From positions 1 through 64,000 of the forward strand of contig JADLGN010000019.1 of the NCBI GenBank assembly GCA_020849295.1: a stretch of DNA of 64,000 nt, read 5' to 3'. Every line of letters starts with the position of its first letter. Position 1 is the stretch's first letter. The notes beneath the pieces were generated by a model, which was not told the DNA's origin, did not search any database, and saw only the letters and a list, made by a program, of their open reading frames with translations. The DNA is from Bacteroidia bacterium (lineage in GTDB: Bacteria > Bacteroidota > Bacteroidia > NS11-12g > UBA9320). Shown piece by piece: positions 1 through 64,000 of this stretch. The position numbers and the translations under genes were made by a program.

Positions 1-841
<841 letters not shown>

Positions 842-917
842 AAAAAAGTTTTGTTGAAAATTTCTCAAGAACTAATTTCTATCTTCATAGATAGGAACCC
901 GCTATTTCTTCAATACT

Positions 918-926
918 TCAAAGAAC
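918..926 (-). promoter_or_regulatory. boxA-like antitermination element in the 16S leader
   Basis: The leader between the promoters and 16S reads GTTCTTTGA on the minus strand, resembling the boxA (nut) element that bacterial rRNA leaders use to recruit Nus factors. Closer to the gene, 879-894 can form a small hairpin (CTATC/GATAG, six-base loop), possibly part of processing. The assignment rests on motif and position only. Confidence 0.4.
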
Positions 927-976
927 TTTATTTATTCTGTATTTTGAATAAAATTCTAACTTTGTTTTAGGGAGTG

Positions 977-1006
977 CAAAAGTAATATGTTTTTTAGAAC
1001 TTCAAA
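977..1006 (-). promoter_or_regulatory. rRNA operon promoter, gene-proximal (Bacteroidota type)
   Basis: On the minus strand a -33 TTTG (1003-1006) lies 18 bases before the -7 box TACTTTTG (977-984). This matches the Bacteroidota primary sigma consensus TTTG-N19-TAnnTTTG. Expected transcription start is about 971, giving a leader of roughly 130 bases before 16S. Confidence 0.75.
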
Positions 1007-1083
1007 ATTATTTTTTACTTTTTTAAAAAATATTTTTTTACTCTTTTTTTAACCTCAATAACTCAATTTCTAAAACGCGGGTG

Positions 1084-1114
1084 CAAAAGTAATACTCTAT
1101 TTTTATTTATCAAA
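1084..1114 (-). promoter_or_regulatory. rRNA operon promoter, gene-distal (Bacteroidota type)
   Basis: On the minus strand TTTG (1111-1114), a 19-base spacer and TACTTTTG (1084-1091) give a perfect Bacteroidota -33/-7 promoter. The surrounding 14 bases GTGCAAAAGTAATA (plus strand, 1081-1094) recur exactly at the proximal promoter (974-987), so the operon has two tandem promoters about 107 bases apart. The rest of 1020-1209 is T/A-rich with no gene seen. Confidence 0.8.
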
Positions 1115-1209
1115 TCTATTTCTACTTTTTTTAATTTATTTTTATAACTCACTAATATTGTGTGCTTAAATTTAATAATTAATTTTAAAAATAATGATTA
1201 TTGCAATAT

Positions 1210-2649
1210 TTATTGTTCTATAAATATCTTTCCATTGCTATATTCAATATTGTTTCCGTCAAATATTTTGTAAAAATAAATTCCAGCTTGCATTTTTTTG
1301 GCACTCAAATCAATTTCATTTTTGAAAATATTCTCTTTAAAAATGAGTTTTCCACACATATTATATATTTCTATATATGAATAATTATTTGTAGTAAGTT
1401 CAAAATTTTCAATTTTTAATCTTGAATCGCTTGAAATCGGATTTGGGTAAACGTATAGTTTTATATGTTTTTGCTCTTTTGTACTGTTAGGTTTATAGAC
1501 TATATTTAAATTATCTATAAATAATGTACTGCCTAAACCTACATAAGCTAATGAATCATCAATGTTAGAAGCAGCAAATGAGATATTAATTGTGTCGGCT
1601 ATTTCTTTGCTTTTATATTTTATTGGGATTTCAAAAAACACATAATTATTATTGCTTGGTTTTAATTTTATTATTGTATCTTCTATCAGTATTAATGTAT
1701 CTTTAATTGCATCTCTTTTGTACAAAAATATTCCTGCAATAGCTGTGTCGGGTCCTTGAGGTACATATTTATAATAACCGCTAATTTTTAACGGATTTTG
1801 TTTTACGGCTAAACCACCAACGGGGTATCTGCTATCAGTAATTCTTCCATTTGTTACAAATCCCATTATATCGCCAAATTTCATCATTACATTTTCTATC
1901 TTTAAAGCATAATTTCCACTATATTTATCTGTACTTCTTGTCAGCATTGGTTTGTTTGTTGACATAAAATTGAATGAGAACCAATTGTCAGGCTCTAAAC
2001 TTGATATTGAATTCCAGTTTTCGAAATTTCCATTTGGAAATGTTTTATTGCTCCCTACAAATGTTATGCTATCTAAATAAATAACACTTCCCGGTTTCTT
2101 TTCTAAATCAAAGTTGGAACTTGTAACTATAACTGCTATTGTATCTGCATTTCCATTTCTAAACCAATTTACCGGTATTGTATATTTTTTAAAAGATGCT
2201 TGGTTTCCTATAAAAGTAAATCTTGACATTGCTATTGTAGTGTCTTTTCTTTTAAAAAAAGTAACAAATGCACCTGTATCTCCTGGCATTTCTGAAAACT
2301 TTGCAAAAAAAGTAATAGAATCTGGTCTGCCTGTATATGTAACTCCACCTTTAATTGACTGAAAACCGGGTGTACCTATTATTAACATACCTGGTATTGG
2401 GTCTGAATTGGCTGATACTGTTTCAATTTTTACAGAAAAATTTCCTGAAACCTTATCAGTTGACTTTGTTATAGGAATTTTTACATTTTGAGAATATGCC
2501 TGCCCGTTAGAAGTCATAAATAACTTAGGTTCTTCATAAAATAATTTGTTTGTCCAGTTTTCGAAATCGTTGTTGGGAATAGACTGGCTTTGCGATTTAT
2601 TTGATAGAAAAAGGCAGAATACAAAAATGTAAAATATATTTTTTTTCAT
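1210..2649 (-). CDS. T9SS type A secreted protein with two tandem ~190-residue PCMD-like modules
   Basis: The start was placed at the ATG giving MKKNIFYIFVFCLFLSNKSQSQS, a normal signal peptide; an upstream alternative start would add 18 non-signal residues. After the signal peptide two similar modules open with a D/N-FENW motif (NNDFENW, then NGNFENW) and share segments such as STDK.SGN(F/Y)(S/A).KIE. This is typical of carbohydrate-binding-like surface modules in Bacteroidota (PCMD-like; the family name is tentative). The last ~80 residues start with YVYPNPIS and end in FIEQ, a type A T9SS C-terminal sorting domain, so the protein should cross the outer membrane and be surface-attached or released. 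It is divergent from the ECF-module gene, with about 100 bp between them. The substrate cannot be told. Confidence 0.75.
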   Translation of the reverse strand: MKKNIFYIFVFCLFLSNKSQSQSIPNNDFENWTNKLFYEEPKLFMTSNGQAYSQNVKIPITKSTDKVSGNFSVKIETVSANSDPIPGMLIIGTPGFQSIKGGVTYTGRPDSITFFAKFSEMPGDTGAFVTFFKRKDTTIAMSRFTFIGNQASFKKYTIPVNWFRNGNADTIAVIVTSSNFDLEKKPGSVIYLDSITFVGSNKTFPNGNFENWNSISSLEPDNWFSFNFMSTNKPMLTRSTDKYSGNYALKIENVMMKFGDIMGFVTNGRITDSRYPVGGLAVKQNPLKISGYYKYVPQGPDTAIAGIFLYKRDAIKDTLILIEDTIIKLKPSNNNYVFFEIPIKYKSKEIADTINISFAASNIDDSLAYVGLGSTLFIDNLNIVYKPNSTKEQKHIKLYVYPNPISSDSRLKIENFELTTNNYSYIEIYNMCGKLIFKENIFKNEIDLSAKKMQAGIYFYKIFDGNNIEYSNGKIFIEQ

Positions 2650-2717
2650 TGTAAATAAATTTAAATCTATTACAAAATTTAATATTTTAATTGATAAAAA
2701 CAAATTGGAATAAAAAG

Positions 2718-2725
2718 TATATTTG
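2718..2725 (+). promoter_or_regulatory. -7 box for the ECF-module gene cluster
   Basis: TATATTTG matches the Bacteroidota -7 consensus TAnnTTTG. The predicted start of transcription (about 2732) is roughly 17 bases before the chosen ATG at 2749. A TTG at 2691-2693 could be the -33 element but the spacing (24) is long. This supports 2749 over the upstream TTG at 2728 as the translation start. Confidence 0.5.
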
Positions 2726-2748
2726 ATTTGTCAAAACAGAAAATTATA

Positions 2749-3513
2749 ATGAAAATGAAAACTAAAATTATTCTATCTATTTTGCTTTTACTGGCATCTG
2801 TTACTTCTTTTTCTCAAAGCAGAAAATATAAAAAAAATCAGTTTGATATTTTAAAATATTCAGAAGAGCTTAATTTGACTAATGACCAAGTTGAAAGTAT
2901 TAAGAAAATTCAATCAGAAAATTTTGAAAAAAATAAAGAATTAATCAGTAAAAATGACAAATTGAAAGAAGAGATTAAATCTAATAATATTAAAATGCGT
3001 GATGATATTAAAAGTGTTTTAAATGCAGAACAAATTGATTTACTTAATAAAATTAAAAAAGATTCAGCAACTGAAATGATAAAAAAGAAAAAGGAAGTTG
3101 CCAATAAAATAAAGGATTACAGAGAAAAAAACATAAAACCTGTAATTAATGTCAAGAGAAACGATTTTGAAAATAAGCTTAGCAGCGATGAAAAAAGAAT
3201 TATAGCAGAATGTATTGCTAAACATAATGCTTTGAAAAAGTCAAAATCTGAATTTTCTGATAAAGAGTTATTAAAAGAACGCAAGCAAATATTATATAAA
3301 GAAACATCATTAGCTTTGGAACCAATTATTAATAATCATAAAACTGAGCTTGAAAAAATATATGAAGAACTTATGCCCCAAATGGAAAAATGGCATACAG
3401 ATATAGCTGAAATAAGGCGTAGCAGTAAGAAATCAGAAAAACAGAATCAGCATAAAAATAACAAAAAAAATAAGTTTGCAATAAGATTTCTGTTAAATGA
3501 AATTGAACAATAA
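2749..3513 (+). CDS. Spy/CpxP-like periplasmic protein, paralogue of the sensor-like protein at 4427-5395
   Basis: The N-terminus is a signal peptide (hydrophobic IILSILLLLASVTSFSQ). The mature protein is Lys/Glu-rich, mostly helical and probably coiled-coil, with an LTNDQ motif at about residue 45, as in the LTxxQ (Spy/CpxP/CnrX) family of periplasmic chaperones and metal or envelope-stress sensors. The C-terminal half shares a block with the product of 4427-5395: FEN(K/E)LS..EK.IIAE.I.K, followed by LEKI.EEL.P....W..DI.EI. The two are therefore paralogues flanking the sigma factor. This copy has no TM anchor after signal removal, so a soluble periplasmic role is inferred. No His/Met-rich metal site is evident. 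The ATG at 2749 fits both the signal peptide and the -7 box. Confidence 0.65.
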   Translation: MKMKTKIILSILLLLASVTSFSQSRKYKKNQFDILKYSEELNLTNDQVESIKKIQSENFEKNKELISKNDKLKEEIKSNNIKMRDDIKSVLNAEQIDLLNKIKKDSATEMIKKKKEVANKIKDYREKNIKPVINVKRNDFENKLSSDEKRIIAECIAKHNALKKSKSEFSDKELLKERKQILYKETSLALEPIINNHKTELEKIYEELMPQMEKWHTDIAEIRRSSKKSEKQNQHKNNKKNKFAIRFLLNEIEQ

Positions 3514-3538
3514 AGTAAATAATTAATAATATAATTGT

Positions 3539-4108
3539 TTGAAAAGCCTGAGCGATGAGAATATAATTGAACTCATTAAAAAAAACAGCCAACAGGCTTT
3601 TAAGATATTAATTGAAAGATACGAGAAAAAAGTGGCAAATACAGTAATTAATATGCTTGGAAAATGCGATGAGGCTGACGATGTGGGTCAGGAAGTTTTT
3701 ATCAGGTTCTATAATAATATTAATCAGTTCAAAGGAAATTCGTCACTTGGAACTTATCTTACTAGAATTGCAATAAACCTTAGTTTGAATGAGCTTAAAA
3801 GACGCCAAATAAAAAATATGCGTTATTTGTTTATAGGCAAAAGTGAAAGAGATGATGAAAAATATTTTGAAATAGCAGATAATACAAATTATGAAAACAA
3901 CAGAGAAAATACAGATTTTGTAAATAAATGTCTTCTAAAACTTGAGCCAAAAATTAGAAGTGTTATTGTGCTTAGACTTATTGAAGGTTATGACACACGC
4001 GAAACTGCCGAGATTTTAGAAATACCGCAAGGTACAGTATTGTCAAGATTAAGCAGAGGACAAGAAAAACTTAAAGATATTTTATTAAAATCAGGATACA
4101 AACCATAA
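3539..4108 (+). CDS. ECF-type RNA polymerase sigma factor (sigma-70 family)
   Basis: The 189-residue product has the two-domain ECF layout. Region 2 covers about residues 8-90, with the core-binding/-10 recognition stretch around ADDVGQEVFIRFY (46-58). Region 4 covers about 125-182, with the helix-turn-helix DTRETAEILEIPQGTVLSRLSRG. It starts with TTG: no in-frame ATG exists before conserved region 2, and this start gives the usual short lead. It lies 25 bp after the Spy-like gene and 13 bp before the small membrane protein, so the four genes 2749-5395 read as one operon. By analogy with CnrH/CnrY/CnrX-type systems it should be held inactive at the membrane until a periplasmic signal arrives; that partner logic is inferred from gene order. 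The target promoters are unknown. Confidence 0.9.
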   Translation: MKSLSDENIIELIKKNSQQAFKILIERYEKKVANTVINMLGKCDEADDVGQEVFIRFYNNINQFKGNSSLGTYLTRIAINLSLNELKRRQIKNMRYLFIGKSERDDEKYFEIADNTNYENNRENTDFVNKCLLKLEPKIRSVIVLRLIEGYDTRETAEILEIPQGTVLSRLSRGQEKLKDILLKSGYKP

Positions 4109-4121
4109 AAAAATAAAAGTA

Positions 4122-4430
4122 ATGAGCAATAAAATTACAGATAAAGAACTTGAAAATTTATTAAAACAAAACAATAACAAGGAATTTAAGCCATTTTTCA
4201 GTACAAGAGTTTTAGCAAAAATTGAAAAAAACTATTCAACGCCTATAATTGGAAATATAGTAGCAAACAGGTTATATCTACAAAGATATCTGGTTGCTGC
4301 ATGTATATTGTTTCTATTAATATTTGCATTTAGTGTGTATCAAGAAGGTAGCTTTAGTATAGAGCATTTGGTAGGGTTGGGCAGTTTTTCTGAAGAAGAT
4401 ATTATAAATTATGTAAATCCGCTAATATGA
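4122..4430 (+). CDS. Small single-TM protein, probable anti-sigma factor
   Basis: The product has 102 residues: about 70 polar cytoplasmic residues, one TM helix (YLVAACILFLLIFAFSVY, about 72-92) and a short outer tail. The cytoplasmic part contains F.PFFSTRVLAKI, a motif I associate with short Bacteroidota proteins encoded directly after ECF sigma factors. Size and topology fit a CnrY-like anti-sigma factor, not a ZAS-domain type, since no zinc-binding His/Cys motif is present. Its stop overlaps the next gene's start as ATGA, which suggests coupled, roughly equimolar production with the sensor-like protein. Function is inferred from position and topology. Confidence 0.65.
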   Translation: MSNKITDKELENLLKQNNNKEFKPFFSTRVLAKIEKNYSTPIIGNIVANRLYLQRYLVAACILFLLIFAFSVYQEGSFSIEHLVGLGSFSEEDIINYVNPLI

Positions 4431-5395
4431 AAATTAATTCATTGCTTTTGTTCTTGCTTATTTTTGGAATTGGATTTGGAGCCGGTTTTATAATTTCAGG
4501 TAGAATTACAAATAAAAAAATATCTGAAGTTAAGCATAGACAAACACCGGCAGGTTTTAAAGAAGAAATTTATAAATATATAAAACCTAAAGATAATCAA
4601 AAAAAATACCTCGACTCGGTAATTGCAGAGTATCTTCCAAAGTTGAAAAAAGAAAACGAAATAAGAATTGAATATCAAAAAAAAATAAGAGACTCACTTT
4701 TTGCTGACATTCAATCTTTATTAGACAAAAAACAAAAATCTAAATTTAAAAAATATGAAGAATCTATAATTAAACCTGAAAAAAAATTAAGTAAAAAACC
4801 TTTAACAGACACTATGGAAAATGAAAAAGGTATCAGGAAAAAATTAGAAAAATTCAGAGAAACCCTAACCCCCGATCAACAGCACAAGCTTGACAGTATA
4901 ATTGCAAAAAGAAAACATGACCTGAAAAATCCACAACTGAAAAGAGAAATTCATATTTACACAAGGCTAAATATTTTCCCTATTATATATAAGTATAGAA
5001 TAGAATTTGAAAATGAGCTTTCTGATGAAGAAAAAGAAATAATTGCTGAATTAATTGAAAAACGAAAAAACTACAGGAAAGAATTTGTTCAGTCTCAAAT
5101 AGAAGATAGCGAAACTGAAGACATGGATGAAAAAATGAAATTATTTAATATTGAATCAAGAAATGCACTTCTGATTATTGCATCAAAACATAAAGAATCA
5201 CTTGAAAAAATAGCCGAAGAATTAGCTCCACATCGCCAGCAATGGGAAAAAGATATAAATGAAATTAAAGCAAAATATATTAAAAACTATAAAGCACCGG
5301 AAAAAAAGCCACAAAAAGTAAAAGAAAAAAACATAATTGATTTTTTGCTTATAAACACAAAAAAAAATAACAAAAAAAACAGAAACAGCAGATAA
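4427..5395 (+). CDS. Membrane-anchored periplasmic Spy/CnrX-like sensor, double domain
   Basis: The N-terminal helix (LLLFLLIFGIGFGAGFIISG) is a TM anchor with no cleavage site. The rest is a long, charged helical periplasmic region. An LTPDQ motif at about residue 145 starts a second LTxxQ-like unit whose C-terminal part matches the product of 2749-3513 (FENELSDEEKEIIAEL; LEKIAEELAPHRQQWEKDINEI). The first unit (about 30-130) looks like a diverged copy. In CnrX-type systems such an anchored periplasmic protein binds the anti-sigma factor and releases the sigma factor when it senses metal or misfolding. That role is inferred here from order (sigma, TM protein, sensor) and the ATGA overlap. 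Metal ligands are not obvious, so the signal may be envelope stress rather than metal. Confidence 0.6.
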   Translation: MKINSLLLFLLIFGIGFGAGFIISGRITNKKISEVKHRQTPAGFKEEIYKYIKPKDNQKKYLDSVIAEYLPKLKKENEIRIEYQKKIRDSLFADIQSLLDKKQKSKFKKYEESIIKPEKKLSKKPLTDTMENEKGIRKKLEKFRETLTPDQQHKLDSIIAKRKHDLKNPQLKREIHIYTRLNIFPIIYKYRIEFENELSDEEKEIIAELIEKRKNYRKEFVQSQIEDSETEDMDEKMKLFNIESRNALLIIASKHKESLEKIAEELAPHRQQWEKDINEIKAKYIKNYKAPEKKPQKVKEKNIIDFLLINTKKNNKKNRNSR

Positions 5396-5400
5396 CAATA

Positions 5401-6711
5401 ATGACAAAATTAAAAACAATCAAATTTTTAACATTATCAATAATTTTTATTTCGGAAATAAGCAAAGCCCAATCATTATATTTTCCCCCAATTGGCAATA
5501 ATTCGTGGGATACTATATCGCCATCAAGACTTGGGTGGTGCAATGAAAAAATAGACAGCCTGATGAATTTTCTTGAAAAGAAAAACACTAAAGCATTTTT
5601 GATTTTAAAAGATGGAAAAATAGTAATAGAAAAATATTTTGGAACTTTTAAGCAAGATAGTATATGGTATTGGGCTTCGGCTGGCAAAACTCTTACAGCT
5701 TTTGCAACCGGAATTGCCAAACAAGAAGGGTATATAAAATTAAACGATACGAGCTCAAAATATTTAGGGAATAACTGGACAAGTTGCAATATTGCAGATG
5801 AAAACAAAATTACTGTTTGGCATCAATTGACAATGACAACCGGGCTTGATGATGGCGTAGCAGACCCATATTGTACCTTGCCGTCATGTATGAAATATAA
5901 AGCAAACGCAGGTTCTCGTTGGGCTTATCACAATGCCCCTTACACAATGTTGGACAAGGTAATAGAAAGTGCTACCGGTAAAAATCTTAATTTGTACTTA
6001 TATCAAAAGTTGATATTGCCTATAGGAATGTCGGGGCTATTTGTAAAATCAGGGTACAACAATATTTTTATGAGTAATGCAAGAACAATGGCTCGGTTTG
6101 GATTGCTAATATTAAATAAAGGAAACTGGAATGGAAATAAAATTATGACCGATACTACCTATTACAGAGAAATGACAAACACATCTCAAAACCTAAATTT
6201 ATCTTATGGCTATTTATGGTGGCTTAATGGAAAAAAATCTTTCATGGTTCCGGGCTTACAGTATGCTTTTAATTTTTATTTATTACCAAGTGCCCCGTCA
6301 GATTTAATTGCGGCATTGGGTAAAAACGGACAATTTATTAATGTTGTTCCAAGCCAAAATTTAGTATTGATACGAATGGGCAATGCCCCCGGTAGCAAAG
6401 AAGTTCCAATAGAATTTAACGATTCAATTTGGCAAAGAATAAATACTTTAAAGTGCAATTTGACTATTAATAATCTTAATTATCAAAATGAAATAAAAAT
6501 ATCTCCCAACCCTTTCAGTTCAAAAATTGCGATTGAAAATTTACCAAAAAATGTAAAGATAAAAATTGTTTCTTACGAAGGAAAAACTCTCTTTGAAGGT
6601 AAAGATTTAAATAATTTTAGCTTAGAGATACTAAATGAAGGTTTGTACTTTTTCGAATTTCAAAATTTAGATACATTTAAAACTTCTTATTTTAAGGTAA
6701 TTAAGAAATAA
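5401..6711 (+). CDS. Secreted serine hydrolase (class C beta-lactamase/PBP-like) with T9SS sorting domain
   Basis: A signal peptide (ending SKAQ) is followed by a beta-lactamase-family fold with all three catalytic elements: SxxK as S93-A-G-K96, YxN as Y176-H-N178, and a KTG-equivalent G-K308-N-G. The last ~75 residues (ISPNPFS to VIKK) form a type A T9SS sorting domain. The enzyme should therefore be exported to the cell surface, where such proteins act as esterases, D-aminopeptidases or peptide hydrolases. Antibiotic resistance cannot be inferred. It begins 5 bp after the ECF sensor gene, so it may be read through from that operon. Confidence 0.85.
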   Translation: MTKLKTIKFLTLSIIFISEISKAQSLYFPPIGNNSWDTISPSRLGWCNEKIDSLMNFLEKKNTKAFLILKDGKIVIEKYFGTFKQDSIWYWASAGKTLTAFATGIAKQEGYIKLNDTSSKYLGNNWTSCNIADENKITVWHQLTMTTGLDDGVADPYCTLPSCMKYKANAGSRWAYHNAPYTMLDKVIESATGKNLNLYLYQKLILPIGMSGLFVKSGYNNIFMSNARTMARFGLLILNKGNWNGNKIMTDTTYYREMTNTSQNLNLSYGYLWWLNGKKSFMVPGLQYAFNFYLLPSAPSDLIAALGKNGQFINVVPSQNLVLIRMGNAPGSKEVPIEFNDSIWQRINTLKCNLTINNLNYQNEIKISPNPFSSKIAIENLPKNVKIKIVSYEGKTLFEGKDLNNFSLEILNEGLYFFEFQNLDTFKTSYFKVIKK

Positions 6712-6785
6712 TTTTAATATTTTTGATAACTCATGGAAGATTGTAAAATTTTATTTTGTCAAAATGTTATAAAAAAATAAATATC

Positions 6786-7028
6786 ATGAAAACATTAAAA
6801 TTTATCACATTAGCGATTATTCTTGGAATTAGTAATTTGAGTTTTTCACAAATTGTAGTAAAAGTAAAACCAGTAAAACACAAACACAAACATATAGTGT
6901 GTGCTGTGCCAAAAACAAAAGTTGTAACTTATACAACAATAAAGCCTCATTATCGTTACGTAAAAGGTCATTGGACAATGGTTCATGGCAGAAAAGTTTG
7001 GGTAAAAGCTCATTATGTAAGATTTTAA
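6786..7028 (+). CDS. Small secreted His/Lys-rich basic protein
   Basis: The start was set at ATG 6786 (MKTLKFITLAIILGISNLSFSQ, a clear signal peptide). The mature part is only ~58 residues, strongly basic and rich in His, Val and aromatic residues: a KHKHKH cluster followed by one Cys, then YVKGHW..VHGRKVWVKAHY, which resembles the YxxGHW-type repeats of small periplasmic proteins in several phyla. The His clusters could bind metal; this is a guess. It stands alone, with 74 bp upstream and the lipoprotein gene 30 bp downstream. Confidence 0.6.
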   Translation: MKTLKFITLAIILGISNLSFSQIVVKVKPVKHKHKHIVCAVPKTKVVTYTTIKPHYRYVKGHWTMVHGRKVWVKAHYVRF

Positions 7029-7058
7029 TTTATGTTTAACCAAATAATATTTAAGAAA

Positions 7059-7925
7059 ATGAAAAAGTTAAGTTTATTATCAGTTGTGGCACTTGTGTTA
7101 TGTATGTTTTTTGTATCATGTAAAAAAGAAAAACCAACTTTAGAAACAATAGTTTCTGCTGAAGACAACTCAACTGCCGAAAGTGAGTTTTCGTCAACCT
7201 TTGACTTAGGTGACGATATTGCAACAAACGACGGAAGAGTGAAAAAAGCAGGTTCTACAATATTGCCAAATGGTGCAGTTCTTACATTTACAGATAGTTT
7301 ATTTAACGATGGAGATGGAAAAGATTTCAGTATAGATTTTGGACCTCTTGGAAGCACTGCTCCCTACGGAATGTTGTGTGGTGACGGTAGATATAGATCG
7401 GGAAAAATACATTTTTCTCTTTCAGCACCATATCTAAATGTAGGCACAATTCTAACAATTACCATTGGCGAAACCGATAATTTTTATAGTGGCAACGGAG
7501 TATTAATGACAAAAATTTCGGGAGAAAAAGTGATTACACGTACTCAATCAAACCAATATACTGTTTCAGTTTCTAACGGAAAAGCATCTAACAAAAACGG
7601 TTCAGTTACATGGAATTCAAATAGAACTGTTACCAGAACTTACGACGCAGGCCCAGGATTAATTGGCGATATATTTGAAGTGTCAGGTAGTGCATCAGGC
7701 ACAAATAGAAATGGCGAAAATTTTACTGTAACAATTGATTTGCCTTTGAAAAAGAAATTTCAGTTAGGATGTGCAAACACATTTGTTAAGGGTAAACTTA
7801 CACTTAAAAATATTGATAAAAATGATGAAATTCAGGTAGATTACGATCCATATAACAACGAAGCATGCGATAAAACTGCAAAAGCTACATATAAGGGTAA
7901 AGATTATTTTTTCACTGTAAACTAA
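7059..7925 (+). CDS. Lipoprotein of unknown function
   Basis: The start at 7059 (MKKLSLLSVVALVLCMFFVSC) gives a lipoprotein signal with lipobox FVSC, lipid on C21, followed by KKEK. The 267-residue mature part is rich in Gly, Ser, Asn and beta-prone segments (ITRTQSNQYTVSVSNGKASN, TVTRTYDAG), with conserved-looking Cys at CGDG, GCAN and EACD that could form disulfides. I do not recognise a named domain. It is probably anchored in the outer membrane. An upstream start at 7032 would add nine residues and spoil the signal. Confidence 0.65.
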   Translation: MKKLSLLSVVALVLCMFFVSCKKEKPTLETIVSAEDNSTAESEFSSTFDLGDDIATNDGRVKKAGSTILPNGAVLTFTDSLFNDGDGKDFSIDFGPLGSTAPYGMLCGDGRYRSGKIHFSLSAPYLNVGTILTITIGETDNFYSGNGVLMTKISGEKVITRTQSNQYTVSVSNGKASNKNGSVTWNSNRTVTRTYDAGPGLIGDIFEVSGSASGTNRNGENFTVTIDLPLKKKFQLGCANTFVKGKLTLKNIDKNDEIQVDYDPYNNEACDKTAKATYKGKDYFFTVN

Positions 7926-7957
7926 AAAATTAGCTGATTTAAATTATTTCTCAGCTA
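7924..7957 (-). terminator. Possible intrinsic terminator of the methyltransferase gene
   Basis: TAGCTGA (7931-7937) and TCAGCTA (7951-7957) can pair around a 13-base loop. On the minus strand the stem is followed by a run of Us (complement of 7924-7930). It overlaps the last codons of the methyltransferase gene. The stem is short and AT-rich, so this is weak. Confidence 0.35.
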
Positions 7958-8636
7958 TCATACAACAAGTTTTCAACTGTACTTTTTGCCCCATCATTTC
8001 AACCTGACGCTCGTTTATTATTATTTTATTTAAGTAATTAAAGTTGTTTTTTTCGAGTAAATTCTTCCATTCATCTTCGTCGTAAAGTATTTCCCAATAT
8101 TTTGTATAAGGCAATTTTGACAAGCAATCTTTTGTCCTAAAACAAGTATAAAATTTACCGCCGGGCTTTAATACCCTGTAAATTTCTCGTAAATTTTCAG
8201 AGGGATTTTCCCAAAAATAAATAAGATTAATGCAGAAAATTTTATCATAAATTCCAGTTTCAAATGGCATAGCATTGCTTGAACAATATAATAATTCTAA
8301 TCTATCATCGTCTATTAATTCTTCATTATACTCTCTTGCTGAATTAATCATAGATTCAGAAAAATCAACACCCGAAACTTTTATATTTTTTGTTTTCTTA
8401 AATAATTTTTCAAAAAATCTACCATTACCAAATCCAATTTCAAGAATTTTTTCGCCACCTTGCAAATCAAGAATATCTATAATTTTATCATAAAGATTAT
8501 TATTTGCTTTATTCATTAATAAGCCAAATTTTTCAGCACTGCTTCCTGAAGGTTGTCTTAATTGACGGGCTATATGTTTTGAATTAGGTATTAAGCCAAC
8601 CCACAAAAGAATTTTTCTTAAAAAGCCCTGATTCAT
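7944..8636 (-). CDS. Class I SAM-dependent methyltransferase, small-molecule type
   Basis: The 230 residues contain the SAM-binding motif I GGEKILEIGFGNGRF (about 60-74), an acidic motif II region (KVSGVDFSESMI), motif III-like NAMPFETGIYDKIFCINLIYFW and post-motif YRVLKPGGKFY. This is the Methyltransf_11/UbiE-like pattern. The substrate is unknown; the family includes quinone, lipid and natural-product methylases. It converges on the lipoprotein gene with an 18-bp gap. Confidence 0.8.
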   Translation of the reverse strand: MNQGFLRKILLWVGLIPNSKHIARQLRQPSGSSAEKFGLLMNKANNNLYDKIIDILDLQGGEKILEIGFGNGRFFEKLFKKTKNIKVSGVDFSESMINSAREYNEELIDDDRLELLYCSSNAMPFETGIYDKIFCINLIYFWENPSENLREIYRVLKPGGKFYTCFRTKDCLSKLPYTKYWEILYDEDEWKNLLEKNNFNYLNKIIINERQVEMMGQKVQLKTCCMIAEK

Positions 8637-8873
8637 TAAATTTATACTTTATTAAATATTGTTAAAAGAAGTTATATGAGTGTTTTTTCGAATTTGTTTT
8701 AAAGTATTTTATTGCAAAATAAATAATAAAATATTATACAAATAAGATTTTGTTTAATTTTATTATCATGTATATATTTTTTCGCTGTTTGAAATCGTAA
8801 AACTAATGTTTTTACTGGAAACTGGCGATAGTTCGTATGCTAAAAATAACAAATCTGCGTAAAATATACCGAC
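8637..8873. other. AT-rich intergenic region, no gene seen
   Basis: This lies between the methyltransferase gene and the left border repeat of the R-M island. The only GC-richer stretch is around 8818-8840 (ACTGGCGATAGTTCGTATGC), close to the border repeat, which may belong to the island's edge. No convincing open frame on either strand. Confidence 0.5.
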
Positions 8874-8889
8874 TGTTACCAGCCGTAGT
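8874..8889. repeat. Left inverted repeat bordering the restriction-modification island
   Basis: TGTTACCAGCCGTAGT occurs here, and its inverted copy ACTATGGCTGGTAACA is at 10857-10872. The pair matches at 15 of 16 positions. The repeats enclose exactly the endonuclease/methyltransferase pair. No transposase lies between them. Confidence 0.65.
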
Positions 8890-8890
8890 T

Positions 8891-9386
8891 CTATATAATT
8901 CTGTTTTCTTTTGCTATTTTCACACAATAAGTTTTGTCCTTGCAATTTTCAAGTATATCATAATTATTTTTGAAAAACTCAATAGTTCCAAGTCCTTTAC
9001 TTTTTGTGCCAAAATATTCTATTAATACAGTCGGAACAAAATATAAATCAAAGGTATTATCAGCATTGGGTCTAAAACCAACAATTACATCTGAAGTTTC
9101 TGGTGATTGTGTATAAGTCTTTACATCTGATTTGTATTCTCTGTCAACGCCACCTCTGGTTCCTCCTGTAAAACTAACGCTTGTTCTTGCTGTTTTAACT
9201 TGTACTCTTATTATATCTTCTTTTCCGTTTTCAAGTTTGCGAGCTATGATAATGTCATAAGGAGATAGAGGTAAATCAACCAATGAAACATTTTGGTAAC
9301 GTTTCATTAAAAAAACCTACAACAATGTGTTCGTGTGCAAATCCATCAATCGATGCTTGTTTGCCTATTTCTTCGTTATTTGGCAT
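8891..9386 (-). pseudogene. Type II restriction endonuclease-like gene, frameshifted in a homopolymer
   Basis: The open frame 8891-9307 (138 residues) lacks its beginning. The natural ATG is at 9386, one base after the methyltransferase stop, and reads MPNNEEIGKQASIDGFAHEHIVVGF before the frame breaks. On the minus strand seven Ts occur (complement of A7 at 9309-9315). With six Ts the frame continues smoothly into LMKRYQNVSLVDLPLSPYD, for about 164 residues in total. A PD-(D/E)XK-like core is visible: SPYD, then after ~15 residues VQVKTA. Pairing with a DNA methyltransferase suggests the cognate endonuclease. As written it is broken; a sequencing error or slippage-based switching are alternatives. 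The recognition site is unknown. Confidence 0.65.
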
Positions 9387-9387
9387 A

Positions 9388-10695
9388 TTATTTTTTTAAA
9401 ACTATAATCCAATCTGTATTAATTCTTTCTTCTCTTGGTACTTTTATGAAGTGTTTAATTATTTCTGAGCCAAAATAATTTTCAACTTTATAACCAATAT
9501 TTTCTGAAAGCCTCATTAAATATTTCCAACTTTCAAATAATTCTCCTTTTATACGATTATTACCAACAACTATAATATATCTACCGCCTGGTTTTAATAC
9601 TCTATACACTTCTTTCATATTTAAAGTCATATCGTAAATGTACTTATACGCTATATATGCCCTTCTTGGGTCGAGTTTATAAATTGCTTCGATTTTTTTG
9701 TCAGCAGATTCTTCTCCTATTTTATGTAGTTGTTTGTATTCATTTACCATAACTACTTCTGTCCCGATATGAGTTTCTTTTAGTTTACTTAGCGAACCAT
9801 TTGCTAATCCAAGCCAATACATCTCTAATTGGTGCGTTCTTGGATAATCAACAGCATTTGCATAAGGAGGAGAAGTTATTGCAAGGTCAAAATGATTGTC
9901 TGGATAAGTTAAAAACCTTGCATCGTTTCCATCTGGTATTTCAAGAGTGGCATTAGTGTTAAAACGATTTGTAAAATCATTAATTCTATATGAGTTTATA
10001 ATTAAATTTTCTGCAAATTTTGTCAACGCAAATGAAGGATATATTTCTTTATTTAATTTTTTCCTAACCACTGTTCTTGTACAATTATCGTCTGCATTAG
10101 AAACAGCACGAATAACAGATGACATTGAAATTAAACATAAGTTTTTAATTTTATTGTCGTTGGTTGAGTTGAGAATTACCTTTTTTATAAATGTCAATTC
10201 CAGTAATATTTCTTTAGCAAACCAGTTTTCTCGATATGGAAATTCTGGAATGTCTTTACTTTCTACCATCTTTGGATTAAAAGTAACAAGTTGTTTAAGA
10301 ATCCTATCAACAGTTTTATTAAGCTCAAATTTGTCTATGGGTATAGTTTTAACTTTAGCAAGGTACTTTGCAAATGGGTCAACATCAATTGCAACGGAAT
10401 TTCTATTTAACAATAATGCTTCAATATTTGTAGTGGCACTACCTGCAAATGGGTCTAATATGAGGTCGTTTGGCTGCGAGTAACGATTAATTAACCATCT
10501 TGGCAGTTCAGGGAAAAATTTTGCTGGATACTTATGAATGCCGTGTGAATATTTTGATTGGTCATAACTTATAAATAAAAACCTTTGACCATCAGATACA
10601 GGAAGGTCAGCAGGTATGTCCCCATCCACTCTAATAAGAGTTTCTCCAAACTCATTAGTGATTTCCTTTACATTTGAAAGGTCTCCAAATGGCAA
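9388..10695 (-). CDS. DNA methyltransferase of a type II-like R-M pair (5' end interrupted)
   Basis: The 435-residue open frame has motif I DPFAGSATTNIEALL with the following acidic VAIDVDPFA, and the catalytic motif IV TSPPYANAVDYPR about 190 residues later. Motif I thus precedes IV. The S/TSPPY form is typical of N4-cytosine (also some N6-adenine) methylases. The KYSHGIHKYPAKFFPELPRWL block near residue 50 is characteristic of such enzymes. This frame starts only at TTG (10695). The reading frame is actually open further upstream but interrupted by a TAA at 10726-10728, with a plausible true ATG at 10776. Expression from the TTG would give a protein lacking about 27 residues. All catalytic motifs remain, so partial activity is possible. 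Confidence 0.75.
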   Translation of the reverse strand: MPFGDLSNVKEITNEFGETLIRVDGDIPADLPVSDGQRFLFISYDQSKYSHGIHKYPAKFFPELPRWLINRYSQPNDLILDPFAGSATTNIEALLLNRNSVAIDVDPFAKYLAKVKTIPIDKFELNKTVDRILKQLVTFNPKMVESKDIPEFPYRENWFAKEILLELTFIKKVILNSTNDNKIKNLCLISMSSVIRAVSNADDNCTRTVVRKKLNKEIYPSFALTKFAENLIINSYRINDFTNRFNTNATLEIPDGNDARFLTYPDNHFDLAITSPPYANAVDYPRTHQLEMYWLGLANGSLSKLKETHIGTEVVMVNEYKQLHKIGEESADKKIEAIYKLDPRRAYIAYKYIYDMTLNMKEVYRVLKPGGRYIIVVGNNRIKGELFESWKYLMRLSENIGYKVENYFGSEIIKHFIKVPREERINTDWIIVLKK

Positions 10696-10776
10696 ATATT
10701 GAACAGGTTGCTTGAAAATTTTCTTTTAAGCGACCTTTTCTTTAATGTCTTTTATTGAAATCGGATAATAATTCAT
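10696..10776 (-). pseudogene. Detached 5' codons of the DNA methyltransferase gene
   Basis: From ATG 10776 the frame reads 16 codons (MNYYPISIKDIKEKVA), then TAA (10728-10726), then 10 more sense codons (KKIFKQPVQY) running in the same frame into LPFGDLSNV of the methyltransferase. The continuity across the stop suggests that one Glu, Gln or Lys codon mutated to TAA. A short independent leader peptide is the alternative. Confidence 0.55.
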
Positions 10777-10856
10777 CTTAAAGTTTTTTCAAAAATAATA
10801 ATTCTTTCCTCATAATTTTTCTCTAAATGTCAAAACTTATTGACAGTCTCTATTTT

Positions 10857-10872
10857 ACTATGGCTGGTAACA
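10857..10872. repeat. Right inverted repeat bordering the restriction-modification island
   Basis: ACTATGGCTGGTAACA is the inverted copy (15 of 16 matches) of the repeat at 8874-8889. It lies upstream of the methyltransferase gene and 36 bp before the remnant antitoxin gene. It may mark the edge of an inserted cassette. Confidence 0.65.
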
Positions 10873-10908
10873 AAATAATATACTTTTATAACATAAAAAG
10901 ATTGTATT

Positions 10909-11139
10909 ATGAAAACTGTATCATTAAAAATTGATGATTCGATTTTTGGGGAAACTGAAAACATTCTTTCTCGAAATAAAATTCCAAGAAATCGATATAT
11001 TAATTAATCTTTAGATTATTATAATTAGTTTCAGCGTAGATAAATATTAGAAAAGAGACTTAAAAGTGATTCAGATTTAGTAAAAAACGATTCATGTAAT
11101 GTGTTTAGAGATTTCTAAAAGTTTGACTATTTCGATTAA
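10909..11139 (+). pseudogene. Remnant of a CopG/ribbon-helix-helix-type antitoxin gene with several in-frame stops
   Basis: From ATG 10909 the frame reads MKTVSLKIDDSIFGETENIL, then SRNKIPRNRYIN, the typical N-terminal strand and helices of a ribbon-helix-helix antitoxin. It then meets TAA (11005), but the same frame goes on as SLDYYN-stop-FQRR-stop-ILEKRLKSDSDLVKND, later RDF-stop-KFDYFD, ending at TAA 11137-11139. Four internal stops (TAA, TAG, TAA, TAA) replace what are probably Glu, Gln or Lys codons, with no frameshift. The gene is dead by point mutation. An MazF-type remnant follows directly. Confidence 0.7.
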
Positions 11140-11188
11140 ACAATACGAAATCTGGATTGCAGATTTAAACCCTCAAATCGGGACAATC
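11135..11188 (+). pseudogene. Remnant of a PemK/MazF-family toxin gene (N-terminus only)
   Basis: Overlapping the antitoxin end, the frame from 11135 reads (I)KQYEIWIADLNPQIGT, the hallmark N-terminus of Bacteroidota MazF/PemK ribonuclease toxins. The codon where ATG is expected is ATT. After about 17 codons similarity is lost, so the remaining ~90 residues of a normal toxin are missing. Gene order antitoxin-toxin is the usual one. Confidence 0.65.
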
Positions 11189-11227
11189 TTATATCAAAAA
11201 AAACGAATATCTTTCTTAATAAATTAT

Positions 11228-11235
11228 TATATTTG
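11228..11235 (+). promoter_or_regulatory. -7 box upstream of the M4 protease gene
   Basis: TATATTTG matches TAnnTTTG. Predicted transcription start is about 11241, leaving a leader of ~48 bases before ATG 11290. No good -33 TTG is seen at the right distance. Confidence 0.45.
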
Positions 11236-11289
11236 CTTTAGTTTTCAGACAACTTTTTGAGGTATTATGTAATATTTTAAGCTACAAAA

Positions 11290-14200
11290 ATGAAATTAAT
11301 GAAATATACTTTATTATTAGCACTAATAGTATTTCTGCCTAATTTGTCAAAATCGCAGGAGTATTACGGTGCTGCAGCTAATAAAATTTATAATAATGCT
11401 GATATTGTCAGAAAAAACATTCAAAACGGAAATATAAATTATATTCTTTTTAAAAACCCTGTAAAACCTGAGAAAAATAATGAAGTTGAAATTATAAAAA
11501 AACTTTTTAACCTAAACGATAATTATAGCTTTTCGTTAATTAATACTATCAGCGATGAACTTGGTTATACGCATTTAAGATATCAAATCAATTATAAAAA
11601 TATACCTGTTTTAGGTTCTGTAATTATTTTGCATATAAAAGAAAATTTGATTTTTTCATTGAATGGTGAGATATATAAAATTAATGATTCTTCAATTAAA
11701 AATTTTTTATCAGAAAAAACTTGCCTTACAAAAGCATTAGAAACAATAAATGCAAAATCATATAAATGGCAATTTGAATCTGAAGAAGAATATATAAAGA
11801 TAGTGAAAAATGACCCAACAGCAAGTTGGTTTCCAAAAGGAGAATTAATTTATTGTCCAAAAAATCTTGACTTCGAATTATCTGAGTTTGAATTATGTTT
11901 TAAATTTAAAATATATTCTGACGACCCAATTGCAGCCGAAAACATTTTTATAAATGCCTATACGGGAGCAACCATAGCAAGAGAAAATTTGTTGCACACC
12001 ACTGATGTGCCCGGAAAAGCAATTACAAAATACAGTAGCACCAGAAATATTATTACAGACAGTACTGCTCCCTACAACTATAGGTTGAGAGAAAATTCAA
12101 GAGGCAATGGAATATATACATTGAATTTGAAAAAAGGTACAAACTACAGTCTTGCTGTTGATTTTCTTGATTCTAATAATTACTGGAATAATGTAAATGC
12201 AAACAAAGACGAGGTAGCTACTGATGCACATTGGGGTGCCGAAATGACTTACGATTATTATTTTAATATTCATAACCGCAAAAGTTATGATAATAATAAT
12301 GCAAGAATATACAGCTATGTGCATTATTCAAATAATTATGACAATGCCTTTTGGAATGGGGTATCAATGACCTATGGTGATGGAAATACATTTAAACCAC
12401 TTACATCAATTGATGTTTGCGGACATGAAGTGAGCCATGCAGTAACTACAAACAGTGCAAATCTAATATACAGTTACGAGTCTGGAGCATTAAATGAGTC
12501 TTTTAGCGATATATTTGGAAACTCAATAGAGCGATATGCACGCCCCGCACAATATTCATGGATTATTGGCGAAGATATTACCACTAGCGGAACAGGGTTG
12601 CGAAATATGCAAAATCCAAAAATAAAAAATCATCCGCGATGTTACAAAAGTACAAATTGGTACTCTGGTGCGGGAGATAATGGTGGTGTTCATACCAATA
12701 GCGGTGTTCAAAATTGGTGGTATTATTTAATAACTGAAGGAGATACAGGCAAAAATGATTTATTAAACTATTACAGTGTAGATAGCCTCGGCATTGCTAA
12801 AGCTGAAAAAATAGCATACCGCAATCTTACTGTTTATCTTACTTCTTCATCAAAATATGCCGATGCAAGATTTTACTCTATTAGAGCCGCAGTTGACCTA
12901 TATGGCAATTGCAGTAAAGAAGTAATTGCTGTAACAAATGCTTGGTATGCTTGTAATGTTGGACCAAAATATGATAGTGGTTTTGTAAAAGCTGATTTTA
13001 CAGCAGATACTATTGTTTGCAGTATTTCAAATATTGTAAAGTATAATAATTTAAGTTCTAATGCAGTTTCGTACAAATGGGATTTTGGAGATGGAAATTT
13101 TTCTAATACATTCAATCCCACACATCAATATTCTGCTTATGGAAATTATAATGTAAAACTTGTAGCATACAGTTGTTTTCAAAACAAAAGTGATAGTATT
13201 ACAAAATCAAATTTTATTAAAGTAGATTCAACTTTTGATATATGCAATTCTGTAATAATGCCACAAAGCGGAAAAGACAGTATAAGCAAATGCAACACTT
13301 TTGTATATGATGATGGCGGTGAAGGAATATATAAACAAAATGTTATTACAAAGTTAAAAATATATGTTCCCGGAGCAGATTCTATAGTTTTAAAATTTTT
13401 TGACTTTGATTATGAAAAAAATTATGACAGCTTGTATATCTACAATGGCAATTATCCGGGAGGTGTAAAACTTGGCGGATTTACAGGTAACACACTCCCT
13501 TTTTCAGGAAAAAATTATAAAGTTACTTCAGATTTAATTACACTCGTGCATAAGTCAGACCCTTTGGTTACAGGAAGAGGTTTTAAAATGTATTATCAGG
13601 CTTATAAGCAACCTGTAAAAATAACAGCATATAATGATACCACTATTTGCAGAGGAAATTCTGTAACTTTATTTGCTAATGGAATAGGCGGCTACCAAGA
13701 TGATTATTCATTTTTATGGAAAAATATTTCACATAATGATACCATCATTGTAAAACCAGATTTTACTACTATTTACAACGTGTCTCTCACAGATATTTGT
13801 ACAAAATCTATTGACTCTACCTTGATTACTGTTACAGTAAGAGATTCACTAAAATTATCTGTTTCAAATGATACTACAATATGCATTGGTCAATCTGTAA
13901 TTCTTACTGCAAATGGAAGCGGAGGAGACAGTACTAATAAACAATATACATGGGACAATGGACTTCCTAACGGAACATCTCAAATAGTATCGCCAACAAC
14001 AACAAGTAAATACAGAGTTATACTTAGCGATGGATGTACGGTAAAAAACGATACTGCTTTAATTAATGTAATTGTTAGAGACCCATTGAGTATAAAACTA
14101 AGTACAAACGATTCGGTAATTTGTTTTAATAAATCATCAAATATTACTGCCAATCCAAATGGCGGATTAAATGCAGGTTATTTAATTTCTTGGAATAACG

Positions 14201-15798
14201 GTCTAGGAAATGGAATTTCTAAAAAAATAAATTTATCAAACAACACCTGGATAAAAGCTACACTTACCGATGCTTGCACAACTATACCGGCTTCTGATTC
14301 TATATTGATAACAGTTAGACCTGAGCTTAAAATTTCATTAAACAATGACACTACTATTTGCAATGGCTCTTCTTTAAATCTTATAACTAAAGCATCTGGC
14401 GGAGATACAGCAAATTACAAATACACTTGGAATAGTGGATTATCATCTAACAAAAACAATACTGTAATACCTGTTTCAAACACAAAATATACAGTTAGTA
14501 TTTCTGACAATTGTTCTGATATAGCTAAAGATTCTATTAATATTAACTTATTAGCTCCATTAAAAATATCTAATTTAAGAGATACTATAATTTGCTATGG
14601 AGGAAGTGCTATTTTCAATCCGAATGTAAGCGGTGGTTTTATATCTCAATATCAATACCTGTGGGACAACGGACTTGGCAATTTAAAAAATCAAACAGTT
14701 TCTCCATTAATCACTACTAAATACAAGTTAATTTTAAAAGATAATTGTACTCCTATTTACGATTCTGCATTTGTCACTGTTAGTGTAAGAAATGCTCTAA
14801 AACTATCTTCAAGCCTAACAAAAAACACTATTTGCTTTGGTGATTCATCAACACTTTCATTAAGTATTTCAGGTGGAATTCCTGCACAATACAAATGGTA
14901 TATTAATAACATTCAATCTCTGCAAAACACTATAATATTAAAACCAACCATTTCTACATCATACAAAATAACATCAACCGATGGCTGTTCAAATAGCGAT
15001 AGTGTAATGTATTCAATAACTGTAAACCCCCTACCCATTGTTGATTTTTCGGCAGATAAGACAGAAATATGCAGATTATCTGAAGTCCAATTTACTGATG
15101 CTTCTACAAACGCAACAACCTATGAATGGGATTTTGGAACAGGTGATAAAAACACAACTGTATCACCAAAATATCAATACAGAAATGCAGGTTTATTTAC
15201 AGTTACATTAAATACAACCTCATCATTGGGTTGTAAAAATACTCTTTCAAAAACAGATTATATAAAAGTAATTGAACTTCCATCAAGTGATTTTAATTTC
15301 TCTCCTACCGAAATTACACTTGCAAATCCAACAGTAATTTTTAGTAATTTATCATCAAATTTTACAAATTTTGATTGGCATTTTGGAGATTCTATTTATG
15401 ATAATACTAATGTCAATCCTTCTCATACTTACCAAAACAAGGGAACTTATTATGTTAGACTTGTTTCATATAATTCACTTGGATGCAGTGATACTATGTA
15501 TAAAGAACTATTTATTGATGATATTTTTTACATATTTGTACCAAATGCTTTTTCGCCAAATGATAATGGTACAAACGATTCGCTTATTATAGTTTCACAA
15601 GGGGTTGTAAGTTCTGAAGTGAATATTTATAACAGATGGGGAGAACTTGTTTGGAAATCTAACCTTAATTCTAATCCATTTGCCGGATTTGACAATATAG
15701 GAAGACCATTGCAAAAAGGCAGCTATTTTCTAACTATTAAACTCAGAGATTTTTCAGGCAGATTCCGCTATATTAAAAAAGTAATAGAAATTCTTTAA
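11290..15798 (+). CDS. Secreted thermolysin-like (M4) metalloprotease with CUB, PKD/Ig repeats and a type B T9SS domain
   Basis: Signal peptide (MKLMKYTLLLALIVFLPNLSKSQ), then an FTP-type propeptide to about residue 230, then an M4 peptidase domain. Zinc site: H379-E-V-S-H383 and E403 in ALNESFSD; the late catalytic His is H468 in GGVHTNSG. Downstream come a PKD domain (KWDFGDGNFSNTFNPTHQYS), a CUB-like domain (FVYDDGGEG to GFKMYYQAY), about six Ig-like repeats each opening with a D(T/S).IC..(S/G).....N pattern, two more PKD-like domains (YEWDFGTGD, DWHFGDS), and a CHU_C-type end (FVPNAFSPNDNGTND to VIEIL), the type B T9SS sorting domain of gliding-motility proteins. It should act outside the cell on proteins. 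Its stop shares a TTAA with the stop of the convergent gene. Confidence 0.92.
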   Translation: MKLMKYTLLLALIVFLPNLSKSQEYYGAAANKIYNNADIVRKNIQNGNINYILFKNPVKPEKNNEVEIIKKLFNLNDNYSFSLINTISDELGYTHLRYQINYKNIPVLGSVIILHIKENLIFSLNGEIYKINDSSIKNFLSEKTCLTKALETINAKSYKWQFESEEEYIKIVKNDPTASWFPKGELIYCPKNLDFELSEFELCFKFKIYSDDPIAAENIFINAYTGATIARENLLHTTDVPGKAITKYSSTRNIITDSTAPYNYRLRENSRGNGIYTLNLKKGTNYSLAVDFLDSNNYWNNVNANKDEVATDAHWGAEMTYDYYFNIHNRKSYDNNNARIYSYVHYSNNYDNAFWNGVSMTYGDGNTFKPLTSIDVCGHEVSHAVTTNSANLIYSYESGALNESFSDIFGNSIERYARPAQYSWIIGEDITTSGTGLRNMQNPKIKNHPRCYKSTNWYSGAGDNGGVHTNSGVQNWWYYLITEGDTGKNDLLNYYSVDSLGIAKAEKIAYRNLTVYLTSSSKYADARFYSIRAAVDLYGNCSKEVIAVTNAWYACNVGPKYDSGFVKADFTADTIVCSISNIVKYNNLSSNAVSYKWDFGDGNFSNTFNPTHQYSAYGNYNVKLVAYSCFQNKSDSITKSNFIKVDSTFDICNSVIMPQSGKDSISKCNTFVYDDGGEGIYKQNVITKLKIYVPGADSIVLKFFDFDYEKNYDSLYIYNGNYPGGVKLGGFTGNTLPFSGKNYKVTSDLITLVHKSDPLVTGRGFKMYYQAYKQPVKITAYNDTTICRGNSVTLFANGIGGYQDDYSFLWKNISHNDTIIVKPDFTTIYNVSLTDICTKSIDSTLITVTVRDSLKLSVSNDTTICIGQSVILTANGSGGDSTNKQYTWDNGLPNGTSQIVSPTTTSKYRVILSDGCTVKNDTALINVIVRDPLSIKLSTNDSVICFNKSSNITANPNGGLNAGYLISWNNGLGNGISKKINLSNNTWIKATLTDACTTIPASDSILITVRPELKISLNNDTTICNGSSLNLITKASGGDTANYKYTWNSGLSSNKNNTVIPVSNTKYTVSISDNCSDIAKDSININLLAPLKISNLRDTIICYGGSAIFNPNVSGGFISQYQYLWDNGLGNLKNQTVSPLITTKYKLILKDNCTPIYDSAFVTVSVRNALKLSSSLTKNTICFGDSSTLSLSISGGIPAQYKWYINNIQSLQNTIILKPTISTSYKITSTDGCSNSDSVMYSITVNPLPIVDFSADKTEICRLSEVQFTDASTNATTYEWDFGTGDKNTTVSPKYQYRNAGLFTVTLNTTSSLGCKNTLSKTDYIKVIELPSSDFNFSPTEITLANPTVIFSNLSSNFTNFDWHFGDSIYDNTNVNPSHTYQNKGTYYVRLVSYNSLGCSDTMYKELFIDDIFYIFVPNAFSPNDNGTNDSLIIVSQGVVSSEVNIYNRWGELVWKSNLNSNPFAGFDNIGRPLQKGSYFLTIKLRDFSGRFRYIKKVIEIL

Positions 15799-16646
15799 AT
15801 GTTCATTTCAGGAATAATTTTAAATATCGAATTAAGAATTTTATTTCTTTCTGTTTCGCGTTTTTTTTCAGCAAGACGATATGATTTTATAATTTCACCT
15901 TTGTAGTATCTGTTAAACCACGGATAGACTACAAGAATTCCATCAATGATATCATATTTAAAAGTTATATTTAATAATACTCCATAACATGCACTTATCA
16001 GTAAAAAGGCATTTAAACTCTCTCTATAGTATCCACACCACAACTGCCCCAATCCTGGTACTATGCTCATCCATTCTACCTTTGTAGGATTATACCTGCG
16101 GTTTATTTTTTTTATTTTTTTAAATTGTTCAGCAATCAAAGATTTTTTATATCCATCAAGACTAATAATTTTATTAAAGTGCAATAATGACGACTCATAT
16201 CTGCAGGTTTTATAGTCTAAAGCAGCCATAATAAGATTGAATTTATCTCTTTGATTTTCGTTTAAAGAGTTTTCATCAATACTATACATTTCTGCATAAG
16301 CAAACACTGTATCACCTGATAAATAATAATTTAATGCACTTTTAAAAATTATTTCGTTTTTCTTCTCAATATTCTTTTCTGTAAAATACGCCTGATTGTA
16401 TTTTAAAGCAGCATTTCGGTAATCTCCATTTCCGTTGTATGCATCAGCCAAAATAATGTTTAGCAAGGTTGCATCATTATTCAAAGTATCAAAAAAAACA
16501 ATTCTATCGCATAGTTCAATACATGCATCATAATTTTTGTTTTTCAAATGTGTCTTGGCAAGTTCAATATAATTATTTAGTTTATTTTGAGAAAATGAAA
16601 ATACAGTTGAAATAAAAAAAACTAATGTCAAAAAAAACTTTATCAT
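15795..16646 (-). CDS. TPR-containing protein with C-terminal membrane segment (DUF5683-like)
   Basis: After a signal peptide (FFLTLVFFISTVFSFSQ), residues ~25-180 form helical TPR-like repeats (ELAKTHLKNKNYDACIELCD, ALKYNQAYFTEKN). The C-terminal part has the motif WMSIVPGLGQLWCGYYRESLNAF followed by a hydrophobic helix, as in the DUF5683/TM2-like proteins of Bacteroidota. Its start overlaps the stop of the yidD-like gene by 4 bp (ATGA on the minus strand). It is the last gene of a three-gene operon with LolA-like and YidD proteins, which suggests a role in envelope protein or lipoprotein handling; the role is inferred. Confidence 0.65.
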   Translation of the reverse strand: MIKFFLTLVFFISTVFSFSQNKLNNYIELAKTHLKNKNYDACIELCDRIVFFDTLNNDATLLNIILADAYNGNGDYRNAALKYNQAYFTEKNIEKKNEIIFKSALNYYLSGDTVFAYAEMYSIDENSLNENQRDKFNLIMAALDYKTCRYESSLLHFNKIISLDGYKKSLIAEQFKKIKKINRRYNPTKVEWMSIVPGLGQLWCGYYRESLNAFLLISACYGVLLNITFKYDIIDGILVVYPWFNRYYKGEIIKSYRLAEKKRETERNKILNSIFKIIPEMNI

Positions 16647-17029
16647 AGTACAGGATCTAAAAATTGTTTATTTTCTATATCAACCTCATAGTTTTCGTGG
16701 CTTAATGGATTGCAACGAGAAAACCTATCCCAAAAATCAATTAATCCAAGCACTATCCCATTTTTTTTCATACTTAAAAAAGCATATTCAGAACATGACG
16801 GACTAAACATACATTTTTGCGCATCTTGTGATGAAACAAAATTTTTATAAATATAAAACATAGTACGAAGTATGGTCATTCCGTCTTTAGGTGATTCTTC
16901 CAAAAAACCAAACTTATTATGAGTTACTGCAATAGTATCATTGCTTTTAAGCAAGCTCTGCAAGCATTGCGATTTTGTTTCTGAATTAATTGACAGAATA
17001 ATTATAAAAACTATCGTTGCCTTCTTCAT
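16643..17029 (-). CDS. yidD: YidD-like membrane-protein insertion factor with signal peptide
   Basis: The core (about 60-115) carries the YidD signature: YIYKNFVSSQDAQKCMFSPS, then CSEYA, and IDFWDRFSRCNPLS, with the three conserved Cys at 73, 79 and 106. YidD assists YidC/Sec insertion of membrane proteins at the inner leaflet. Here 128 residues include an N-terminal hydrophobic signal-like segment (MKKATIVFIIILSINSETKSQ) and a ~40-residue spacer, which classical YidD (~70-100 residues) lacks, so export or membrane tethering is possible. The first 44 bp overlap the end of the LolA-like gene, and the stop overlaps the next start. Confidence 0.75.
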   Translation of the reverse strand: MKKATIVFIIILSINSETKSQCLQSLLKSNDTIAVTHNKFGFLEESPKDGMTILRTMFYIYKNFVSSQDAQKCMFSPSCSEYAFLSMKKNGIVLGLIDFWDRFSRCNPLSHENYEVDIENKQFLDPVL

Positions 17030-17660
17030 TTATGGTAATATTTTTAAATTCGGTAATTTGAGTAAATGTTTTGCCTTTGAAATAAGAAAAGGATACAATT
17101 TTTGTAGGAATTGTAAGATTTTTTACAACAGTATAATCTTCAAAAAACTGTTTTGAAATAATATTTCCCTTAACATCGTAAATTATTACTCCAAATAGCT
17201 TTTTGTTTTTTACCGAAACCTTTATAACTCCCTTTTTTTTTCTTAATTTTTTTGGTGGACTCCATGTTGTAATTACAAGGCTGTCTTGTTTTTCTGTTTT
17301 ACTTATTGTAAATGGAGTATCTTTTAGCCCATAATAATCAAGTTTGCCTGTAAGACATAAATTGAATAGAGAAAAATCAAGAAATTCTTTTAAAGATTTT
17401 GACTTGGTTTTTTTCCCATCTTTTATTGTGTATGAAACAGTATCTGCTATTACAATCATTGCATTTTCGGGAAATGAAATATCATATACAGCCTTTCGGT
17501 AGTTTATATCATAATATAGGATACCTTTAGTAAGATTAAATTTCCCGTCTGAATTTTTATCTTTAATGGTAATTTTTGCTTTTACCCTGTAAAATTTTTG
17601 TGAATACGTTTGCGTAGAATAGAATATAAAAATCAGAAGTAAAATTTTTAAATGATTCAT
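16986..17660 (-). CDS. LolA-like periplasmic/outer-membrane lipoprotein-sorting protein
   Basis: Signal peptide (ILLLIFIFYSTQTYSQ), then ~200 residues of alternating beta strands with short helices (KFYRVKAKITIKDKNSD.K, TKGILYYD, KAVYDISFPENAMIVIADT, LDYYGLKDTPFTISKTEKQD). This is the pattern of LolA/LolB-fold proteins in Bacteroidota, whose members shuttle or bind lipids and lipoproteins. Identity is by fold pattern, not by a strict motif. It is first in the operon with yidD and the TPR gene. Confidence 0.55.
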   Translation of the reverse strand: MNHLKILLLIFIFYSTQTYSQKFYRVKAKITIKDKNSDGKFNLTKGILYYDINYRKAVYDISFPENAMIVIADTVSYTIKDGKKTKSKSLKEFLDFSLFNLCLTGKLDYYGLKDTPFTISKTEKQDSLVITTWSPPKKLRKKKGVIKVSVKNKKLFGVIIYDVKGNIISKQFFEDYTVVKNLTIPTKIVSFSYFKGKTFTQITEFKNITINEEGNDSFYNYSVN

Positions 17661-17673
17661 AATTCAATTTTGC

Positions 17674-17681
17674 AAACATAG
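17674..17681 (-). promoter_or_regulatory. -7 box for the LolA-like/yidD/TPR operon
   Basis: The minus strand reads TATGTTTG here, matching TAnnTTTG, 13 bases upstream of the ATG at 17660. The expected transcript start is about 17667, giving a very short leader. No clear -33 element. Confidence 0.45.
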
Positions 17682-17745
17682 CACATTAATAAAAAAATAA
17701 ATTATGTAAATATGATTTTATTACTTTGCATTTTTACAAACAATA

Positions 17746-18903
17746 ATGTTTCAAAGTCCTAAAATAAATTCGAAACTACCAAATACAGGCACTACAATTT
17801 TTACCACAATGAGTGCCTTGGCAAAACAATACAATGCTATAAATCTTTCGCAGGGTTTCCCTGATTTTGAGTGTTCTGACGAATTAAAAAAAGCTATATC
17901 AAAAGCAGTTTCAGATGGTTATAACCAATATGCACCAATGATGGGCATACAACCCCTTAGAGAAATAATTGCTGATAAAACTAAAAATCTATACAACAGA
18001 CAGTACAATCCGGATACTGAAATAACAGTTGTGCCAGGCGGAACAATAGGTATTTTTACGGCAATTACTGCAGTAGTAAACAAAGGTGATGAAGTAATAA
18101 TAATAGAACCTGCTTATGACAGCTACCTCCCGGCTGTAGAAATGTGCGGAGGTAAGGCAGTTTTTAGCAATCTAACTTACCCTGATTTTAAAATAAACTG
18201 GGATGAAATTACAAATTTAATTAATGATAAAACTAAGCTTTTAATAATAAACTCACCGCACAATCCCGGAACATCTGTTTTGAACGAAGAAGATATTATT
18301 ACACTTGATAAATTAACTGCAAATACAGAAATAATAATTATAAGCGATGAAGTGTATGAACATATAATTTTTGATGATATTAAACATCAAAGTCTAATAA
18401 AAAACGACAATCTTGCATCGCGAAGTTTTATTGTTTCATCACTTGGCAAAACTTACCATGTAACGGGATGGAAAACCGGCTATGTGCTTGCTCCGGAAAA
18501 AATGAGTATAGAATTTAGAAAAATATACCAATACAACGCATTTTGCTCATTTGCACCGGCACAATGGGCATTTTATCAAATGATGAGTAAGCCAGAAACA
18601 TACCTTGGAGTTTCTCAGTTTTATCAATCAAAAAGGGACTATATGAAAAAACTATTAAGTAACTCTAAATTTAATGTATTGCACTCATCAGGGTCGTACT
18701 TTCAGTTGCTAGACTACTCTGATATTTCAGATGAAAAAGATTTTGATTTTGCAGTAAGAATAACAAAAGAATACAAAGTTGCAACCGTTCCCCTATCGTC
18801 TTTTTACCATAATAAAAAAGATGATAAACTTATAAGAATTTGTTTTGCAAAACAAAACGAAACCTTAGAAAATGCAGCAGAATTATTAAACAAAGTAAAA
18901 TGA
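17746..18903 (+). CDS. PLP-dependent aminotransferase, methionine/kynurenine aminotransferase type
   Basis: The full-length (385-residue) class I/II fold shows INLSQGFPDF near the N-terminus, NSPHNPGTS (169-177), DEVYEH (201-206) and the Schiff-base lysine K235 in SSLGKTYHVTGWKTGY. The SQGFPDF start and overall pattern match the methionine aminotransferase (YbdL-like) and glutamine transaminase K group, which convert the 2-oxo acid of methionine back to methionine. The next gene overlaps by ATGA and encodes the matching omega-amidase, which supports this assignment. Confidence 0.85.
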   Translation: MFQSPKINSKLPNTGTTIFTTMSALAKQYNAINLSQGFPDFECSDELKKAISKAVSDGYNQYAPMMGIQPLREIIADKTKNLYNRQYNPDTEITVVPGGTIGIFTAITAVVNKGDEVIIIEPAYDSYLPAVEMCGGKAVFSNLTYPDFKINWDEITNLINDKTKLLIINSPHNPGTSVLNEEDIITLDKLTANTEIIIISDEVYEHIIFDDIKHQSLIKNDNLASRSFIVSSLGKTYHVTGWKTGYVLAPEKMSIEFRKIYQYNAFCSFAPAQWAFYQMMSKPETYLGVSQFYQSKRDYMKKLLSNSKFNVLHSSGSYFQLLDYSDISDEKDFDFAVRITKEYKVATVPLSSFYHNKKDDKLIRICFAKQNETLENAAELLNKVK

Positions 18904-19697
18904 TAAATACACATCAGGACGAACTTTACACAGTAATAATTCAACCCGAAATAGTTTGGGAAAATATTGAGCAAAATATCAATAATTTTTCGGTTATTAT
19001 AGATGAGATAATTGATGAACACAACTCGGTTGATTTAATAATACTGCCTGAAATGTTTACAACAGGCTTTACTATGAATCCAACTTACATTGCCGAAACA
19101 ATGGAAGGCATAACTATAAAGTGGATGAAAGAGCTGGCAAAAAATTACAATTTTGCTATTTGCGGGAGTTTGATAATTGAGAACAAATCAAAATTTTTCA
19201 ACCGCTTCATTTTTGTAAAACCGAGTGGAGAAACTGATTATTACGACAAAAAACATCTTTTTTCTTTTGCCGGAGAAGACAATAATTATACAGAAGGAAA
19301 GGATAAAATATTAATTAACTATAAGGGCTGGAAAATAAATCCTTTTATATGCTACGACCTAAGATTTCCTGTTTGGTGCAGAAATACAGATAATTCAGAT
19401 TTATTAATTTTTGTAGCAAACTGGCCCTCTAAAAGAATTAGTCATTGGCAAAAGCTACTGCTTGCCAGAGCAATAGAAAACCAATGCTACACAATAGGCG
19501 TAAACCGAGTAGGACATGACAATAACAACTTAGAGTATAATGGCATGAGTTGTATAATAAACCCTTTGGGAAACGAAATAATAAATTTACAACACAAACC
19601 TGGATATGGCTTTTTTATACTTAAAAAATCAGAACTAAATTCAATCAGAGAATCACTTCCTTTCATGCAAGACAGAGATAATTTTAACTTGATTTAA
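18900..19697 (+). CDS. Omega-amidase, nitrilase superfamily (YafV-like)
   Basis: The start was set at ATG 18900, overlapping the aminotransferase stop (ATGA); a longer frame from 18840 would only extend over the upstream gene. Catalytic Glu-Lys-Cys triad of nitrilases: E51 in LPEMFTTGF, K117 in YYDKKHLF, C151 in FICYDLRFP. MFTTGF and W.S.R..HW are YafV features. The enzyme hydrolyses alpha-ketoglutaramate or alpha-ketosuccinamate formed when glutamine or asparagine donates the amino group, pulling the transamination forward. The cognate enzyme lies directly upstream. Confidence 0.88.
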   Translation: MINTHQDELYTVIIQPEIVWENIEQNINNFSVIIDEIIDEHNSVDLIILPEMFTTGFTMNPTYIAETMEGITIKWMKELAKNYNFAICGSLIIENKSKFFNRFIFVKPSGETDYYDKKHLFSFAGEDNNYTEGKDKILINYKGWKINPFICYDLRFPVWCRNTDNSDLLIFVANWPSKRISHWQKLLLARAIENQCYTIGVNRVGHDNNNLEYNGMSCIINPLGNEIINLQHKPGYGFFILKKSELNSIRESLPFMQDRDNFNLI

Positions 19698-19850
19698 AAT
19701 AAAATTAATAAATCTTCATTCATTTAAATTTGATTAAACATCAAATTTCAAGCAAAGTTGTTGTGCATATAAACTTCATTTATCTAAAAATTTTTCTGTT
19801 TTATCTTTCAATATAGTTTTTGAATATAATTACATTCTTATTTTGCAATT

Positions 19851-21746
19851 ATGATTAATAAATTATTTAAAATTTCAAATATTACTTTAGCCCTAATAAT
19901 GATTTCTATTAATACACAAGCACAAAAGAAAATACCTTTAAAAGATTTTTTCAAAAACCCAAAGAAAAGTTCTTATCAAATTTCGCCAGATGGAAAAAAT
20001 ATTTCATATCTGGGACCATATAAAAAGAGGATGAACATTTTTGTACAGCCTGTGAATGAAGAAAAAGCTGTTAGAATTACAAATGTTACAGACCGTGACC
20101 TTGGAGGTTATTTTTGGAAATCATCTTCAAGAATTGTATTTCTTAAAGATAATGCAGGAGATGAAAATTTTCACTTGTATGCTGTAGATATTGATGGTAA
20201 AAATCTTCGAGACCTTACTCCTTTTGATGGCGTAAAAGCTGATATTGTTGACGACCTTACCGATAACGACAATGAAATGATTATACAGATGAATAAAGAA
20301 AATAAAGAATTATTCGATGTATATCGCATAAATATTAACGATGGAAAACTTGAAAAAATAGCTCAAAACCCAGGTAACATTACAGGTTGGGTAACAGACC
20401 ACGATGGAAAACTGAGAATAGCTGTTACTACTGATGGTGTAAATACAAGTTTGCTTTACAGAGATAATGAAAATGAAACATTTAAAAATATTATAACTAC
20501 TAATTTTAAAGAATCATTAAGTCCTTTGTTTTTTGACTTTGACAACAAATTACTCTATGCAAGTTCAAATATTGGTAGAGACAAATCTGCAATAGTAAAA
20601 ATTGACCCAAAAACAGCAAAAGAAGTTTCTATGATATTTGAACATCCTGATGTAGATGCCGACAATTTATTTTACTCACATCATCGCAAAGTATTGACTG
20701 CTGTAACATTTACAACCTGGAAAAAATACCGCAAGTTTCTTGACGGGCAAACAGAAATAATTTTTAGAAACTTAGAATCAAAACTTCCGGGATACGAAAT
20801 TTCTCTCAGTTCTTCTACCAAAGACGAAAACACTTTTATTGTCAGAACATACAGCGACCGTTCTCTTGGTTCTTATTATCTTTATACTTATTCTACTAAT
20901 ACTCTAACATTAATAACAGAAGTAAGTCCTTGGTTAAAAGAAGAAAAATTAGCAGTAATGAAACCTATCAGTTTTGAATCGAGAGATGGGCTTATTATAA
21001 ATGGGTATCTAACATTACCTGTTGGTGTAGAGGCTAAAAATTTGCCAGTAGTAATAAACCCTCATGGCGGACCATGGCATAGAGATGTGTGGACTTTCAA
21101 TCCTGAAGTGCAGTTTCTTGCAAACAGAGGATATGCAGTTTTGCAAATTAATTTTAGAGGTTCCACAGGGTACGGAAGAGAGTTTTGGCAAGCTTCATTC
21201 AAGCAATGGGGTCGCGATATGCAAAATGATATTACTGACGGTGTAAATTGGCTTATAAAAAGCGGAATAGCAGACCCAAAACGTGTAGCTATTTATGGTG
21301 CAAGTTATGGTGGATATGCTACACTTGCAGGTATCACTTTTACGCCAGATTTATATACTTGTGCCGTAGATTATGTAGGAGTTTCTAATCTTGTAACTTT
21401 CTTAAGTACAATACCTCCATATTGGAAACCATACCTCGAAATGATGTATGAAATGATTGGAAATATAAATACTAATGAATATCAAATGTTAAAAGAAGCA
21501 TCGCCAATTAATTATGTTGACAAGATAAAATGCCCACTTTTTGTAGCACAGGGAGCCAAAGACCCTAGAGTGAATATTAATGAAAGCAATCAAATAGTAG
21601 AAGCTCTTAAAAAAAGAGGAATAAAAGTAAAATATATGGTTAAGGAGAATGAAGGACATGGATTTAGCAATGAAGAAAACCAGTTTGACTTTTATAAAGC
21701 TATGGAAAAATTCCTTAAAAAGCACATGAAACCTAAAAAAGGTTAG
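19851..21746 (+). CDS. S9 family prolyl-oligopeptidase-type serine peptidase, secreted
   Basis: N-terminal signal (ISNITLALIMISINTQAQ), then a beta-propeller region (~40-370, WD-like blades such as GWVTDHDGKLRIAVTTDG), then an alpha/beta hydrolase domain with HGGPW oxyanion loop, nucleophile S485 in GASYGGYA, D571 in AQGAKDPRV and H603 in NEGHGF. This is the acylaminoacyl-peptidase/DPP-like layout of the S9 family, a periplasmic peptidase cleaving short peptides. It is followed after 4 bp by tolC- and hlyD-like genes, so co-transcription is likely. Confidence 0.92.
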   Translation: MINKLFKISNITLALIMISINTQAQKKIPLKDFFKNPKKSSYQISPDGKNISYLGPYKKRMNIFVQPVNEEKAVRITNVTDRDLGGYFWKSSSRIVFLKDNAGDENFHLYAVDIDGKNLRDLTPFDGVKADIVDDLTDNDNEMIIQMNKENKELFDVYRININDGKLEKIAQNPGNITGWVTDHDGKLRIAVTTDGVNTSLLYRDNENETFKNIITTNFKESLSPLFFDFDNKLLYASSNIGRDKSAIVKIDPKTAKEVSMIFEHPDVDADNLFYSHHRKVLTAVTFTTWKKYRKFLDGQTEIIFRNLESKLPGYEISLSSSTKDENTFIVRTYSDRSLGSYYLYTYSTNTLTLITEVSPWLKEEKLAVMKPISFESRDGLIINGYLTLPVGVEAKNLPVVINPHGGPWHRDVWTFNPEVQFLANRGYAVLQINFRGSTGYGREFWQASFKQWGRDMQNDITDGVNWLIKSGIADPKRVAIYGASYGGYATLAGITFTPDLYTCAVDYVGVSNLVTFLSTIPPYWKPYLEMMYEMIGNINTNEYQMLKEASPINYVDKIKCPLFVAQGAKDPRVNINESNQIVEALKKRGIKVKYMVKENEGHGFSNEENQFDFYKAMEKFLKKHMKPKKG

Positions 21747-21750
21747 TAAA

Positions 21751-23160
21751 ATGATACGCTTAGGTATTTTTTCAGTTCTAATAGTTTTTGTTCAGTTTTG
21801 TTTTGCACAAAGTGAATGGAATTTGAAAAAATGTATTGAATACGCCTTGCAAAATAATATTTCTGTTAAAAAAGGAAAAATAGCTATTGCTGGTAATAAA
21901 ATAAATTATAACCAAAGCAAAGAATCACTTTTGCCCTCGGTTTCTGCAAATGCTTCGCAAAATATGAGTTGGGGAAGAAATATAAATCCTGTGAACAATA
22001 CTTATATAGAACAAAATGTAAGAAGCAATCAATTTGGGATAAGTACATATATTACTCTTTTTAATGGTTTGCAAAATACCAATACCATAAAACAAAACAA
22101 AATTGAACTTGATGCCGGTGTAAAAGAACTTGAAATAATTGAAAATAACATAACTCTGCAAGTAGCTTCACAATACTTGCAAATATTGTTGTATTATGAA
22201 AATACAAATACTGTAAAAAGTATAATTGAAACAACGGAAAAGCAACTTGAAACTACTAAAATTAAATATGAATCAGGAATACTTACAAAAAATTTTGTTC
22301 TTGAACTTGAAGCAAAACTATCATCAGATAAACTAGATTTGATATCAGCACAAAATAGCTACATTCTTGCCCTTACAGATTTAGCTAATATTTTACAATT
22401 AAAACAAGATGAATTTAAAATTGAAATACCTCAAATAATAATTTCAGATGAAATTATTGATGAAAATGTTGAATCAATATTTCAAAAAGCAAAAAATATA
22501 ATGCCAGAAATTGCACATTCAAACCTTAAATACAATTCATCATTAATGCAAAGGCAAATTGCCAAAGGTGGCTATTATCCAACACTTTCATTAAATGCAA
22601 GTATGGGAACTTTGGTTTCAAACAACTTTAAAGAATATTACAACCCACAAACCTCATATATACCTTTTGGAGTTGTAAAAACAACAAATGATGAAGTTTT
22701 GATACCAAATGTGAGTTACGATTCGCGAAAAAGAAAATTTTCAAATCAAATAAATGATAATCTTGGAAAATCAATAATGCTTAATTTGAGCATACCTATT
22801 TACTCAAACAGCCGTAATAAAAACGCAGTAAAACAGGCTGATTTATTAATAGAAAGCAGAAAACTTGACATACAACAAAAGCAAAATGAACTTTATTCAT
22901 CAATAACTTCAGCTATTGCAAATTACAAAGCTGCTTTTGCCAGATACAAAGCTCTCGAAGATGCACTAATTTCACAAAAAAACAATCATGAGTTTAATCT
23001 TACTAGATTTGAATCAGGTAGCATTTCGAGTTCTGATTATATTGTTTCACAAAAAAACATTGAAACTGCAATTTCAAGAATGGTGCAGGGCAAATACGAA
23101 CTTGTGTTTCGCAAAATTATACTCGACTTTTATAGAGGAAAAAATATTGAAATAAACTAA
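21751..23160 (+). CDS. TolC family outer-membrane efflux protein
   Basis: Signal peptide (IFSVLIVFVQFCFAQ) and the TolC/OEP repeat architecture: W.L..CI.YALQNNI at the start, two long helical coiled-coil segments, and the strand region GISTYITLFNGLQN and MLNLSIPIYSNSRNKNAVKQA. The ~450-residue size is normal. It forms the outer-membrane duct of a tripartite pump with the adaptor encoded next. Confidence 0.9.
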   Translation: MIRLGIFSVLIVFVQFCFAQSEWNLKKCIEYALQNNISVKKGKIAIAGNKINYNQSKESLLPSVSANASQNMSWGRNINPVNNTYIEQNVRSNQFGISTYITLFNGLQNTNTIKQNKIELDAGVKELEIIENNITLQVASQYLQILLYYENTNTVKSIIETTEKQLETTKIKYESGILTKNFVLELEAKLSSDKLDLISAQNSYILALTDLANILQLKQDEFKIEIPQIIISDEIIDENVESIFQKAKNIMPEIAHSNLKYNSSLMQRQIAKGGYYPTLSLNASMGTLVSNNFKEYYNPQTSYIPFGVVKTTNDEVLIPNVSYDSRKRKFSNQINDNLGKSIMLNLSIPIYSNSRNKNAVKQADLLIESRKLDIQQKQNELYSSITSAIANYKAAFARYKALEDALISQKNNHEFNLTRFESGSISSSDYIVSQKNIETAISRMVQGKYELVFRKIILDFYRGKNIEIN

Positions 23161-23169
23161 AATAAAACC

Positions 23170-24447
23170 ATGAAAAAGAAAATCATTATTATTTCTTCAA
23201 TTCTATTTGTTCTTGTAATTGCTGTAATTTTTCTTAAAAACAGTAGTGATAAAGAATTAAAAGTATCAATAGAAAAAGCAAAAAAGCGAACAATAATAGA
23301 AACAATAAGTGCAAATGGCAAAGTACAACCCGAAACAGAGCTTTCAATAAGCCCTGATGTTTCGGGAGAAATTACCGAAATATTTGTTCACGAAGGCGAC
23401 ACAGTAAAAGAAGGACAAATTCTTATAAAAATTAAACCTGATATTTATCTATCGGCAGTTGATAGGGCAAATGCAATTTTAAACTCAGCAACTTCTGCAA
23501 AAAAAATGGACGAAGTACTACTTACTCAAGCAATAGCAAGGCTCGATGAGGCATTGTCTGTTTATAAACGTTCAAAAGATTTGCTATCAAAAAAAGTAAT
23601 AAGTGCATCAGAATTCGAAAAAGTTGAATCAGCATATAAAGTTGCATTAGCCGAAGTTGAACAGGTAAAAGAAAAAATCAATTCTTCAAATTATTCAATT
23701 GATAATGCAAATGCTTCTCTAAGCGAAGCCAGACAAAATTTAGCCCGTACTAATATTTATGCTCCTACGGATGGAGTAATTTCTAAAGTAAACAATAAAA
23801 AAGGCGAAAGAGTTGTAGGTACTGCACAAATGCAGGGAACCGAAATTATGAGAATTTCAAATTTTAATAATGTAGAAGTGAGAGTTGATATTAATGAAAA
23901 TGATATTCTAAAAATAAAAAAGAATGACTCGGCAATTATTGAAATTGATGCTTATGAAGATAGAAAATTTAAAGGTATAGTAACACAAATTGCAAAATCA
24001 TCAAATAAATCTTCTGCCACTCTTAGTACCGATCAAATAACAAGCTTTGAGGTAAAAATAAGAATTCTAAAATCATCATATTCTGATTTACTAAGTTCTA
24101 CCTCTATTCCATTTTTACCCGGATTATCAGCCAATGTAGATATTCAGACAAATCGTGGAAACCAATTAATTTCACTTCCAATTGAATGTGTAACTACTCG
24201 AAAAAATTATGATAGCAAAACAGAAAACACAAGCGAAGAAGTTGTTTTTTTAGTAAAAAATGGCAAAACTATAAAACAAAAAGTAAAGACAGGTATTCAG
24301 GATAATACATATATCTGTATAAAGTCTGGCATAAAAGAAAACGATATTGCTGTAAGTGGTCCATACACTATCCTTACAACCACACTTAGCAGCAATAGAA
24401 AAGTGAAAATAGTAGATAAAGACAAACTTTTTGAAGAAAAAAATTAG
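23170..24447 (+). CDS. MacA/HlyD-type periplasmic adaptor of an efflux pump
   Basis: One N-terminal TM helix (IIIISSILFVLVIAVIFL), lipoyl/barrel-sandwich halves (GEITEIFVHEGDTVKEGQIL and IYAPTDGVISKVNNKKGERV), a coiled-coil hairpin between them (~100-190), then beta-barrel and membrane-proximal domains. The pattern is closest to MacA-type adaptors that work with an ABC permease. No ABC transporter follows; a MacB-type permease gene without ATPase lies 9 kb away (33479-34750). Confidence 0.88.
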   Translation: MKKKIIIISSILFVLVIAVIFLKNSSDKELKVSIEKAKKRTIIETISANGKVQPETELSISPDVSGEITEIFVHEGDTVKEGQILIKIKPDIYLSAVDRANAILNSATSAKKMDEVLLTQAIARLDEALSVYKRSKDLLSKKVISASEFEKVESAYKVALAEVEQVKEKINSSNYSIDNANASLSEARQNLARTNIYAPTDGVISKVNNKKGERVVGTAQMQGTEIMRISNFNNVEVRVDINENDILKIKKNDSAIIEIDAYEDRKFKGIVTQIAKSSNKSSATLSTDQITSFEVKIRILKSSYSDLLSSTSIPFLPGLSANVDIQTNRGNQLISLPIECVTTRKNYDSKTENTSEEVVFLVKNGKTIKQKVKTGIQDNTYICIKSGIKENDIAVSGPYTILTTTLSSNRKVKIVDKDKLFEEKN

Positions 24448-24534
24448 CTGCTTACTCAATAATTCTCTTATATTAATACAACCTAATTAAGAAACTAAAC
24501 TATAAACTAAAATTATTTTTTAATATTTGTATAA

Positions 24535-25092
24535 ATGTATTTAAGATTTCTTAGACCTCTGTTTATATTAATTTTTGAAATTATATTAGGGTGGAAAATA
24601 CGCGGCAATAAACCTGAACTTAAGAAATATGTACTAATTGTAGCACCACATACCAGCAATTGGGATTTTTTAATAGGACTTTGGGCAAGCAGTAGTCTTA
24701 GGCTTAAATCATGGTTTATTGGGAAAAAAGAACTTTTTATTTTTCCTTTCGGTTATTTGTTCAGGTGGCTTGGTGGCTATCCTGTTGATAGAAAAAAAGG
24801 CGGAGATATTGTACTAAGCATTGTAGATATTTTTAATTCGCGTGATGAATTCAATATTGTAATATCACCCGAAGGTACACGTAAATACAATCCAAACTGG
24901 AAAACCGGATTTTACAGAATAGCTACACTTGCAAAAATTCCAATATACTTGGTTGCTTTTGATTTTAGTACAAAAACAGTAGTTATTTCAGAGCCATTTT
25001 ACCCAAGCCAAAATAAAGTAAATGATATTGAAAAAATAAAATCTTATTACAAACAATTCAAAGGAAAATATCCTGATAAAGGAGTTTTATGA
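24535..25092 (+). CDS. 1-acylglycerol-3-phosphate acyltransferase-like (PlsC family)
   Basis: HX4D catalytic motif H39-TSNW-D44 in APHTSNWDFLIGL and the phosphate-binding motif SPEGTR (111-116), with a membrane-associating N-terminal helix. At 185 residues it is short but complete for the small PlsC group of Bacteroidota, which acylate lysophosphatidate or other lipids. A near-consensus -7 box (AATATTTG) ends five bases before the ATG, so the mRNA may have almost no leader. It converges on gldG with 4 bp between stops. Confidence 0.85.
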   Translation: MYLRFLRPLFILIFEIILGWKIRGNKPELKKYVLIVAPHTSNWDFLIGLWASSSLRLKSWFIGKKELFIFPFGYLFRWLGGYPVDRKKGGDIVLSIVDIFNSRDEFNIVISPEGTRKYNPNWKTGFYRIATLAKIPIYLVAFDFSTKTVVISEPFYPSQNKVNDIEKIKSYYKQFKGKYPDKGVL

Positions 25093-25096
25093 AACT

Positions 25097-26896
25097 TTAT
25101 TTCTTTTCATATTTAAATTTACGCCATCTGTAGTTTGCAAAACTAAACACAACTATAGCTAATACTGGTAGCAACATATTTATCAATTGCCATTTAGTTT
25201 TTTCTGTTTTCACCTTTGTTTTATCAAGCAGTCTTAGTTCAATATTTTTTGTTCTTACTTCCATTAGATTGCTTTCATCACATAGATAGTCAATACAATT
25301 AAGTATAAATTTTTTATTTTCAAACATAACAGTTTCTCCAAAAGTTTGGCTTGCATATCTGTCGTAACCGAGTGGGTAAATTTCTCCAGACCCTTTCTTA
25401 ATCTGATTTTTTATAATATCACCGTCAGAAATTACAATCATTCTGTTATTTTTAATTTCTGATTTATAAGGAATATCTTGCTTAATACTATTTATATGTT
25501 CGTATAATGACTTAAATTTTCCTTCTAATAGTACAGCTACAGTACGATAAGGTTTTCCAAATGATTCAGTGTTTGGTTTTATTCCTAGCATTTCGAGTGA
25601 AATATTTACAGGATTACCGGCTACTCTTGAATACATAGAACTATGCAACAATATTGTTTTTTTAATATCAGGATTTGAAGTTGTATCAATACTGCTTGCA
25701 AACTGAGCCCAAACACTACCCATATTTTTTACAATTGGGTGAGTGCTGTCGGCTGCATTCAGCAATGGATAATAAAGCCATGGCATAAAACCTGGTTTCC
25801 CTGAACCACCTTTTGACAGAACCGGAATACCATGGCATTGCATATCTTGTATAAGGTCTGGATTTATCCTTACACCGTATCTAAAAAGTATATCATTTAA
25901 GTTTAGGTCGTAGTCATTTGTAAAAACATTTCCATACTTACCAACACTATCCATTTCTGCATTCAGGCTTTCTACCAACCATAGAACTTTACCTCCATTC
26001 ATTACATATTGGTCAATAAGAAATTTTTCTAAATCAGTAAAATGATATTTTGGTTTAGCTATTACCAACCCATTGTAGGTTTTAAGTTTTTGAAGCAATG
26101 CATTTATCAATGCCTGTGGAGTACGACTTCCTGAATCTGAAATAGCTTTACCAACTTGCTTTAAGCAATTTGTATCATTCAAATTAAGATTAAATCTGCT
26201 TAAAGTATAAAAATCTGAAAGTTCATTGCCAATATCAGCTATATCATCATCGCTAAGCTCTCCGTGTCCGTTAATAAAACTTAATTTTACTTCTTTATTT
26301 AAAACGCACTTTCTTATTATATTTCCAATTTCGTATTCGAGTAATTCAATTGACTGATTAATGTCTTGCTCAATAGTATTTCCAAATTTCTTTTTTAGAA
26401 AATTAATTGGATATTCTTTGCCTTTAAAAAAAACTATTGCTCCAGGTATAATAAATTTTTCTGATTCTTCTCTATCATCAGAAATTTCACTTCTTGATAT
26501 TTCCAATCCCTTTGATGACAGTTGCTTTAATATTTCATCCTTTTCTTTTATTTCTTTGTCACTAAGTACATCCTCAAATGTAAACTGAATGTTTGAGCCT
26601 GCTTCTTGCCTAAATTCATTAAGAATGTCTCTGCAAGATTCTTTCAATCTTTTATAATCCGAACTAAGGTCGCCATCAAGATAAATATTAAAATATGCTA
26701 CATCATCTAATGAGCCAAGTAGTTTTTTTGTTGATTTGGCTAATGTGTATCTTTTTTCTTTTGTTAAATCTACTCTGAAATAAAATTCATCAGCAAGCAA
26801 ATTGGAAACTATTAATACTGCCAAAAGTATTGTAAAGTCTGACAAAAAACTTCTTTTGGTAAAAGTTGATATTTTATTTAAAAAGTTTTTTATCAT
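25097..26896 (-). CDS. gldG: Gliding motility ABC transporter substrate-binding-like subunit GldG
   Basis: It has an N-terminal TM anchor (SDFTILLAVLIVSNLLADEF) followed by the GldG signature FRVDLTKEKRYTLAKSTKKLL, a large periplasmic domain with ABC-type auxiliary features (LSFINGHGELSDDD, GLVIAKP, VLWLVESLNAEMDS, VISDGDIIKNQ), and a C-terminal TM helix (LLPVLAIVVFSFANYRWRKF). The gene overlaps gldF by 4 bp. With GldF and GldA it forms the ABC transporter needed for gliding in Flavobacterium; what it transports is not settled. Confidence 0.93.
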   Translation of the reverse strand: MIKNFLNKISTFTKRSFLSDFTILLAVLIVSNLLADEFYFRVDLTKEKRYTLAKSTKKLLGSLDDVAYFNIYLDGDLSSDYKRLKESCRDILNEFRQEAGSNIQFTFEDVLSDKEIKEKDEILKQLSSKGLEISRSEISDDREESEKFIIPGAIVFFKGKEYPINFLKKKFGNTIEQDINQSIELLEYEIGNIIRKCVLNKEVKLSFINGHGELSDDDIADIGNELSDFYTLSRFNLNLNDTNCLKQVGKAISDSGSRTPQALINALLQKLKTYNGLVIAKPKYHFTDLEKFLIDQYVMNGGKVLWLVESLNAEMDSVGKYGNVFTNDYDLNLNDILFRYGVRINPDLIQDMQCHGIPVLSKGGSGKPGFMPWLYYPLLNAADSTHPIVKNMGSVWAQFASSIDTTSNPDIKKTILLHSSMYSRVAGNPVNISLEMLGIKPNTESFGKPYRTVAVLLEGKFKSLYEHINSIKQDIPYKSEIKNNRMIVISDGDIIKNQIKKGSGEIYPLGYDRYASQTFGETVMFENKKFILNCIDYLCDESNLMEVRTKNIELRLLDKTKVKTEKTKWQLINMLLPVLAIVVFSFANYRWRKFKYEKK

Positions 26897-27618
26897 TTTC
26901 CTTTTGAAATGTTTTTTTGAGTTAATCCTAAAAAGAAAGAAGTGAAACTAATAAAATACAAAATATCTCGCGAATCTAATACTCCACGACTTATGCTACG
27001 ATAATGAAAATCTATTCCGAGCCATTCTATTAAAAAATTTAACTGATTAAAAAAACCAATTTTACTTATTTGCTGAAAAGCTGAAAAACACAGAAAACTT
27101 AGAAACATGCTGAGAATAAAAGCTACAATTTGATTATCGGTAATAGATGATGCAAATAGCCCGATTGAAACATAGCAACTCCCCAAAAATATAAGCCCTA
27201 TATAAGAACCCCAAGTTGCTCCGGTATCAATATTCCCCTTTGGCGAACCAAGAACATAAACAGAATAATAATATATAAGTGTAGGAAAAATAGAAAAAAT
27301 TACAAGAATTAATGCCGCTAAATATTTAGCAAATATAATTTGCCAACTGTTAAGCGGCTTGGTAGCTAAAGTTTCCATTGTTCCCATTTTTCGTTCCTCT
27401 GCAAACGATTTCATTGTGATAGCTGAAATGAGAAATATGAATACCCACGGAGCCATGTAAAAAAGTGTATCGAGTGTTGAATATCCGTAATCTAAAACAT
27501 TGCTGTCAGGAAAAACCCACATAAACAAACCAATTGCAAGTAAAAAAACTACTATTACTATTGACGCAATTAGCGAACTTAAAAAATTTCTTATTTCTTT
27601 TATAAGTAAAGTAATCAT
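26893..27618 (-). CDS. gldF: Gliding motility ABC transporter permease GldF
   Basis: ABC-2-type membrane protein of 241 residues with six hydrophobic segments (SLIASIVIVVFLLAIGLFMW, WVFIFLISAITM, YLAALILVIFSIFPTLIYYY and others) and the cytoplasmic motif SFAEERKMGTMETLATKP typical of this permease family. It overlaps gldA upstream (4 bp) and gldG downstream (4 bp), indicating tight translational coupling. Confidence 0.93.
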   Translation of the reverse strand: MITLLIKEIRNFLSSLIASIVIVVFLLAIGLFMWVFPDSNVLDYGYSTLDTLFYMAPWVFIFLISAITMKSFAEERKMGTMETLATKPLNSWQIIFAKYLAALILVIFSIFPTLIYYYSVYVLGSPKGNIDTGATWGSYIGLIFLGSCYVSIGLFASSITDNQIVAFILSMFLSFLCFSAFQQISKIGFFNQLNFLIEWLGIDFHYRSISRGVLDSRDILYFISFTSFFLGLTQKNISKGK

Positions 27619-28526
27619 TTAATTTGTGTGAGTTGCTGAAAAATTTCTTCAAGTTTTTGCTCTTCTTCGCTTTGTTTCAAAATTATATTGCCACTATCTA
27701 CTGCAAAGCGAAATACAGCTTCTCTAATATCAATATTTCCTGATGATTCTATCCTCCATATATTTCCTTCAATATTTATTGCACTTTCAATATTTAATAC
27801 TTTTTGAAGGCTTTTTAAAGTAACTTCGTTTTTAAATTCAACAGTTAATGTAATTTTTGAATTAAATTTTTTCTGAAGATTTCGGGTTTGCTCATCAAGC
27901 ACAATTTTCCCTTTGTTAATAATAATTATTCGGTCACATAAGGCTTCGGCTTCCTGCATTATATGAGTAGAAAGTAGTACTGTGCGTTCTTTACCAAATT
28001 CTTTTATTATTTTTCTAATGTCATTTATTTGATTTGGGTCAAGTCCTGAAGTAGGTTCGTCAAGAATCAATACTTGCGGGTTATGAATTAATGCTTGCGA
28101 AAGACCTACTCTTTGGCGATAACCTTTTGACAAAGCACCAATTTTCTTGTGTCTTTCATCACCCAATCCTGTAAGAAAAATTATTTCATCTATACGTTTT
28201 TTAGGATTTTTTATACCATAAATACCTGCAATAAAATTGAGATATTCTGTAATATACATTTCTGTATAAAGCGGATTGTTTTCGGGCAAATATCCTATTT
28301 TATTTTTTACTTCTAATGGATTTTCTCTTGTGTCAAATCCGCATACTTCTGCCTTGCCACTTGTTTGGCTTATATAGCAAGTCAAAATTTTCATTGTTGT
28401 TGATTTTCCGGCACCGTTAGGTCCTAAGAAACCTACAATTTCGCCTGAATTAACTGTAAAACTTACATTATCTATTGCCTTTTGCAGACCATATATTTTG
28501 GTAAGTTCTGATGTTTTGATTGACAT
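27615..28526 (-). CDS. gldA: Gliding motility ABC transporter ATP-binding protein GldA
   Basis: ATPase of 303 residues with Walker A GPNGAGKS (35-42), signature LSKGYRQRVGLSQAL (from 132), Walker B VLILDEPTSGLDPNQ and the H-loop STHIMQEAEALCDR. The C-terminal ~75 residues are the usual DUF4162-like extension. Encoded directly before gldF and gldG. In some Flavobacteria gldA lies apart from gldFG, so the three-gene cluster strengthens the assignment of GldA rather than another ABC-2 ATPase. Confidence 0.9.
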   Translation of the reverse strand: MSIKTSELTKIYGLQKAIDNVSFTVNSGEIVGFLGPNGAGKSTTMKILTCYISQTSGKAEVCGFDTRENPLEVKNKIGYLPENNPLYTEMYITEYLNFIAGIYGIKNPKKRIDEIIFLTGLGDERHKKIGALSKGYRQRVGLSQALIHNPQVLILDEPTSGLDPNQINDIRKIIKEFGKERTVLLSTHIMQEAEALCDRIIIINKGKIVLDEQTRNLQKKFNSKITLTVEFKNEVTLKSLQKVLNIESAINIEGNIWRIESSGNIDIREAVFRFAVDSGNIILKQSEEEQKLEEIFQQLTQIK

Positions 28527-28592
28527 TTAATTATGTGTAACCTTTAACTGTAAAAACTAAAGGTTCAAATTTATTTAATAATCTTTAAAAAA

Positions 28593-31520
28593 TTATTCAA
28601 TAAATAATTTTACCGATTGTTTCGTTGAAAATCCTGACAATTTAATAAAATACATACCCTTTGCCCAGTCGCTTACATCTATTGTAAGATTACTTTTACC
28701 ATCAGTAAGTTTGTAATTTGCAATTTGTTTTGAATTAATATCATAAACTTGCAAATTGCTTTGAGAAACTGCATTTTTAATATCAATATTTACCAAGTTT
28801 TTTGCGGGATTAGGATAAACTTTAATTAAGTCTGAAACTGAAATTTTTCTAATATCATCAATGCAAAACTTAGTTTTAATTGACCTGTCATCACTTCCTG
28901 TACAATTATTACTATCGCTTACAATTACTTCATACAATCCTGCAGTTTTCACTTTTATTATTCTTGTTGTTTCACCTGTACTCCATTTATATGAATTATA
29001 TTTTCCAGCATCAATGTATATTGAGTCTTTCTGGCAAATTGTAGTGTCTTTTCCAAGTTCCGGCTTGGGATTTAAAACTTTCACAAGTTTTATAGTATCA
29101 ATAAAAAAACAGCCATTACTACCGGTAACCTTAAGCCAATATGTACCTGCATAATATACTTGATAGGTAGAATCAGTAGATTCATCATCCCATTTATAAC
29201 TTACAGCATTAGAAGGTCCTTTTAATGTTCTACCTCCATTTTCACAAACTCCACCGTCTGGTCCTAAGCTAAATTGCGGATCTGGTTTTTTCTTTAGTAT
29301 AATTGTGTCTATCCAAATACATTCATAGCTATTCTGGGCTTGACAAATATATACTCCGGCTGAAGTAACCGTTTTGTTTGCATTGAATGTAGAAACACCG
29401 TTCCAGTAATAATTAGTTAAAAAGGTAGGTCCATTAATTGTGTAACTTATACCTTCGCATATTGCTGTATCTGGTCCTAAAGTAAATGATGATGATGGAT
29501 TGTTAAAAATATCCCTGCTATCACTCCATTTGCAGCCAAAACTATCAATTACCATAAGGGTATGGAGTTTTTCATTTGACGTTATAAATGTTCTTGTGTA
29601 TGCTTCGCCTCCGTTCCAGATATATGTTTTCATATTTGCCGGTCCGCTCATAATCAATTTATAGTTGTCGCATATATTTGTATCTTTTCCAAGATTGAAA
29701 ATTGGCAGATTTTTTTTACTTACCATAAAAGTATCATTGTATTTGCAATTAGTTGTATCTGTAATTGTAAGTATTATTATATCATCATTGTTAATTTTAA
29801 TTTGCTGTCCATTCCATATTCCTTTGTTTCCTTTCCAAGAATAGTCAATTGCTCCTGATTTCGCTTTTATATATACTGAATCACCTGAGCAAAAAAATGT
29901 ATCTCTAACAAAGTCTGTATTTTTAAGTTCGGGTCTAATTGTAATAACTACTGTTGCTGAATCTTTTTGACACAACCCATCAGATGAACTTACAACTAAT
30001 TTATATGTTGTAATTGAATCTTTTGGATATACAAGTGGGCTCGGTTCGCTTGATTTGAAACTTCCGCCTACTTGTGTCCAGTTGTAAACATATCCAGGAA
30101 TATTCGGTTTACCTATTCTTAATCCTTCCCCTTTGCAAACCCTCATTGTACTTGCTAATATTTGTGCTTGTAATTTGCAGCATAATACAGAATCAAAAGT
30201 ATTTGAAATATTTTTTTCGGTATAACTTCCAGATGTAAATACTACACCAAATCTTGTATTTCCAAAGTTTGAGCCTGTTTGCAAATTTGCATTTAAATTA
30301 ATCCCCGAAACTATATTTTGATTACATGATGTTGCTCCATTATTGTCCGTTCTTAACATGTATAAATCATAAGATTTTCCGGTTCTGAATGAATTACTGC
30401 TGGTAAAAATTGTAAATCCACCATCAATTGTTCTTAATATTTCGCTTGGCCAGTGCCCGTCAGTAGAACTGCCTCCCATTGTATAAAATTTATTTATAAA
30501 ACCATTTTTACTAGTATTTAAATAAAAAGATTCGCGACCTTTTGAGGTTGTTTGTACATATCCTGTAAGTGAAAATGTCTCATCAGAATTTACTATTACC
30601 GAAAATGCTCTCGAATTTCCTCCTGCATTATATGTAAATGAATTTGAAATATTGCCTAATGTATCAACAATAGCTAATAATGCATCTGACGTACCAGGTC
30701 CTGAATTTACCCAGCCTACTATTACATAGCTCCCTTTATGATATTTTATATCCCACGATTGTTCTTCTACATTTGACCCATAGTTTTTCATCCATTTCAT
30801 ATTTCCGTTTTTATCAAATCTTGAAATAAATATATCAAGGTCTCCATTTGCTCCGTTTTTGCCTCCTATCGTCAGGGTATCATTAATTACAACTCCTGTA
30901 ACTGCTATATTTCCACTAATATCTTCTACTATAGAATATCCTTCTTCATCCCCCAAACTGCCAAATTTCTTAAACCACAGTAAACTTCCTGATGAAGAAA
31001 ATTTACCAATAAATGCATCAGTGCCAAATGAATCTGTTTTAACGTAACCTGTAAAAATTAAACCTCCGTCTAATCGGGATTCTACAACATTATATATATC
31101 CTGAGCACTATCATGATTGAGGATTTTGCTCCATTTAATATTTCCATTTATATCTGTTTTAATTAATAGTCCATCTCCTTTGTTAGTAGATGTTGTACCT
31201 ACTATTACATAACCAGAGTCGTTGGTTTGCTTTATTTTCCATGCAGCTTCGTCGGCAGAAGTTCCATAAGTTTTTTGCCATTGTACCTTACCCAAACCAT
31301 CGGTTTTCATTATATATGCATCATCACCTCCTGAGCCTGCACTTGAGGTATATCCTGTAAGTACATAGCCTCCATCTTTTGTTTGAAAAATGCTATAGCT
31401 TCTATCGTCTCCCGAACCTCCTGAGATTCTTTGAAATTTTGTCAATTGAGCATTCGAATTGCTAAATACTAATATTGCAACAAGCAATATAAAATTAAAA
31501 ATTATTCTATTTTCTTTCAT
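28593..31520 (-). CDS. T9SS type A surface protein: beta-propeller plus Ig-like repeats
   Basis: Signal peptide (FNFILLVAILVFSNSNAQ). Residues ~30-400 hold about seven blades with the pattern GG(Y/F)..TG..(S/T).....DAY..K.D..G...W...YG, as in SBBP/propeller-type surface proteins. Residues ~430-880 contain Ig-like repeats with paired aromatic/Cys motifs (L.KDT.IC....Y.......Y.W). The end (VYPNPAKNLVNIDI to LFIE) is a type A T9SS sorting domain. The role is probably adhesion or binding at the surface; the ligand is unknown. Confidence 0.85.
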   Translation of the reverse strand: MKENRIIFNFILLVAILVFSNSNAQLTKFQRISGGSGDDRSYSIFQTKDGGYVLTGYTSSAGSGGDDAYIMKTDGLGKVQWQKTYGTSADEAAWKIKQTNDSGYVIVGTTSTNKGDGLLIKTDINGNIKWSKILNHDSAQDIYNVVESRLDGGLIFTGYVKTDSFGTDAFIGKFSSSGSLLWFKKFGSLGDEEGYSIVEDISGNIAVTGVVINDTLTIGGKNGANGDLDIFISRFDKNGNMKWMKNYGSNVEEQSWDIKYHKGSYVIVGWVNSGPGTSDALLAIVDTLGNISNSFTYNAGGNSRAFSVIVNSDETFSLTGYVQTTSKGRESFYLNTSKNGFINKFYTMGGSSTDGHWPSEILRTIDGGFTIFTSSNSFRTGKSYDLYMLRTDNNGATSCNQNIVSGINLNANLQTGSNFGNTRFGVVFTSGSYTEKNISNTFDSVLCCKLQAQILASTMRVCKGEGLRIGKPNIPGYVYNWTQVGGSFKSSEPSPLVYPKDSITTYKLVVSSSDGLCQKDSATVVITIRPELKNTDFVRDTFFCSGDSVYIKAKSGAIDYSWKGNKGIWNGQQIKINNDDIIILTITDTTNCKYNDTFMVSKKNLPIFNLGKDTNICDNYKLIMSGPANMKTYIWNGGEAYTRTFITSNEKLHTLMVIDSFGCKWSDSRDIFNNPSSSFTLGPDTAICEGISYTINGPTFLTNYYWNGVSTFNANKTVTSAGVYICQAQNSYECIWIDTIILKKKPDPQFSLGPDGGVCENGGRTLKGPSNAVSYKWDDESTDSTYQVYYAGTYWLKVTGSNGCFFIDTIKLVKVLNPKPELGKDTTICQKDSIYIDAGKYNSYKWSTGETTRIIKVKTAGLYEVIVSDSNNCTGSDDRSIKTKFCIDDIRKISVSDLIKVYPNPAKNLVNIDIKNAVSQSNLQVYDINSKQIANYKLTDGKSNLTIDVSDWAKGMYFIKLSGFSTKQSVKLFIE

Positions 31521-31652
31521 GTAATTAATTGAGCCTCAAATCAACAATTTTTATATCACTTATACAACAAAAAATAATAACTTTACTGTTTTCAGACTTT
31601 GTTATTATGTACTTTATTTGAACTTTAATTTAAATAAAAGAAAAATTCTATT

Positions 31653-32273
31653 ATGAACAAAGATGTTGAGATAATATTAACTGAAGGTTGCGGTAGGTGT
31701 GCATTGGTAGGAACACCCAGTTGCAAAAATATAATATGGTCAAAGGAATTGTATTTATTAAGAAATATTATTCTTGCTTGCAACCTTAATGAAGAAGCAA
31801 AGTGGGGTCAGGCTACATACACATTTAATAAAAAAAATGTTATAATGATAGCCGGCTTTAAAGATTATTGTGCAATCATGTTTTTTAAAGGTTCATTATT
31901 AAAAGATTCAGGTAATATTTTAATACAGCAAACTGAAAATGTGCAGGCAACAAGACAAATTAGATTTAAAAATATAAATCAGGTAATTGATATGGAAAAA
32001 ATAATAACTAGTTATATTTTTGAAGCAATAGAGATAGAAAAACTAGGGCTAAAAATTGAATATAAAACTACTGAACAGTTTACAATACCTATAGAATTAC
32101 AAAACCAATTTGAAAAGTTTTACGAATTTAAAAATGCTTTCTATGCTCTCACTCCGGGAAGGCAAAGAGCTTACATTCTTCATTTCTCTGCTCCAAAACA
32201 ATCAAAAACCCGTGAACAAAGAATTAAAAAATATTTTATACCAATAATGGAAGGTAAAGGATTTTATGATTAA
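31653..32273 (+). CDS. YdeI/OmpD-associated family protein (DUF1801-like)
   Basis: The 206-residue protein contains the DUF1801 pattern EAKWGQATYTFNKKNVIMIAGFKDYCAIMFFKGSLLKD (quoted in two parts: EAKWGQATYTF and CAIMFFKGSLLKD), then TRQIRFKNINQV. Its C-terminus A..LTPGRQRAYILHFSAPKQSKTR is the YdeI signature (PGRQR...F..AKQ..TR). Function is unknown in this family. An N-terminal cluster CGRC...TPSC precedes the domain and is less usual. Confidence 0.8.
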   Translation: MNKDVEIILTEGCGRCALVGTPSCKNIIWSKELYLLRNIILACNLNEEAKWGQATYTFNKKNVIMIAGFKDYCAIMFFKGSLLKDSGNILIQQTENVQATRQIRFKNINQVIDMEKIITSYIFEAIEIEKLGLKIEYKTTEQFTIPIELQNQFEKFYEFKNAFYALTPGRQRAYILHFSAPKQSKTREQRIKKYFIPIMEGKGFYD

Positions 32274-32289
32274 TTAACTGCTAATATTG

Positions 32290-33339
32290 TTATACAATAA
32301 GCAAACAATCGCCATAACATAAAAAACGATATTTTTCTGCTAAAGCTGTTTTATAAATATTTTGAACCATTTCTAAATCGCCCAAAAATGCTGCTGTAAG
32401 CATCATTAAGGTGCTTTCCGATTCATGAAAATTAGTTAAAAAACTATTAGCAATTCTGAAATCATAAGGTGGAAAAATAAACTTATCAGACCATTGTTCA
32501 GATGGATTAAGTTTGCCATAAGCAGAAACCGAAGATTCTAATGCTCTTATTACCGAACTTCCAACTGCACATATTTTACTTTTATTTTCTAAGGCTTTAT
32601 TTATTCTTATTGAAGTTTCAATCGGTACAACTAAGTTTTCAGAGTCCATTTTATGCTTTGTGAGGTCTTCTACTTCTACAGCACGACCATAAGTTGCACC
32701 CTGGAAAACAGTAACTTCTGCAAAGTCAATACCTTTTATTTCAAGCCTCATCATCATTTCTCTTGTAAAATGAAGACCTGCTGATGGCGGAGCTATTGCA
32801 CCATCTACTTTTGCATGAATTGTTTGATATCTAATAGCATCGTCTTCTTCTACATTGCGTGTAATATATTTAGGTAATGGTGTTTCGCCAAGACGATAAA
32901 TTAATTTTTTAAAATCTTCGTCCGAACCATCAAATAAAAACCTTATTGTTCTGCCTCTCGAAGTAGTATTGTCAATTACTTCAGCAACAAGATCATCGTT
33001 TCCAAAAAATAATTTATTACCAACTCTTATTTTTCTTGCCGGATCAACAAGTACGTCCCACAAACGCAACTGAGGATTAAGTTCACGCAATAAAAAAACC
33101 TCAATTTGAGCACCTGTTTTTTCTTTGTTTCCATATAATCTTGCAGGAAATACCTTTGAATTATTAAAAACTACAACATCATGCTCGTCAAAATAATTTA
33201 GAAAATCTTTGAATACTTTATGCTCTATGGTTTTGTCTTTTCTGTTTACAACCATCATGCGGCTCTCATCGCGATTTTGTACAGGATGTTGTGCAATTAA
33301 TTCTGTTGGGAGATTGTACTTAAACTTTGAAAGTTTCAT
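32290..33339 (-). CDS. queA: S-adenosylmethionine:tRNA ribosyltransferase-isomerase QueA
   Basis: The full-length 349-residue product begins [19 protein letters not shown] with RDESRMMVV next, and contains [19 protein letters not shown]-type strands, the conserved [13 protein letters not shown] motif and the C-terminal [16 protein letters not shown] block. QueA converts 7-aminomethyl-7-deazaguanine in tRNA to epoxyqueuosine using the ribosyl part of SAM. It is a single gene with its own promoter at 33379-33386. Confidence 0.97.
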
Positions 33340-33378
33340 TATTTTCCTACTTGATTTCTAAATTTAAATTGAGGGGTG

Positions 33379-33386
33379 CAAAATTA
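33379..33386 (-). promoter_or_regulatory. -7 box for queA
   Basis: The minus strand reads TAATTTTG followed by CACC, matching TAnnTTTG and the same local context as the rRNA promoters. The predicted start is ~33 bases upstream of the queA ATG. A well-spaced -33 TTG is not evident. Confidence 0.5.
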
Positions 33387-33478
33387 ATAAATTTTTGCAA
33401 TTTATAAAATGTATTTACAGAGGATATAAATCTGATTTTATCGAATGAAGAAATGCTTTTAGTGATAAAATATTTTAT

Positions 33479-34750
33479 TTGTTGGAAATATTCTTGAAAA
33501 AATTCATTTTATATGTGTTAAGTGCTTTTGCCATTTCTAATTTATTTTTAAAAGGAAATAAACTGCGGAGTTTTTTATCTGTGTTAGGAATAGCAATTGG
33601 GATTTTCTGTATTGTATCTGTTTTAACTTTTGCTGGCAGTATGAAAAACAATGTAAAAGACAACCTTAAAACTATGGGAATTAATGTGATTATTATTGAA
33701 AAATGGCCTTGGGGTTTTGGTGCAGGCGAATACAAATGGTGGGATTTTATGAATCGTCCACAAGTGAACCTAAAAGAATATAAAATTCTTTGTCAAAGGT
33801 ATTCAAATGTAATTATCAAAGATTTGAGTTTTGAAAGTAATGCAAGAAACGTCCCAGTAAAATTTAATAAAAAAACAAGCAAAAAAGCCGTATTGATTGG
33901 TACAACTGCAAATTATACTCAAATAAACGGTTTGGACATAAGACTTGGAAGAATGTTTAACGAACAGGAAGAAAAAAACGGGAAAAATGTTGTAATATTA
34001 GGTGACAATGTAGCTCAAGAATTGTTTGAAGAAATTAATCCTGTTGGAAATATTATACAAATTAAGGGTTTGAAATGTATTGTAGCCGGAGTAATTGAAA
34101 AACAAGGTTCGTTTATGAACAAACAAGTTGATAATGCTATAATTTTACCTTATTTGTATATAAGAAATTTTGCTGACTTAAGCCAAGAATCTGCAAGTTG
34201 CAGAATTACTGTAAGAGGATTCGACAATCGTTCGATAGAAGAACTTGAAGCTGAAATTACAAAACTTATGAGAAACATAAGAATGTTGAAACCTACTCAA
34301 AAAAACAATTTTGCACTAAATAAAATGACTATGTTTAGCCAGCAACTTGACAGTACCTTTGTAATGCTTGATATAGTAGCATGGATACTTGGGTTATTTT
34401 CATTGATAGTAGGAATGTTTGGTATTGCAAATATTTTATTTGTATCGGTAAAAGAACGAACTCCTTTTATTGGAATACAAAAGGCACTTGGGGCAAAAAG
34501 AAAATTTATCCTTATACAGTTTCTTTACGAATCAGTAATTTTGAGCTTAGTAGGTGGAATTGCCGGAATAATTTTGGTATGGATAACCACCATTTCTATT
34601 TCAAATGGGCTTGATTTTCCTATTCAATTTTCATTAAATAATTTTTTAACAGGTATATTTCTTTCAACTCTCACCGGCATTATAGCCGGAATAATACCAG
34701 CAATGCGAGCTGCCTCACTTAATCCGGTAGAAGCAATAAGAAGTGTGTAA
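33479..34750 (+). CDS. MacB/FtsX-type ABC transporter permease
   Basis: The product has 423 residues: TM1 near FLSVLGIAIGIFCIVSVL, a ~220-residue periplasmic MacB-like domain (GTTANYTQINGLDIRLGRMFNEQEE, VVILGDNVAQELF), and three C-terminal TM helices of the FtsX domain (ILGLFSLIVGMFGIANILFVSV..R..FIGIQKALGAKR, then PAMRAASLNPVEAIRS). No ATP-binding gene is adjacent. The start is TTG (33479 or 33482): no ATG exists before residue 50 and the conserved N-terminus NKLRSFLSVLGIAIG begins at about residue 27. It could partner the MacA-type adaptor at 23170-24447. Confidence 0.85.
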   Translation: MLEIFLKKFILYVLSAFAISNLFLKGNKLRSFLSVLGIAIGIFCIVSVLTFAGSMKNNVKDNLKTMGINVIIIEKWPWGFGAGEYKWWDFMNRPQVNLKEYKILCQRYSNVIIKDLSFESNARNVPVKFNKKTSKKAVLIGTTANYTQINGLDIRLGRMFNEQEEKNGKNVVILGDNVAQELFEEINPVGNIIQIKGLKCIVAGVIEKQGSFMNKQVDNAIILPYLYIRNFADLSQESASCRITVRGFDNRSIEELEAEITKLMRNIRMLKPTQKNNFALNKMTMFSQQLDSTFVMLDIVAWILGLFSLIVGMFGIANILFVSVKERTPFIGIQKALGAKRKFILIQFLYESVILSLVGGIAGIILVWITTISISNGLDFPIQFSLNNFLTGIFLSTLTGIIAGIIPAMRAASLNPVEAIRSV

Positions 34751-34755
34751 ATTTC

Positions 34756-35112
34756 TTATTCAGGATAATTCTTACTTACCCAGCAATCGAAAATTTTTAT
34801 TTCTCTTTCGGTAAGAACTGGTGTTGTTTGATGAAATGCAATAACATCTGATGTGTGCTTAATTACTTTTGCTACTTTTCCTGTTTGACAAGCCTGAACA
34901 GTTTTTGCATAAGTTCTTAAATCAACAGAACCTGCACCTTGTGAATGACATCCTGCATTATTACAATTATTTGCAAAAACAGGTTTCATTAATGTATTGT
35001 AAGTAACTGAATCGCATAATGGTTTGGGCTGCACATTGTCATCTCCTCCATTGTCTTTACATGAATAAATTATGGCAAATGCTAATGTAGAAATAATTAA
35101 AATTATTCTCAT
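34756..35112 (-). CDS. Small cytochrome c-like lipoprotein
   Basis: Lipoprotein signal with lipobox IYSC (C18) and a 100-residue mature part with one putative heme site C50-NNAG-C55-H56, that is CX4CH rather than the usual CXXCH. A late Met is not obvious. The context PVFANNCNNAGCHSQGAG resembles the cytochrome-like domain of Bacteroidota and Planctomycetes surface proteins. It may carry heme c or be a heme-free relative. It converges on the MacB-like gene with a 5-bp gap. Confidence 0.6.
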   Translation of the reverse strand: MRIILIISTLAFAIIYSCKDNGGDDNVQPKPLCDSVTYNTLMKPVFANNCNNAGCHSQGAGSVDLRTYAKTVQACQTGKVAKVIKHTSDVIAFHQTTPVLTEREIKIFDCWVSKNYPE

Positions 35113-35194
35113 ATATTTTTTATTTTATTTCAAATTTACATTTATATTTTTTTTATTCAATTTTTTTTAAAATAATTTTACTTAAAGTTGTTTG

Positions 35195-35202
35195 TAATTT
35201 TG
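35195..35202 (+). promoter_or_regulatory. -7 box abutting the MarC-like start codon
   Basis: TAATTTTG is a perfect TAnnTTTG box and only CAAA separates it from ATG 35207. Transcription is expected to start about seven bases after the box, that is at or inside the start codon, which implies a leaderless mRNA. Confidence 0.55.
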
Positions 35203-35206
35203 CAAA

Positions 35207-35764
35207 ATGGAAATTAAATCAATTCTCACAATTTCACTCACACTTTTTGCAGTAATAGATATTTTAGGAAGTATTCCTGTTGTTATGGCTTTGCGTGAAA
35301 AACTTGGCGAAATAGAATCAGGAAAAGCTACAATAGCTGCCGGTGTGTTAATGATACTTTTCTTATTTATAGGTCAGCAGTTTTTAGAAATACTCGGAGT
35401 TGACATTAATTCTTTTGCTCTTGCAGGTTCAATAGTAATTTTTATAATTGCTCTCGAAATGGTATTAGGTCAAAATTTTTTTAAAGATAGTGCCGACGAA
35501 GATAAAGGCAGTATTGTTCCGATTGCTTTTCCTATTGTAGCAGGTGCCGGTACACTTACTACTATTATTTCATTAACTTCAGAATATACCAAAACTGAAG
35601 TTCTTATTGGAATTCTTATTAATCTTATTGCTGTTTATATTGTCCTTCGCTCTATAAAATTTATTGCCCGAAAACTTGGAAGAAGAGGTCAAACAGTATT
35701 AAGAAAGTTTTTCGGCTTGGTACTTTTGTCTATTGCTATTAGATTGTTTAAATCTAATATTTAA
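35207..35764 (+). CDS. MarC family integral membrane protein
   Basis: The 185-residue protein has about six TM helices and the MarC pattern: FAVIDILGSIPV near the N-terminus, GQQFLEILGVDINSFALAGSIVIFIIALEM in the middle (quoted by its first and last parts), PIAFPIVAGAGTLTTIISL, and a C-terminal LRKFFGLVLLSIAIRLF. The family has no established transport substrate despite its name; it is not a proven antibiotic-resistance protein. It converges with the amidohydrolase gene, the two stops sharing one TTAA (35761-35764). Confidence 0.88.
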   Translation: MEIKSILTISLTLFAVIDILGSIPVVMALREKLGEIESGKATIAAGVLMILFLFIGQQFLEILGVDINSFALAGSIVIFIIALEMVLGQNFFKDSADEDKGSIVPIAFPIVAGAGTLTTIISLTSEYTKTEVLIGILINLIAVYIVLRSIKFIARKLGRRGQTVLRKFFGLVLLSIAIRLFKSNI

Positions 35765-37371
35765 AATTTCACACCACCTATATAAGTTTCGATAACTTTT
35801 ATCTCAATAAGTTCATCGATTGTAACTGTGTAGGGGTTTTTATTTAACACAATAAAATCAGCATACTTTCCATTTTGTAATGTACCTGTAAGATCTTCCC
35901 AAAAATTTGCTTTTGCAGCCCAAAGGCTCATACCTGCAAAGGTTTCTGTACTACTAAGTTTTTCATTTAAGTTAAATCCTTCTGTTGGTTTTTTATTAGC
36001 ATTTTGCCTGAAACGTGCCGCTCTAATTGTGTTAATAGGATTTACCTCTTCTACAGGGAAATCAGTCCCTAAGGCTATATAGTCGGCATTTTTCAACAAT
36101 GTTTTATAAATATATGCTTCATTCATTCTGTTTTTACAAATTCTATTTTGTGCCCACCCCATATCACTTGTGGCATGTGTAGGCTGTACTGATGGAATTA
36201 TTGAAAATTTTTTAAAATTTTTCAAATCAATTGCTTCTACAACTTGTGCATGTTCAATCCTCCATCGGCGATTGTTTTTATTTTTAAGATATTTTGAATA
36301 TGCTTTTAATACCAAAGCATTTGCCGAGTCTCCAATTGAGTGTGTACACACCTGCAATCCTTTGTTGTAATATTTTTTTAATAAACTGTCAAGTCTTACA
36401 CCATCAATCAAACTCAGTCCATAATTTTTTTCATCATCACAATATGGTTTTTTAAGCAACGCTCCACGCGAACCAAGGGCTCCATCTGAATATATTTTAA
36501 CACTTTTCCATTGTACATTTTCATTTTTAAATGGAGTAAAATCCGTAATATTTTCGTCAGGATTACACATAAGATTAAATCTCATATTTAGCACGTTTGC
36601 TTTACATAGGCTGTCTATCAAAAAAATATCTGCTATTGGTAAGCCGGCATCACATACCTGAGTTATTCCATATTTTACACATTCATTTTGTGCTTTCAAA
36701 AGCCATTTTACTTTTTGTTTTCTGTCTGGCAAAGGCAATTTGTTTTCAATTAATTCTGTAGCATTATCAATCAATACGCCTGTAAGCTTTCCGTTTTCCG
36801 AAACTATTTTACCTCCTTCAATTTTCGAACTTATATTGATACCTGCATAATCAAGTAATTTTGAATTTGCAATTAACGCATGTCCATCTACTCTCTTTAG
36901 TAATATATATTTATTTGGGAAAAGTCTGTCAAGTATTTCATTTGAAGGAAAATTTTTATTTTGCCAATCATTTTGGTCCCAGCCTCTCCCTTGAATCCAT
37001 GTTATGTCAGGATTTTTTTTTACAAATTCTTCAACTCTCTTTACTGTTTCATCCCAAGAACTGCAACCCCACAGATTTACTTCTTCCATTGACTTACCTA
37101 AACCGAGAAAATGACAATGTGCATCAATAAAACCAGGTAAAACAATTTTACCTGCCATATCTTTTTTGTTGGCTGAAGTATAGTTTTTTTCCCATGTTTT
37201 ATCATTAAAAAGACCTATTACTTTGCCTTTGTCTACAAGCATTGTACGGTATTCGGGGGTAAAAGGTCCTGTAATAATTTTTGCATTAAATATTATTAAA
37301 TCTACTTCCTTTTTTTTGTTTTGACAAAAGACCAATAAGGGCAAAAACAACAATGAAACTAATAATTTCAT
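35761..37371 (-). CDS. Secreted amidohydrolase, YtcJ-like
   Basis: The start was placed at ATG 37371 (MKLLVSLLFLPLLVFCQ, signal peptide); an upstream start at 37401 would add ten residues. Metal-binding motif H-x-H in GFIDAHCHFLG, then WIQGRGWDQNDW, a DGALGSRGALL motif, H in CTHSIGDSAN, HAQVV and D in ALGTDFPVEEV. This is the Amidohydro_3 layout of YtcJ-like enzymes. Substrates of this subfamily are mostly unknown (N-acyl or cyclic amides). A C-terminal KYADFIVLNKNPY is typical. The export signal suggests periplasmic location. Confidence 0.85.
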   Translation of the reverse strand: MKLLVSLLFLPLLVFCQNKKKEVDLIIFNAKIITGPFTPEYRTMLVDKGKVIGLFNDKTWEKNYTSANKKDMAGKIVLPGFIDAHCHFLGLGKSMEEVNLWGCSSWDETVKRVEEFVKKNPDITWIQGRGWDQNDWQNKNFPSNEILDRLFPNKYILLKRVDGHALIANSKLLDYAGINISSKIEGGKIVSENGKLTGVLIDNATELIENKLPLPDRKQKVKWLLKAQNECVKYGITQVCDAGLPIADIFLIDSLCKANVLNMRFNLMCNPDENITDFTPFKNENVQWKSVKIYSDGALGSRGALLKKPYCDDEKNYGLSLIDGVRLDSLLKKYYNKGLQVCTHSIGDSANALVLKAYSKYLKNKNNRRWRIEHAQVVEAIDLKNFKKFSIIPSVQPTHATSDMGWAQNRICKNRMNEAYIYKTLLKNADYIALGTDFPVEEVNPINTIRAARFRQNANKKPTEGFNLNEKLSSTETFAGMSLWAAKANFWEDLTGTLQNGKYADFIVLNKNPYTVTIDELIEIKVIETYIGGVKF

Positions 37372-37375
37372 GTTG

Positions 37376-37383
37376 CAAAAATA
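37376..37383 (-). promoter_or_regulatory. -7 box abutting the amidohydrolase start codon
   Basis: The minus strand reads TATTTTTG, then CAAC, then ATG (37371). As at 35195-35207, the expected start of transcription coincides with the start codon. A CAAA on the plus strand at 37399 could be the -33 element but is only 15 bases away. Confidence 0.5.
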
Positions 37384-37470
37384 TAGGATTTTAAAAATCA
37401 AATGATATTTACAAATAGTTTTTTAATGATATTGATTTTTTATTAAATAACTAATTATTTTTGTAAGTAG

Positions 37471-37634
37471 AAAACAAGATAAGGGAACACCGTATAACAA
37501 CCGGCGACAGTGCCCGCTGCTGTATATTCCACATAGAGTTTTGCTACCTTTTTTTACTATTGCCACTGTTCAGAGAAAATTAAAGAATGGGAAGGCTGCA
37601 AATACCGGAATGAGTCAGAAAACCTGCTTGTTTT
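37471..37634 (+). ncRNA. Cobalamin (vitamin B12) riboswitch
   Basis: The closing stem P1 is AAAACAAG (37471-37478) paired with CTTGTTTT (37627-37634). Inside are the conserved pieces in order: AAGGGAACACCG (~37480), CAGTGCCCGCTGCTGTA (37508-37524), GGGAAGGCTGCAAATACC, and the B12 box GAGTCAGAAAACCTGC (37612-37627). It lies 51 bases before a TonB-receptor gene. Binding of adenosylcobalamin is expected to switch off the downstream btuB-like operon. The region 37384-37470 upstream is AT-rich with no gene seen. Confidence 0.93.
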
Positions 37635-37656
37635 TAAAAAAATAAATAAAACTAAT

Positions 37657-37676
37657 TGCTTTCGGGAACAAAAGCA
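37657..37676 (+). promoter_or_regulatory. Hairpin before btuB, possible riboswitch expression platform
   Basis: TGCTTT (37657-37662) pairs with AAAGCA (37671-37676) around the loop CGGGAACA, ending nine bases before the ATG at 37686. In many cobalamin riboswitches such a hairpin forms a loop-loop contact with the aptamer and hides the ribosome-binding region. The loop CGGG is complementary to CCCG at 37513-37516 within the aptamer. Inference from structure by eye only. Confidence 0.4.
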
Positions 37677-37685
37677 GAAGTAACA

Positions 37686-39608
37686 ATGAAAAAAGTATTA
37701 ATTTTTATTATATCATTTTTTATTTTTTCAATTGCAAATTCGCAAATTGATACTTTTTTGTATAAAAATTTAGATGAAATAACTATCTCTGAAAGCCGAA
37801 TTCAATTATTAACACAAGGAAACAGAAAGGATGCAATTGACAGCATTTTCAATATATATTCACTTAGCTTACCAATATCGCAATTATTAAATACAACAGG
37901 CAGTATAAATATACGAAGCTACGGACCCGGGAGCCTTGCTACTTCTACACTTAGAGGAGGGAACTCTTATCAAACTTCAATTTCATGGAATGGAATTTCT
38001 ATTAATAATCCTGTAAACGGATTGTGTGATTTTAATTTAATTCCAGCCTTTATGTTTGATGAAATATTTATTAGTCCCGGTTTGCCTTCTTCTATTCAAG
38101 GAAGTGGAAGTATTGGCGGTGGTATTAATTTGCAGAACAATACAAATTTTAAGAAGAAAAACGATTTAGATTTATTTCAGTCTTTTGGTAGTTTTTCACA
38201 ATATACGGCGGGTTTAAAAACCGATTTAAGTTATAAAAAAATAAAGAATACTCTTAAGCTGTTTTATTCAACAAGTAAAAATAATTATTCATTTACAAAT
38301 TTTAATGAGCAAGGATTTCCTAAGCAAAATATGACAAATGCAAATACTACGCTTTTCTCTGTATTAAATGAATTAAAAATTTTTTCATCTAAAAGAGGAA
38401 TTTTTAAAGTGTTATATTGGGGAACTGCTGCCCAAAGGCAAATCCCGCCAACTATACTAATGAGCAGTTCTGTGGCTACACAATCTGATAACTTAAATAA
38501 AGTTTCATCAGGATGGGAAAAATCAATTAATAAAGTGAAATTCAAAGTGTATTTAATTTTGCAAAAAGATTATTTAAAATATAAAGATTTAGAACAAAAT
38601 ATAAATTCTATTACAAATAATAATACAATTACAAGTGATATTGAGATAAGATACAGACAATGTAATATATCAAACTGGAACTTTGGATTTTCAGGTTCCA
38701 GAACTGTAGCAAATGTTGAAAGCAAAACTATAACTGACACAATAATGTATAATAATTCAAGTAGAAATCAAATTTCACTTTGGATTAGCAATATTTTGAA
38801 ATTTAAAAAAATAAATACCGAAATTTCTACAGTTTTAAGACAAGAATATGTTGATGATAAATTTATTCCTTTAGTGCCTTCGGTGGGATATAAAACATCT
38901 ATTAATAAACATTTTTATATTTTTGGACAATGGAGCAGAGTGTACAGAATACCTACCCTAAATGACCTATACTGGAACCCTGGTGGAAATAAAAACTTAA
39001 AATCAGAAAGTGGGATTCAAGCAGAACAAAGCATGGGATACAATCATAAATCCAAAAACATTGAAATAAACCCTGTAATTACAGTTTTTAGTAAGGTAAT
39101 TAACAATCAAATTCAATGGCAGCCTGTAAGCTCACAAATTTGGAAACCTTTTAATATTTCAAAAGTATATAGTCGTGGCATTGAATTGAGAAATAATTTT
39201 AAATTCAAAATTTGTAATAATTTGTGGAGTAGTTCGGGAATAAACTTAAACCTGATAAAATCAGAAAATATAAATAAATCAGACAATAATTTTGGGAATC
39301 AAATAATTTATGTTCCATATTACAACTCATCAGTTTTTGTTGGATTTATTTTAAAAAAAATCACTTTTAATTTAATAAACAACTCTGTCGGCTCAAGATA
39401 TACAAGCACAGATAACACTGAATTTCTTAAAGGGTACAGCTTGTTTAATTTGTTTTTTAATAGAACATTCATTAATAAAAAAATAAAAATTGACTTGTAT
39501 TTCAAAGCAAACAATATTTTCAATACAAGTTATCAAGAAGTTGCATGGCGACCAATGCCCGGAAGAAATTATGAAGTGGGTATAAATTTAAATTTTAAAA
39601 AAAAGTAA
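37686..39608 (+). CDS. btuB: TonB-dependent vitamin B12 receptor, BtuB-like
   Basis: The start was set at ATG 37686 (MKKVLIFIISFFIFSIANSQ, signal peptide). A TonB-box-like segment (LDEITISES) is followed by a plug domain (INIRSYGPGSLATSTLRGGN, SISWNGISINNPVNG, PGLPSSIQGSGSIGGGI) and ~500 residues of beta-barrel with amphipathic strands and the usual C-terminal end (NNIFNTSYQEVAWRPMPGRNYEVGINLNF). At ~640 residues it is a compact receptor without the carboxypeptidase-like domain of SusC proteins. The cobalamin riboswitch directly upstream and a BtuG-like gene downstream support B12 as the ligand. Confidence 0.9.
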   Translation: MKKVLIFIISFFIFSIANSQIDTFLYKNLDEITISESRIQLLTQGNRKDAIDSIFNIYSLSLPISQLLNTTGSINIRSYGPGSLATSTLRGGNSYQTSISWNGISINNPVNGLCDFNLIPAFMFDEIFISPGLPSSIQGSGSIGGGINLQNNTNFKKKNDLDLFQSFGSFSQYTAGLKTDLSYKKIKNTLKLFYSTSKNNYSFTNFNEQGFPKQNMTNANTTLFSVLNELKIFSSKRGIFKVLYWGTAAQRQIPPTILMSSSVATQSDNLNKVSSGWEKSINKVKFKVYLILQKDYLKYKDLEQNINSITNNNTITSDIEIRYRQCNISNWNFGFSGSRTVANVESKTITDTIMYNNSSRNQISLWISNILKFKKINTEISTVLRQEYVDDKFIPLVPSVGYKTSINKHFYIFGQWSRVYRIPTLNDLYWNPGGNKNLKSESGIQAEQSMGYNHKSKNIEINPVITVFSKVINNQIQWQPVSSQIWKPFNISKVYSRGIELRNNFKFKICNNLWSSSGINLNLIKSENINKSDNNFGNQIIYVPYYNSSVFVGFILKKITFNLINNSVGSRYTSTDNTEFLKGYSLFNLFFNRTFINKKIKIDLYFKANNIFNTSYQEVAWRPMPGRNYEVGINLNFKKK

Positions 39609-39609
39609 T

Positions 39610-40593
39610 ATGTTAAATAAAATATTCTATACAATTTTATTATTGTCATTATCAATAGCTGCAAACAGCCAGTATAATCCTTCTGCCGGCAAAGCAGGTA
39701 GTTCTGCAATTCACAAAGATTCATCAATATTTGTTGCATGGGCAAATCAATGCAAAATAATAAGAGGCTGGAAAAATATTGCTTTAAAAGATTCAGGTTT
39801 TACTACAATTGGCGATAGTATTTCTGCCCTTGGCAAAGCAGGTGAAAATGGTACAGTAAGTCTTGGTGATAGCGGTATTGCTATTTTTACTTTTAATAAT
39901 CCAATAGAAAATGATAAGGGTTGGGATTTTGCAATTTTTGAAAATGCTTTTGATGATAATTATCTTGAACTTGCTTTTGTAGAGATAAGCAGCGATGGAA
40001 AACGATTTTTCAGATTTCCATGCCATTCGCTTTCTGATACAATTAATCAAACAAGCTCTTTTGGCTATACAAATCCTGAAAAAATCAATAATCTTGCAGG
40101 TAAATACAGGGCAGGATTTGGTACTCCTTTTGACATTAGTGAAATTCCTGATTATAAAGATTTAGATAAAAGCAATATAAAATATATAAAAATTATAGAT
40201 GTAATTGGTAGCTTAAATCCAAAATTTGCAAATTATGATACTGCTTTGAGAAAAATAAACGACCCCTACCCTACCATGTTTCCATCAGGAGGATTTGACC
40301 TTGATGCAATTGGTATTATAAACCAAAAGTTTTTAAATACAGCCAGAGTGTTTTCAAATGATTTCAAAATAAATTCACCAAATCCTATTTATAATAGCCA
40401 ACTTTTATCTATCAATTTTTTTAATAATGATAAAAAACAAATAAAAATAATTGACTCAAAAGGCAGTCTATATAAAGAATTTAATACTTATGACAAAGAG
40501 TTTAAACTAAAATCAGAAGAGTTGCCTTATGGATTTTTTATTTTAATAATTAATGGAAAAACAACTCAACATTATAAGGGAATTAAATTATGA
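39610..40593 (+). CDS. T9SS-sorted protein of the B12 operon, function unassigned
   Basis: Signal peptide (TILLLSLSIAANSQ). Residues ~20-240 form one globular domain with motifs AGKAGSSAIHKDSSIFVAWA, LGDSGIAIFTFNNPIENDKG, WDFAIFENAFDD, YLELAFVEISSDGKRFFRFP and PSGGFDLDAIGII, a lectin-like or PEP-CTERM-type cell-surface domain seen in Bacteroidota. The last ~75 residues (INSPNPIYNSQ to GIKL) are a type A T9SS sorting domain. Genes of this kind recur beside B12 receptors, so binding or capture of cobalamin at the cell surface is suspected, not shown. It starts 1 bp after btuB and overlaps btuG by ATGA. Confidence 0.7.
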   Translation: MLNKIFYTILLLSLSIAANSQYNPSAGKAGSSAIHKDSSIFVAWANQCKIIRGWKNIALKDSGFTTIGDSISALGKAGENGTVSLGDSGIAIFTFNNPIENDKGWDFAIFENAFDDNYLELAFVEISSDGKRFFRFPCHSLSDTINQTSSFGYTNPEKINNLAGKYRAGFGTPFDISEIPDYKDLDKSNIKYIKIIDVIGSLNPKFANYDTALRKINDPYPTMFPSGGFDLDAIGIINQKFLNTARVFSNDFKINSPNPIYNSQLLSINFFNNDKKQIKIIDSKGSLYKEFNTYDKEFKLKSEELPYGFFILIINGKTTQHYKGIKL

Positions 40594-41633
40594 GTAATAA
40601 AATTTTATTTTTAGCAATTTGTTTTTTTATTCTTACAATTTTTTCATGCAATGATGGAGACAAAACAGGAAAACCCTCTGATGTAAACAAAGATGAAGGT
40701 TTCTTTGTAATTAATGAAGGTACTTTTGGCTTAGGAAATGCTTCTCTTTCTTACATAAACATTTTAGATAGTAGTAAAAACTCAGATATTGATTTATTTT
40801 TCAATGCTAATAATCGCAAAGTTGGCGATGTTTTTCAAAGTATGAATTTTATCAATAATAACTTATGGCTTGTATTGAACAACTCAGGTAAAATAGAAGT
40901 TATAAGCTCAACAAATTACAAATCAACTGCTACAATCAAAGGATTAAAATCTCCAAGATATACATTAGAGGTGATGCCAGACAAAGTATATATTTCTGAT
41001 TTATATTCTAATTGCATAAGCATAATTAACTCTAACAATTTTACAAAAACAGGTGAAATAAAATGTAATGGCTGGACAGAACAAATGCTACTAGCAGACC
41101 AAAAAGTATGGGTAACTAATTATAACAGCAATTTTATATTTATTATCAATCCTATAACAGACAAAATAAGCGATAGTCTTGAAGTAGCATGGGGAGGCTC
41201 ATCAATAGTATATGATAAAAATGGTAAAATATGGGTTTTATGTTCTGGAGATTTTATTAAAAATAAAAAAGGTGGTTTATTTTGCTTTGATTCAAAATCT
41301 TTAAAAAAAGAAAAGGAAATTTTATTTGATAAAACAGATTTCAACCCTTTTAAACTTATACAGAACTCAAAAAATGATAGTTTGTATTTTGTATTTAAAG
41401 GAATATATAAATTCTCAAAAAATATAAATATCTTGCCTGATAAACCTTTTATAAAAGAAAACATTGGTTCGTCATTTTATGGAATTACCACTAATAAAAG
41501 TAATGGGAAAATATATGTAGCAGATGCCAAAGATTTCAACAGCAAAGGAAAAATACACGAATATTCTGCATCCGGCGATTATATTAAATCTTATCGGGCA
41601 GGGATAATTCCTTCGGATTTTTTATGGTGGTAA
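40590..41633 (+). CDS. btuG: BtuG-like surface lipoprotein (beta-propeller, DUF5074 type)
   Basis: Lipoprotein signal with lipobox IFSC (C20). The 327-residue mature part is a YncE/DUF5074-like propeller with repeated units of the type NNLWLVLNNSGKIEVISSTN, DKVYISDLYSNCISIINSNN, QKVWVTNYNSNFIFIINPIT and GKIWVLCSGDF, starting with the family motif FFVINEGTFGLGNASLSYI. In Bacteroides, BtuG is a B12-capturing lipoprotein that docks on BtuB. Position in the riboswitch-controlled operon with btuB makes the same role very likely here. Confidence 0.82.
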   Translation: MSNKILFLAICFFILTIFSCNDGDKTGKPSDVNKDEGFFVINEGTFGLGNASLSYINILDSSKNSDIDLFFNANNRKVGDVFQSMNFINNNLWLVLNNSGKIEVISSTNYKSTATIKGLKSPRYTLEVMPDKVYISDLYSNCISIINSNNFTKTGEIKCNGWTEQMLLADQKVWVTNYNSNFIFIINPITDKISDSLEVAWGGSSIVYDKNGKIWVLCSGDFIKNKKGGLFCFDSKSLKKEKEILFDKTDFNPFKLIQNSKNDSLYFVFKGIYKFSKNINILPDKPFIKENIGSSFYGITTNKSNGKIYVADAKDFNSKGKIHEYSASGDYIKSYRAGIIPSDFLWW

Positions 41634-41634
41634 A

Positions 41635-44600
41635 TTATCTTTCTATGATAAATTTTTGAACCAAAACAACATTGTCGGTTTTAATAGTGAGATAATAAAT
41701 TCCATTACCAAGGTTTCCAATATTAAGTTTTTCTTTAACTTCACCGTATTTACAATTAATAGTTTTAAAAACTAATTCTTTCCCTAAAACATCATTAACA
41801 ATAATCTCGGCTGTTTTCATATCTTTCTCAGCAAAAAATGAATAAATCAAAAAATCTTTTGCAGGTACTGGAGATACAGAAATTTTACGATTAATATTTT
41901 TTTCTGAAATTGAAGCAGTATTTTTCTTAGTTTTAAAAGACGAAAAAGTTTCGGCATTGCTGCAAATTGGTTTAAGTTTCCAGTCGTATTCTGTCAATTG
42001 GATTAATCCTGTTATATTTAAAAAAGTGTCATAAGTGTTTATTGATTTTTCCCAAACTGAAGAAACTGTTTTCTTCAACTCAATATTATATTCGTCTGCT
42101 TCTACAATTTTATCCCAGTATAGAGTTACACTATTGGAAGTGAGATTTCTGTTTTGAAGTCCTGAGCCCATTGAACAACTTTCTGTAGTAAAAGAACCAA
42201 GAGCATAGGTTCCGCTATCGTATTTGCAAATTGGTTTTATTCTTACATCATATTCGGTAAATCCTTTTAAACCAGTAATTGAAATATTGTTTAAACTTGT
42301 GTTACCAAGACTAATCCATGTAGAAGAACTTGATTTTTTATATTCAACTAAATAGTTTAAAGCACCAATATTATCCCATGTTATTAATGCAAAATTTATA
42401 CTTGTGCTATCGGCTACTATTGCATTAATATTTTTACAATTTTCAGGTGTTACAAATGAATCTATAGTAAAATCACTCCATGAAGGGCAATTTGACCTTA
42501 CACGCCATAAGTAAGATGTGCCTGCTGTAAGATTTTGCAACAAAACCAAAGTATCGCTTATGTTTGAGATATTTTTCCAGTTTAAAGAATCAGATGATTT
42601 ATATTCTAAAGTATAATTTACTGCAGTATTAGATTTGTTCCATACTAATTCTACTTTGTTTAAACCATAAATAATACTTTTTAATCCTACAGGTTTTTCA
42701 CAGGGTACTTTGCTTATTAAATCTGTTTCCCACAAACCTCTGCCATAAGTAGCTACTCTTAGTTTGGCAGATTTTTCCTGGATTTCAAGTTCATTAATTG
42801 CTACAAGCGGCAATCCTGTTCCGTACTGTGTCCAATTGTTTGTAATTTTATTTCGGTGATATACTCCTACATTCATTCCTACATATACATCCTCAGAATC
42901 GGTTTCATCAACTACAACTGTTCTTGCTGATAGCGAAGGTAAACCCGAAGAAATGTTTGTAAAATTTTTTCCTGCATCAGTTGAAACAAAAACTCTGTTT
43001 GAACTGCTATTACATGTAATCCATAATTTTTTAGGATTTAGCTTACTAATATAAATACTTGTAATTTCAGAACTTAAAATAGTGGAATCCCATGTCGTAC
43101 CACCGTCTTCAGTTCTATATAATTTGGAATAAACTGAGCTATAAATATATTTTGAATTTTTTGCAACAGCAAGTGTATTCATTTTACTTTTTACAAATGG
43201 TGAAAGATTTTTCCAAGTACTTCCAAAATTAGTTGACTTCCAAACTCCAACCCAACCACCCCATACGGTATCATGAGTATTATGGCTCATTGCTAATGGC
43301 GTAACCCAATTGCCACTTGATGGGCTTGATAGATTTGAATATGTTTTTCCTGAATTTGTAGTTTTATAAATAGATCCGTTTTGACTTGTTCCTATTACAA
43401 AAGCTGAATTTATAGGGCTAATAACACAATCCATTCCGTCAGCACCAAGCCAATCTATCCATTTTCCATCTGCTTGACGATACGATGTACCGTTATCTTG
43501 AGCACCACCTGATACAACTTCGGGGTCTGTTTTAGAGCATGAAATTTTATAAAATTGCCTTATGCCCATTCCACTTGTAAGATCTGTCCAATCATCGCCA
43601 TTGTTTGTGCTTTTATATATACCACCATCACTTGTTGAATAAATTGTGCTATTTATCCATTCGAGTGAATGTACATCAGCATGATTATATCCAACAGTAT
43701 TTGGATATGACCAAACAGTTTCTGCTTTAAAAGTAAAACCACCGTCAGTACTTTTCCAGCATATAATACCGGCTATATGTACCTCGTCAACGTCTTTTGG
43801 ATTTACGCAAATTGCCATATCATAAGAAGCTTGCCCAGTAGTTCCTTTTCCATCAGGTGTGTATCCAAAAAAATTAGTACCTGCCGAAGCACTTCCTGTA
43901 ATTGATACAACATAGTTTTTACCAGTATCTGTTGAAATATACATTCTGCCAAAAATACTTCCACTGGCTTGTGCAGCATATACTATTGCCGGATTATCAG
44001 GGGAAACACCAAGCAGAGTTCTGCCTGTTCCTTTCATTCCATTCGAGTTATCAAGATTTGTCCATGATAAACCATTATTGTTTGATCGCATTATTGAAAC
44101 TGAACCTGAACCTGAAGCATACATGATATTAGCATTTGACGGATTAAATTCAATATCTTCCATACTAGATGTTGAACTTACTTTTGTCCAGCTTGAACCT
44201 GCATTTACTGACCGCCAAATCCCTCCTGAACCTGTAGCAAATACAATATTTGAATTACTTGGATGAACTACAATTTTTTTAACAGAACCAGGTCCGCTTC
44301 CTGTATTGCTCCATGTTTTTCCTGCATCTGCTGATTTTATTACACCTGAAGGTGCAGCATATATTGTTTTTGAATTTGAGGGGTCAATACATAAGTTGAA
44401 AACATTCATCCATCCGCTGTTTGAATAATCAATCAGTGGTTCCCAAGTACTCCCGCTGTTTACGCTTTTCCAAATTCCACCGCCTGGCGAACTTACATAT
44501 ATTACTGTTGTATCTGAAGGATGTATAGCTACTGATGTAATTCTTCCTACTCCGGGATTCCATCCGCTTGTTGGGCTTTTTGACACAGGTCCCATTTCTT

Positions 44601-44922
44601 TCCATACATTTGATGCTTTATACTTCTTTTGATTTTTGGCAAATCTGTTGTATTCGTAATATTCTTTGTCTGCATTAATGTAATTTCCTTTGTCATCAAT
44701 ATGAAATTTGCGTTCGTAGAGCCATCTCTGATACTGCTTGTAGCCTGTACCTCTTCCGGTACCTACTTCATTAAAATATTTTTCTGCAATTTTTTCAACT
44801 TCTTCAAGTTTTAAATTGCTGTTATCCATTATTTCAAAAATGTTTACTTGGCTATATGAATTTAAAAAGAATAAAGTAAAAAAGCAGGCTACAAGTAGTT
44901 TTTTTAGTAATAAAATTCTCAT
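41635..44922 (-). CDS. Surface beta-propeller (sortilin/BNR-like) with three fibronectin III domains and T9SS domain
   Basis: Signal peptide (LLVACFFTLFFLNSYSQ). Residues ~110-720 carry many BNR/Asp-box-like repeats of the form (S)..G.(T/S)W (GGIWKSVNSGSTWEPL, GIYKSTNNGDDWTDL, LYRTEDGGTTWDS), as in VPS10/sortilin-type and exo-alpha-sialidase-like propellers. Then three FN3 domains (from CEKPVGLKSI, CKNINAIVAD and CSMGSGLQNR), each ~95 residues with W.....Y.(V/I/L)E(Y/L)K, and a type A T9SS sorting domain (SVSPVPAKDF to FIIER). Such proteins are often annotated as glycosyl hydrolases, but no catalytic residues can be argued; binding is as likely. Confidence 0.85.
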   Translation of the reverse strand: MRILLLKKLLVACFFTLFFLNSYSQVNIFEIMDNSNLKLEEVEKIAEKYFNEVGTGRGTGYKQYQRWLYERKFHIDDKGNYINADKEYYEYNRFAKNQKKYKASNVWKEMGPVSKSPTSGWNPGVGRITSVAIHPSDTTVIYVSSPGGGIWKSVNSGSTWEPLIDYSNSGWMNVFNLCIDPSNSKTIYAAPSGVIKSADAGKTWSNTGSGPGSVKKIVVHPSNSNIVFATGSGGIWRSVNAGSSWTKVSSTSSMEDIEFNPSNANIMYASGSGSVSIMRSNNNGLSWTNLDNSNGMKGTGRTLLGVSPDNPAIVYAAQASGSIFGRMYISTDTGKNYVVSITGSASAGTNFFGYTPDGKGTTGQASYDMAICVNPKDVDEVHIAGIICWKSTDGGFTFKAETVWSYPNTVGYNHADVHSLEWINSTIYSTSDGGIYKSTNNGDDWTDLTSGMGIRQFYKISCSKTDPEVVSGGAQDNGTSYRQADGKWIDWLGADGMDCVISPINSAFVIGTSQNGSIYKTTNSGKTYSNLSSPSSGNWVTPLAMSHNTHDTVWGGWVGVWKSTNFGSTWKNLSPFVKSKMNTLAVAKNSKYIYSSVYSKLYRTEDGGTTWDSTILSSEITSIYISKLNPKKLWITCNSSSNRVFVSTDAGKNFTNISSGLPSLSARTVVVDETDSEDVYVGMNVGVYHRNKITNNWTQYGTGLPLVAINELEIQEKSAKLRVATYGRGLWETDLISKVPCEKPVGLKSIIYGLNKVELVWNKSNTAVNYTLEYKSSDSLNWKNISNISDTLVLLQNLTAGTSYLWRVRSNCPSWSDFTIDSFVTPENCKNINAIVADSTSINFALITWDNIGALNYLVEYKKSSSSTWISLGNTSLNNISITGLKGFTEYDVRIKPICKYDSGTYALGSFTTESCSMGSGLQNRNLTSNSVTLYWDKIVEADEYNIELKKTVSSVWEKSINTYDTFLNITGLIQLTEYDWKLKPICSNAETFSSFKTKKNTASISEKNINRKISVSPVPAKDFLIYSFFAEKDMKTAEIIVNDVLGKELVFKTINCKYGEVKEKLNIGNLGNGIYYLTIKTDNVVLVQKFIIER

Positions 44923-45041
44923 ATTTATCTTTGTTATTTAATTTACAAATTTAACTATTACTGATTTTAATTCTTATTAAAAAGTTGCTTTAAGAAAATA
45001 ATAAATTATAATTAAATTATTAAAAATATTTTATTGTCTGT

Positions 45042-45078
45042 ATAAAAAAATAACCCGCTATTTACATAGCGGGTTATT
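45042..45078 (-). terminator. Strong intrinsic terminator of the giant surface-protein operon
   Basis: AATAACCCGCTA (45049-45060) and TAGCGGGTTATT (45067-45078) form a perfect 12-bp stem with a six-base loop. On the minus strand a run of Us (complement of the A-tract at 45044-45050) follows. It lies 21 bp after the stop of the 2869-residue protease gene. The rest of the 44923-45098 gap is AT-rich without a gene. Confidence 0.9.
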
Positions 45079-45098
45079 TATAAATTTAATGATATTTA

Positions 45099-48000
45099 TT
45101 ATCTCAATAAATAAACTTTTCTGTTTTCCTCATATCTGTCATTATACATCCTTAGTATATATGCACCATTGTATAGTGCATCACTAAATCTGAATGTATG
45201 TGTATTTGTTCCAATTACATCAAAATACATTCGCAATTTTCCTTTGTTGTCATACAATTCAAAATGTATAGGCAAATCAAGTCCGAATGCTTCAAGTTCT
45301 GAAACAGTTATCATATCTACAGTTGGGTTAGGATACAATTTAATCAATTCAACCACAGGTGCTTCAAGAACTACTATAGTATCTTTTTGTAAACAGCCGT
45401 TAGCATCTGTAACTGTTATGTAATAAGTACCAACTCCTACATTGTGAATTGTATCATTATTTTGAGATGTCATACTCCATGCGTAAGAATATGGTAGTGT
45501 TCCACCTGTTGCAGTTACCCATACATGTCCATTATTAATTAAAGGAATTGCTGTAGTTCCATCTGTGGTAGTAAGAAGTTTTGTAGGTTCTGTTATGTCT
45601 CCACTATCTTTTATTACACACATATTCTTATCAGTAATAGTTACTACATAATGACCAGCAGGCATATTTGCAATATCTTCTGAAGTTTGAGAACTGCTCC
45701 AATTGTAAGTATATGGTGTTGTTCCGCCTGTTACTGTTAAATTAATAGAGCCATCTGACGAACCTTTACATTTTGCATTTGCTACTATTACAGAAGTACT
45801 TAGTGGTGCTGAAGGTTGTGTTACTATTATTGAGTCTTTCAACAAGCAACCACTTGAGTCTGTTACTGTAACTTTGTATTTACCTTGAATTAAATTAGTG
45901 ATACTTTGTGAACTTGCTCCATTAGACCAAGAGTATGTATAAGGCAATGTGCCACCAGCAACATTTAATGTTACAGAACCATCATTACCTCCATAACAGT
46001 TTACTGCCATAGCACTTATAGTGCTTGAAAGTGGTGCCACAGGTTGTTTAATATATATTGAATCTTTAATAATACATAGATTTTTATCTGTAACTAATAC
46101 ATAATATTTTCCTGCAACTAAAGCCCCAATATCTTCTGTATTGCTACCATTTGACCAAGAATAAATATATGGTGTTGTTCCTCCTGTAACTGTCAAATCA
46201 ACTGAACCTGTTGCATCGCCAAAGCATTTTACATAAACTTTTGTAATATTTGTAGCAAGTGGTGCCAGTGGCTGTGTAACAATTGCGGTATCTTTTAATG
46301 TACAATTATTTTTATCTATAATTGTTACATAATAAGTTCCGACAGTTAAGTTATTTATATCCTGATTTGTGCTGCTATTTGACCAGGTATATGTGTAAGG
46401 AGTTGTACCTCCAGTTACTGTTAAATCAACTGCACCATCATTGCCAGCATAACAATTTACTGCCGAAATTACAGTTGAAGAAGCTAAAGGTGCTGATGGC
46501 TGTGAAATATAAGCCGAATCGTAAAGCACACAATTATGACTGTCAGTTATTTTCACTTTATACCAACCATAAGTTTTACCGCTTATATCTTGAGAAATAT
46601 CTCCACTACTCCAGCTATATGTATATGGTGGAACACCTCCTGACGGAGTTATATTTATTCCACCATCACTACCTGCGTAACAATTCACATCACTTACCAC
46701 ATGTGTAGTAACTAACAATGTAGGTTGTGTTACAATTCCTGCATCGTTTATTGTACAACCATTTTTATCAGTAACTGTAACTGAGTAAGACCCTGCAGTT
46801 AAATTGCTGATATCTTCTGTAGTTGCACTATTACTCCAATTGTATGTATATGGCGTTATACCTCCAGAAACAGTTAAATTAATTGCTCCATCATTACCGC
46901 CAAAACAATTAACATGTGTAACTACATTTGAAATAACAAGTTTTGTAGGTTCTTTTATAACTGAAGAGTCATTAATTGTACAACCGTTAGCATCTGTTAC
47001 TGTTACAAAATAGTAACCATCTATCAAACTGTTCAAATCCTGATTAGTTGATTGACCTGAAGGAACACTTCCTCCGCCTGTAGCAGTCCATGAATATGAA
47101 TATGGAGTTGTACCGCCTGTAACTGTCAAATCTATAGAGCCAGTTGCATTTCCGTTACAATATACATCTACTCTTGTTTTAGAAGTAAACAATGGTGCAG
47201 AAGGCTGATTGATTGTAATGTTGTTAGTTGAAGTACAATTGTTGGCATCTGTAATTGTTACAGAATACGTTCCAGCAACAAGCCCTGTTAAATCCTGATT
47301 GGTTGACTGACCTGATGGTACACTTCCTCCGCCGCTTGCTGTCCATGAATAAGTATATGCTGTTGTTCCGCCTGTAACAGTTAAATCAATTGAACCTGTT
47401 GAATTTCCATAACATTTTACATCAACTTTTGTATATGAATTTGACAATGCTGCAGATGGCTGGCTTATAGTTATATTTTTGTTATCTGTACATGCATTTG
47501 CATCAGTAATTGTAACTGAATATGTACCGGCTACAAGTCCCGTCAAATCCTGATTTGTTGATTGACCTGACGGCACACTTCCTCCTCCGCTTGCTGTCCA
47601 TGAATATGAATATGATGTTGTTCCGCCTGTAACTGTTAAATCAATTGAACCGCTTGCATCTCCGTAGCATTTAACATCAACTTTTGTATATGAACTTGAA
47701 AGTGCAGCAGAAGGTTGTGTTATTGTAACACTATTTGTTGTTGTACAATTATTAGCATCTGTTACAGTAACATTATATGTTCCGGCAACCAGTCCTGTCA
47801 AATCCTGATTGGTTGATTGACCTGAAGGCACGCTGCCACCTCCACTTGCTGTCCAAGAATATGAATAAGCTGTAGTACCTCCGGTAACTGTTAAATCTAT
47901 TGAACCACTTGCATTTCCATAACATTTTACATCAACTTTTGTATATGTACTTGACAAAACTGCTGAAGGCTGTGAAATAACAACAACTTGAGTTTTTGTA

Positions 48001-51000
48001 CAGCTATTTGCATCAGTAATTGTTACTGTATAAGTACCTGAAATTAATCCTGTCAAATCCTGGTTTGTTGACTGTCCTGATGGTACACTTCCACCGCCAC
48101 TTGCTGTCCATGAATAAGAATAGGATGGTGTACCGCCGGTAACTGTTAAGTCAATTGAAGCAGTAGAATTTCCAAAACATTTTACATCAATTTTGGTATA
48201 GCTCGGAGTAATAGGGGCTGATGGTTGTGTAATTGTTGCACTATTTGTTGTTGTGCAATTATTAGCATCAGTAATTGTTACATTATATGTCCCGGCTACA
48301 AGTCCTGTTAAATCCTGATTAGTTGACTGGCCTGATGGCACACTTCCTCCGCCACTTGCTGTCCATGAATATGTGTATGCTGTCGTTCCACCGGTAACTG
48401 TTAAATCAATTGAGCCTGTAGCATCACCATAACACTTCACATTAACTTGTGTTTTTGTACTTGCCAACGGTGCTGCAGGTTTTGTAATTGTTGCACTATT
48501 GTTTGTTGTACAATTGTTAGCATCAGTAACTGTAACATTGTATGTTCCTGCCACAAGTCCTGTTAAATCTTGATTTGTTGATTGACCAGATGGCACGCTG
48601 CCACCTCCACTTGCTGTCCAAGAATATGAATAAGCTGTAGTACCACCGGTAACTGTTAAATCAATTGAACCTGTAGCATTTCCATAACATTTTACATCAA
48701 CCTGCGTTTTTGTACTTGCCAACGGTGCTGCCGGTTGTGTAATTGTAAAGCTATTATTTTTCACACAGTTATTTGCATCTGTAATTGTTACATTATATGT
48801 ACCGGCTATTAGTCCTGTTAAATCCTGATTAGTTGACTGGCCTGATGGCACACTTCCTCCGCCACTTGCTGTCCACAAATAAGTATATGATGGAGTTCCG
48901 CCGGTAGCTGTTAAATCAATTGAACCGCTTGCGTTTCCATAGCATTTTACGTTTACTTGCGTTCCTGTACTTGATAATAAAGTAGGTTGACTAATTGTTG
49001 CACTATTTGTTGTTGTGCAATTATTAGCATCAGTAATTGTTACATTATATGTCCCGGCTACAAGTCCTGTTAAATCCTGATTAGTTGATTGTCCTGAAGG
49101 TACACTTCCTCCGCCACTTGCTGTCCATGAATATGTGTATGCTGTCGTTCCTCCGGTAACTGCTAAATCAATTGAGCCTGTAGCATCACCATAGCACTTC
49201 ACATTAACTTGTGTTTTTGTACTTGCCAACGGTGCTGCTGGTTGTGTAATTGTAGCACTATTGTTTGTTGTACAATTATTAGCATCAGTAACTGTAACAT
49301 TGTATGTTCCTGCCACCAGTCCTGTCAAATCTTGATTAGTTGATTGTCCTGAAGGTACACTTCCTCCGCCACTTGCTGTCCATAAATATGTGTAACCTGA
49401 AGTACCTCCGGTAACTGTTAAATCTATTGAACCTGTAGCATCTCCATAACATTTTACATCAACCTGTGTTTTTGTACTTGCCAACGGTGCTGCCGGTTGT
49501 GTAATTGTTCCGGTGTCTTTAATTATACAGTTATTAAAATCAGTAACTGTTAAGTAATATGTACTTGCAGGGATGTTAGTTAAATCTTCTGTTGTTGCAG
49601 AATTGCTCCAGCTATAGCTGTAAGGTGTTACACCACCAGTTATAGTAACATCAAAAGCTCCTGTACTTGCTCCGTGGCATTTTACATGGGTTAAAGTATG
49701 AGATTTTTGAAGTTTTGGTGGTTGTGTGATTTCAGATGTGTCGTAAGCGAAACAACCATGGTCATCAATAACCTGTAAAGAGTATTTGCCGATTGATAAA
49801 CCAGTTAAATCTTGTGTAGTTGCAGAATTACTCCATACATAAGTATATGGAGTTGTGCCACCGGTAACAGTAATATCTACTGCCCCATCACTGCCTCCAA
49901 AACATTTGACATTTGAAATAACATGACTTATAACTAACTTGGCTGGTTGAGTTATTATAGTTGTATCTTTTGTTTTACAACCTTTTGTATCTGTAATAAT
50001 CACACTATAATTTCCTGCTGCAATAGCAGATAAATCCTGAGTAGTTTCTGCGTTACTCCAAATATATGAATATGGAGCAGTACCTGAAACAACTGTTAAA
50101 TCAATACTTCCATCATAGTTGCCGAAACACTGAGGATTTACTGATGACTTAGATGAGATTACGGGTAATAAATTTTTACTTATTTTTATTTCATCTGTAG
50201 ATTTACAACCTGTAGAAGCTGTAACTTTAACCCAGTATGTACCCCATGTATTTGCTGTTTTTGTTTGGTTTGTAGTGCTGTCATTCCATTTATATGAAGA
50301 ATATCCGCTTCCCGCATTTAGTACTAAGCTAAAATTAACATCTTCACAAAACGCAGTATCTTTACCTAAGTTGGTAACAGGACCCTGTTTTAATTCAAAT
50401 ACATCAGAAGTGTCAAATACAACATCAGTAGATGTTAATGATCTTAAGAAGTATTTTTTAATTCCGTTAATATCTCCCGGAATTACCCACTTATATAAAG
50501 TGTCGCCACCACTTAAATTAGTAGCAAAAGTTTTGTAAGTAGCTCCTGAATCGGCAGAATATTGAAGTTTGATAGAATTAAAAAATGAACGATGCCATCT
50601 TATACGTAATGTATCGCCAGTACATAAACTGGTATTAATTGGTATAGGTTTAAAAAATTCATTTGATGCTATACTGAATGAAATATCGGGTGTTGATTTA
50701 TCACCTTCTTTATTGTCAGTGTTATCAAATGCAATTGAATATGCTTTATAACTTGAGCCAAAATTTCCTCTGAATTTATATACTGTATCTTCTATACCAT
50801 TTGCAACTATATTATATGGACCATCATTTTCTGAAACATAAATATTAAAATAACCAACACCACTACCCAATGAGTCATCTTTTGCTTTTATTTTCATATC
50901 CACAACATTAGAGTCAATAACAGAAGGTACACTGCTGATAAAACTTGTAGGTGCAACAGCATCAATTATATTATGAATTTTAGGAGTAGGTACCGGCGTA

Positions 51001-53708
51001 TTATCATCAAATACTATTATTGCTTTAGCTCTAATGCTATCTAAAGTTTTTGCTGTAGATTTGGGTTTTATTGTATAATTTACATAACCTTCTCCCTTGT
51101 GTGTAATTGTATCATTAATTGCTAAATATCCTTTATTTCCATCAAGTGGAGGCACTCCTGTTGCAGGGTCAATACTTTCAAATACCCAAAATGCTTGACG
51201 GGAATTTAAGTCCAAACCTGCAGTAACGTCTAAATAAATCCCCAAAGAATCCTCTAAATCAAGACGATTAGAATATGTTGTAGAATTATCAGGTACGTTA
51301 AAACTGTATTTGTAAAAACCAAAGCTCGATAGTTTGAATGAAGTTATATCAACATTTGAATCTAAATTATGAGTAATTGTAACTTTTTGTGCGGGACCTG
51401 TAGCAAACTTGGGGTCATTTTCATATCTAATTTTGTATGGTAATGTTGCATTTACAGAAACCCATTTTTTGTCACCGTAGCTTGGAGGACCGATTATATC
51501 ATTAGGGTCATAAGAGCATGTTATTGGTATATACATGAGCCATGCTGTTGCTTCTGCTGTACAGTTATTCTTATCTATTACTGTTGCAGTATATGTTCTG
51601 AAAAATCCACTTCCGCCACTGCAAACCACTTCTTTGATACCATTGGGCCAATTATAAGTGTAAGGTTGCGTTCCTCCATTTGCAGATGCAGTTAATGTTA
51701 CTGTAAAAGATCTCTGACATGCACCAAAATAAACACCACTTCCCGATATATTTAATTTTAATTTTTCAGGAGCTACAAGATTGGTGTCGGCTACAATTTC
51801 ACATTTTGCGGCTGTATCTTTTATTACTACTATATAGTTTCCAGAGTCGAGTCCAACCACATCCTGACTTCTGGCAAATACCGCTCTTGTTGTATCTCCT
51901 TTGTGCCAGTAATACTCAGGCTCTTTCCCTTTTCCTTTCTTTTTAATTATTAAATCTATTTCTCCGTCTTTTGAATCAATACATTTAGGATTTTTAACTT
52001 CAAATTTTACTTCAAGGGTATCGCAGCATTTTTCACCAACATTTACGGCGTACCATGCATTACAAACCTGTTTCCACTCTTCTGATTTGTATCCGAATAT
52101 TTTTTCTGCTGCTAATAAAGTTGCTTTTCTCGCTGCCTTGTAATCAGAATGTGCAGTCATAAATTGAGATAATGCACGATATACTATTTTTTCGCTTTTT
52201 GCTCTGGTAATTCCAGTAACATTATATTGTTTATTTTTATCATTTGTTCCGTTTCCTCCTGCTGTTAACAAGTAAAACCAGAAATTTCCAACTCCCGAAT
52301 TAGTGTGTACACCACATTCATCATTATTATTATTTGGAACGCAACCTGTCTGACCTACCCAATGATCACCATCATAACAATTTGGTTGTTTCGTCCAATT
52401 ATGGGCACTTGTATTTTTAGGTGTTTTCATATTTCTTAGTGCATCTCCGTTTGTCCCGGGAGTAAAACATTGTTCACCTATTTGCCAGTTACCACCTCCT
52501 GTAGCGTAATCTTCAATGCAATATCCAAAAATATCGGCAAAAGATTCGTTTAATGCTCCAGATTCGTTTCTATATGCTAAGTTAGCTGTTTTTTCAACTA
52601 CTGCATGAGAAAATTCATGTCCTGTAATATCTAATGAAACTAAATCAGAAAATAAAACACCTCCACCTGTTCCGTAATACATTGCAGTACCATCCCAATA
52701 AGCATTATCGTATCCTGTTACACCGTTTCTTGCTTCACCGGTAGGTAAAAACGCATAAAAGTTTTTTATTAGCGTACCATTATTGTCAAAGGATTTTCTA
52801 TTGTGCTTTGTATTATAATAGTCGTATGTTTTTCCTATACCGTAATGTACATCTACACCGGCTTTTTGCCACTGAGAAGTAAAATTATTATCTGCATCAT
52901 TTACTAATGGATAACTGGCATGTGTTGTATCATTCCAGCAATAAAATGTTTTAATATTTCTTATTGAGTCTTGTAGATAAAATTGAGCACCTATTTTTTT
53001 GGTATTAATATTTACGCCATTACCAGAATAAAGCGAATTACCTGTACCATTTGCCCCATGCATAGCATCATGATAATATTCTACTGAACCGTTTTGAGAA
53101 TTTATGTATAAAAATACTCTTGATGGTTTTATTGTTAATATTTCTACTTCATAACACAAGACAACTTTGGCGTTTTCAATTCCAAATTTTGAAGCATATT
53201 TTAATTTAATTTTAGGTTGAACTTTAGGTTCATCATTAAATTGAAAATAGTCATTTGAAGTAATACCAAGCGTTGTATTTGCTATTTCAATAGCTTTATT
53301 TTCAGTAATTACAGGAGATATAATCAATTCAGGATCTCTTAATGTACCTATTATATTTTCAATCTGTCCATTATTTTTTCTTACAATTATAATATCTCCA
53401 CCATCTACAGGATACCCATTAATGGTTTGCATTACTTTTGTTACTGAATATCCATCAGAGTTTTCAGACGACATGGTTTTAAAAGTAAAATTATTTGAAA
53501 CATTATAAATTTCTGCTAATATTTTAGGCAGGTTTTCAATTGTTGTAGAACTCCACGAAGTATGTGGCTTAAAACTAAACAATAGATTTGAATTGTTGTA
53601 CTCTGCGTCAATTATTTGCTCTTTGCTGTTTTGAGCATATATGTTTGTCACATAAAGTGACAATACTATTGAAAGTATTTTTACTGTATTTAATATTAAT
53701 TTTTTCAT
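45099..53708 (-). CDS. Giant M4 metalloprotease-adhesin with about 20 SprB repeats and T9SS domain
   Basis: 2869 residues. Signal peptide (ILSIVLSLYVTNIYAQ), FTP propeptide (~30-220), M4 peptidase with H364-E-F-S-H368, Glu in ALNESFADIFG and late His in CGVHTNSGVGNFW. Then a first SprB-like unit (~590-680), a DUF7619-type module beginning CSYDPNDIIGPP, an Ig-like part, and from about residue 1180 some 19 SprB-type repeats (V.CYG...GSIDLTVTGGT..Y.Y.W.......DL..L..G.Y.VTVTD...C), the adhesin unit known from the gliding protein SprB. The end (LYPNPTVDMIT to KVYLLR) is a type A T9SS domain. It lies 8 bp after the neighbouring giant gene and shares its orientation, so both are probably one transcript ending at 45042. 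The combination suggests a cell-surface protease that binds its target. Confidence 0.92.
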   Translation of the reverse strand: MKKLILNTVKILSIVLSLYVTNIYAQNSKEQIIDAEYNNSNLLFSFKPHTSWSSTTIENLPKILAEIYNVSNNFTFKTMSSENSDGYSVTKVMQTINGYPVDGGDIIIVRKNNGQIENIIGTLRDPELIISPVITENKAIEIANTTLGITSNDYFQFNDEPKVQPKIKLKYASKFGIENAKVVLCYEVEILTIKPSRVFLYINSQNGSVEYYHDAMHGANGTGNSLYSGNGVNINTKKIGAQFYLQDSIRNIKTFYCWNDTTHASYPLVNDADNNFTSQWQKAGVDVHYGIGKTYDYYNTKHNRKSFDNNGTLIKNFYAFLPTGEARNGVTGYDNAYWDGTAMYYGTGGGVLFSDLVSLDITGHEFSHAVVEKTANLAYRNESGALNESFADIFGYCIEDYATGGGNWQIGEQCFTPGTNGDALRNMKTPKNTSAHNWTKQPNCYDGDHWVGQTGCVPNNNNDECGVHTNSGVGNFWFYLLTAGGNGTNDKNKQYNVTGITRAKSEKIVYRALSQFMTAHSDYKAARKATLLAAEKIFGYKSEEWKQVCNAWYAVNVGEKCCDTLEVKFEVKNPKCIDSKDGEIDLIIKKKGKGKEPEYYWHKGDTTRAVFARSQDVVGLDSGNYIVVIKDTAAKCEIVADTNLVAPEKLKLNISGSGVYFGACQRSFTVTLTASANGGTQPYTYNWPNGIKEVVCSGGSGFFRTYTATVIDKNNCTAEATAWLMYIPITCSYDPNDIIGPPSYGDKKWVSVNATLPYKIRYENDPKFATGPAQKVTITHNLDSNVDITSFKLSSFGFYKYSFNVPDNSTTYSNRLDLEDSLGIYLDVTAGLDLNSRQAFWVFESIDPATGVPPLDGNKGYLAINDTITHKGEGYVNYTIKPKSTAKTLDSIRAKAIIVFDDNTPVPTPKIHNIIDAVAPTSFISSVPSVIDSNVVDMKIKAKDDSLGSGVGYFNIYVSENDGPYNIVANGIEDTVYKFRGNFGSSYKAYSIAFDNTDNKEGDKSTPDISFSIASNEFFKPIPINTSLCTGDTLRIRWHRSFFNSIKLQYSADSGATYKTFATNLSGGDTLYKWVIPGDINGIKKYFLRSLTSTDVVFDTSDVFELKQGPVTNLGKDTAFCEDVNFSLVLNAGSGYSSYKWNDSTTNQTKTANTWGTYWVKVTASTGCKSTDEIKISKNLLPVISSKSSVNPQCFGNYDGSIDLTVVSGTAPYSYIWSNAETTQDLSAIAAGNYSVIITDTKGCKTKDTTIITQPAKLVISHVISNVKCFGGSDGAVDITVTGGTTPYTYVWSNSATTQDLTGLSIGKYSLQVIDDHGCFAYDTSEITQPPKLQKSHTLTHVKCHGASTGAFDVTITGGVTPYSYSWSNSATTEDLTNIPASTYYLTVTDFNNCIIKDTGTITQPAAPLASTKTQVDVKCYGDATGSIDLTVTGGTSGYTYLWTASGGGSVPSGQSTNQDLTGLVAGTYNVTVTDANNCTTNNSATITQPAAPLASTKTQVNVKCYGDATGSIDLAVTGGTTAYTYSWTASGGGSVPSGQSTNQDLTGLVAGTYNVTITDANNCTTTNSATISQPTLLSSTGTQVNVKCYGNASGSIDLTATGGTPSYTYLWTASGGGSVPSGQSTNQDLTGLIAGTYNVTITDANNCVKNNSFTITQPAAPLASTKTQVDVKCYGNATGSIDLTVTGGTTAYSYSWTASGGGSVPSGQSTNQDLTGLVAGTYNVTVTDANNCTTNNSATITKPAAPLASTKTQVNVKCYGDATGSIDLTVTGGTTAYTYSWTASGGGSVPSGQSTNQDLTGLVAGTYNVTITDANNCTTTNSATITQPSAPITPSYTKIDVKCFGNSTASIDLTVTGGTPSYSYSWTASGGGSVPSGQSTNQDLTGLISGTYTVTITDANSCTKTQVVVISQPSAVLSSTYTKVDVKCYGNASGSIDLTVTGGTTAYSYSWTASGGGSVPSGQSTNQDLTGLVAGTYNVTVTDANNCTTTNSVTITQPSAALSSSYTKVDVKCYGDASGSIDLTVTGGTTSYSYSWTASGGGSVPSGQSTNQDLTGLVAGTYSVTITDANACTDNKNITISQPSAALSNSYTKVDVKCYGNSTGSIDLTVTGGTTAYTYSWTASGGGSVPSGQSTNQDLTGLVAGTYSVTITDANNCTSTNNITINQPSAPLFTSKTRVDVYCNGNATGSIDLTVTGGTTPYSYSWTATGGGSVPSGQSTNQDLNSLIDGYYFVTVTDANGCTINDSSVIKEPTKLVISNVVTHVNCFGGNDGAINLTVSGGITPYTYNWSNSATTEDISNLTAGSYSVTVTDKNGCTINDAGIVTQPTLLVTTHVVSDVNCYAGSDGGINITPSGGVPPYTYSWSSGDISQDISGKTYGWYKVKITDSHNCVLYDSAYISQPSAPLASSTVISAVNCYAGNDGAVDLTVTGGTTPYTYTWSNSSTNQDINNLTVGTYYVTIIDKNNCTLKDTAIVTQPLAPLATNITKVYVKCFGDATGSVDLTVTGGTTPYIYSWSNGSNTEDIGALVAGKYYVLVTDKNLCIIKDSIYIKQPVAPLSSTISAMAVNCYGGNDGSVTLNVAGGTLPYTYSWSNGASSQSITNLIQGKYKVTVTDSSGCLLKDSIIVTQPSAPLSTSVIVANAKCKGSSDGSINLTVTGGTTPYTYNWSSSQTSEDIANMPAGHYVVTITDKNMCVIKDSGDITEPTKLLTTTDGTTAIPLINNGHVWVTATGGTLPYSYAWSMTSQNNDTIHNVGVGTYYITVTDANGCLQKDTIVVLEAPVVELIKLYPNPTVDMITVSELEAFGLDLPIHFELYDNKGKLRMYFDVIGTNTHTFRFSDALYNGAYILRMYNDRYEENRKVYLLR
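46938..49490 (-). repeat. Ten near-identical ~255-bp tandem units coding SprB repeats
   Basis: Inside the giant protease gene ten consecutive SprB repeats share an extra WTASGGGSVPSGQSTNQDL segment that the flanking repeats lack. Unit spacing, taken from the recurring CTTCCTCCGCC-type sequence (near 47068, 47324, 47578, 47830, 48087, 48343, 48598, 48855, 49105 and 49363), is about 250-258 bp. Neighbouring units are nearly the same in protein sequence while differing at synonymous sites. This indicates recent amplification or gene conversion. Confidence 0.88.
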
Positions 53709-53716
53709 GGCTTTTC

Positions 53717-56700
53717 TTATTTAATTATAGTGATACCTAATGCTGCTGATGATTTTGTATAAATTCTTACAGATCCTACTGCTCCAGGGCCAAGCCTGTT
53801 TGGCGGTCCTTCATCACCTTCTATTACTACTTCGAGCTCAGTATATTTTTTGGTTAAATCATTTGGATCAAATGCTATCGGAGCACCTCCTGAACTCACT
53901 ATTTTTACCTTTTTATTTACAATGTCGCTATTGCCGGAATTTCCAAAAACAATATCCCAGTATAATATCATATCTCTTCTTGTATTGCCCGGACGATTCA
54001 TTGAAATACTTAAATCTTCGGCAACTCCTGCTTCAATTTTAAATCCTTTATTAAGTATTGCAGTTTCTGATTCTTTATTTGCATAAATATGATAAAAACC
54101 TCTTTTCTTACCTGTAAGATTAAATGTAGCATATACTTTTGTCGGATCTATAAAATTAGTAAATAATGGCGTACTTGAAGAATACCTATTTCTGTCTTCA
54201 GCACTTGGCATTATAGAACCTCCTCCATATAATGTATCAATTAATAAAAATTCTGTTTCTTCCGTAAATTTAGAACCTTCTATTAATACTGTAATTTCTC
54301 CCTTATCTCCACCTTTAGAAGGAGAAACTTTTCTCACTTCAAATGGTAATATTCTAGGATACAATGTTATTTTTTGGAAATAACTAGCAGTTGTATTACC
54401 TGTAACATACAAATAATAAGTTCCTTTTTTTAGTTCAGGAACTAACAATTCCTGATTTCCTTTGAATGGGGCACCATGCTTAAAATCAAATATTGATGCA
54501 CTTGCCATTTCATCATATCTAAGGTACATTTCGTTATTTCCATTAATAGAATCACCTTTTAGTGTCAATAGCATGGTTTCTCCTTCAAGACTGTCTGCTA
54601 TAATAATTCTATAGTATAATTTATCATTATCATTTAAAGAATCACCGGTTTTTGTATTAAGAGGCAATATCGGAACATTTACATTCATGGTATTTACTGA
54701 AGCAGTATCATTGTTTGTATTTGATACTTCATTTATATTATTCATTATATCAGTATATGCAATTAAATAATAATCTCCTAAGGCAACTCCGCTTATTTTA
54801 ATTGACTTTGATTTCAAATTATCAGAGCCAGGTGCAATAGATAAATAATATTGTTCTGTACTCAAAAGCAAATCAGATGCATCTTGGATGTTGTCTTCTG
54901 ATAAATAAATATTATCACGCAACCACCCAATGGCAGGGTTGCTACCTACATTTTTAACTTTATAGTTTACATTTATAGTTTCTCCTACTATTACGCTATC
55001 AGGTGCAGTAATATAAGTAACTATTAAATCTGCAGGCGGAGCTTGTGAAATTGTAGTAATGCTTGAAACAAGATTATTGTTTTCACTATTGTGTTCGTAA
55101 ACCTCATTTGCATCATCAGTTTTTAATAATACAATATAATTTCCTGTAATATTTATTGGAATTGTATATTCTGCTGAATCTAAATAACTACTTCCCGAAT
55201 TAATGTTTCCACTATGTGTTTTGTTTCCTAACCTAAAATCTGATAAACTAATTGTATAGTCTGTAGATAAGTAAAACTGATCAGTCCATGAGCCTGACAA
55301 TGTGTTTCCGGAACCTTTATTTTCAACTTTCCAAACTATTTTTAAATTTTGACCAGAGGTGGCAGTTGATGGAACTTTCCAACTTGTTATTTGTAAATCT
55401 GGCGGCGGTGTAAGGTTTATAACTGTTAATTTTGCTCCACCCGAATTTTTACAAACAACTTTTTTATTATTTGTTGTATCAATGTCATAAATACTTTTAT
55501 CTATATCAGTTTTTGCTATAAGATAATAATTACCTTCTGTGCCATTTGGAATTTTAAATGTCGTATTTACTGTATATGAGCTATCCTCTTCCAATTTTTT
55601 TATTCTGTTTATATTGGTCAACTGTATATCATTTGCACTTAAAATTGAATCTGTTGACAAATAAAAACCATCAACCCAAAATCCGGTTTGTGTTATGGCA
55701 TCTCCTATATTGGTTACAGTAAATGTTAATGTATATGTAGAGCCAGAATATAATGTATCTTTATTTATTACAGGGCAACTGATTTTTAAATCAACAGGAG
55801 GATATCCGTCAATAAATGCTTTTCCCGAACGTGCTTTGTTGTTTGAGTCGTTAAAATGTTCATATACATCAAGTACTGCATCTGTAAATACCCAGTAATA
55901 ATAATTTCCCTGGATAATAGATGTGGGCAATGTAAAATATACGGCAGATGTATAAGTAGAGTCCTTCTTGAGTATTGAAGATTTGGTAACAGATGTAAGT
56001 TCAATAACTTTTGTAGGGTCCCAAACTGAATCTTTTGACAAATAAAATTTATCCTTCCAATTTGGATTTGCTTTATTAGTACCTTGATTTTTTACTTTAT
56101 AATTTAATCCTACCAACTGACCTGCTTCAGCAGAGTCTGGAAAATCTAAAACAGTAGGTTTTAAATCTGGATATGGAGAAAGAATAATATCCATAGAGTC
56201 AGTACTTCTGGAAATGTTATTGTTTTCTTTTGTCCACTCGTAATTATTTTCATCAGCATCTGCAAATATATAATACAACCATTTTCCATCATACCCATCT
56301 GGTATAGTTACTATTGTATTAAGTTGCAATGTGTCATCAATATTTATATTACTTGTATAACAATATCTTCCTAATGCTTTTGCTTGTGAGCGATTCCATG
56401 TAAGTTGTTTTGACATAAATATACTGTCACATCTATGCCCCTGCAAGTTATTCCCTTTGCCATTATTTTTTACAGTCCACTTTATTGGAGTTGTACTTCC
56501 TGTTGAATCTGTTGAATTTATTAAAATTCGGGTAACTATCATATCAGGACTAAATATATATACTGAATCTTTTAATGACATATTATTTCCTTCATTTGAA
56601 ACCTCATTTACATTACCCCAATAATCAGTAAAAACGAAAAAATAATACTTACCATTTAATGATTTTGGCATATCAAAGTATGAATTGACTTTTGAAGTAT

Positions 56701-59700
56701 CTTTACTTGCGAGAGTTGAATGATATACTTGCCCTATATAAGTTGAATTTGCAAGATCAAATGTAGATGTAGGACATACAAATAATTGATCATAAAATAG
56801 ACTGTTGGTTGAAGTACCACCATCGTTAATAATATTGTATTTTATGTTTACACTTTCCGAATTGCTAACTGAATCATTTAATTCAACATTTCTAACAATT
56901 AAATCAGGCGGAGGTGTCATTTTTACTTCTATTGTATCACTTCCTTTTGTGTTATTACTTTCAAAAGCATACTCATATTCATAATTATTTGCATCGGTAT
57001 ATACTACAAAAAAGTATTTGCCCGATATGTAGTTTGGAATAGTAACCGAAGCAAAGACCTGATAAGTACTATCTGCTTTTAGATTTGCTGTTCTTGTAGT
57101 AGTTTTTAAATTATAAGAACCTCCGTTAACTACCTTTTCTGTTGATAGGTAAATTCTATCTAACCAATAAGCATTTTTTGTATCTCCTGTTCCTTTGTTT
57201 TTTACAATATATGTCATATTAACCGTAGAACCTGAGAAAGCAATTGAGGGGCGTGAAACTGAAGTTACCTGCAAATCTGGTGGTGGTGTTAAGGTAATTT
57301 TAATCTTGCCTGTATCTCTTCTGGAATTATTATTATTATTTGTTTCACCTAAATAACCATATTTATCAGCAAATACAATCAAATAGTAATTTCCACTTAC
57401 ACCATTTGATATATTAACATTAAAAGTATTATTATACGATTGAGATGGATTTAAAGCTGAAGAATTTATTGCAGAACCTAATTGCTGATCTGATACATCC
57501 CAAACTGAATCTGATGATAAATAAAGTACATCGTACCAAGAATTATTAGTTGCTCCTAATCCAATATTTTTGATTTTAGCTGTAACTGTGATTGATGTTC
57601 CTGAAAATGCAGAGTGTGGACCATTTACTTCATTAACAAGCAAATCAGGTAAGTGCCTCATTGTAAACATTTGCACCTTACCTTCTGTATTACATATAGG
57701 ATTTTTTGCAATTATTTGCCAATAATAAGTGGTACCATAATTAAATCCACTATTAAATTGATAACTAATCTGAGTGGTATTTGAAACTGTTGGTGTTAAT
57801 GGTCTTGATGTTGCAGTATCCCACACATATATATCATATTTGGTTGCTCCAGTTGATGGTAGCCATGATAAAGTAAATGGCATATCTACTCCGGTAGAAT
57901 TATTAGACGGCATCATGCTTTTTACCGAATCAGGTACCGAATAATTTGTAAAGGTAACAGAACTTGAATCGTTAAGTCTGTATTGTTCTGATGTTAAGTC
58001 TGTCCAAACTTTTATTGATAATGCTGTGTTAAATGGTACGGCTTCTTTTTGTGTAAATTGGCATTCATAAAACTGCCCAGGTTTTATTGTATCTGAAATT
58101 GTTGCTGTTTTAATATTTGGTGAATTTCCAAATTGATATTTTATAGGATAGTTTACTTGCTGTTGATTACCGAAATTAAATATTTTTAACTTAATGTACG
58201 TTGAATCTAATCCACAAGTATTTTCGGGTTTTAAAATTGCAACAACACCTAAATTGATAGGCAAACTTTGAAACTCGTCTGCACCTATATCTGGATTTGT
58301 TGAATTTCTCGTTTCTCCATCAATATCATCAGGTACTGAAGATAAATATAAACAGGCACTGTCAAGTGCAGCAAGATTTGAATGTAAATCAATATTCGTA
58401 GTATAATTTGGATTATACGATATTGAATTGGTTTCTTTACTTGTAGCTGTTTTCCACGCTGCCAAGTTAGTATAATCTGTGCCTGAAATATTTCCGATAT
58501 TTGTTCCTGAAGTGTATATATCATTGTAATCAGATGTAACAGTAGATGGTGAATTTTCAAATTTATAAGCATATCCTCCTCCTATATTTGAGATTACATT
58601 ATTTTTAATATCAAAATTTGAACCTCCTATTAAATGAAACGCAATTGAATTGCCGGGCGAAGCGATTCCATATTGATTTAAGCTGTTGTGATAAAAGTTA
58701 ATGTAATTTGAGTTGTAAATATATACACATTTTGAATATGAACTTCCGCCAGATGAAATAAAATTATTATAAATTTTTGCTCTATTTGTATTATTCCCTG
58801 AATGGTAAAATATTGATAAACCTGAATTGTCACTTGCATTTTGTTTAATAATTTTATTATAGCTAAACTCTAATTCATTTTGTGTATAATAAAATTCTAC
58901 AACACTAGTTGATGTACTTACATTACTTTTTATGTAATTATTCTTAATTATCGGGGAATTAATATAATGCATTTTTATAGCGTAAGTACAATTGTTAAAT
59001 ACATTGTTTAATATTTTATGATTCTTTTCTAATATAGAACCTGAAACAGGATAACCATACAAATACATTCCATAAGTACCATTATCAAATCTGCAATTTT
59101 TAACAGTAAGACTATCGTCGGCAGATGAGCCTGAAAAAATTCCATAAGTAGAATACCACCAATAGGGATTAATATTGAAATAACAATTTTCAAAAGAAAT
59201 ATCTTGTGATTTATTTAATATGTTAACTGAATTTCCATAATTATTAACGAATGTTAATTTCCTAAATTTGATATAATCAGCACCATTTAGCATTATAATA
59301 TAATCTGAATTGCCACCTCTGTTTAGAATTACATCAGAACTGTCGCCTGAAGCAGATTCTATATAAATGGGACTATTTGGACTTGAACCTAAATATTGGT
59401 CTAAACTATAATTAATTGTATATGTACCGGTTCTTATCTTAAACCATACAGTATCACTTACTCCACCTATTTTTAACGCATTGAATGCTGCTCCAAGATC
59501 ATTAAAATCTGGCAAAGTACCACTTACAGAATATACACCTTTAAGTCCCGCCATAACATCATTTTTATAAAGAGTATCATTATACTCTGTTGTATCAGAT
59601 TTACCATTTGGATCTGTAGTCCAGAAAATCAAATCATTTTCTTTGCCGGCAAGGAAATTGAAATTTCCAATATCTACAGTATCTGTTTGCCCGGTCTTCA

Positions 59701-62700
59701 ATTTACCGGTCCAGCTTTTACTACTTTGTAATGTGCCATTTACTTTCCATTTTATAGTGGCTGATTTTAATGAGTCTGAGCCAAAGTTTTTAATAACAAC
59801 TTTTACGGCAATGGAGCCCGCAGCAAATGGAGCAACCGGAGATATGTATGATAATATACCAGCATCATCAGGTGATGGTATGTCAAATTCATCTGCTCCT
59901 ATATCTGGCTTTGTTGTATTTCTTGGCTGATCATCAATATCTTTAGTAATTATATATTTATGATTGCGTCCTTTGCCGTCTAAATCTGTTCCTCTCACGT
60001 GAAGGTCTGTACTACTTACGTAATCAGGATCTATATTTATAGAATTGTTATCCCAGCTTGTTGCTGTTGTCCATGCGCTTAGTGTAGTATATGATATGCC
60101 GTTTCTATTCATCAGGTTTGTGCCTGTTGTATAAAAGTTATTGAAATTACATCTTATGTATCCACCATAATAGGAGTAAAATGCGTAACCTGTTCCACTT
60201 GTATAAAATATATTATTACAAATTGAAGATGTGTTAATGTCATTAAAGTATGCTGCATAAGATGAACTATTACTACTTGTTATGCTTATATTGTTATTAA
60301 AGAAATTCATATATTCACAATATGAAGCATATACTCCATAAGTGTTATTATTAGTTCCTACATGAATAAAATTATTTGCTACAAGAGATGAATCACCTGT
60401 CGCTCCATCACAATCATATATGTAAACCCCAAATCTATTATTATTAATAATTTTATTGTTTGTAATTGTAAAACCTTCTTTTATATAATATAACTGAATC
60501 CCATAATTGTTTGAATATGGTGTAACAGTATTATAAAGTATGTTTTGATTTATATATGTGTTTTTACTATAAGAATTAAAAATTCCACTATAATATTGAT
60601 TATTAAATATATTAGAGTATATTTTTAAATCTTTTCCTTGGTTATAATTAGAATTCCCATTTGCAATTATTCCATAGGAGCCATTTATAATACTATTTCT
60701 ATAAATATTAATTTTATCAAATGCACTAGAATTTGAATAATTATTTGATATATAAATTACTGCCTCATTTTCATTAGTATTAGTATTTAATTTTCCAATA
60801 AGATTACAATCATGAATATTAATATTTTTTGCGTTATTATAAATATCAATTATTCTGTTATAATTATATGGTAAGGTTGTAAGAATAGTCATATATCTTA
60901 GTGTAACACCGTTTACACTGTCAATTTTCACTACATAATTGTCGGAATATGTTGGAGTTCCTATAAGGTAAACTTTGCTACTGTCTTTTGCCTCACTTTG
61001 GAAAATTATTGCATTTTCTTTGTTTGCTCCTTTTATATAAGGTATTTTGACTTGTTCATAATATGTACCATTCCTTACATCAAATCTTACAGAGTCTATA
61101 ATTCCACCATTTTTCATGGCAGTTACTGCATCATTGAATGTTGCAAAATCTGGAGATGCTCCACCAATAGTATAAACTCCTGACAAAGCAGGTTGTTGAT
61201 TTAGATTTTGTAAGGTATCATTGGATGTGCCTCCGTCACTTGCTCCATTGGGACTGTATGTCCATACTTTTGTACTGTAATTTGTGTATGGTGCAAAATA
61301 CATTTTTTTAAGTTTAACATGTACTGTATCTCCCGATAACAAAGTGCCTGTCCAAGTTATTGGAGATTGTGCAGCACTATTAAGCGTCCATGCTATACTT
61401 ACTTGATATAATGTATTTCCTCCATAATTTTTAAATGCAACTTTTACATATTGAGAATCAGCCGGGTAAGGAATACTTGGTAATATTATTTGTGATACTC
61501 CAGCATCATTTGATGGTAAGTCGAACTCATCAGCACCTATGTCAGGTGTAATTGAATCGCGTTCTTCATAATCAAAATCCAAAGGTACTTCATTAAAAAA
61601 TATTCCTGCACCGTTCAGTGTCATTTCTTTTACATGTAAGTTGTTTGAGGCTTTGTATAGCGGATCTACCGAAATACTGTTTGCATCTAATCCGCTTGTG
61701 GTTTCCCATGAAGCTAAACTTGAAATATTTGTACCATTCCAGTATGCTAAATTTGAACCAGTTGAATATATATTATTATAATTACTTGTAAAATAACTTG
61801 AATTATATACAAAATATGCATAACCACCAGATGTATTAACAATATTATTGTTAAAACTTGAATTGTTACTTCCATAGTAAATTTTTAAAGCTGATGATGA
61901 TGAATTTGACGACTCTAAGTTAAAACTATTATGAATAAAATAAATATAATTACAATTGTATGTGTATATGCCAGTTACATTTGTACTGGTATTTTTAAGA
62001 TAAATTGAGTTATTTGTAACATAATTATTCTTATAGCTTGTTCCGCAATAATATAACATTATACCATAATTAGCTGATTTCATGTTAAGTATATTTCTGT
62101 GAATTATAAAATTAGTACCCACCTGATATAAATACATACCGTAACCATAACTGTATTTATCCATATAAATATAATTAGAAGACAAATCAACTGTATCTAT
62201 TTTTTCAAGATTAATTCCCATATAATATGGATTAAGTAATTTGTTACCTGATATTTCAAGTCCTTTTTCATATAGATATGGTGAATTTGAAGGATATCCA
62301 TTTAAAAAAATTGAATAATCACCTTCTTTTATGTGATTATCTTTTATTTGCAAATAATTATCTGCATCTGCATTTGAAAATATTAATGCGTTATCTGTGC
62401 TACTCCAGCTTGTGTTTCTTCCTTCAAGTATATTTTTATAAATTGTATTATTATCTGCTCCACCTATTAAGTAAAATATTCGTGTTTTATTTGATGATGA
62501 AAGTGACTTTATTTTCAAATATCTAAATGTAAACCCATCGGCACCATTTAGCAATACAACATAATTTGAATCTGAGTAAGTTGAATTATACTGTAATGTA
62601 ACGCTTGCTGTATCTTGATTTTCTGATTCAAAAATTATTGAATTTTTCTTATATGCACCTTCTATAGATGGTATTGTCATTTGCTCTGTGTATGTACCAC

Positions 62701-64000
62701 TTCGTACTCTAAATCTTACACTATCAAGAATACCTCTTGTTTTTAACGCATAAAGTGCTGATTTGAAAGTAGCAAAATCAGGAGAAGTACCTCCGATTGT
62801 GTAAACTCCGCTTAGTGCAGTTCTTTTGTTTAATAAATCTAAAGTATCGTTTGATGATTTTTCGTCAATAGTACTGTTAGGGTCAAATGTCCAGAAATAC
62901 ATATTGTATGTACTGTCTTTATGGAAACTAAATGAACCAAGTTTTACATGAATTGTATCTCCTGTTTTAATATTTCGAGTTACTAATTTACGGGTAAAAG
63001 TATCATTATTTATTTTTCCTTTAACCTTAATATTTTTAATTGTATCTGTTCCAAAGTTTTTAACAATAGCAATAACATCATAAGTTGATGCATTAAATAA
63101 TGTACCGGGAGATTTTAATGCAGAAACACCTGCATCAATAGCAGCAGGGATGTATTCATCTGCACCAATATCCGGTTTTATTGAATCTCTTTTTTGTTCG
63201 TCAATATCATATTTTACCAAGTATTTAATATTTCTTGCTTTCCCATCAAGCTCAATTTTTTCAGTATGTAAATCTGTTGAACTTACATAATCCGGATTTA
63301 TGGTAATAGAATTTATATCATACCCAGTTGCAGTTCTCCAATCAGAAATTGTTGAATAATTTGTTCCTGATCTGTTAAACCAAGTTGAACCGTTTGAATA
63401 GAAGTTGTTGTAATTGCAACTAATAAATGATCCAGAGTAAGCATTAAATGAATATCCATTTCCAGTATTAATAAAATTATTATTATTCACTCTTATGTTA
63501 TAAGAGTATTCAATGTAAAATACTCTTGAATTAGCATTTGTACTTATTAAATTTATGTTGTTATAAAACACATTTAAATAATCACTGCTGTATGCGAATA
63601 TGCCATATACAGAATTATTAGATCTTACATGTATAAAATTATTTGCTATTAATGAAGTGTCATTTATAGTTGCATCACTATTATAAGTATATATCCCATA
63701 ATATTCCTGATTATATATTTTGTTTGAAGTAATTGTGAAACCTTCATTTATATAATACAAGTAAATTCCATAACCTGATGAATATCCGTTATATGAACTT
63801 GTATGGTATATATTATTTTTATGTATATATAAATTTTTACTGTAAGCAATATACAAACCTGTATAGTGTTGATTTTCAAAATTATTTTCAAATACTTTCA
63901 AGTCTCTGCCATAGCCAGCAGATGAATATGTACTAGAAAGAATACCATAAGACCCATTGCTAAACCTGTTTTTGTAAATCTTAATATTATTTATTGAAGG
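53717..64000 (-). CDS. Giant beta-helix/CARDB surface protein (5' end beyond the window)
   Basis: The frame stays open to the window edge; at least 3427 residues are visible and the N-terminus is missing. It has four parallel beta-helix modules, three of them opening with GVY(T/S)(I/V)(G/S)G..PDF; these are rich in N.(I/F)..N..Y and each closes with R.S(I/T).PDIGADE(F/Y). A fibronectin-like domain follows (SVKSMMPSNNSTGVDMPFTL), then eight CARDB-like domains each opening P(P/A/S).(D/M)L, with Y.(V/I)KN.G and (Y/F)L(S/I)...., a PPC-like domain (DSLNDNDKLYYRIIIADS), an IPT/TIG-like domain (VSPSKGGDKGEITVLIEGSKF) and a final beta-rich part. It ends ...KSSAALGITIIK without a recognisable T9SS sorting domain. 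Probably a fibrous adhesin. No catalytic site is evident. Confidence 0.85.
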   Translation of the reverse strand, partial: PSINNIKIYKNRFSNGSYGILSSTYSSAGYGRDLKVFENNFENQHYTGLYIAYSKNLYIHKNNIYHTSSYNGYSSGYGIYLYYINEGFTITSNKIYNQEYYGIYTYNSDATINDTSLIANNFIHVRSNNSVYGIFAYSSDYLNVFYNNINLISTNANSRVFYIEYSYNIRVNNNNFINTGNGYSFNAYSGSFISCNYNNFYSNGSTWFNRSGTNYSTISDWRTATGYDINSITINPDYVSSTDLHTEKIELDGKARNIKYLVKYDIDEQKRDSIKPDIGADEYIPAAIDAGVSALKSPGTLFNASTYDVIAIVKNFGTDTIKNIKVKGKINNDTFTRKLVTRNIKTGDTIHVKLGSFSFHKDSTYNMYFWTFDPNSTIDEKSSNDTLDLLNKRTALSGVYTIGGTSPDFATFKSALYALKTRGILDSVRFRVRSGTYTEQMTIPSIEGAYKKNSIIFESENQDTASVTLQYNSTYSDSNYVVLLNGADGFTFRYLKIKSLSSSNKTRIFYLIGGADNNTIYKNILEGRNTSWSSTDNALIFSNADADNYLQIKDNHIKEGDYSIFLNGYPSNSPYLYEKGLEISGNKLLNPYYMGINLEKIDTVDLSSNYIYMDKYSYGYGMYLYQVGTNFIIHRNILNMKSANYGIMLYYCGTSYKNNYVTNNSIYLKNTSTNVTGIYTYNCNYIYFIHNSFNLESSNSSSSALKIYYGSNNSSFNNNIVNTSGGYAYFVYNSSYFTSNYNNIYSTGSNLAYWNGTNISSLASWETTSGLDANSISVDPLYKASNNLHVKEMTLNGAGIFFNEVPLDFDYEERDSITPDIGADEFDLPSNDAGVSQIILPSIPYPADSQYVKVAFKNYGGNTLYQVSIAWTLNSAAQSPITWTGTLLSGDTVHVKLKKMYFAPYTNYSTKVWTYSPNGASDGGTSNDTLQNLNQQPALSGVYTIGGASPDFATFNDAVTAMKNGGIIDSVRFDVRNGTYYEQVKIPYIKGANKENAIIFQSEAKDSSKVYLIGTPTYSDNYVVKIDSVNGVTLRYMTILTTLPYNYNRIIDIYNNAKNINIHDCNLIGKLNTNTNENEAVIYISNNYSNSSAFDKINIYRNSIINGSYGIIANGNSNYNQGKDLKIYSNIFNNQYYSGIFNSYSKNTYINQNILYNTVTPYSNNYGIQLYYIKEGFTITNNKIINNNRFGVYIYDCDGATGDSSLVANNFIHVGTNNNTYGVYASYCEYMNFFNNNISITSSNSSSYAAYFNDINTSSICNNIFYTSGTGYAFYSYYGGYIRCNFNNFYTTGTNLMNRNGISYTTLSAWTTATSWDNNSINIDPDYVSSTDLHVRGTDLDGKGRNHKYIITKDIDDQPRNTTKPDIGADEFDIPSPDDAGILSYISPVAPFAAGSIAVKVVIKNFGSDSLKSATIKWKVNGTLQSSKSWTGKLKTGQTDTVDIGNFNFLAGKENDLIFWTTDPNGKSDTTEYNDTLYKNDVMAGLKGVYSVSGTLPDFNDLGAAFNALKIGGVSDTVWFKIRTGTYTINYSLDQYLGSSPNSPIYIESASGDSSDVILNRGGNSDYIIMLNGADYIKFRKLTFVNNYGNSVNILNKSQDISFENCYFNINPYWWYSTYGIFSGSSADDSLTVKNCRFDNGTYGMYLYGYPVSGSILEKNHKILNNVFNNCTYAIKMHYINSPIIKNNYIKSNVSTSTSVVEFYYTQNELEFSYNKIIKQNASDNSGLSIFYHSGNNTNRAKIYNNFISSGGSSYSKCVYIYNSNYINFYHNSLNQYGIASPGNSIAFHLIGGSNFDIKNNVISNIGGGYAYKFENSPSTVTSDYNDIYTSGTNIGNISGTDYTNLAAWKTATSKETNSISYNPNYTTNIDLHSNLAALDSACLYLSSVPDDIDGETRNSTNPDIGADEFQSLPINLGVVAILKPENTCGLDSTYIKLKIFNFGNQQQVNYPIKYQFGNSPNIKTATISDTIKPGQFYECQFTQKEAVPFNTALSIKVWTDLTSEQYRLNDSSSVTFTNYSVPDSVKSMMPSNNSTGVDMPFTLSWLPSTGATKYDIYVWDTATSRPLTPTVSNTTQISYQFNSGFNYGTTYYWQIIAKNPICNTEGKVQMFTMRHLPDLLVNEVNGPHSAFSGTSITVTAKIKNIGLGATNNSWYDVLYLSSDSVWDVSDQQLGSAINSSALNPSQSYNNTFNVNISNGVSGNYYLIVFADKYGYLGETNNNNNSRRDTGKIKITLTPPPDLQVTSVSRPSIAFSGSTVNMTYIVKNKGTGDTKNAYWLDRIYLSTEKVVNGGSYNLKTTTRTANLKADSTYQVFASVTIPNYISGKYFFVVYTDANNYEYEYAFESNNTKGSDTIEVKMTPPPDLIVRNVELNDSVSNSESVNIKYNIINDGGTSTNSLFYDQLFVCPTSTFDLANSTYIGQVYHSTLASKDTSKVNSYFDMPKSLNGKYYFFVFTDYWGNVNEVSNEGNNMSLKDSVYIFSPDMIVTRILINSTDSTGSTTPIKWTVKNNGKGNNLQGHRCDSIFMSKQLTWNRSQAKALGRYCYTSNINIDDTLQLNTIVTIPDGYDGKWLYYIFADADENNYEWTKENNNISRSTDSMDIILSPYPDLKPTVLDFPDSAEAGQLVGLNYKVKNQGTNKANPNWKDKFYLSKDSVWDPTKVIELTSVTKSSILKKDSTYTSAVYFTLPTSIIQGNYYYWVFTDAVLDVYEHFNDSNNKARSGKAFIDGYPPVDLKISCPVINKDTLYSGSTYTLTFTVTNIGDAITQTGFWVDGFYLSTDSILSANDIQLTNINRIKKLEEDSSYTVNTTFKIPNGTEGNYYLIAKTDIDKSIYDIDTTNNKKVVCKNSGGAKLTVINLTPPPDLQITSWKVPSTATSGQNLKIVWKVENKGSGNTLSGSWTDQFYLSTDYTISLSDFRLGNKTHSGNINSGSSYLDSAEYTIPINITGNYIVLLKTDDANEVYEHNSENNNLVSSITTISQAPPADLIVTYITAPDSVIVGETINVNYKVKNVGSNPAIGWLRDNIYLSEDNIQDASDLLLSTEQYYLSIAPGSDNLKSKSIKISGVALGDYYLIAYTDIMNNINEVSNTNNDTASVNTMNVNVPILPLNTKTGDSLNDNDKLYYRIIIADSLEGETMLLTLKGDSINGNNEMYLRYDEMASASIFDFKHGAPFKGNQELLVPELKKGTYYLYVTGNTTASYFQKITLYPRILPFEVRKVSPSKGGDKGEITVLIEGSKFTEETEFLLIDTLYGGGSIMPSAEDRNRYSSSTPLFTNFIDPTKVYATFNLTGKKRGFYHIYANKESETAILNKGFKIEAGVAEDLSISMNRPGNTRRDMILYWDIVFGNSGNSDIVNKKVKIVSSGGAPIAFDPNDLTKKYTELEVVIEGDEGPPNRLGPGAVGSVRIYTKSSAALGITIIK

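Follow-up and report, generated by a model that had tools for sequence, protein, structure and literature searches.

The cobalamin operon and its genomic setting

The window, that is, the whole 64,000-nucleotide stretch of DNA analysed here, carries three genes on the plus strand behind a cobalamin riboswitch, namely btuB, a middle gene for a protein of 327 amino acids, and btuG. The features of this unit are as follows:

37435..37645, plus strand: cobalamin riboswitch (RF00174), 62.3 bits against a cut-off of 31.5, recovered again in a whole-genome search
37686..39608, plus strand: btuB, TonB-dependent cobalamin receptor (PF00593 and PF07715)
39610..40593, plus strand: middle gene, predicted T9SS-exported BtuH-like protein of 327 amino acids (matches the BtuH domain by profile, structure and contact residues)
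40590..41633, plus strand: btuG, cobalamin-binding beta-propeller lipoprotein (DUF5074 match)

The riboswitch begins slightly 5′ of the start given in the original prediction, and btuB starts at the ATG at 37686, with the TTG start of the open reading frame list (37656) lying upstream. The best solved relatives of the BtuB protein are Bacteroides BtuB proteins (8p97_A, 3.9e-49; 8bmx_C, 2.2e-46), and that of the BtuG protein, in which a lipobox (IFSC) was recognized by inspection, is BtuG 8p97_B (6.6e-55). A gap of 1 bp (39609) separates btuB from the middle gene, which in turn overlaps btuG by the ATGA at 40590-40593. The tight packing of riboswitch, btuB-like gene, middle gene and btuG-like gene that was originally described is confirmed by these coordinates and by the RF00174, Pfam and PDB matches. 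Because the genes on both sides (35761-37371 and 41635-44922) are encoded on the minus strand, the riboswitch and the three genes are set apart as a single unit, in which riboswitch, BtuB and BtuG stand together as a riboswitch-controlled BtuBG operon. Promoter-like matches within the operon were no more numerous than in shuffled sequences. Elsewhere in the window, positions 45099-53708 encode a 2869-residue protein that shows, by inspection, a metalloprotease-like HExxH start and many near-identical internal repeats.

Architecture and predicted export of the middle protein

The following parts could be distinguished in the middle protein:

39610..39669, plus strand: signal peptide, residues 1-20, without a lipobox cysteine (sequence; helix 2-16 in the AlphaFold model)
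39718..40338, plus strand: BtuH-like globular domain, residues 37-243 (VIA-align Z 12.6 to 7biz over model residues 42-238, Z 11.3 to 8blw_B)
39937..39951, plus strand: FENAF motif, residues 110-114 (HMM alignment to 7biz; N112 and F114 correspond to BtuH2 Asn399 and Phe401)
40348..40590, plus strand: C-terminal sorting domain for the T9SS, residues 247-327 (structural match to the C-terminal domains, CTDs, of T9SS cargo)

The signal peptide is of the Sec type. The lipoprotein anchor of the described BtuH lipoproteins was found neither in the window protein nor in its relatives, 73 of which were searched for a lipobox, with chance-like matches inside the hydrophobic core in only 5. The globular domain has no Pfam or NCBIfam model, and the sole match to these collections is the T9SS-like tail, which does not reach the curated cut-offs (PF18962, 19.3 bits against 27; TIGR04183, 17.2 against 23), so that the assignment to the T9SS needs support beyond the protein's own score. 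The fold of the tail matches the CTDs of T9SS cargo (8glk_D, Z 9.2; 8qb1_A, Z 9.3), its profile matches the NucA CTD at 1.7e-7, and PF18962 is matched at E up to 0.01 by 46 of the 73 relatives. The source genome also encodes the T9SS core, including SprA (2385 bits), PorU (1179), PorV (456) and PorP. The sorting domain, together with the translocon and sortase of the host, points to a type A cargo of the T9SS whose export is predicted, and the protein may end either fixed to the cell surface or released, between which its sequence does not discriminate.

Relationship to the BtuH domain

In searches of PDB sequences, BtuH was reached by family profiles only; the middle protein as a single query returned nothing but chance matches to T4 lysozyme. 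Two family profiles built from the globular domain alone, with the tail excluded, were the informative queries against all PDB sequences. The first gave just two matches (8blw_B at 2e-6 and 7biz_A at 0.08), and the second gave 8blw_B at 3.2e-6 plus one unrelated chain at E 1. Chain B of 8blw, BtuG1 (BT1490) of Bacteroides thetaiotaomicron, ends in a BtuH domain, and the match falls within this closing domain. The other structure, 7biz, is the crystal structure of BtuH2 (BT1956) of the same species with B12. BtuH homologues were also gathered from other genomes using a BtuH2 fragment, and comparison of their alignment with the middle family, profile against profile, gave a probability of 94-96%. 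In the reverse search of the 1535 open reading frames of the collected loci, ranks 1-45 of the BtuH HMM were all occupied by family members, which is a ranking test rather than 45 independent proofs, since the members are mutually related; 89 of 90 members were found at E up to 10. These profiles indicate that the globular domain of the middle protein shares its ancestry with the cobalamin-binding domain of BtuH.

Structure prediction gave a similar picture. The AlphaFold model of the window protein (pLDDT 93.1) has 7biz as its best structural match (Z 12.6, rmsd 3.2, 157 residues), followed by 8blw_B (Z 11.3), with carbohydrate-binding modules of like general fold at Z 9.6 and below. A model from the other subfamily of the relatives (pLDDT 91), approximately 22% identical to the window protein, has the same two structures at the top, 7biz at Z 13.7 over 153 residues and 8blw_B at Z 13.1, and the next structure stands at Z 9.3. 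When Foldseek alone was used with a domain-only model of this second protein, 8blw_B came first. Beta-glucuronidases (TM approximately 0.2) had filled the first Foldseek list because the full model covered both the domain and the tail, and they were displaced by re-alignment and by the domain-only model. The modelled fold is thus that of the BtuH domain in both subfamilies. The earlier description of the domain as lectin-like holds for the fold, which is a galactose-binding-like beta-sandwich comparable to CBM32/F5-8C, but not for kinship, as its nearest relative binds B12.

In BtuH2, Asn399 contacts the phosphate of cobalamin and Phe401 its lower ligand (PMC8941943). The HMM alignment to 7biz pairs these residues with Asn112 and Phe114 of the middle protein, both of which are invariant in all 73 relatives. 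Chain residue numbers of 7biz were raised by 100, so that residue 299 is Asn399 and residue 301 is Phe401, and this numbering is consistent because Gln333 falls at chain residue 233 as expected. Fourteen positions, including F110, E111, N112 and F114, are invariant across the 73 sequences of the widest alignment. Support for the predicted binding mode covers half of the site, because the alignment is not confident in the regions that hold the corrin contacts of BtuH2 (His476, Tyr510, Trp511 and Trp577). BtuH proteins also have an EF-hand-like segment (DxNxNGxPDxDEW), which is absent from the middle family. Given the agreement of profiles, fold and contact residues, the middle gene can no longer be listed as an unassigned member of the operon, since its domain is BtuH-like.

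Distribution and genomic context in Bacteroidota

Relatives of the middle protein were detected in 82 of 108 genomes of the order, a few of them as tail-only matches, and they form two deep subfamilies spread over the phylum; a single-sequence search of genome contigs had found three loci only. Within the window's own family, the gene adjoins btuB and/or btuG in all 24 fetched loci, mostly with a riboswitch. In a phylum-wide draw, 18 of 26 domain-bearing fetched loci adjoin btuB or btuG, and three further loci have an operon of riboswitch, DUF6580 and BtuH-like gene, which gives 21 cobalamin loci spanning nine families in the numbering of the search tool. For a genome of several million bases that holds one or two loci of this kind, chance co-location is estimated at approximately 1% per gene. 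In a tree built from 90 members, changes of the B12-linked label are limited to a few, and the label is found in both deep subfamilies. These counts (24 of 24 and 21 of 26) bear out the recurrence of the gene in B12 loci under cobalamin riboswitches in other Bacteroidota that the original prediction had put forward as a check. The one locus from outside the phylum (L003) has no btuB nearby.

Several of the collected loci contain additional genes. In L131 (1368-3100), L132 (2291-4022) and L133 (6024-7751), the cobalamin riboswitch is followed by DUF6580 (PF20221) and then by the BtuH-like gene, and L144 and L163 also have a DUF6580-related gene, there adjoining both btuG and the BtuH-like gene; DUF6580 proteins are candidates for a component of an inner-membrane corrinoid transporter. 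Between btuB and the BtuH-like gene, L065 (4175-5362) and, as a 379-aa gene, L070 encode a further T9SS-tailed protein under the riboswitch. It matched no Pfam family, had no PDB relative beyond the tail, and is a candidate additional B12 binder. In L142 (4630-6291), the gene between btuG and the BtuH-like gene encodes a T9SS-tailed protein of beta-propeller repeats, which suggests that the T9SS may deliver a propeller too. Finally, in L145 (6986-8209) and L166 (6588-7817), the BtuH-like gene stands beside a beta-propeller protein of another family, without btuB or btuG of the usual type; L145 also has a TonB-dependent receptor, and these are possibly variant uptake loci.

A different type of companion is found in sister genera, where a T9SS-tailed DUF4465 (BtuJ-type) protein is encoded between btuB and the BtuH-like gene in the same operon. 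The source genome has a second B12-controlled unit with its other cobalamin riboswitch (contig C8, L169, 194-5531), in which IcmF, a B12-dependent mutase, is followed by the riboswitch and then by a DUF4465 protein in tandem repeat with a T9SS tail. Cobalamin binding by DUF4465 proteins is established (PMC13398666, PMC12751083), and other DUF families near them resemble, in general terms, accessory B12 proteins (PMC13398666). As DUF4465 and middle proteins are alike exported, share a beta-sandwich build and come from the same operons, the latter might be taken for a divergent BtuJ. This is highly improbable, and DUF4465 membership was rejected: PF14717 matched neither the window protein nor any of its 73 relatives, and the profile comparison of the middle family with operon DUF4465 proteins aligned mainly the T9SS tail. 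Moreover, true DUF4465 proteins co-occur with the BtuH-like gene in operons and under the other riboswitch of the source genome. The absence of BtuJ structures from the structural match lists has no bearing either way.

The second family of the order shows another context. It includes a clade of 28 members that have no btuB, btuG or riboswitch close by, 26 of which lie just downstream of ftcD. The ftcD-linked loci, which form one clade on the tree, are:

L043, L045-L048, L052, L054, L057, L058, L060-L064, L066-L069, L071-L078

Their neighbourhood (ychF, phosphoglucomutase, ftcD, BtuH-like gene and beta-lactamase-like gene) is conserved and without B12 genes. The genomes concerned have a riboswitch-btuB locus elsewhere, with DUF4465 and btuG in the fetched examples, and the equivalents of Asn112 and Phe114 are kept in the clade. 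Its members may serve constitutive B12 capture or may have changed their ligand.

Proposed role and alternative explanations

B12 is a contested nutrient, and its extracellular capture has been described for lipoproteins on the surface or vesicles of gut Bacteroides. We propose, with a probability of roughly 78%, that the middle protein is a T9SS-exported BtuH-like scavenger of cobamides that feeds BtuG and BtuB, binding being predicted from homology and modelling. This reading draws directly on the operon, the homology, the fold, the residue conservation, the recurrence and the T9SS machinery. The protein belongs to the same domain family as BtuH and is predicted very probably to have the same function; it is not a described BtuH lipoprotein as such, because its anchor differs. 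The original idea of a T9SS-exported putative cobalamin scavenger recurring under riboswitches is well supported by recurrence, BtuH homology and contact residues.

In the proposed mechanism, scarce cobalamin would permit expression of the operon, as judged from the riboswitch class. The middle protein would pass the inner membrane through Sec and the outer membrane through the T9SS, and PorU would remove its C-terminal domain, after which it would be surface-fixed or released; we infer this route from how the domains of the protein are arranged and from the SprA, PorU, PorV and PorP genes of the genome. A cobamide might then be captured with Asn112 and Phe114 serving the nucleotide loop and lower ligand, by homology to Asn399 and Phe401 of BtuH2, and be passed to BtuG, so that BtuB would be loaded and TonB-driven import could follow. 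Loading of BtuB by BtuG for TonB-driven import is known for BtuBG.

The ftcD-linked clade is the chief fact that the BtuH-like scavenger reading does not explain, and its detachment from B12 genes, together with the Z scores of 8-10 that CBM32-type folds reach against the models, would suit a protein that has kept the BtuH-like fold for another ligand, such as a surface glycan as in CBM32/F5-8C, and merely travels with the B12 operon. We regard this as unlikely, considering that BtuH domains score approximately 2 to 4 Z units above every CBM-like module in both subfamilies, that sequence profiles reach BtuH only, and that the nucleotide-loop contact residues of BtuH2 are invariant in the relatives; B12 linkage in both deep subfamilies also argues against a glycan binder. 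The tight packing of the gene between btuB and btuG could instead reflect an accessory of BtuB/BtuG that has lost its own cobamide binding and serves, for instance, in docking or lid opening, and such non-binding members are known from B. thetaiotaomicron B12 loci, where BtuK2 and BtuL do not bind cobalamin (PMC12751083). It is quite unlikely that the middle protein is one of them, as the middle family keeps the BtuH2 contact residues, and a fixed subunit of a complex would be a poorer fit to T9SS export than a protein that is detached or held by a glycolipid anchor.

If the middle protein is indeed a BtuH-like cobamide scavenger, the family would bring capture of the BtuH type, by a different delivery route, to those Bacteroidota that have a T9SS. 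A stand-alone, T9SS-exported BtuH-like protein was not described in the literature searched. The BtuH domain, reported to be without a close structural homologue, now has a large set of relatives spanning much of the phylum, and Asn112 and Phe114 are contact residues open to experiment.

Comparison with known systems

BtuJ/DUF4465 cobalamin binders (PDB 9FCT; PMC12751083, PMC13398666) are also exported, occur in btuB-btuG operons and have T9SS tails in this order, whereas the middle protein has a different domain without a PF14717 match. The galactose-binding-like CBM32/F5-8C modules share the beta-sandwich fold (Z 8 to 10), but this match is weaker than that to BtuH and lacks a sequence-profile link, and their ligands are carbohydrates. 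With T9SS type A cargo (Por_Secre_tail, PF18962/TIGR04183), the middle protein shares a signal peptide, a globular domain and a CTD with the fold of the NucA and mirolase CTDs, although the window tail scores below the curated cut-offs. The closest counterparts are BtuH2 (BT1956, 7biz) and the BtuH domain that BtuG1 carries (BT1490, 8blw_B). The middle protein resembles them in its fold (Z 11 to 14), in its sequence profile, in its setting in cobalamin loci and in the residues equivalent to Asn399 and Phe401, with 17-22% identity in structure alignments. The original contrast with lipoprotein B12 binders thus stands for the export route, there being no lipobox but a T9SS tail, and falls for domain ancestry, which leads to BtuH. 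Compared with BtuH2 and BtuG1, the middle protein lacks both the PKD or propeller partner domains and the EF-hand-like loop, its middle region is shorter, and it carries a T9SS sorting domain in place of the lipoprotein anchor.
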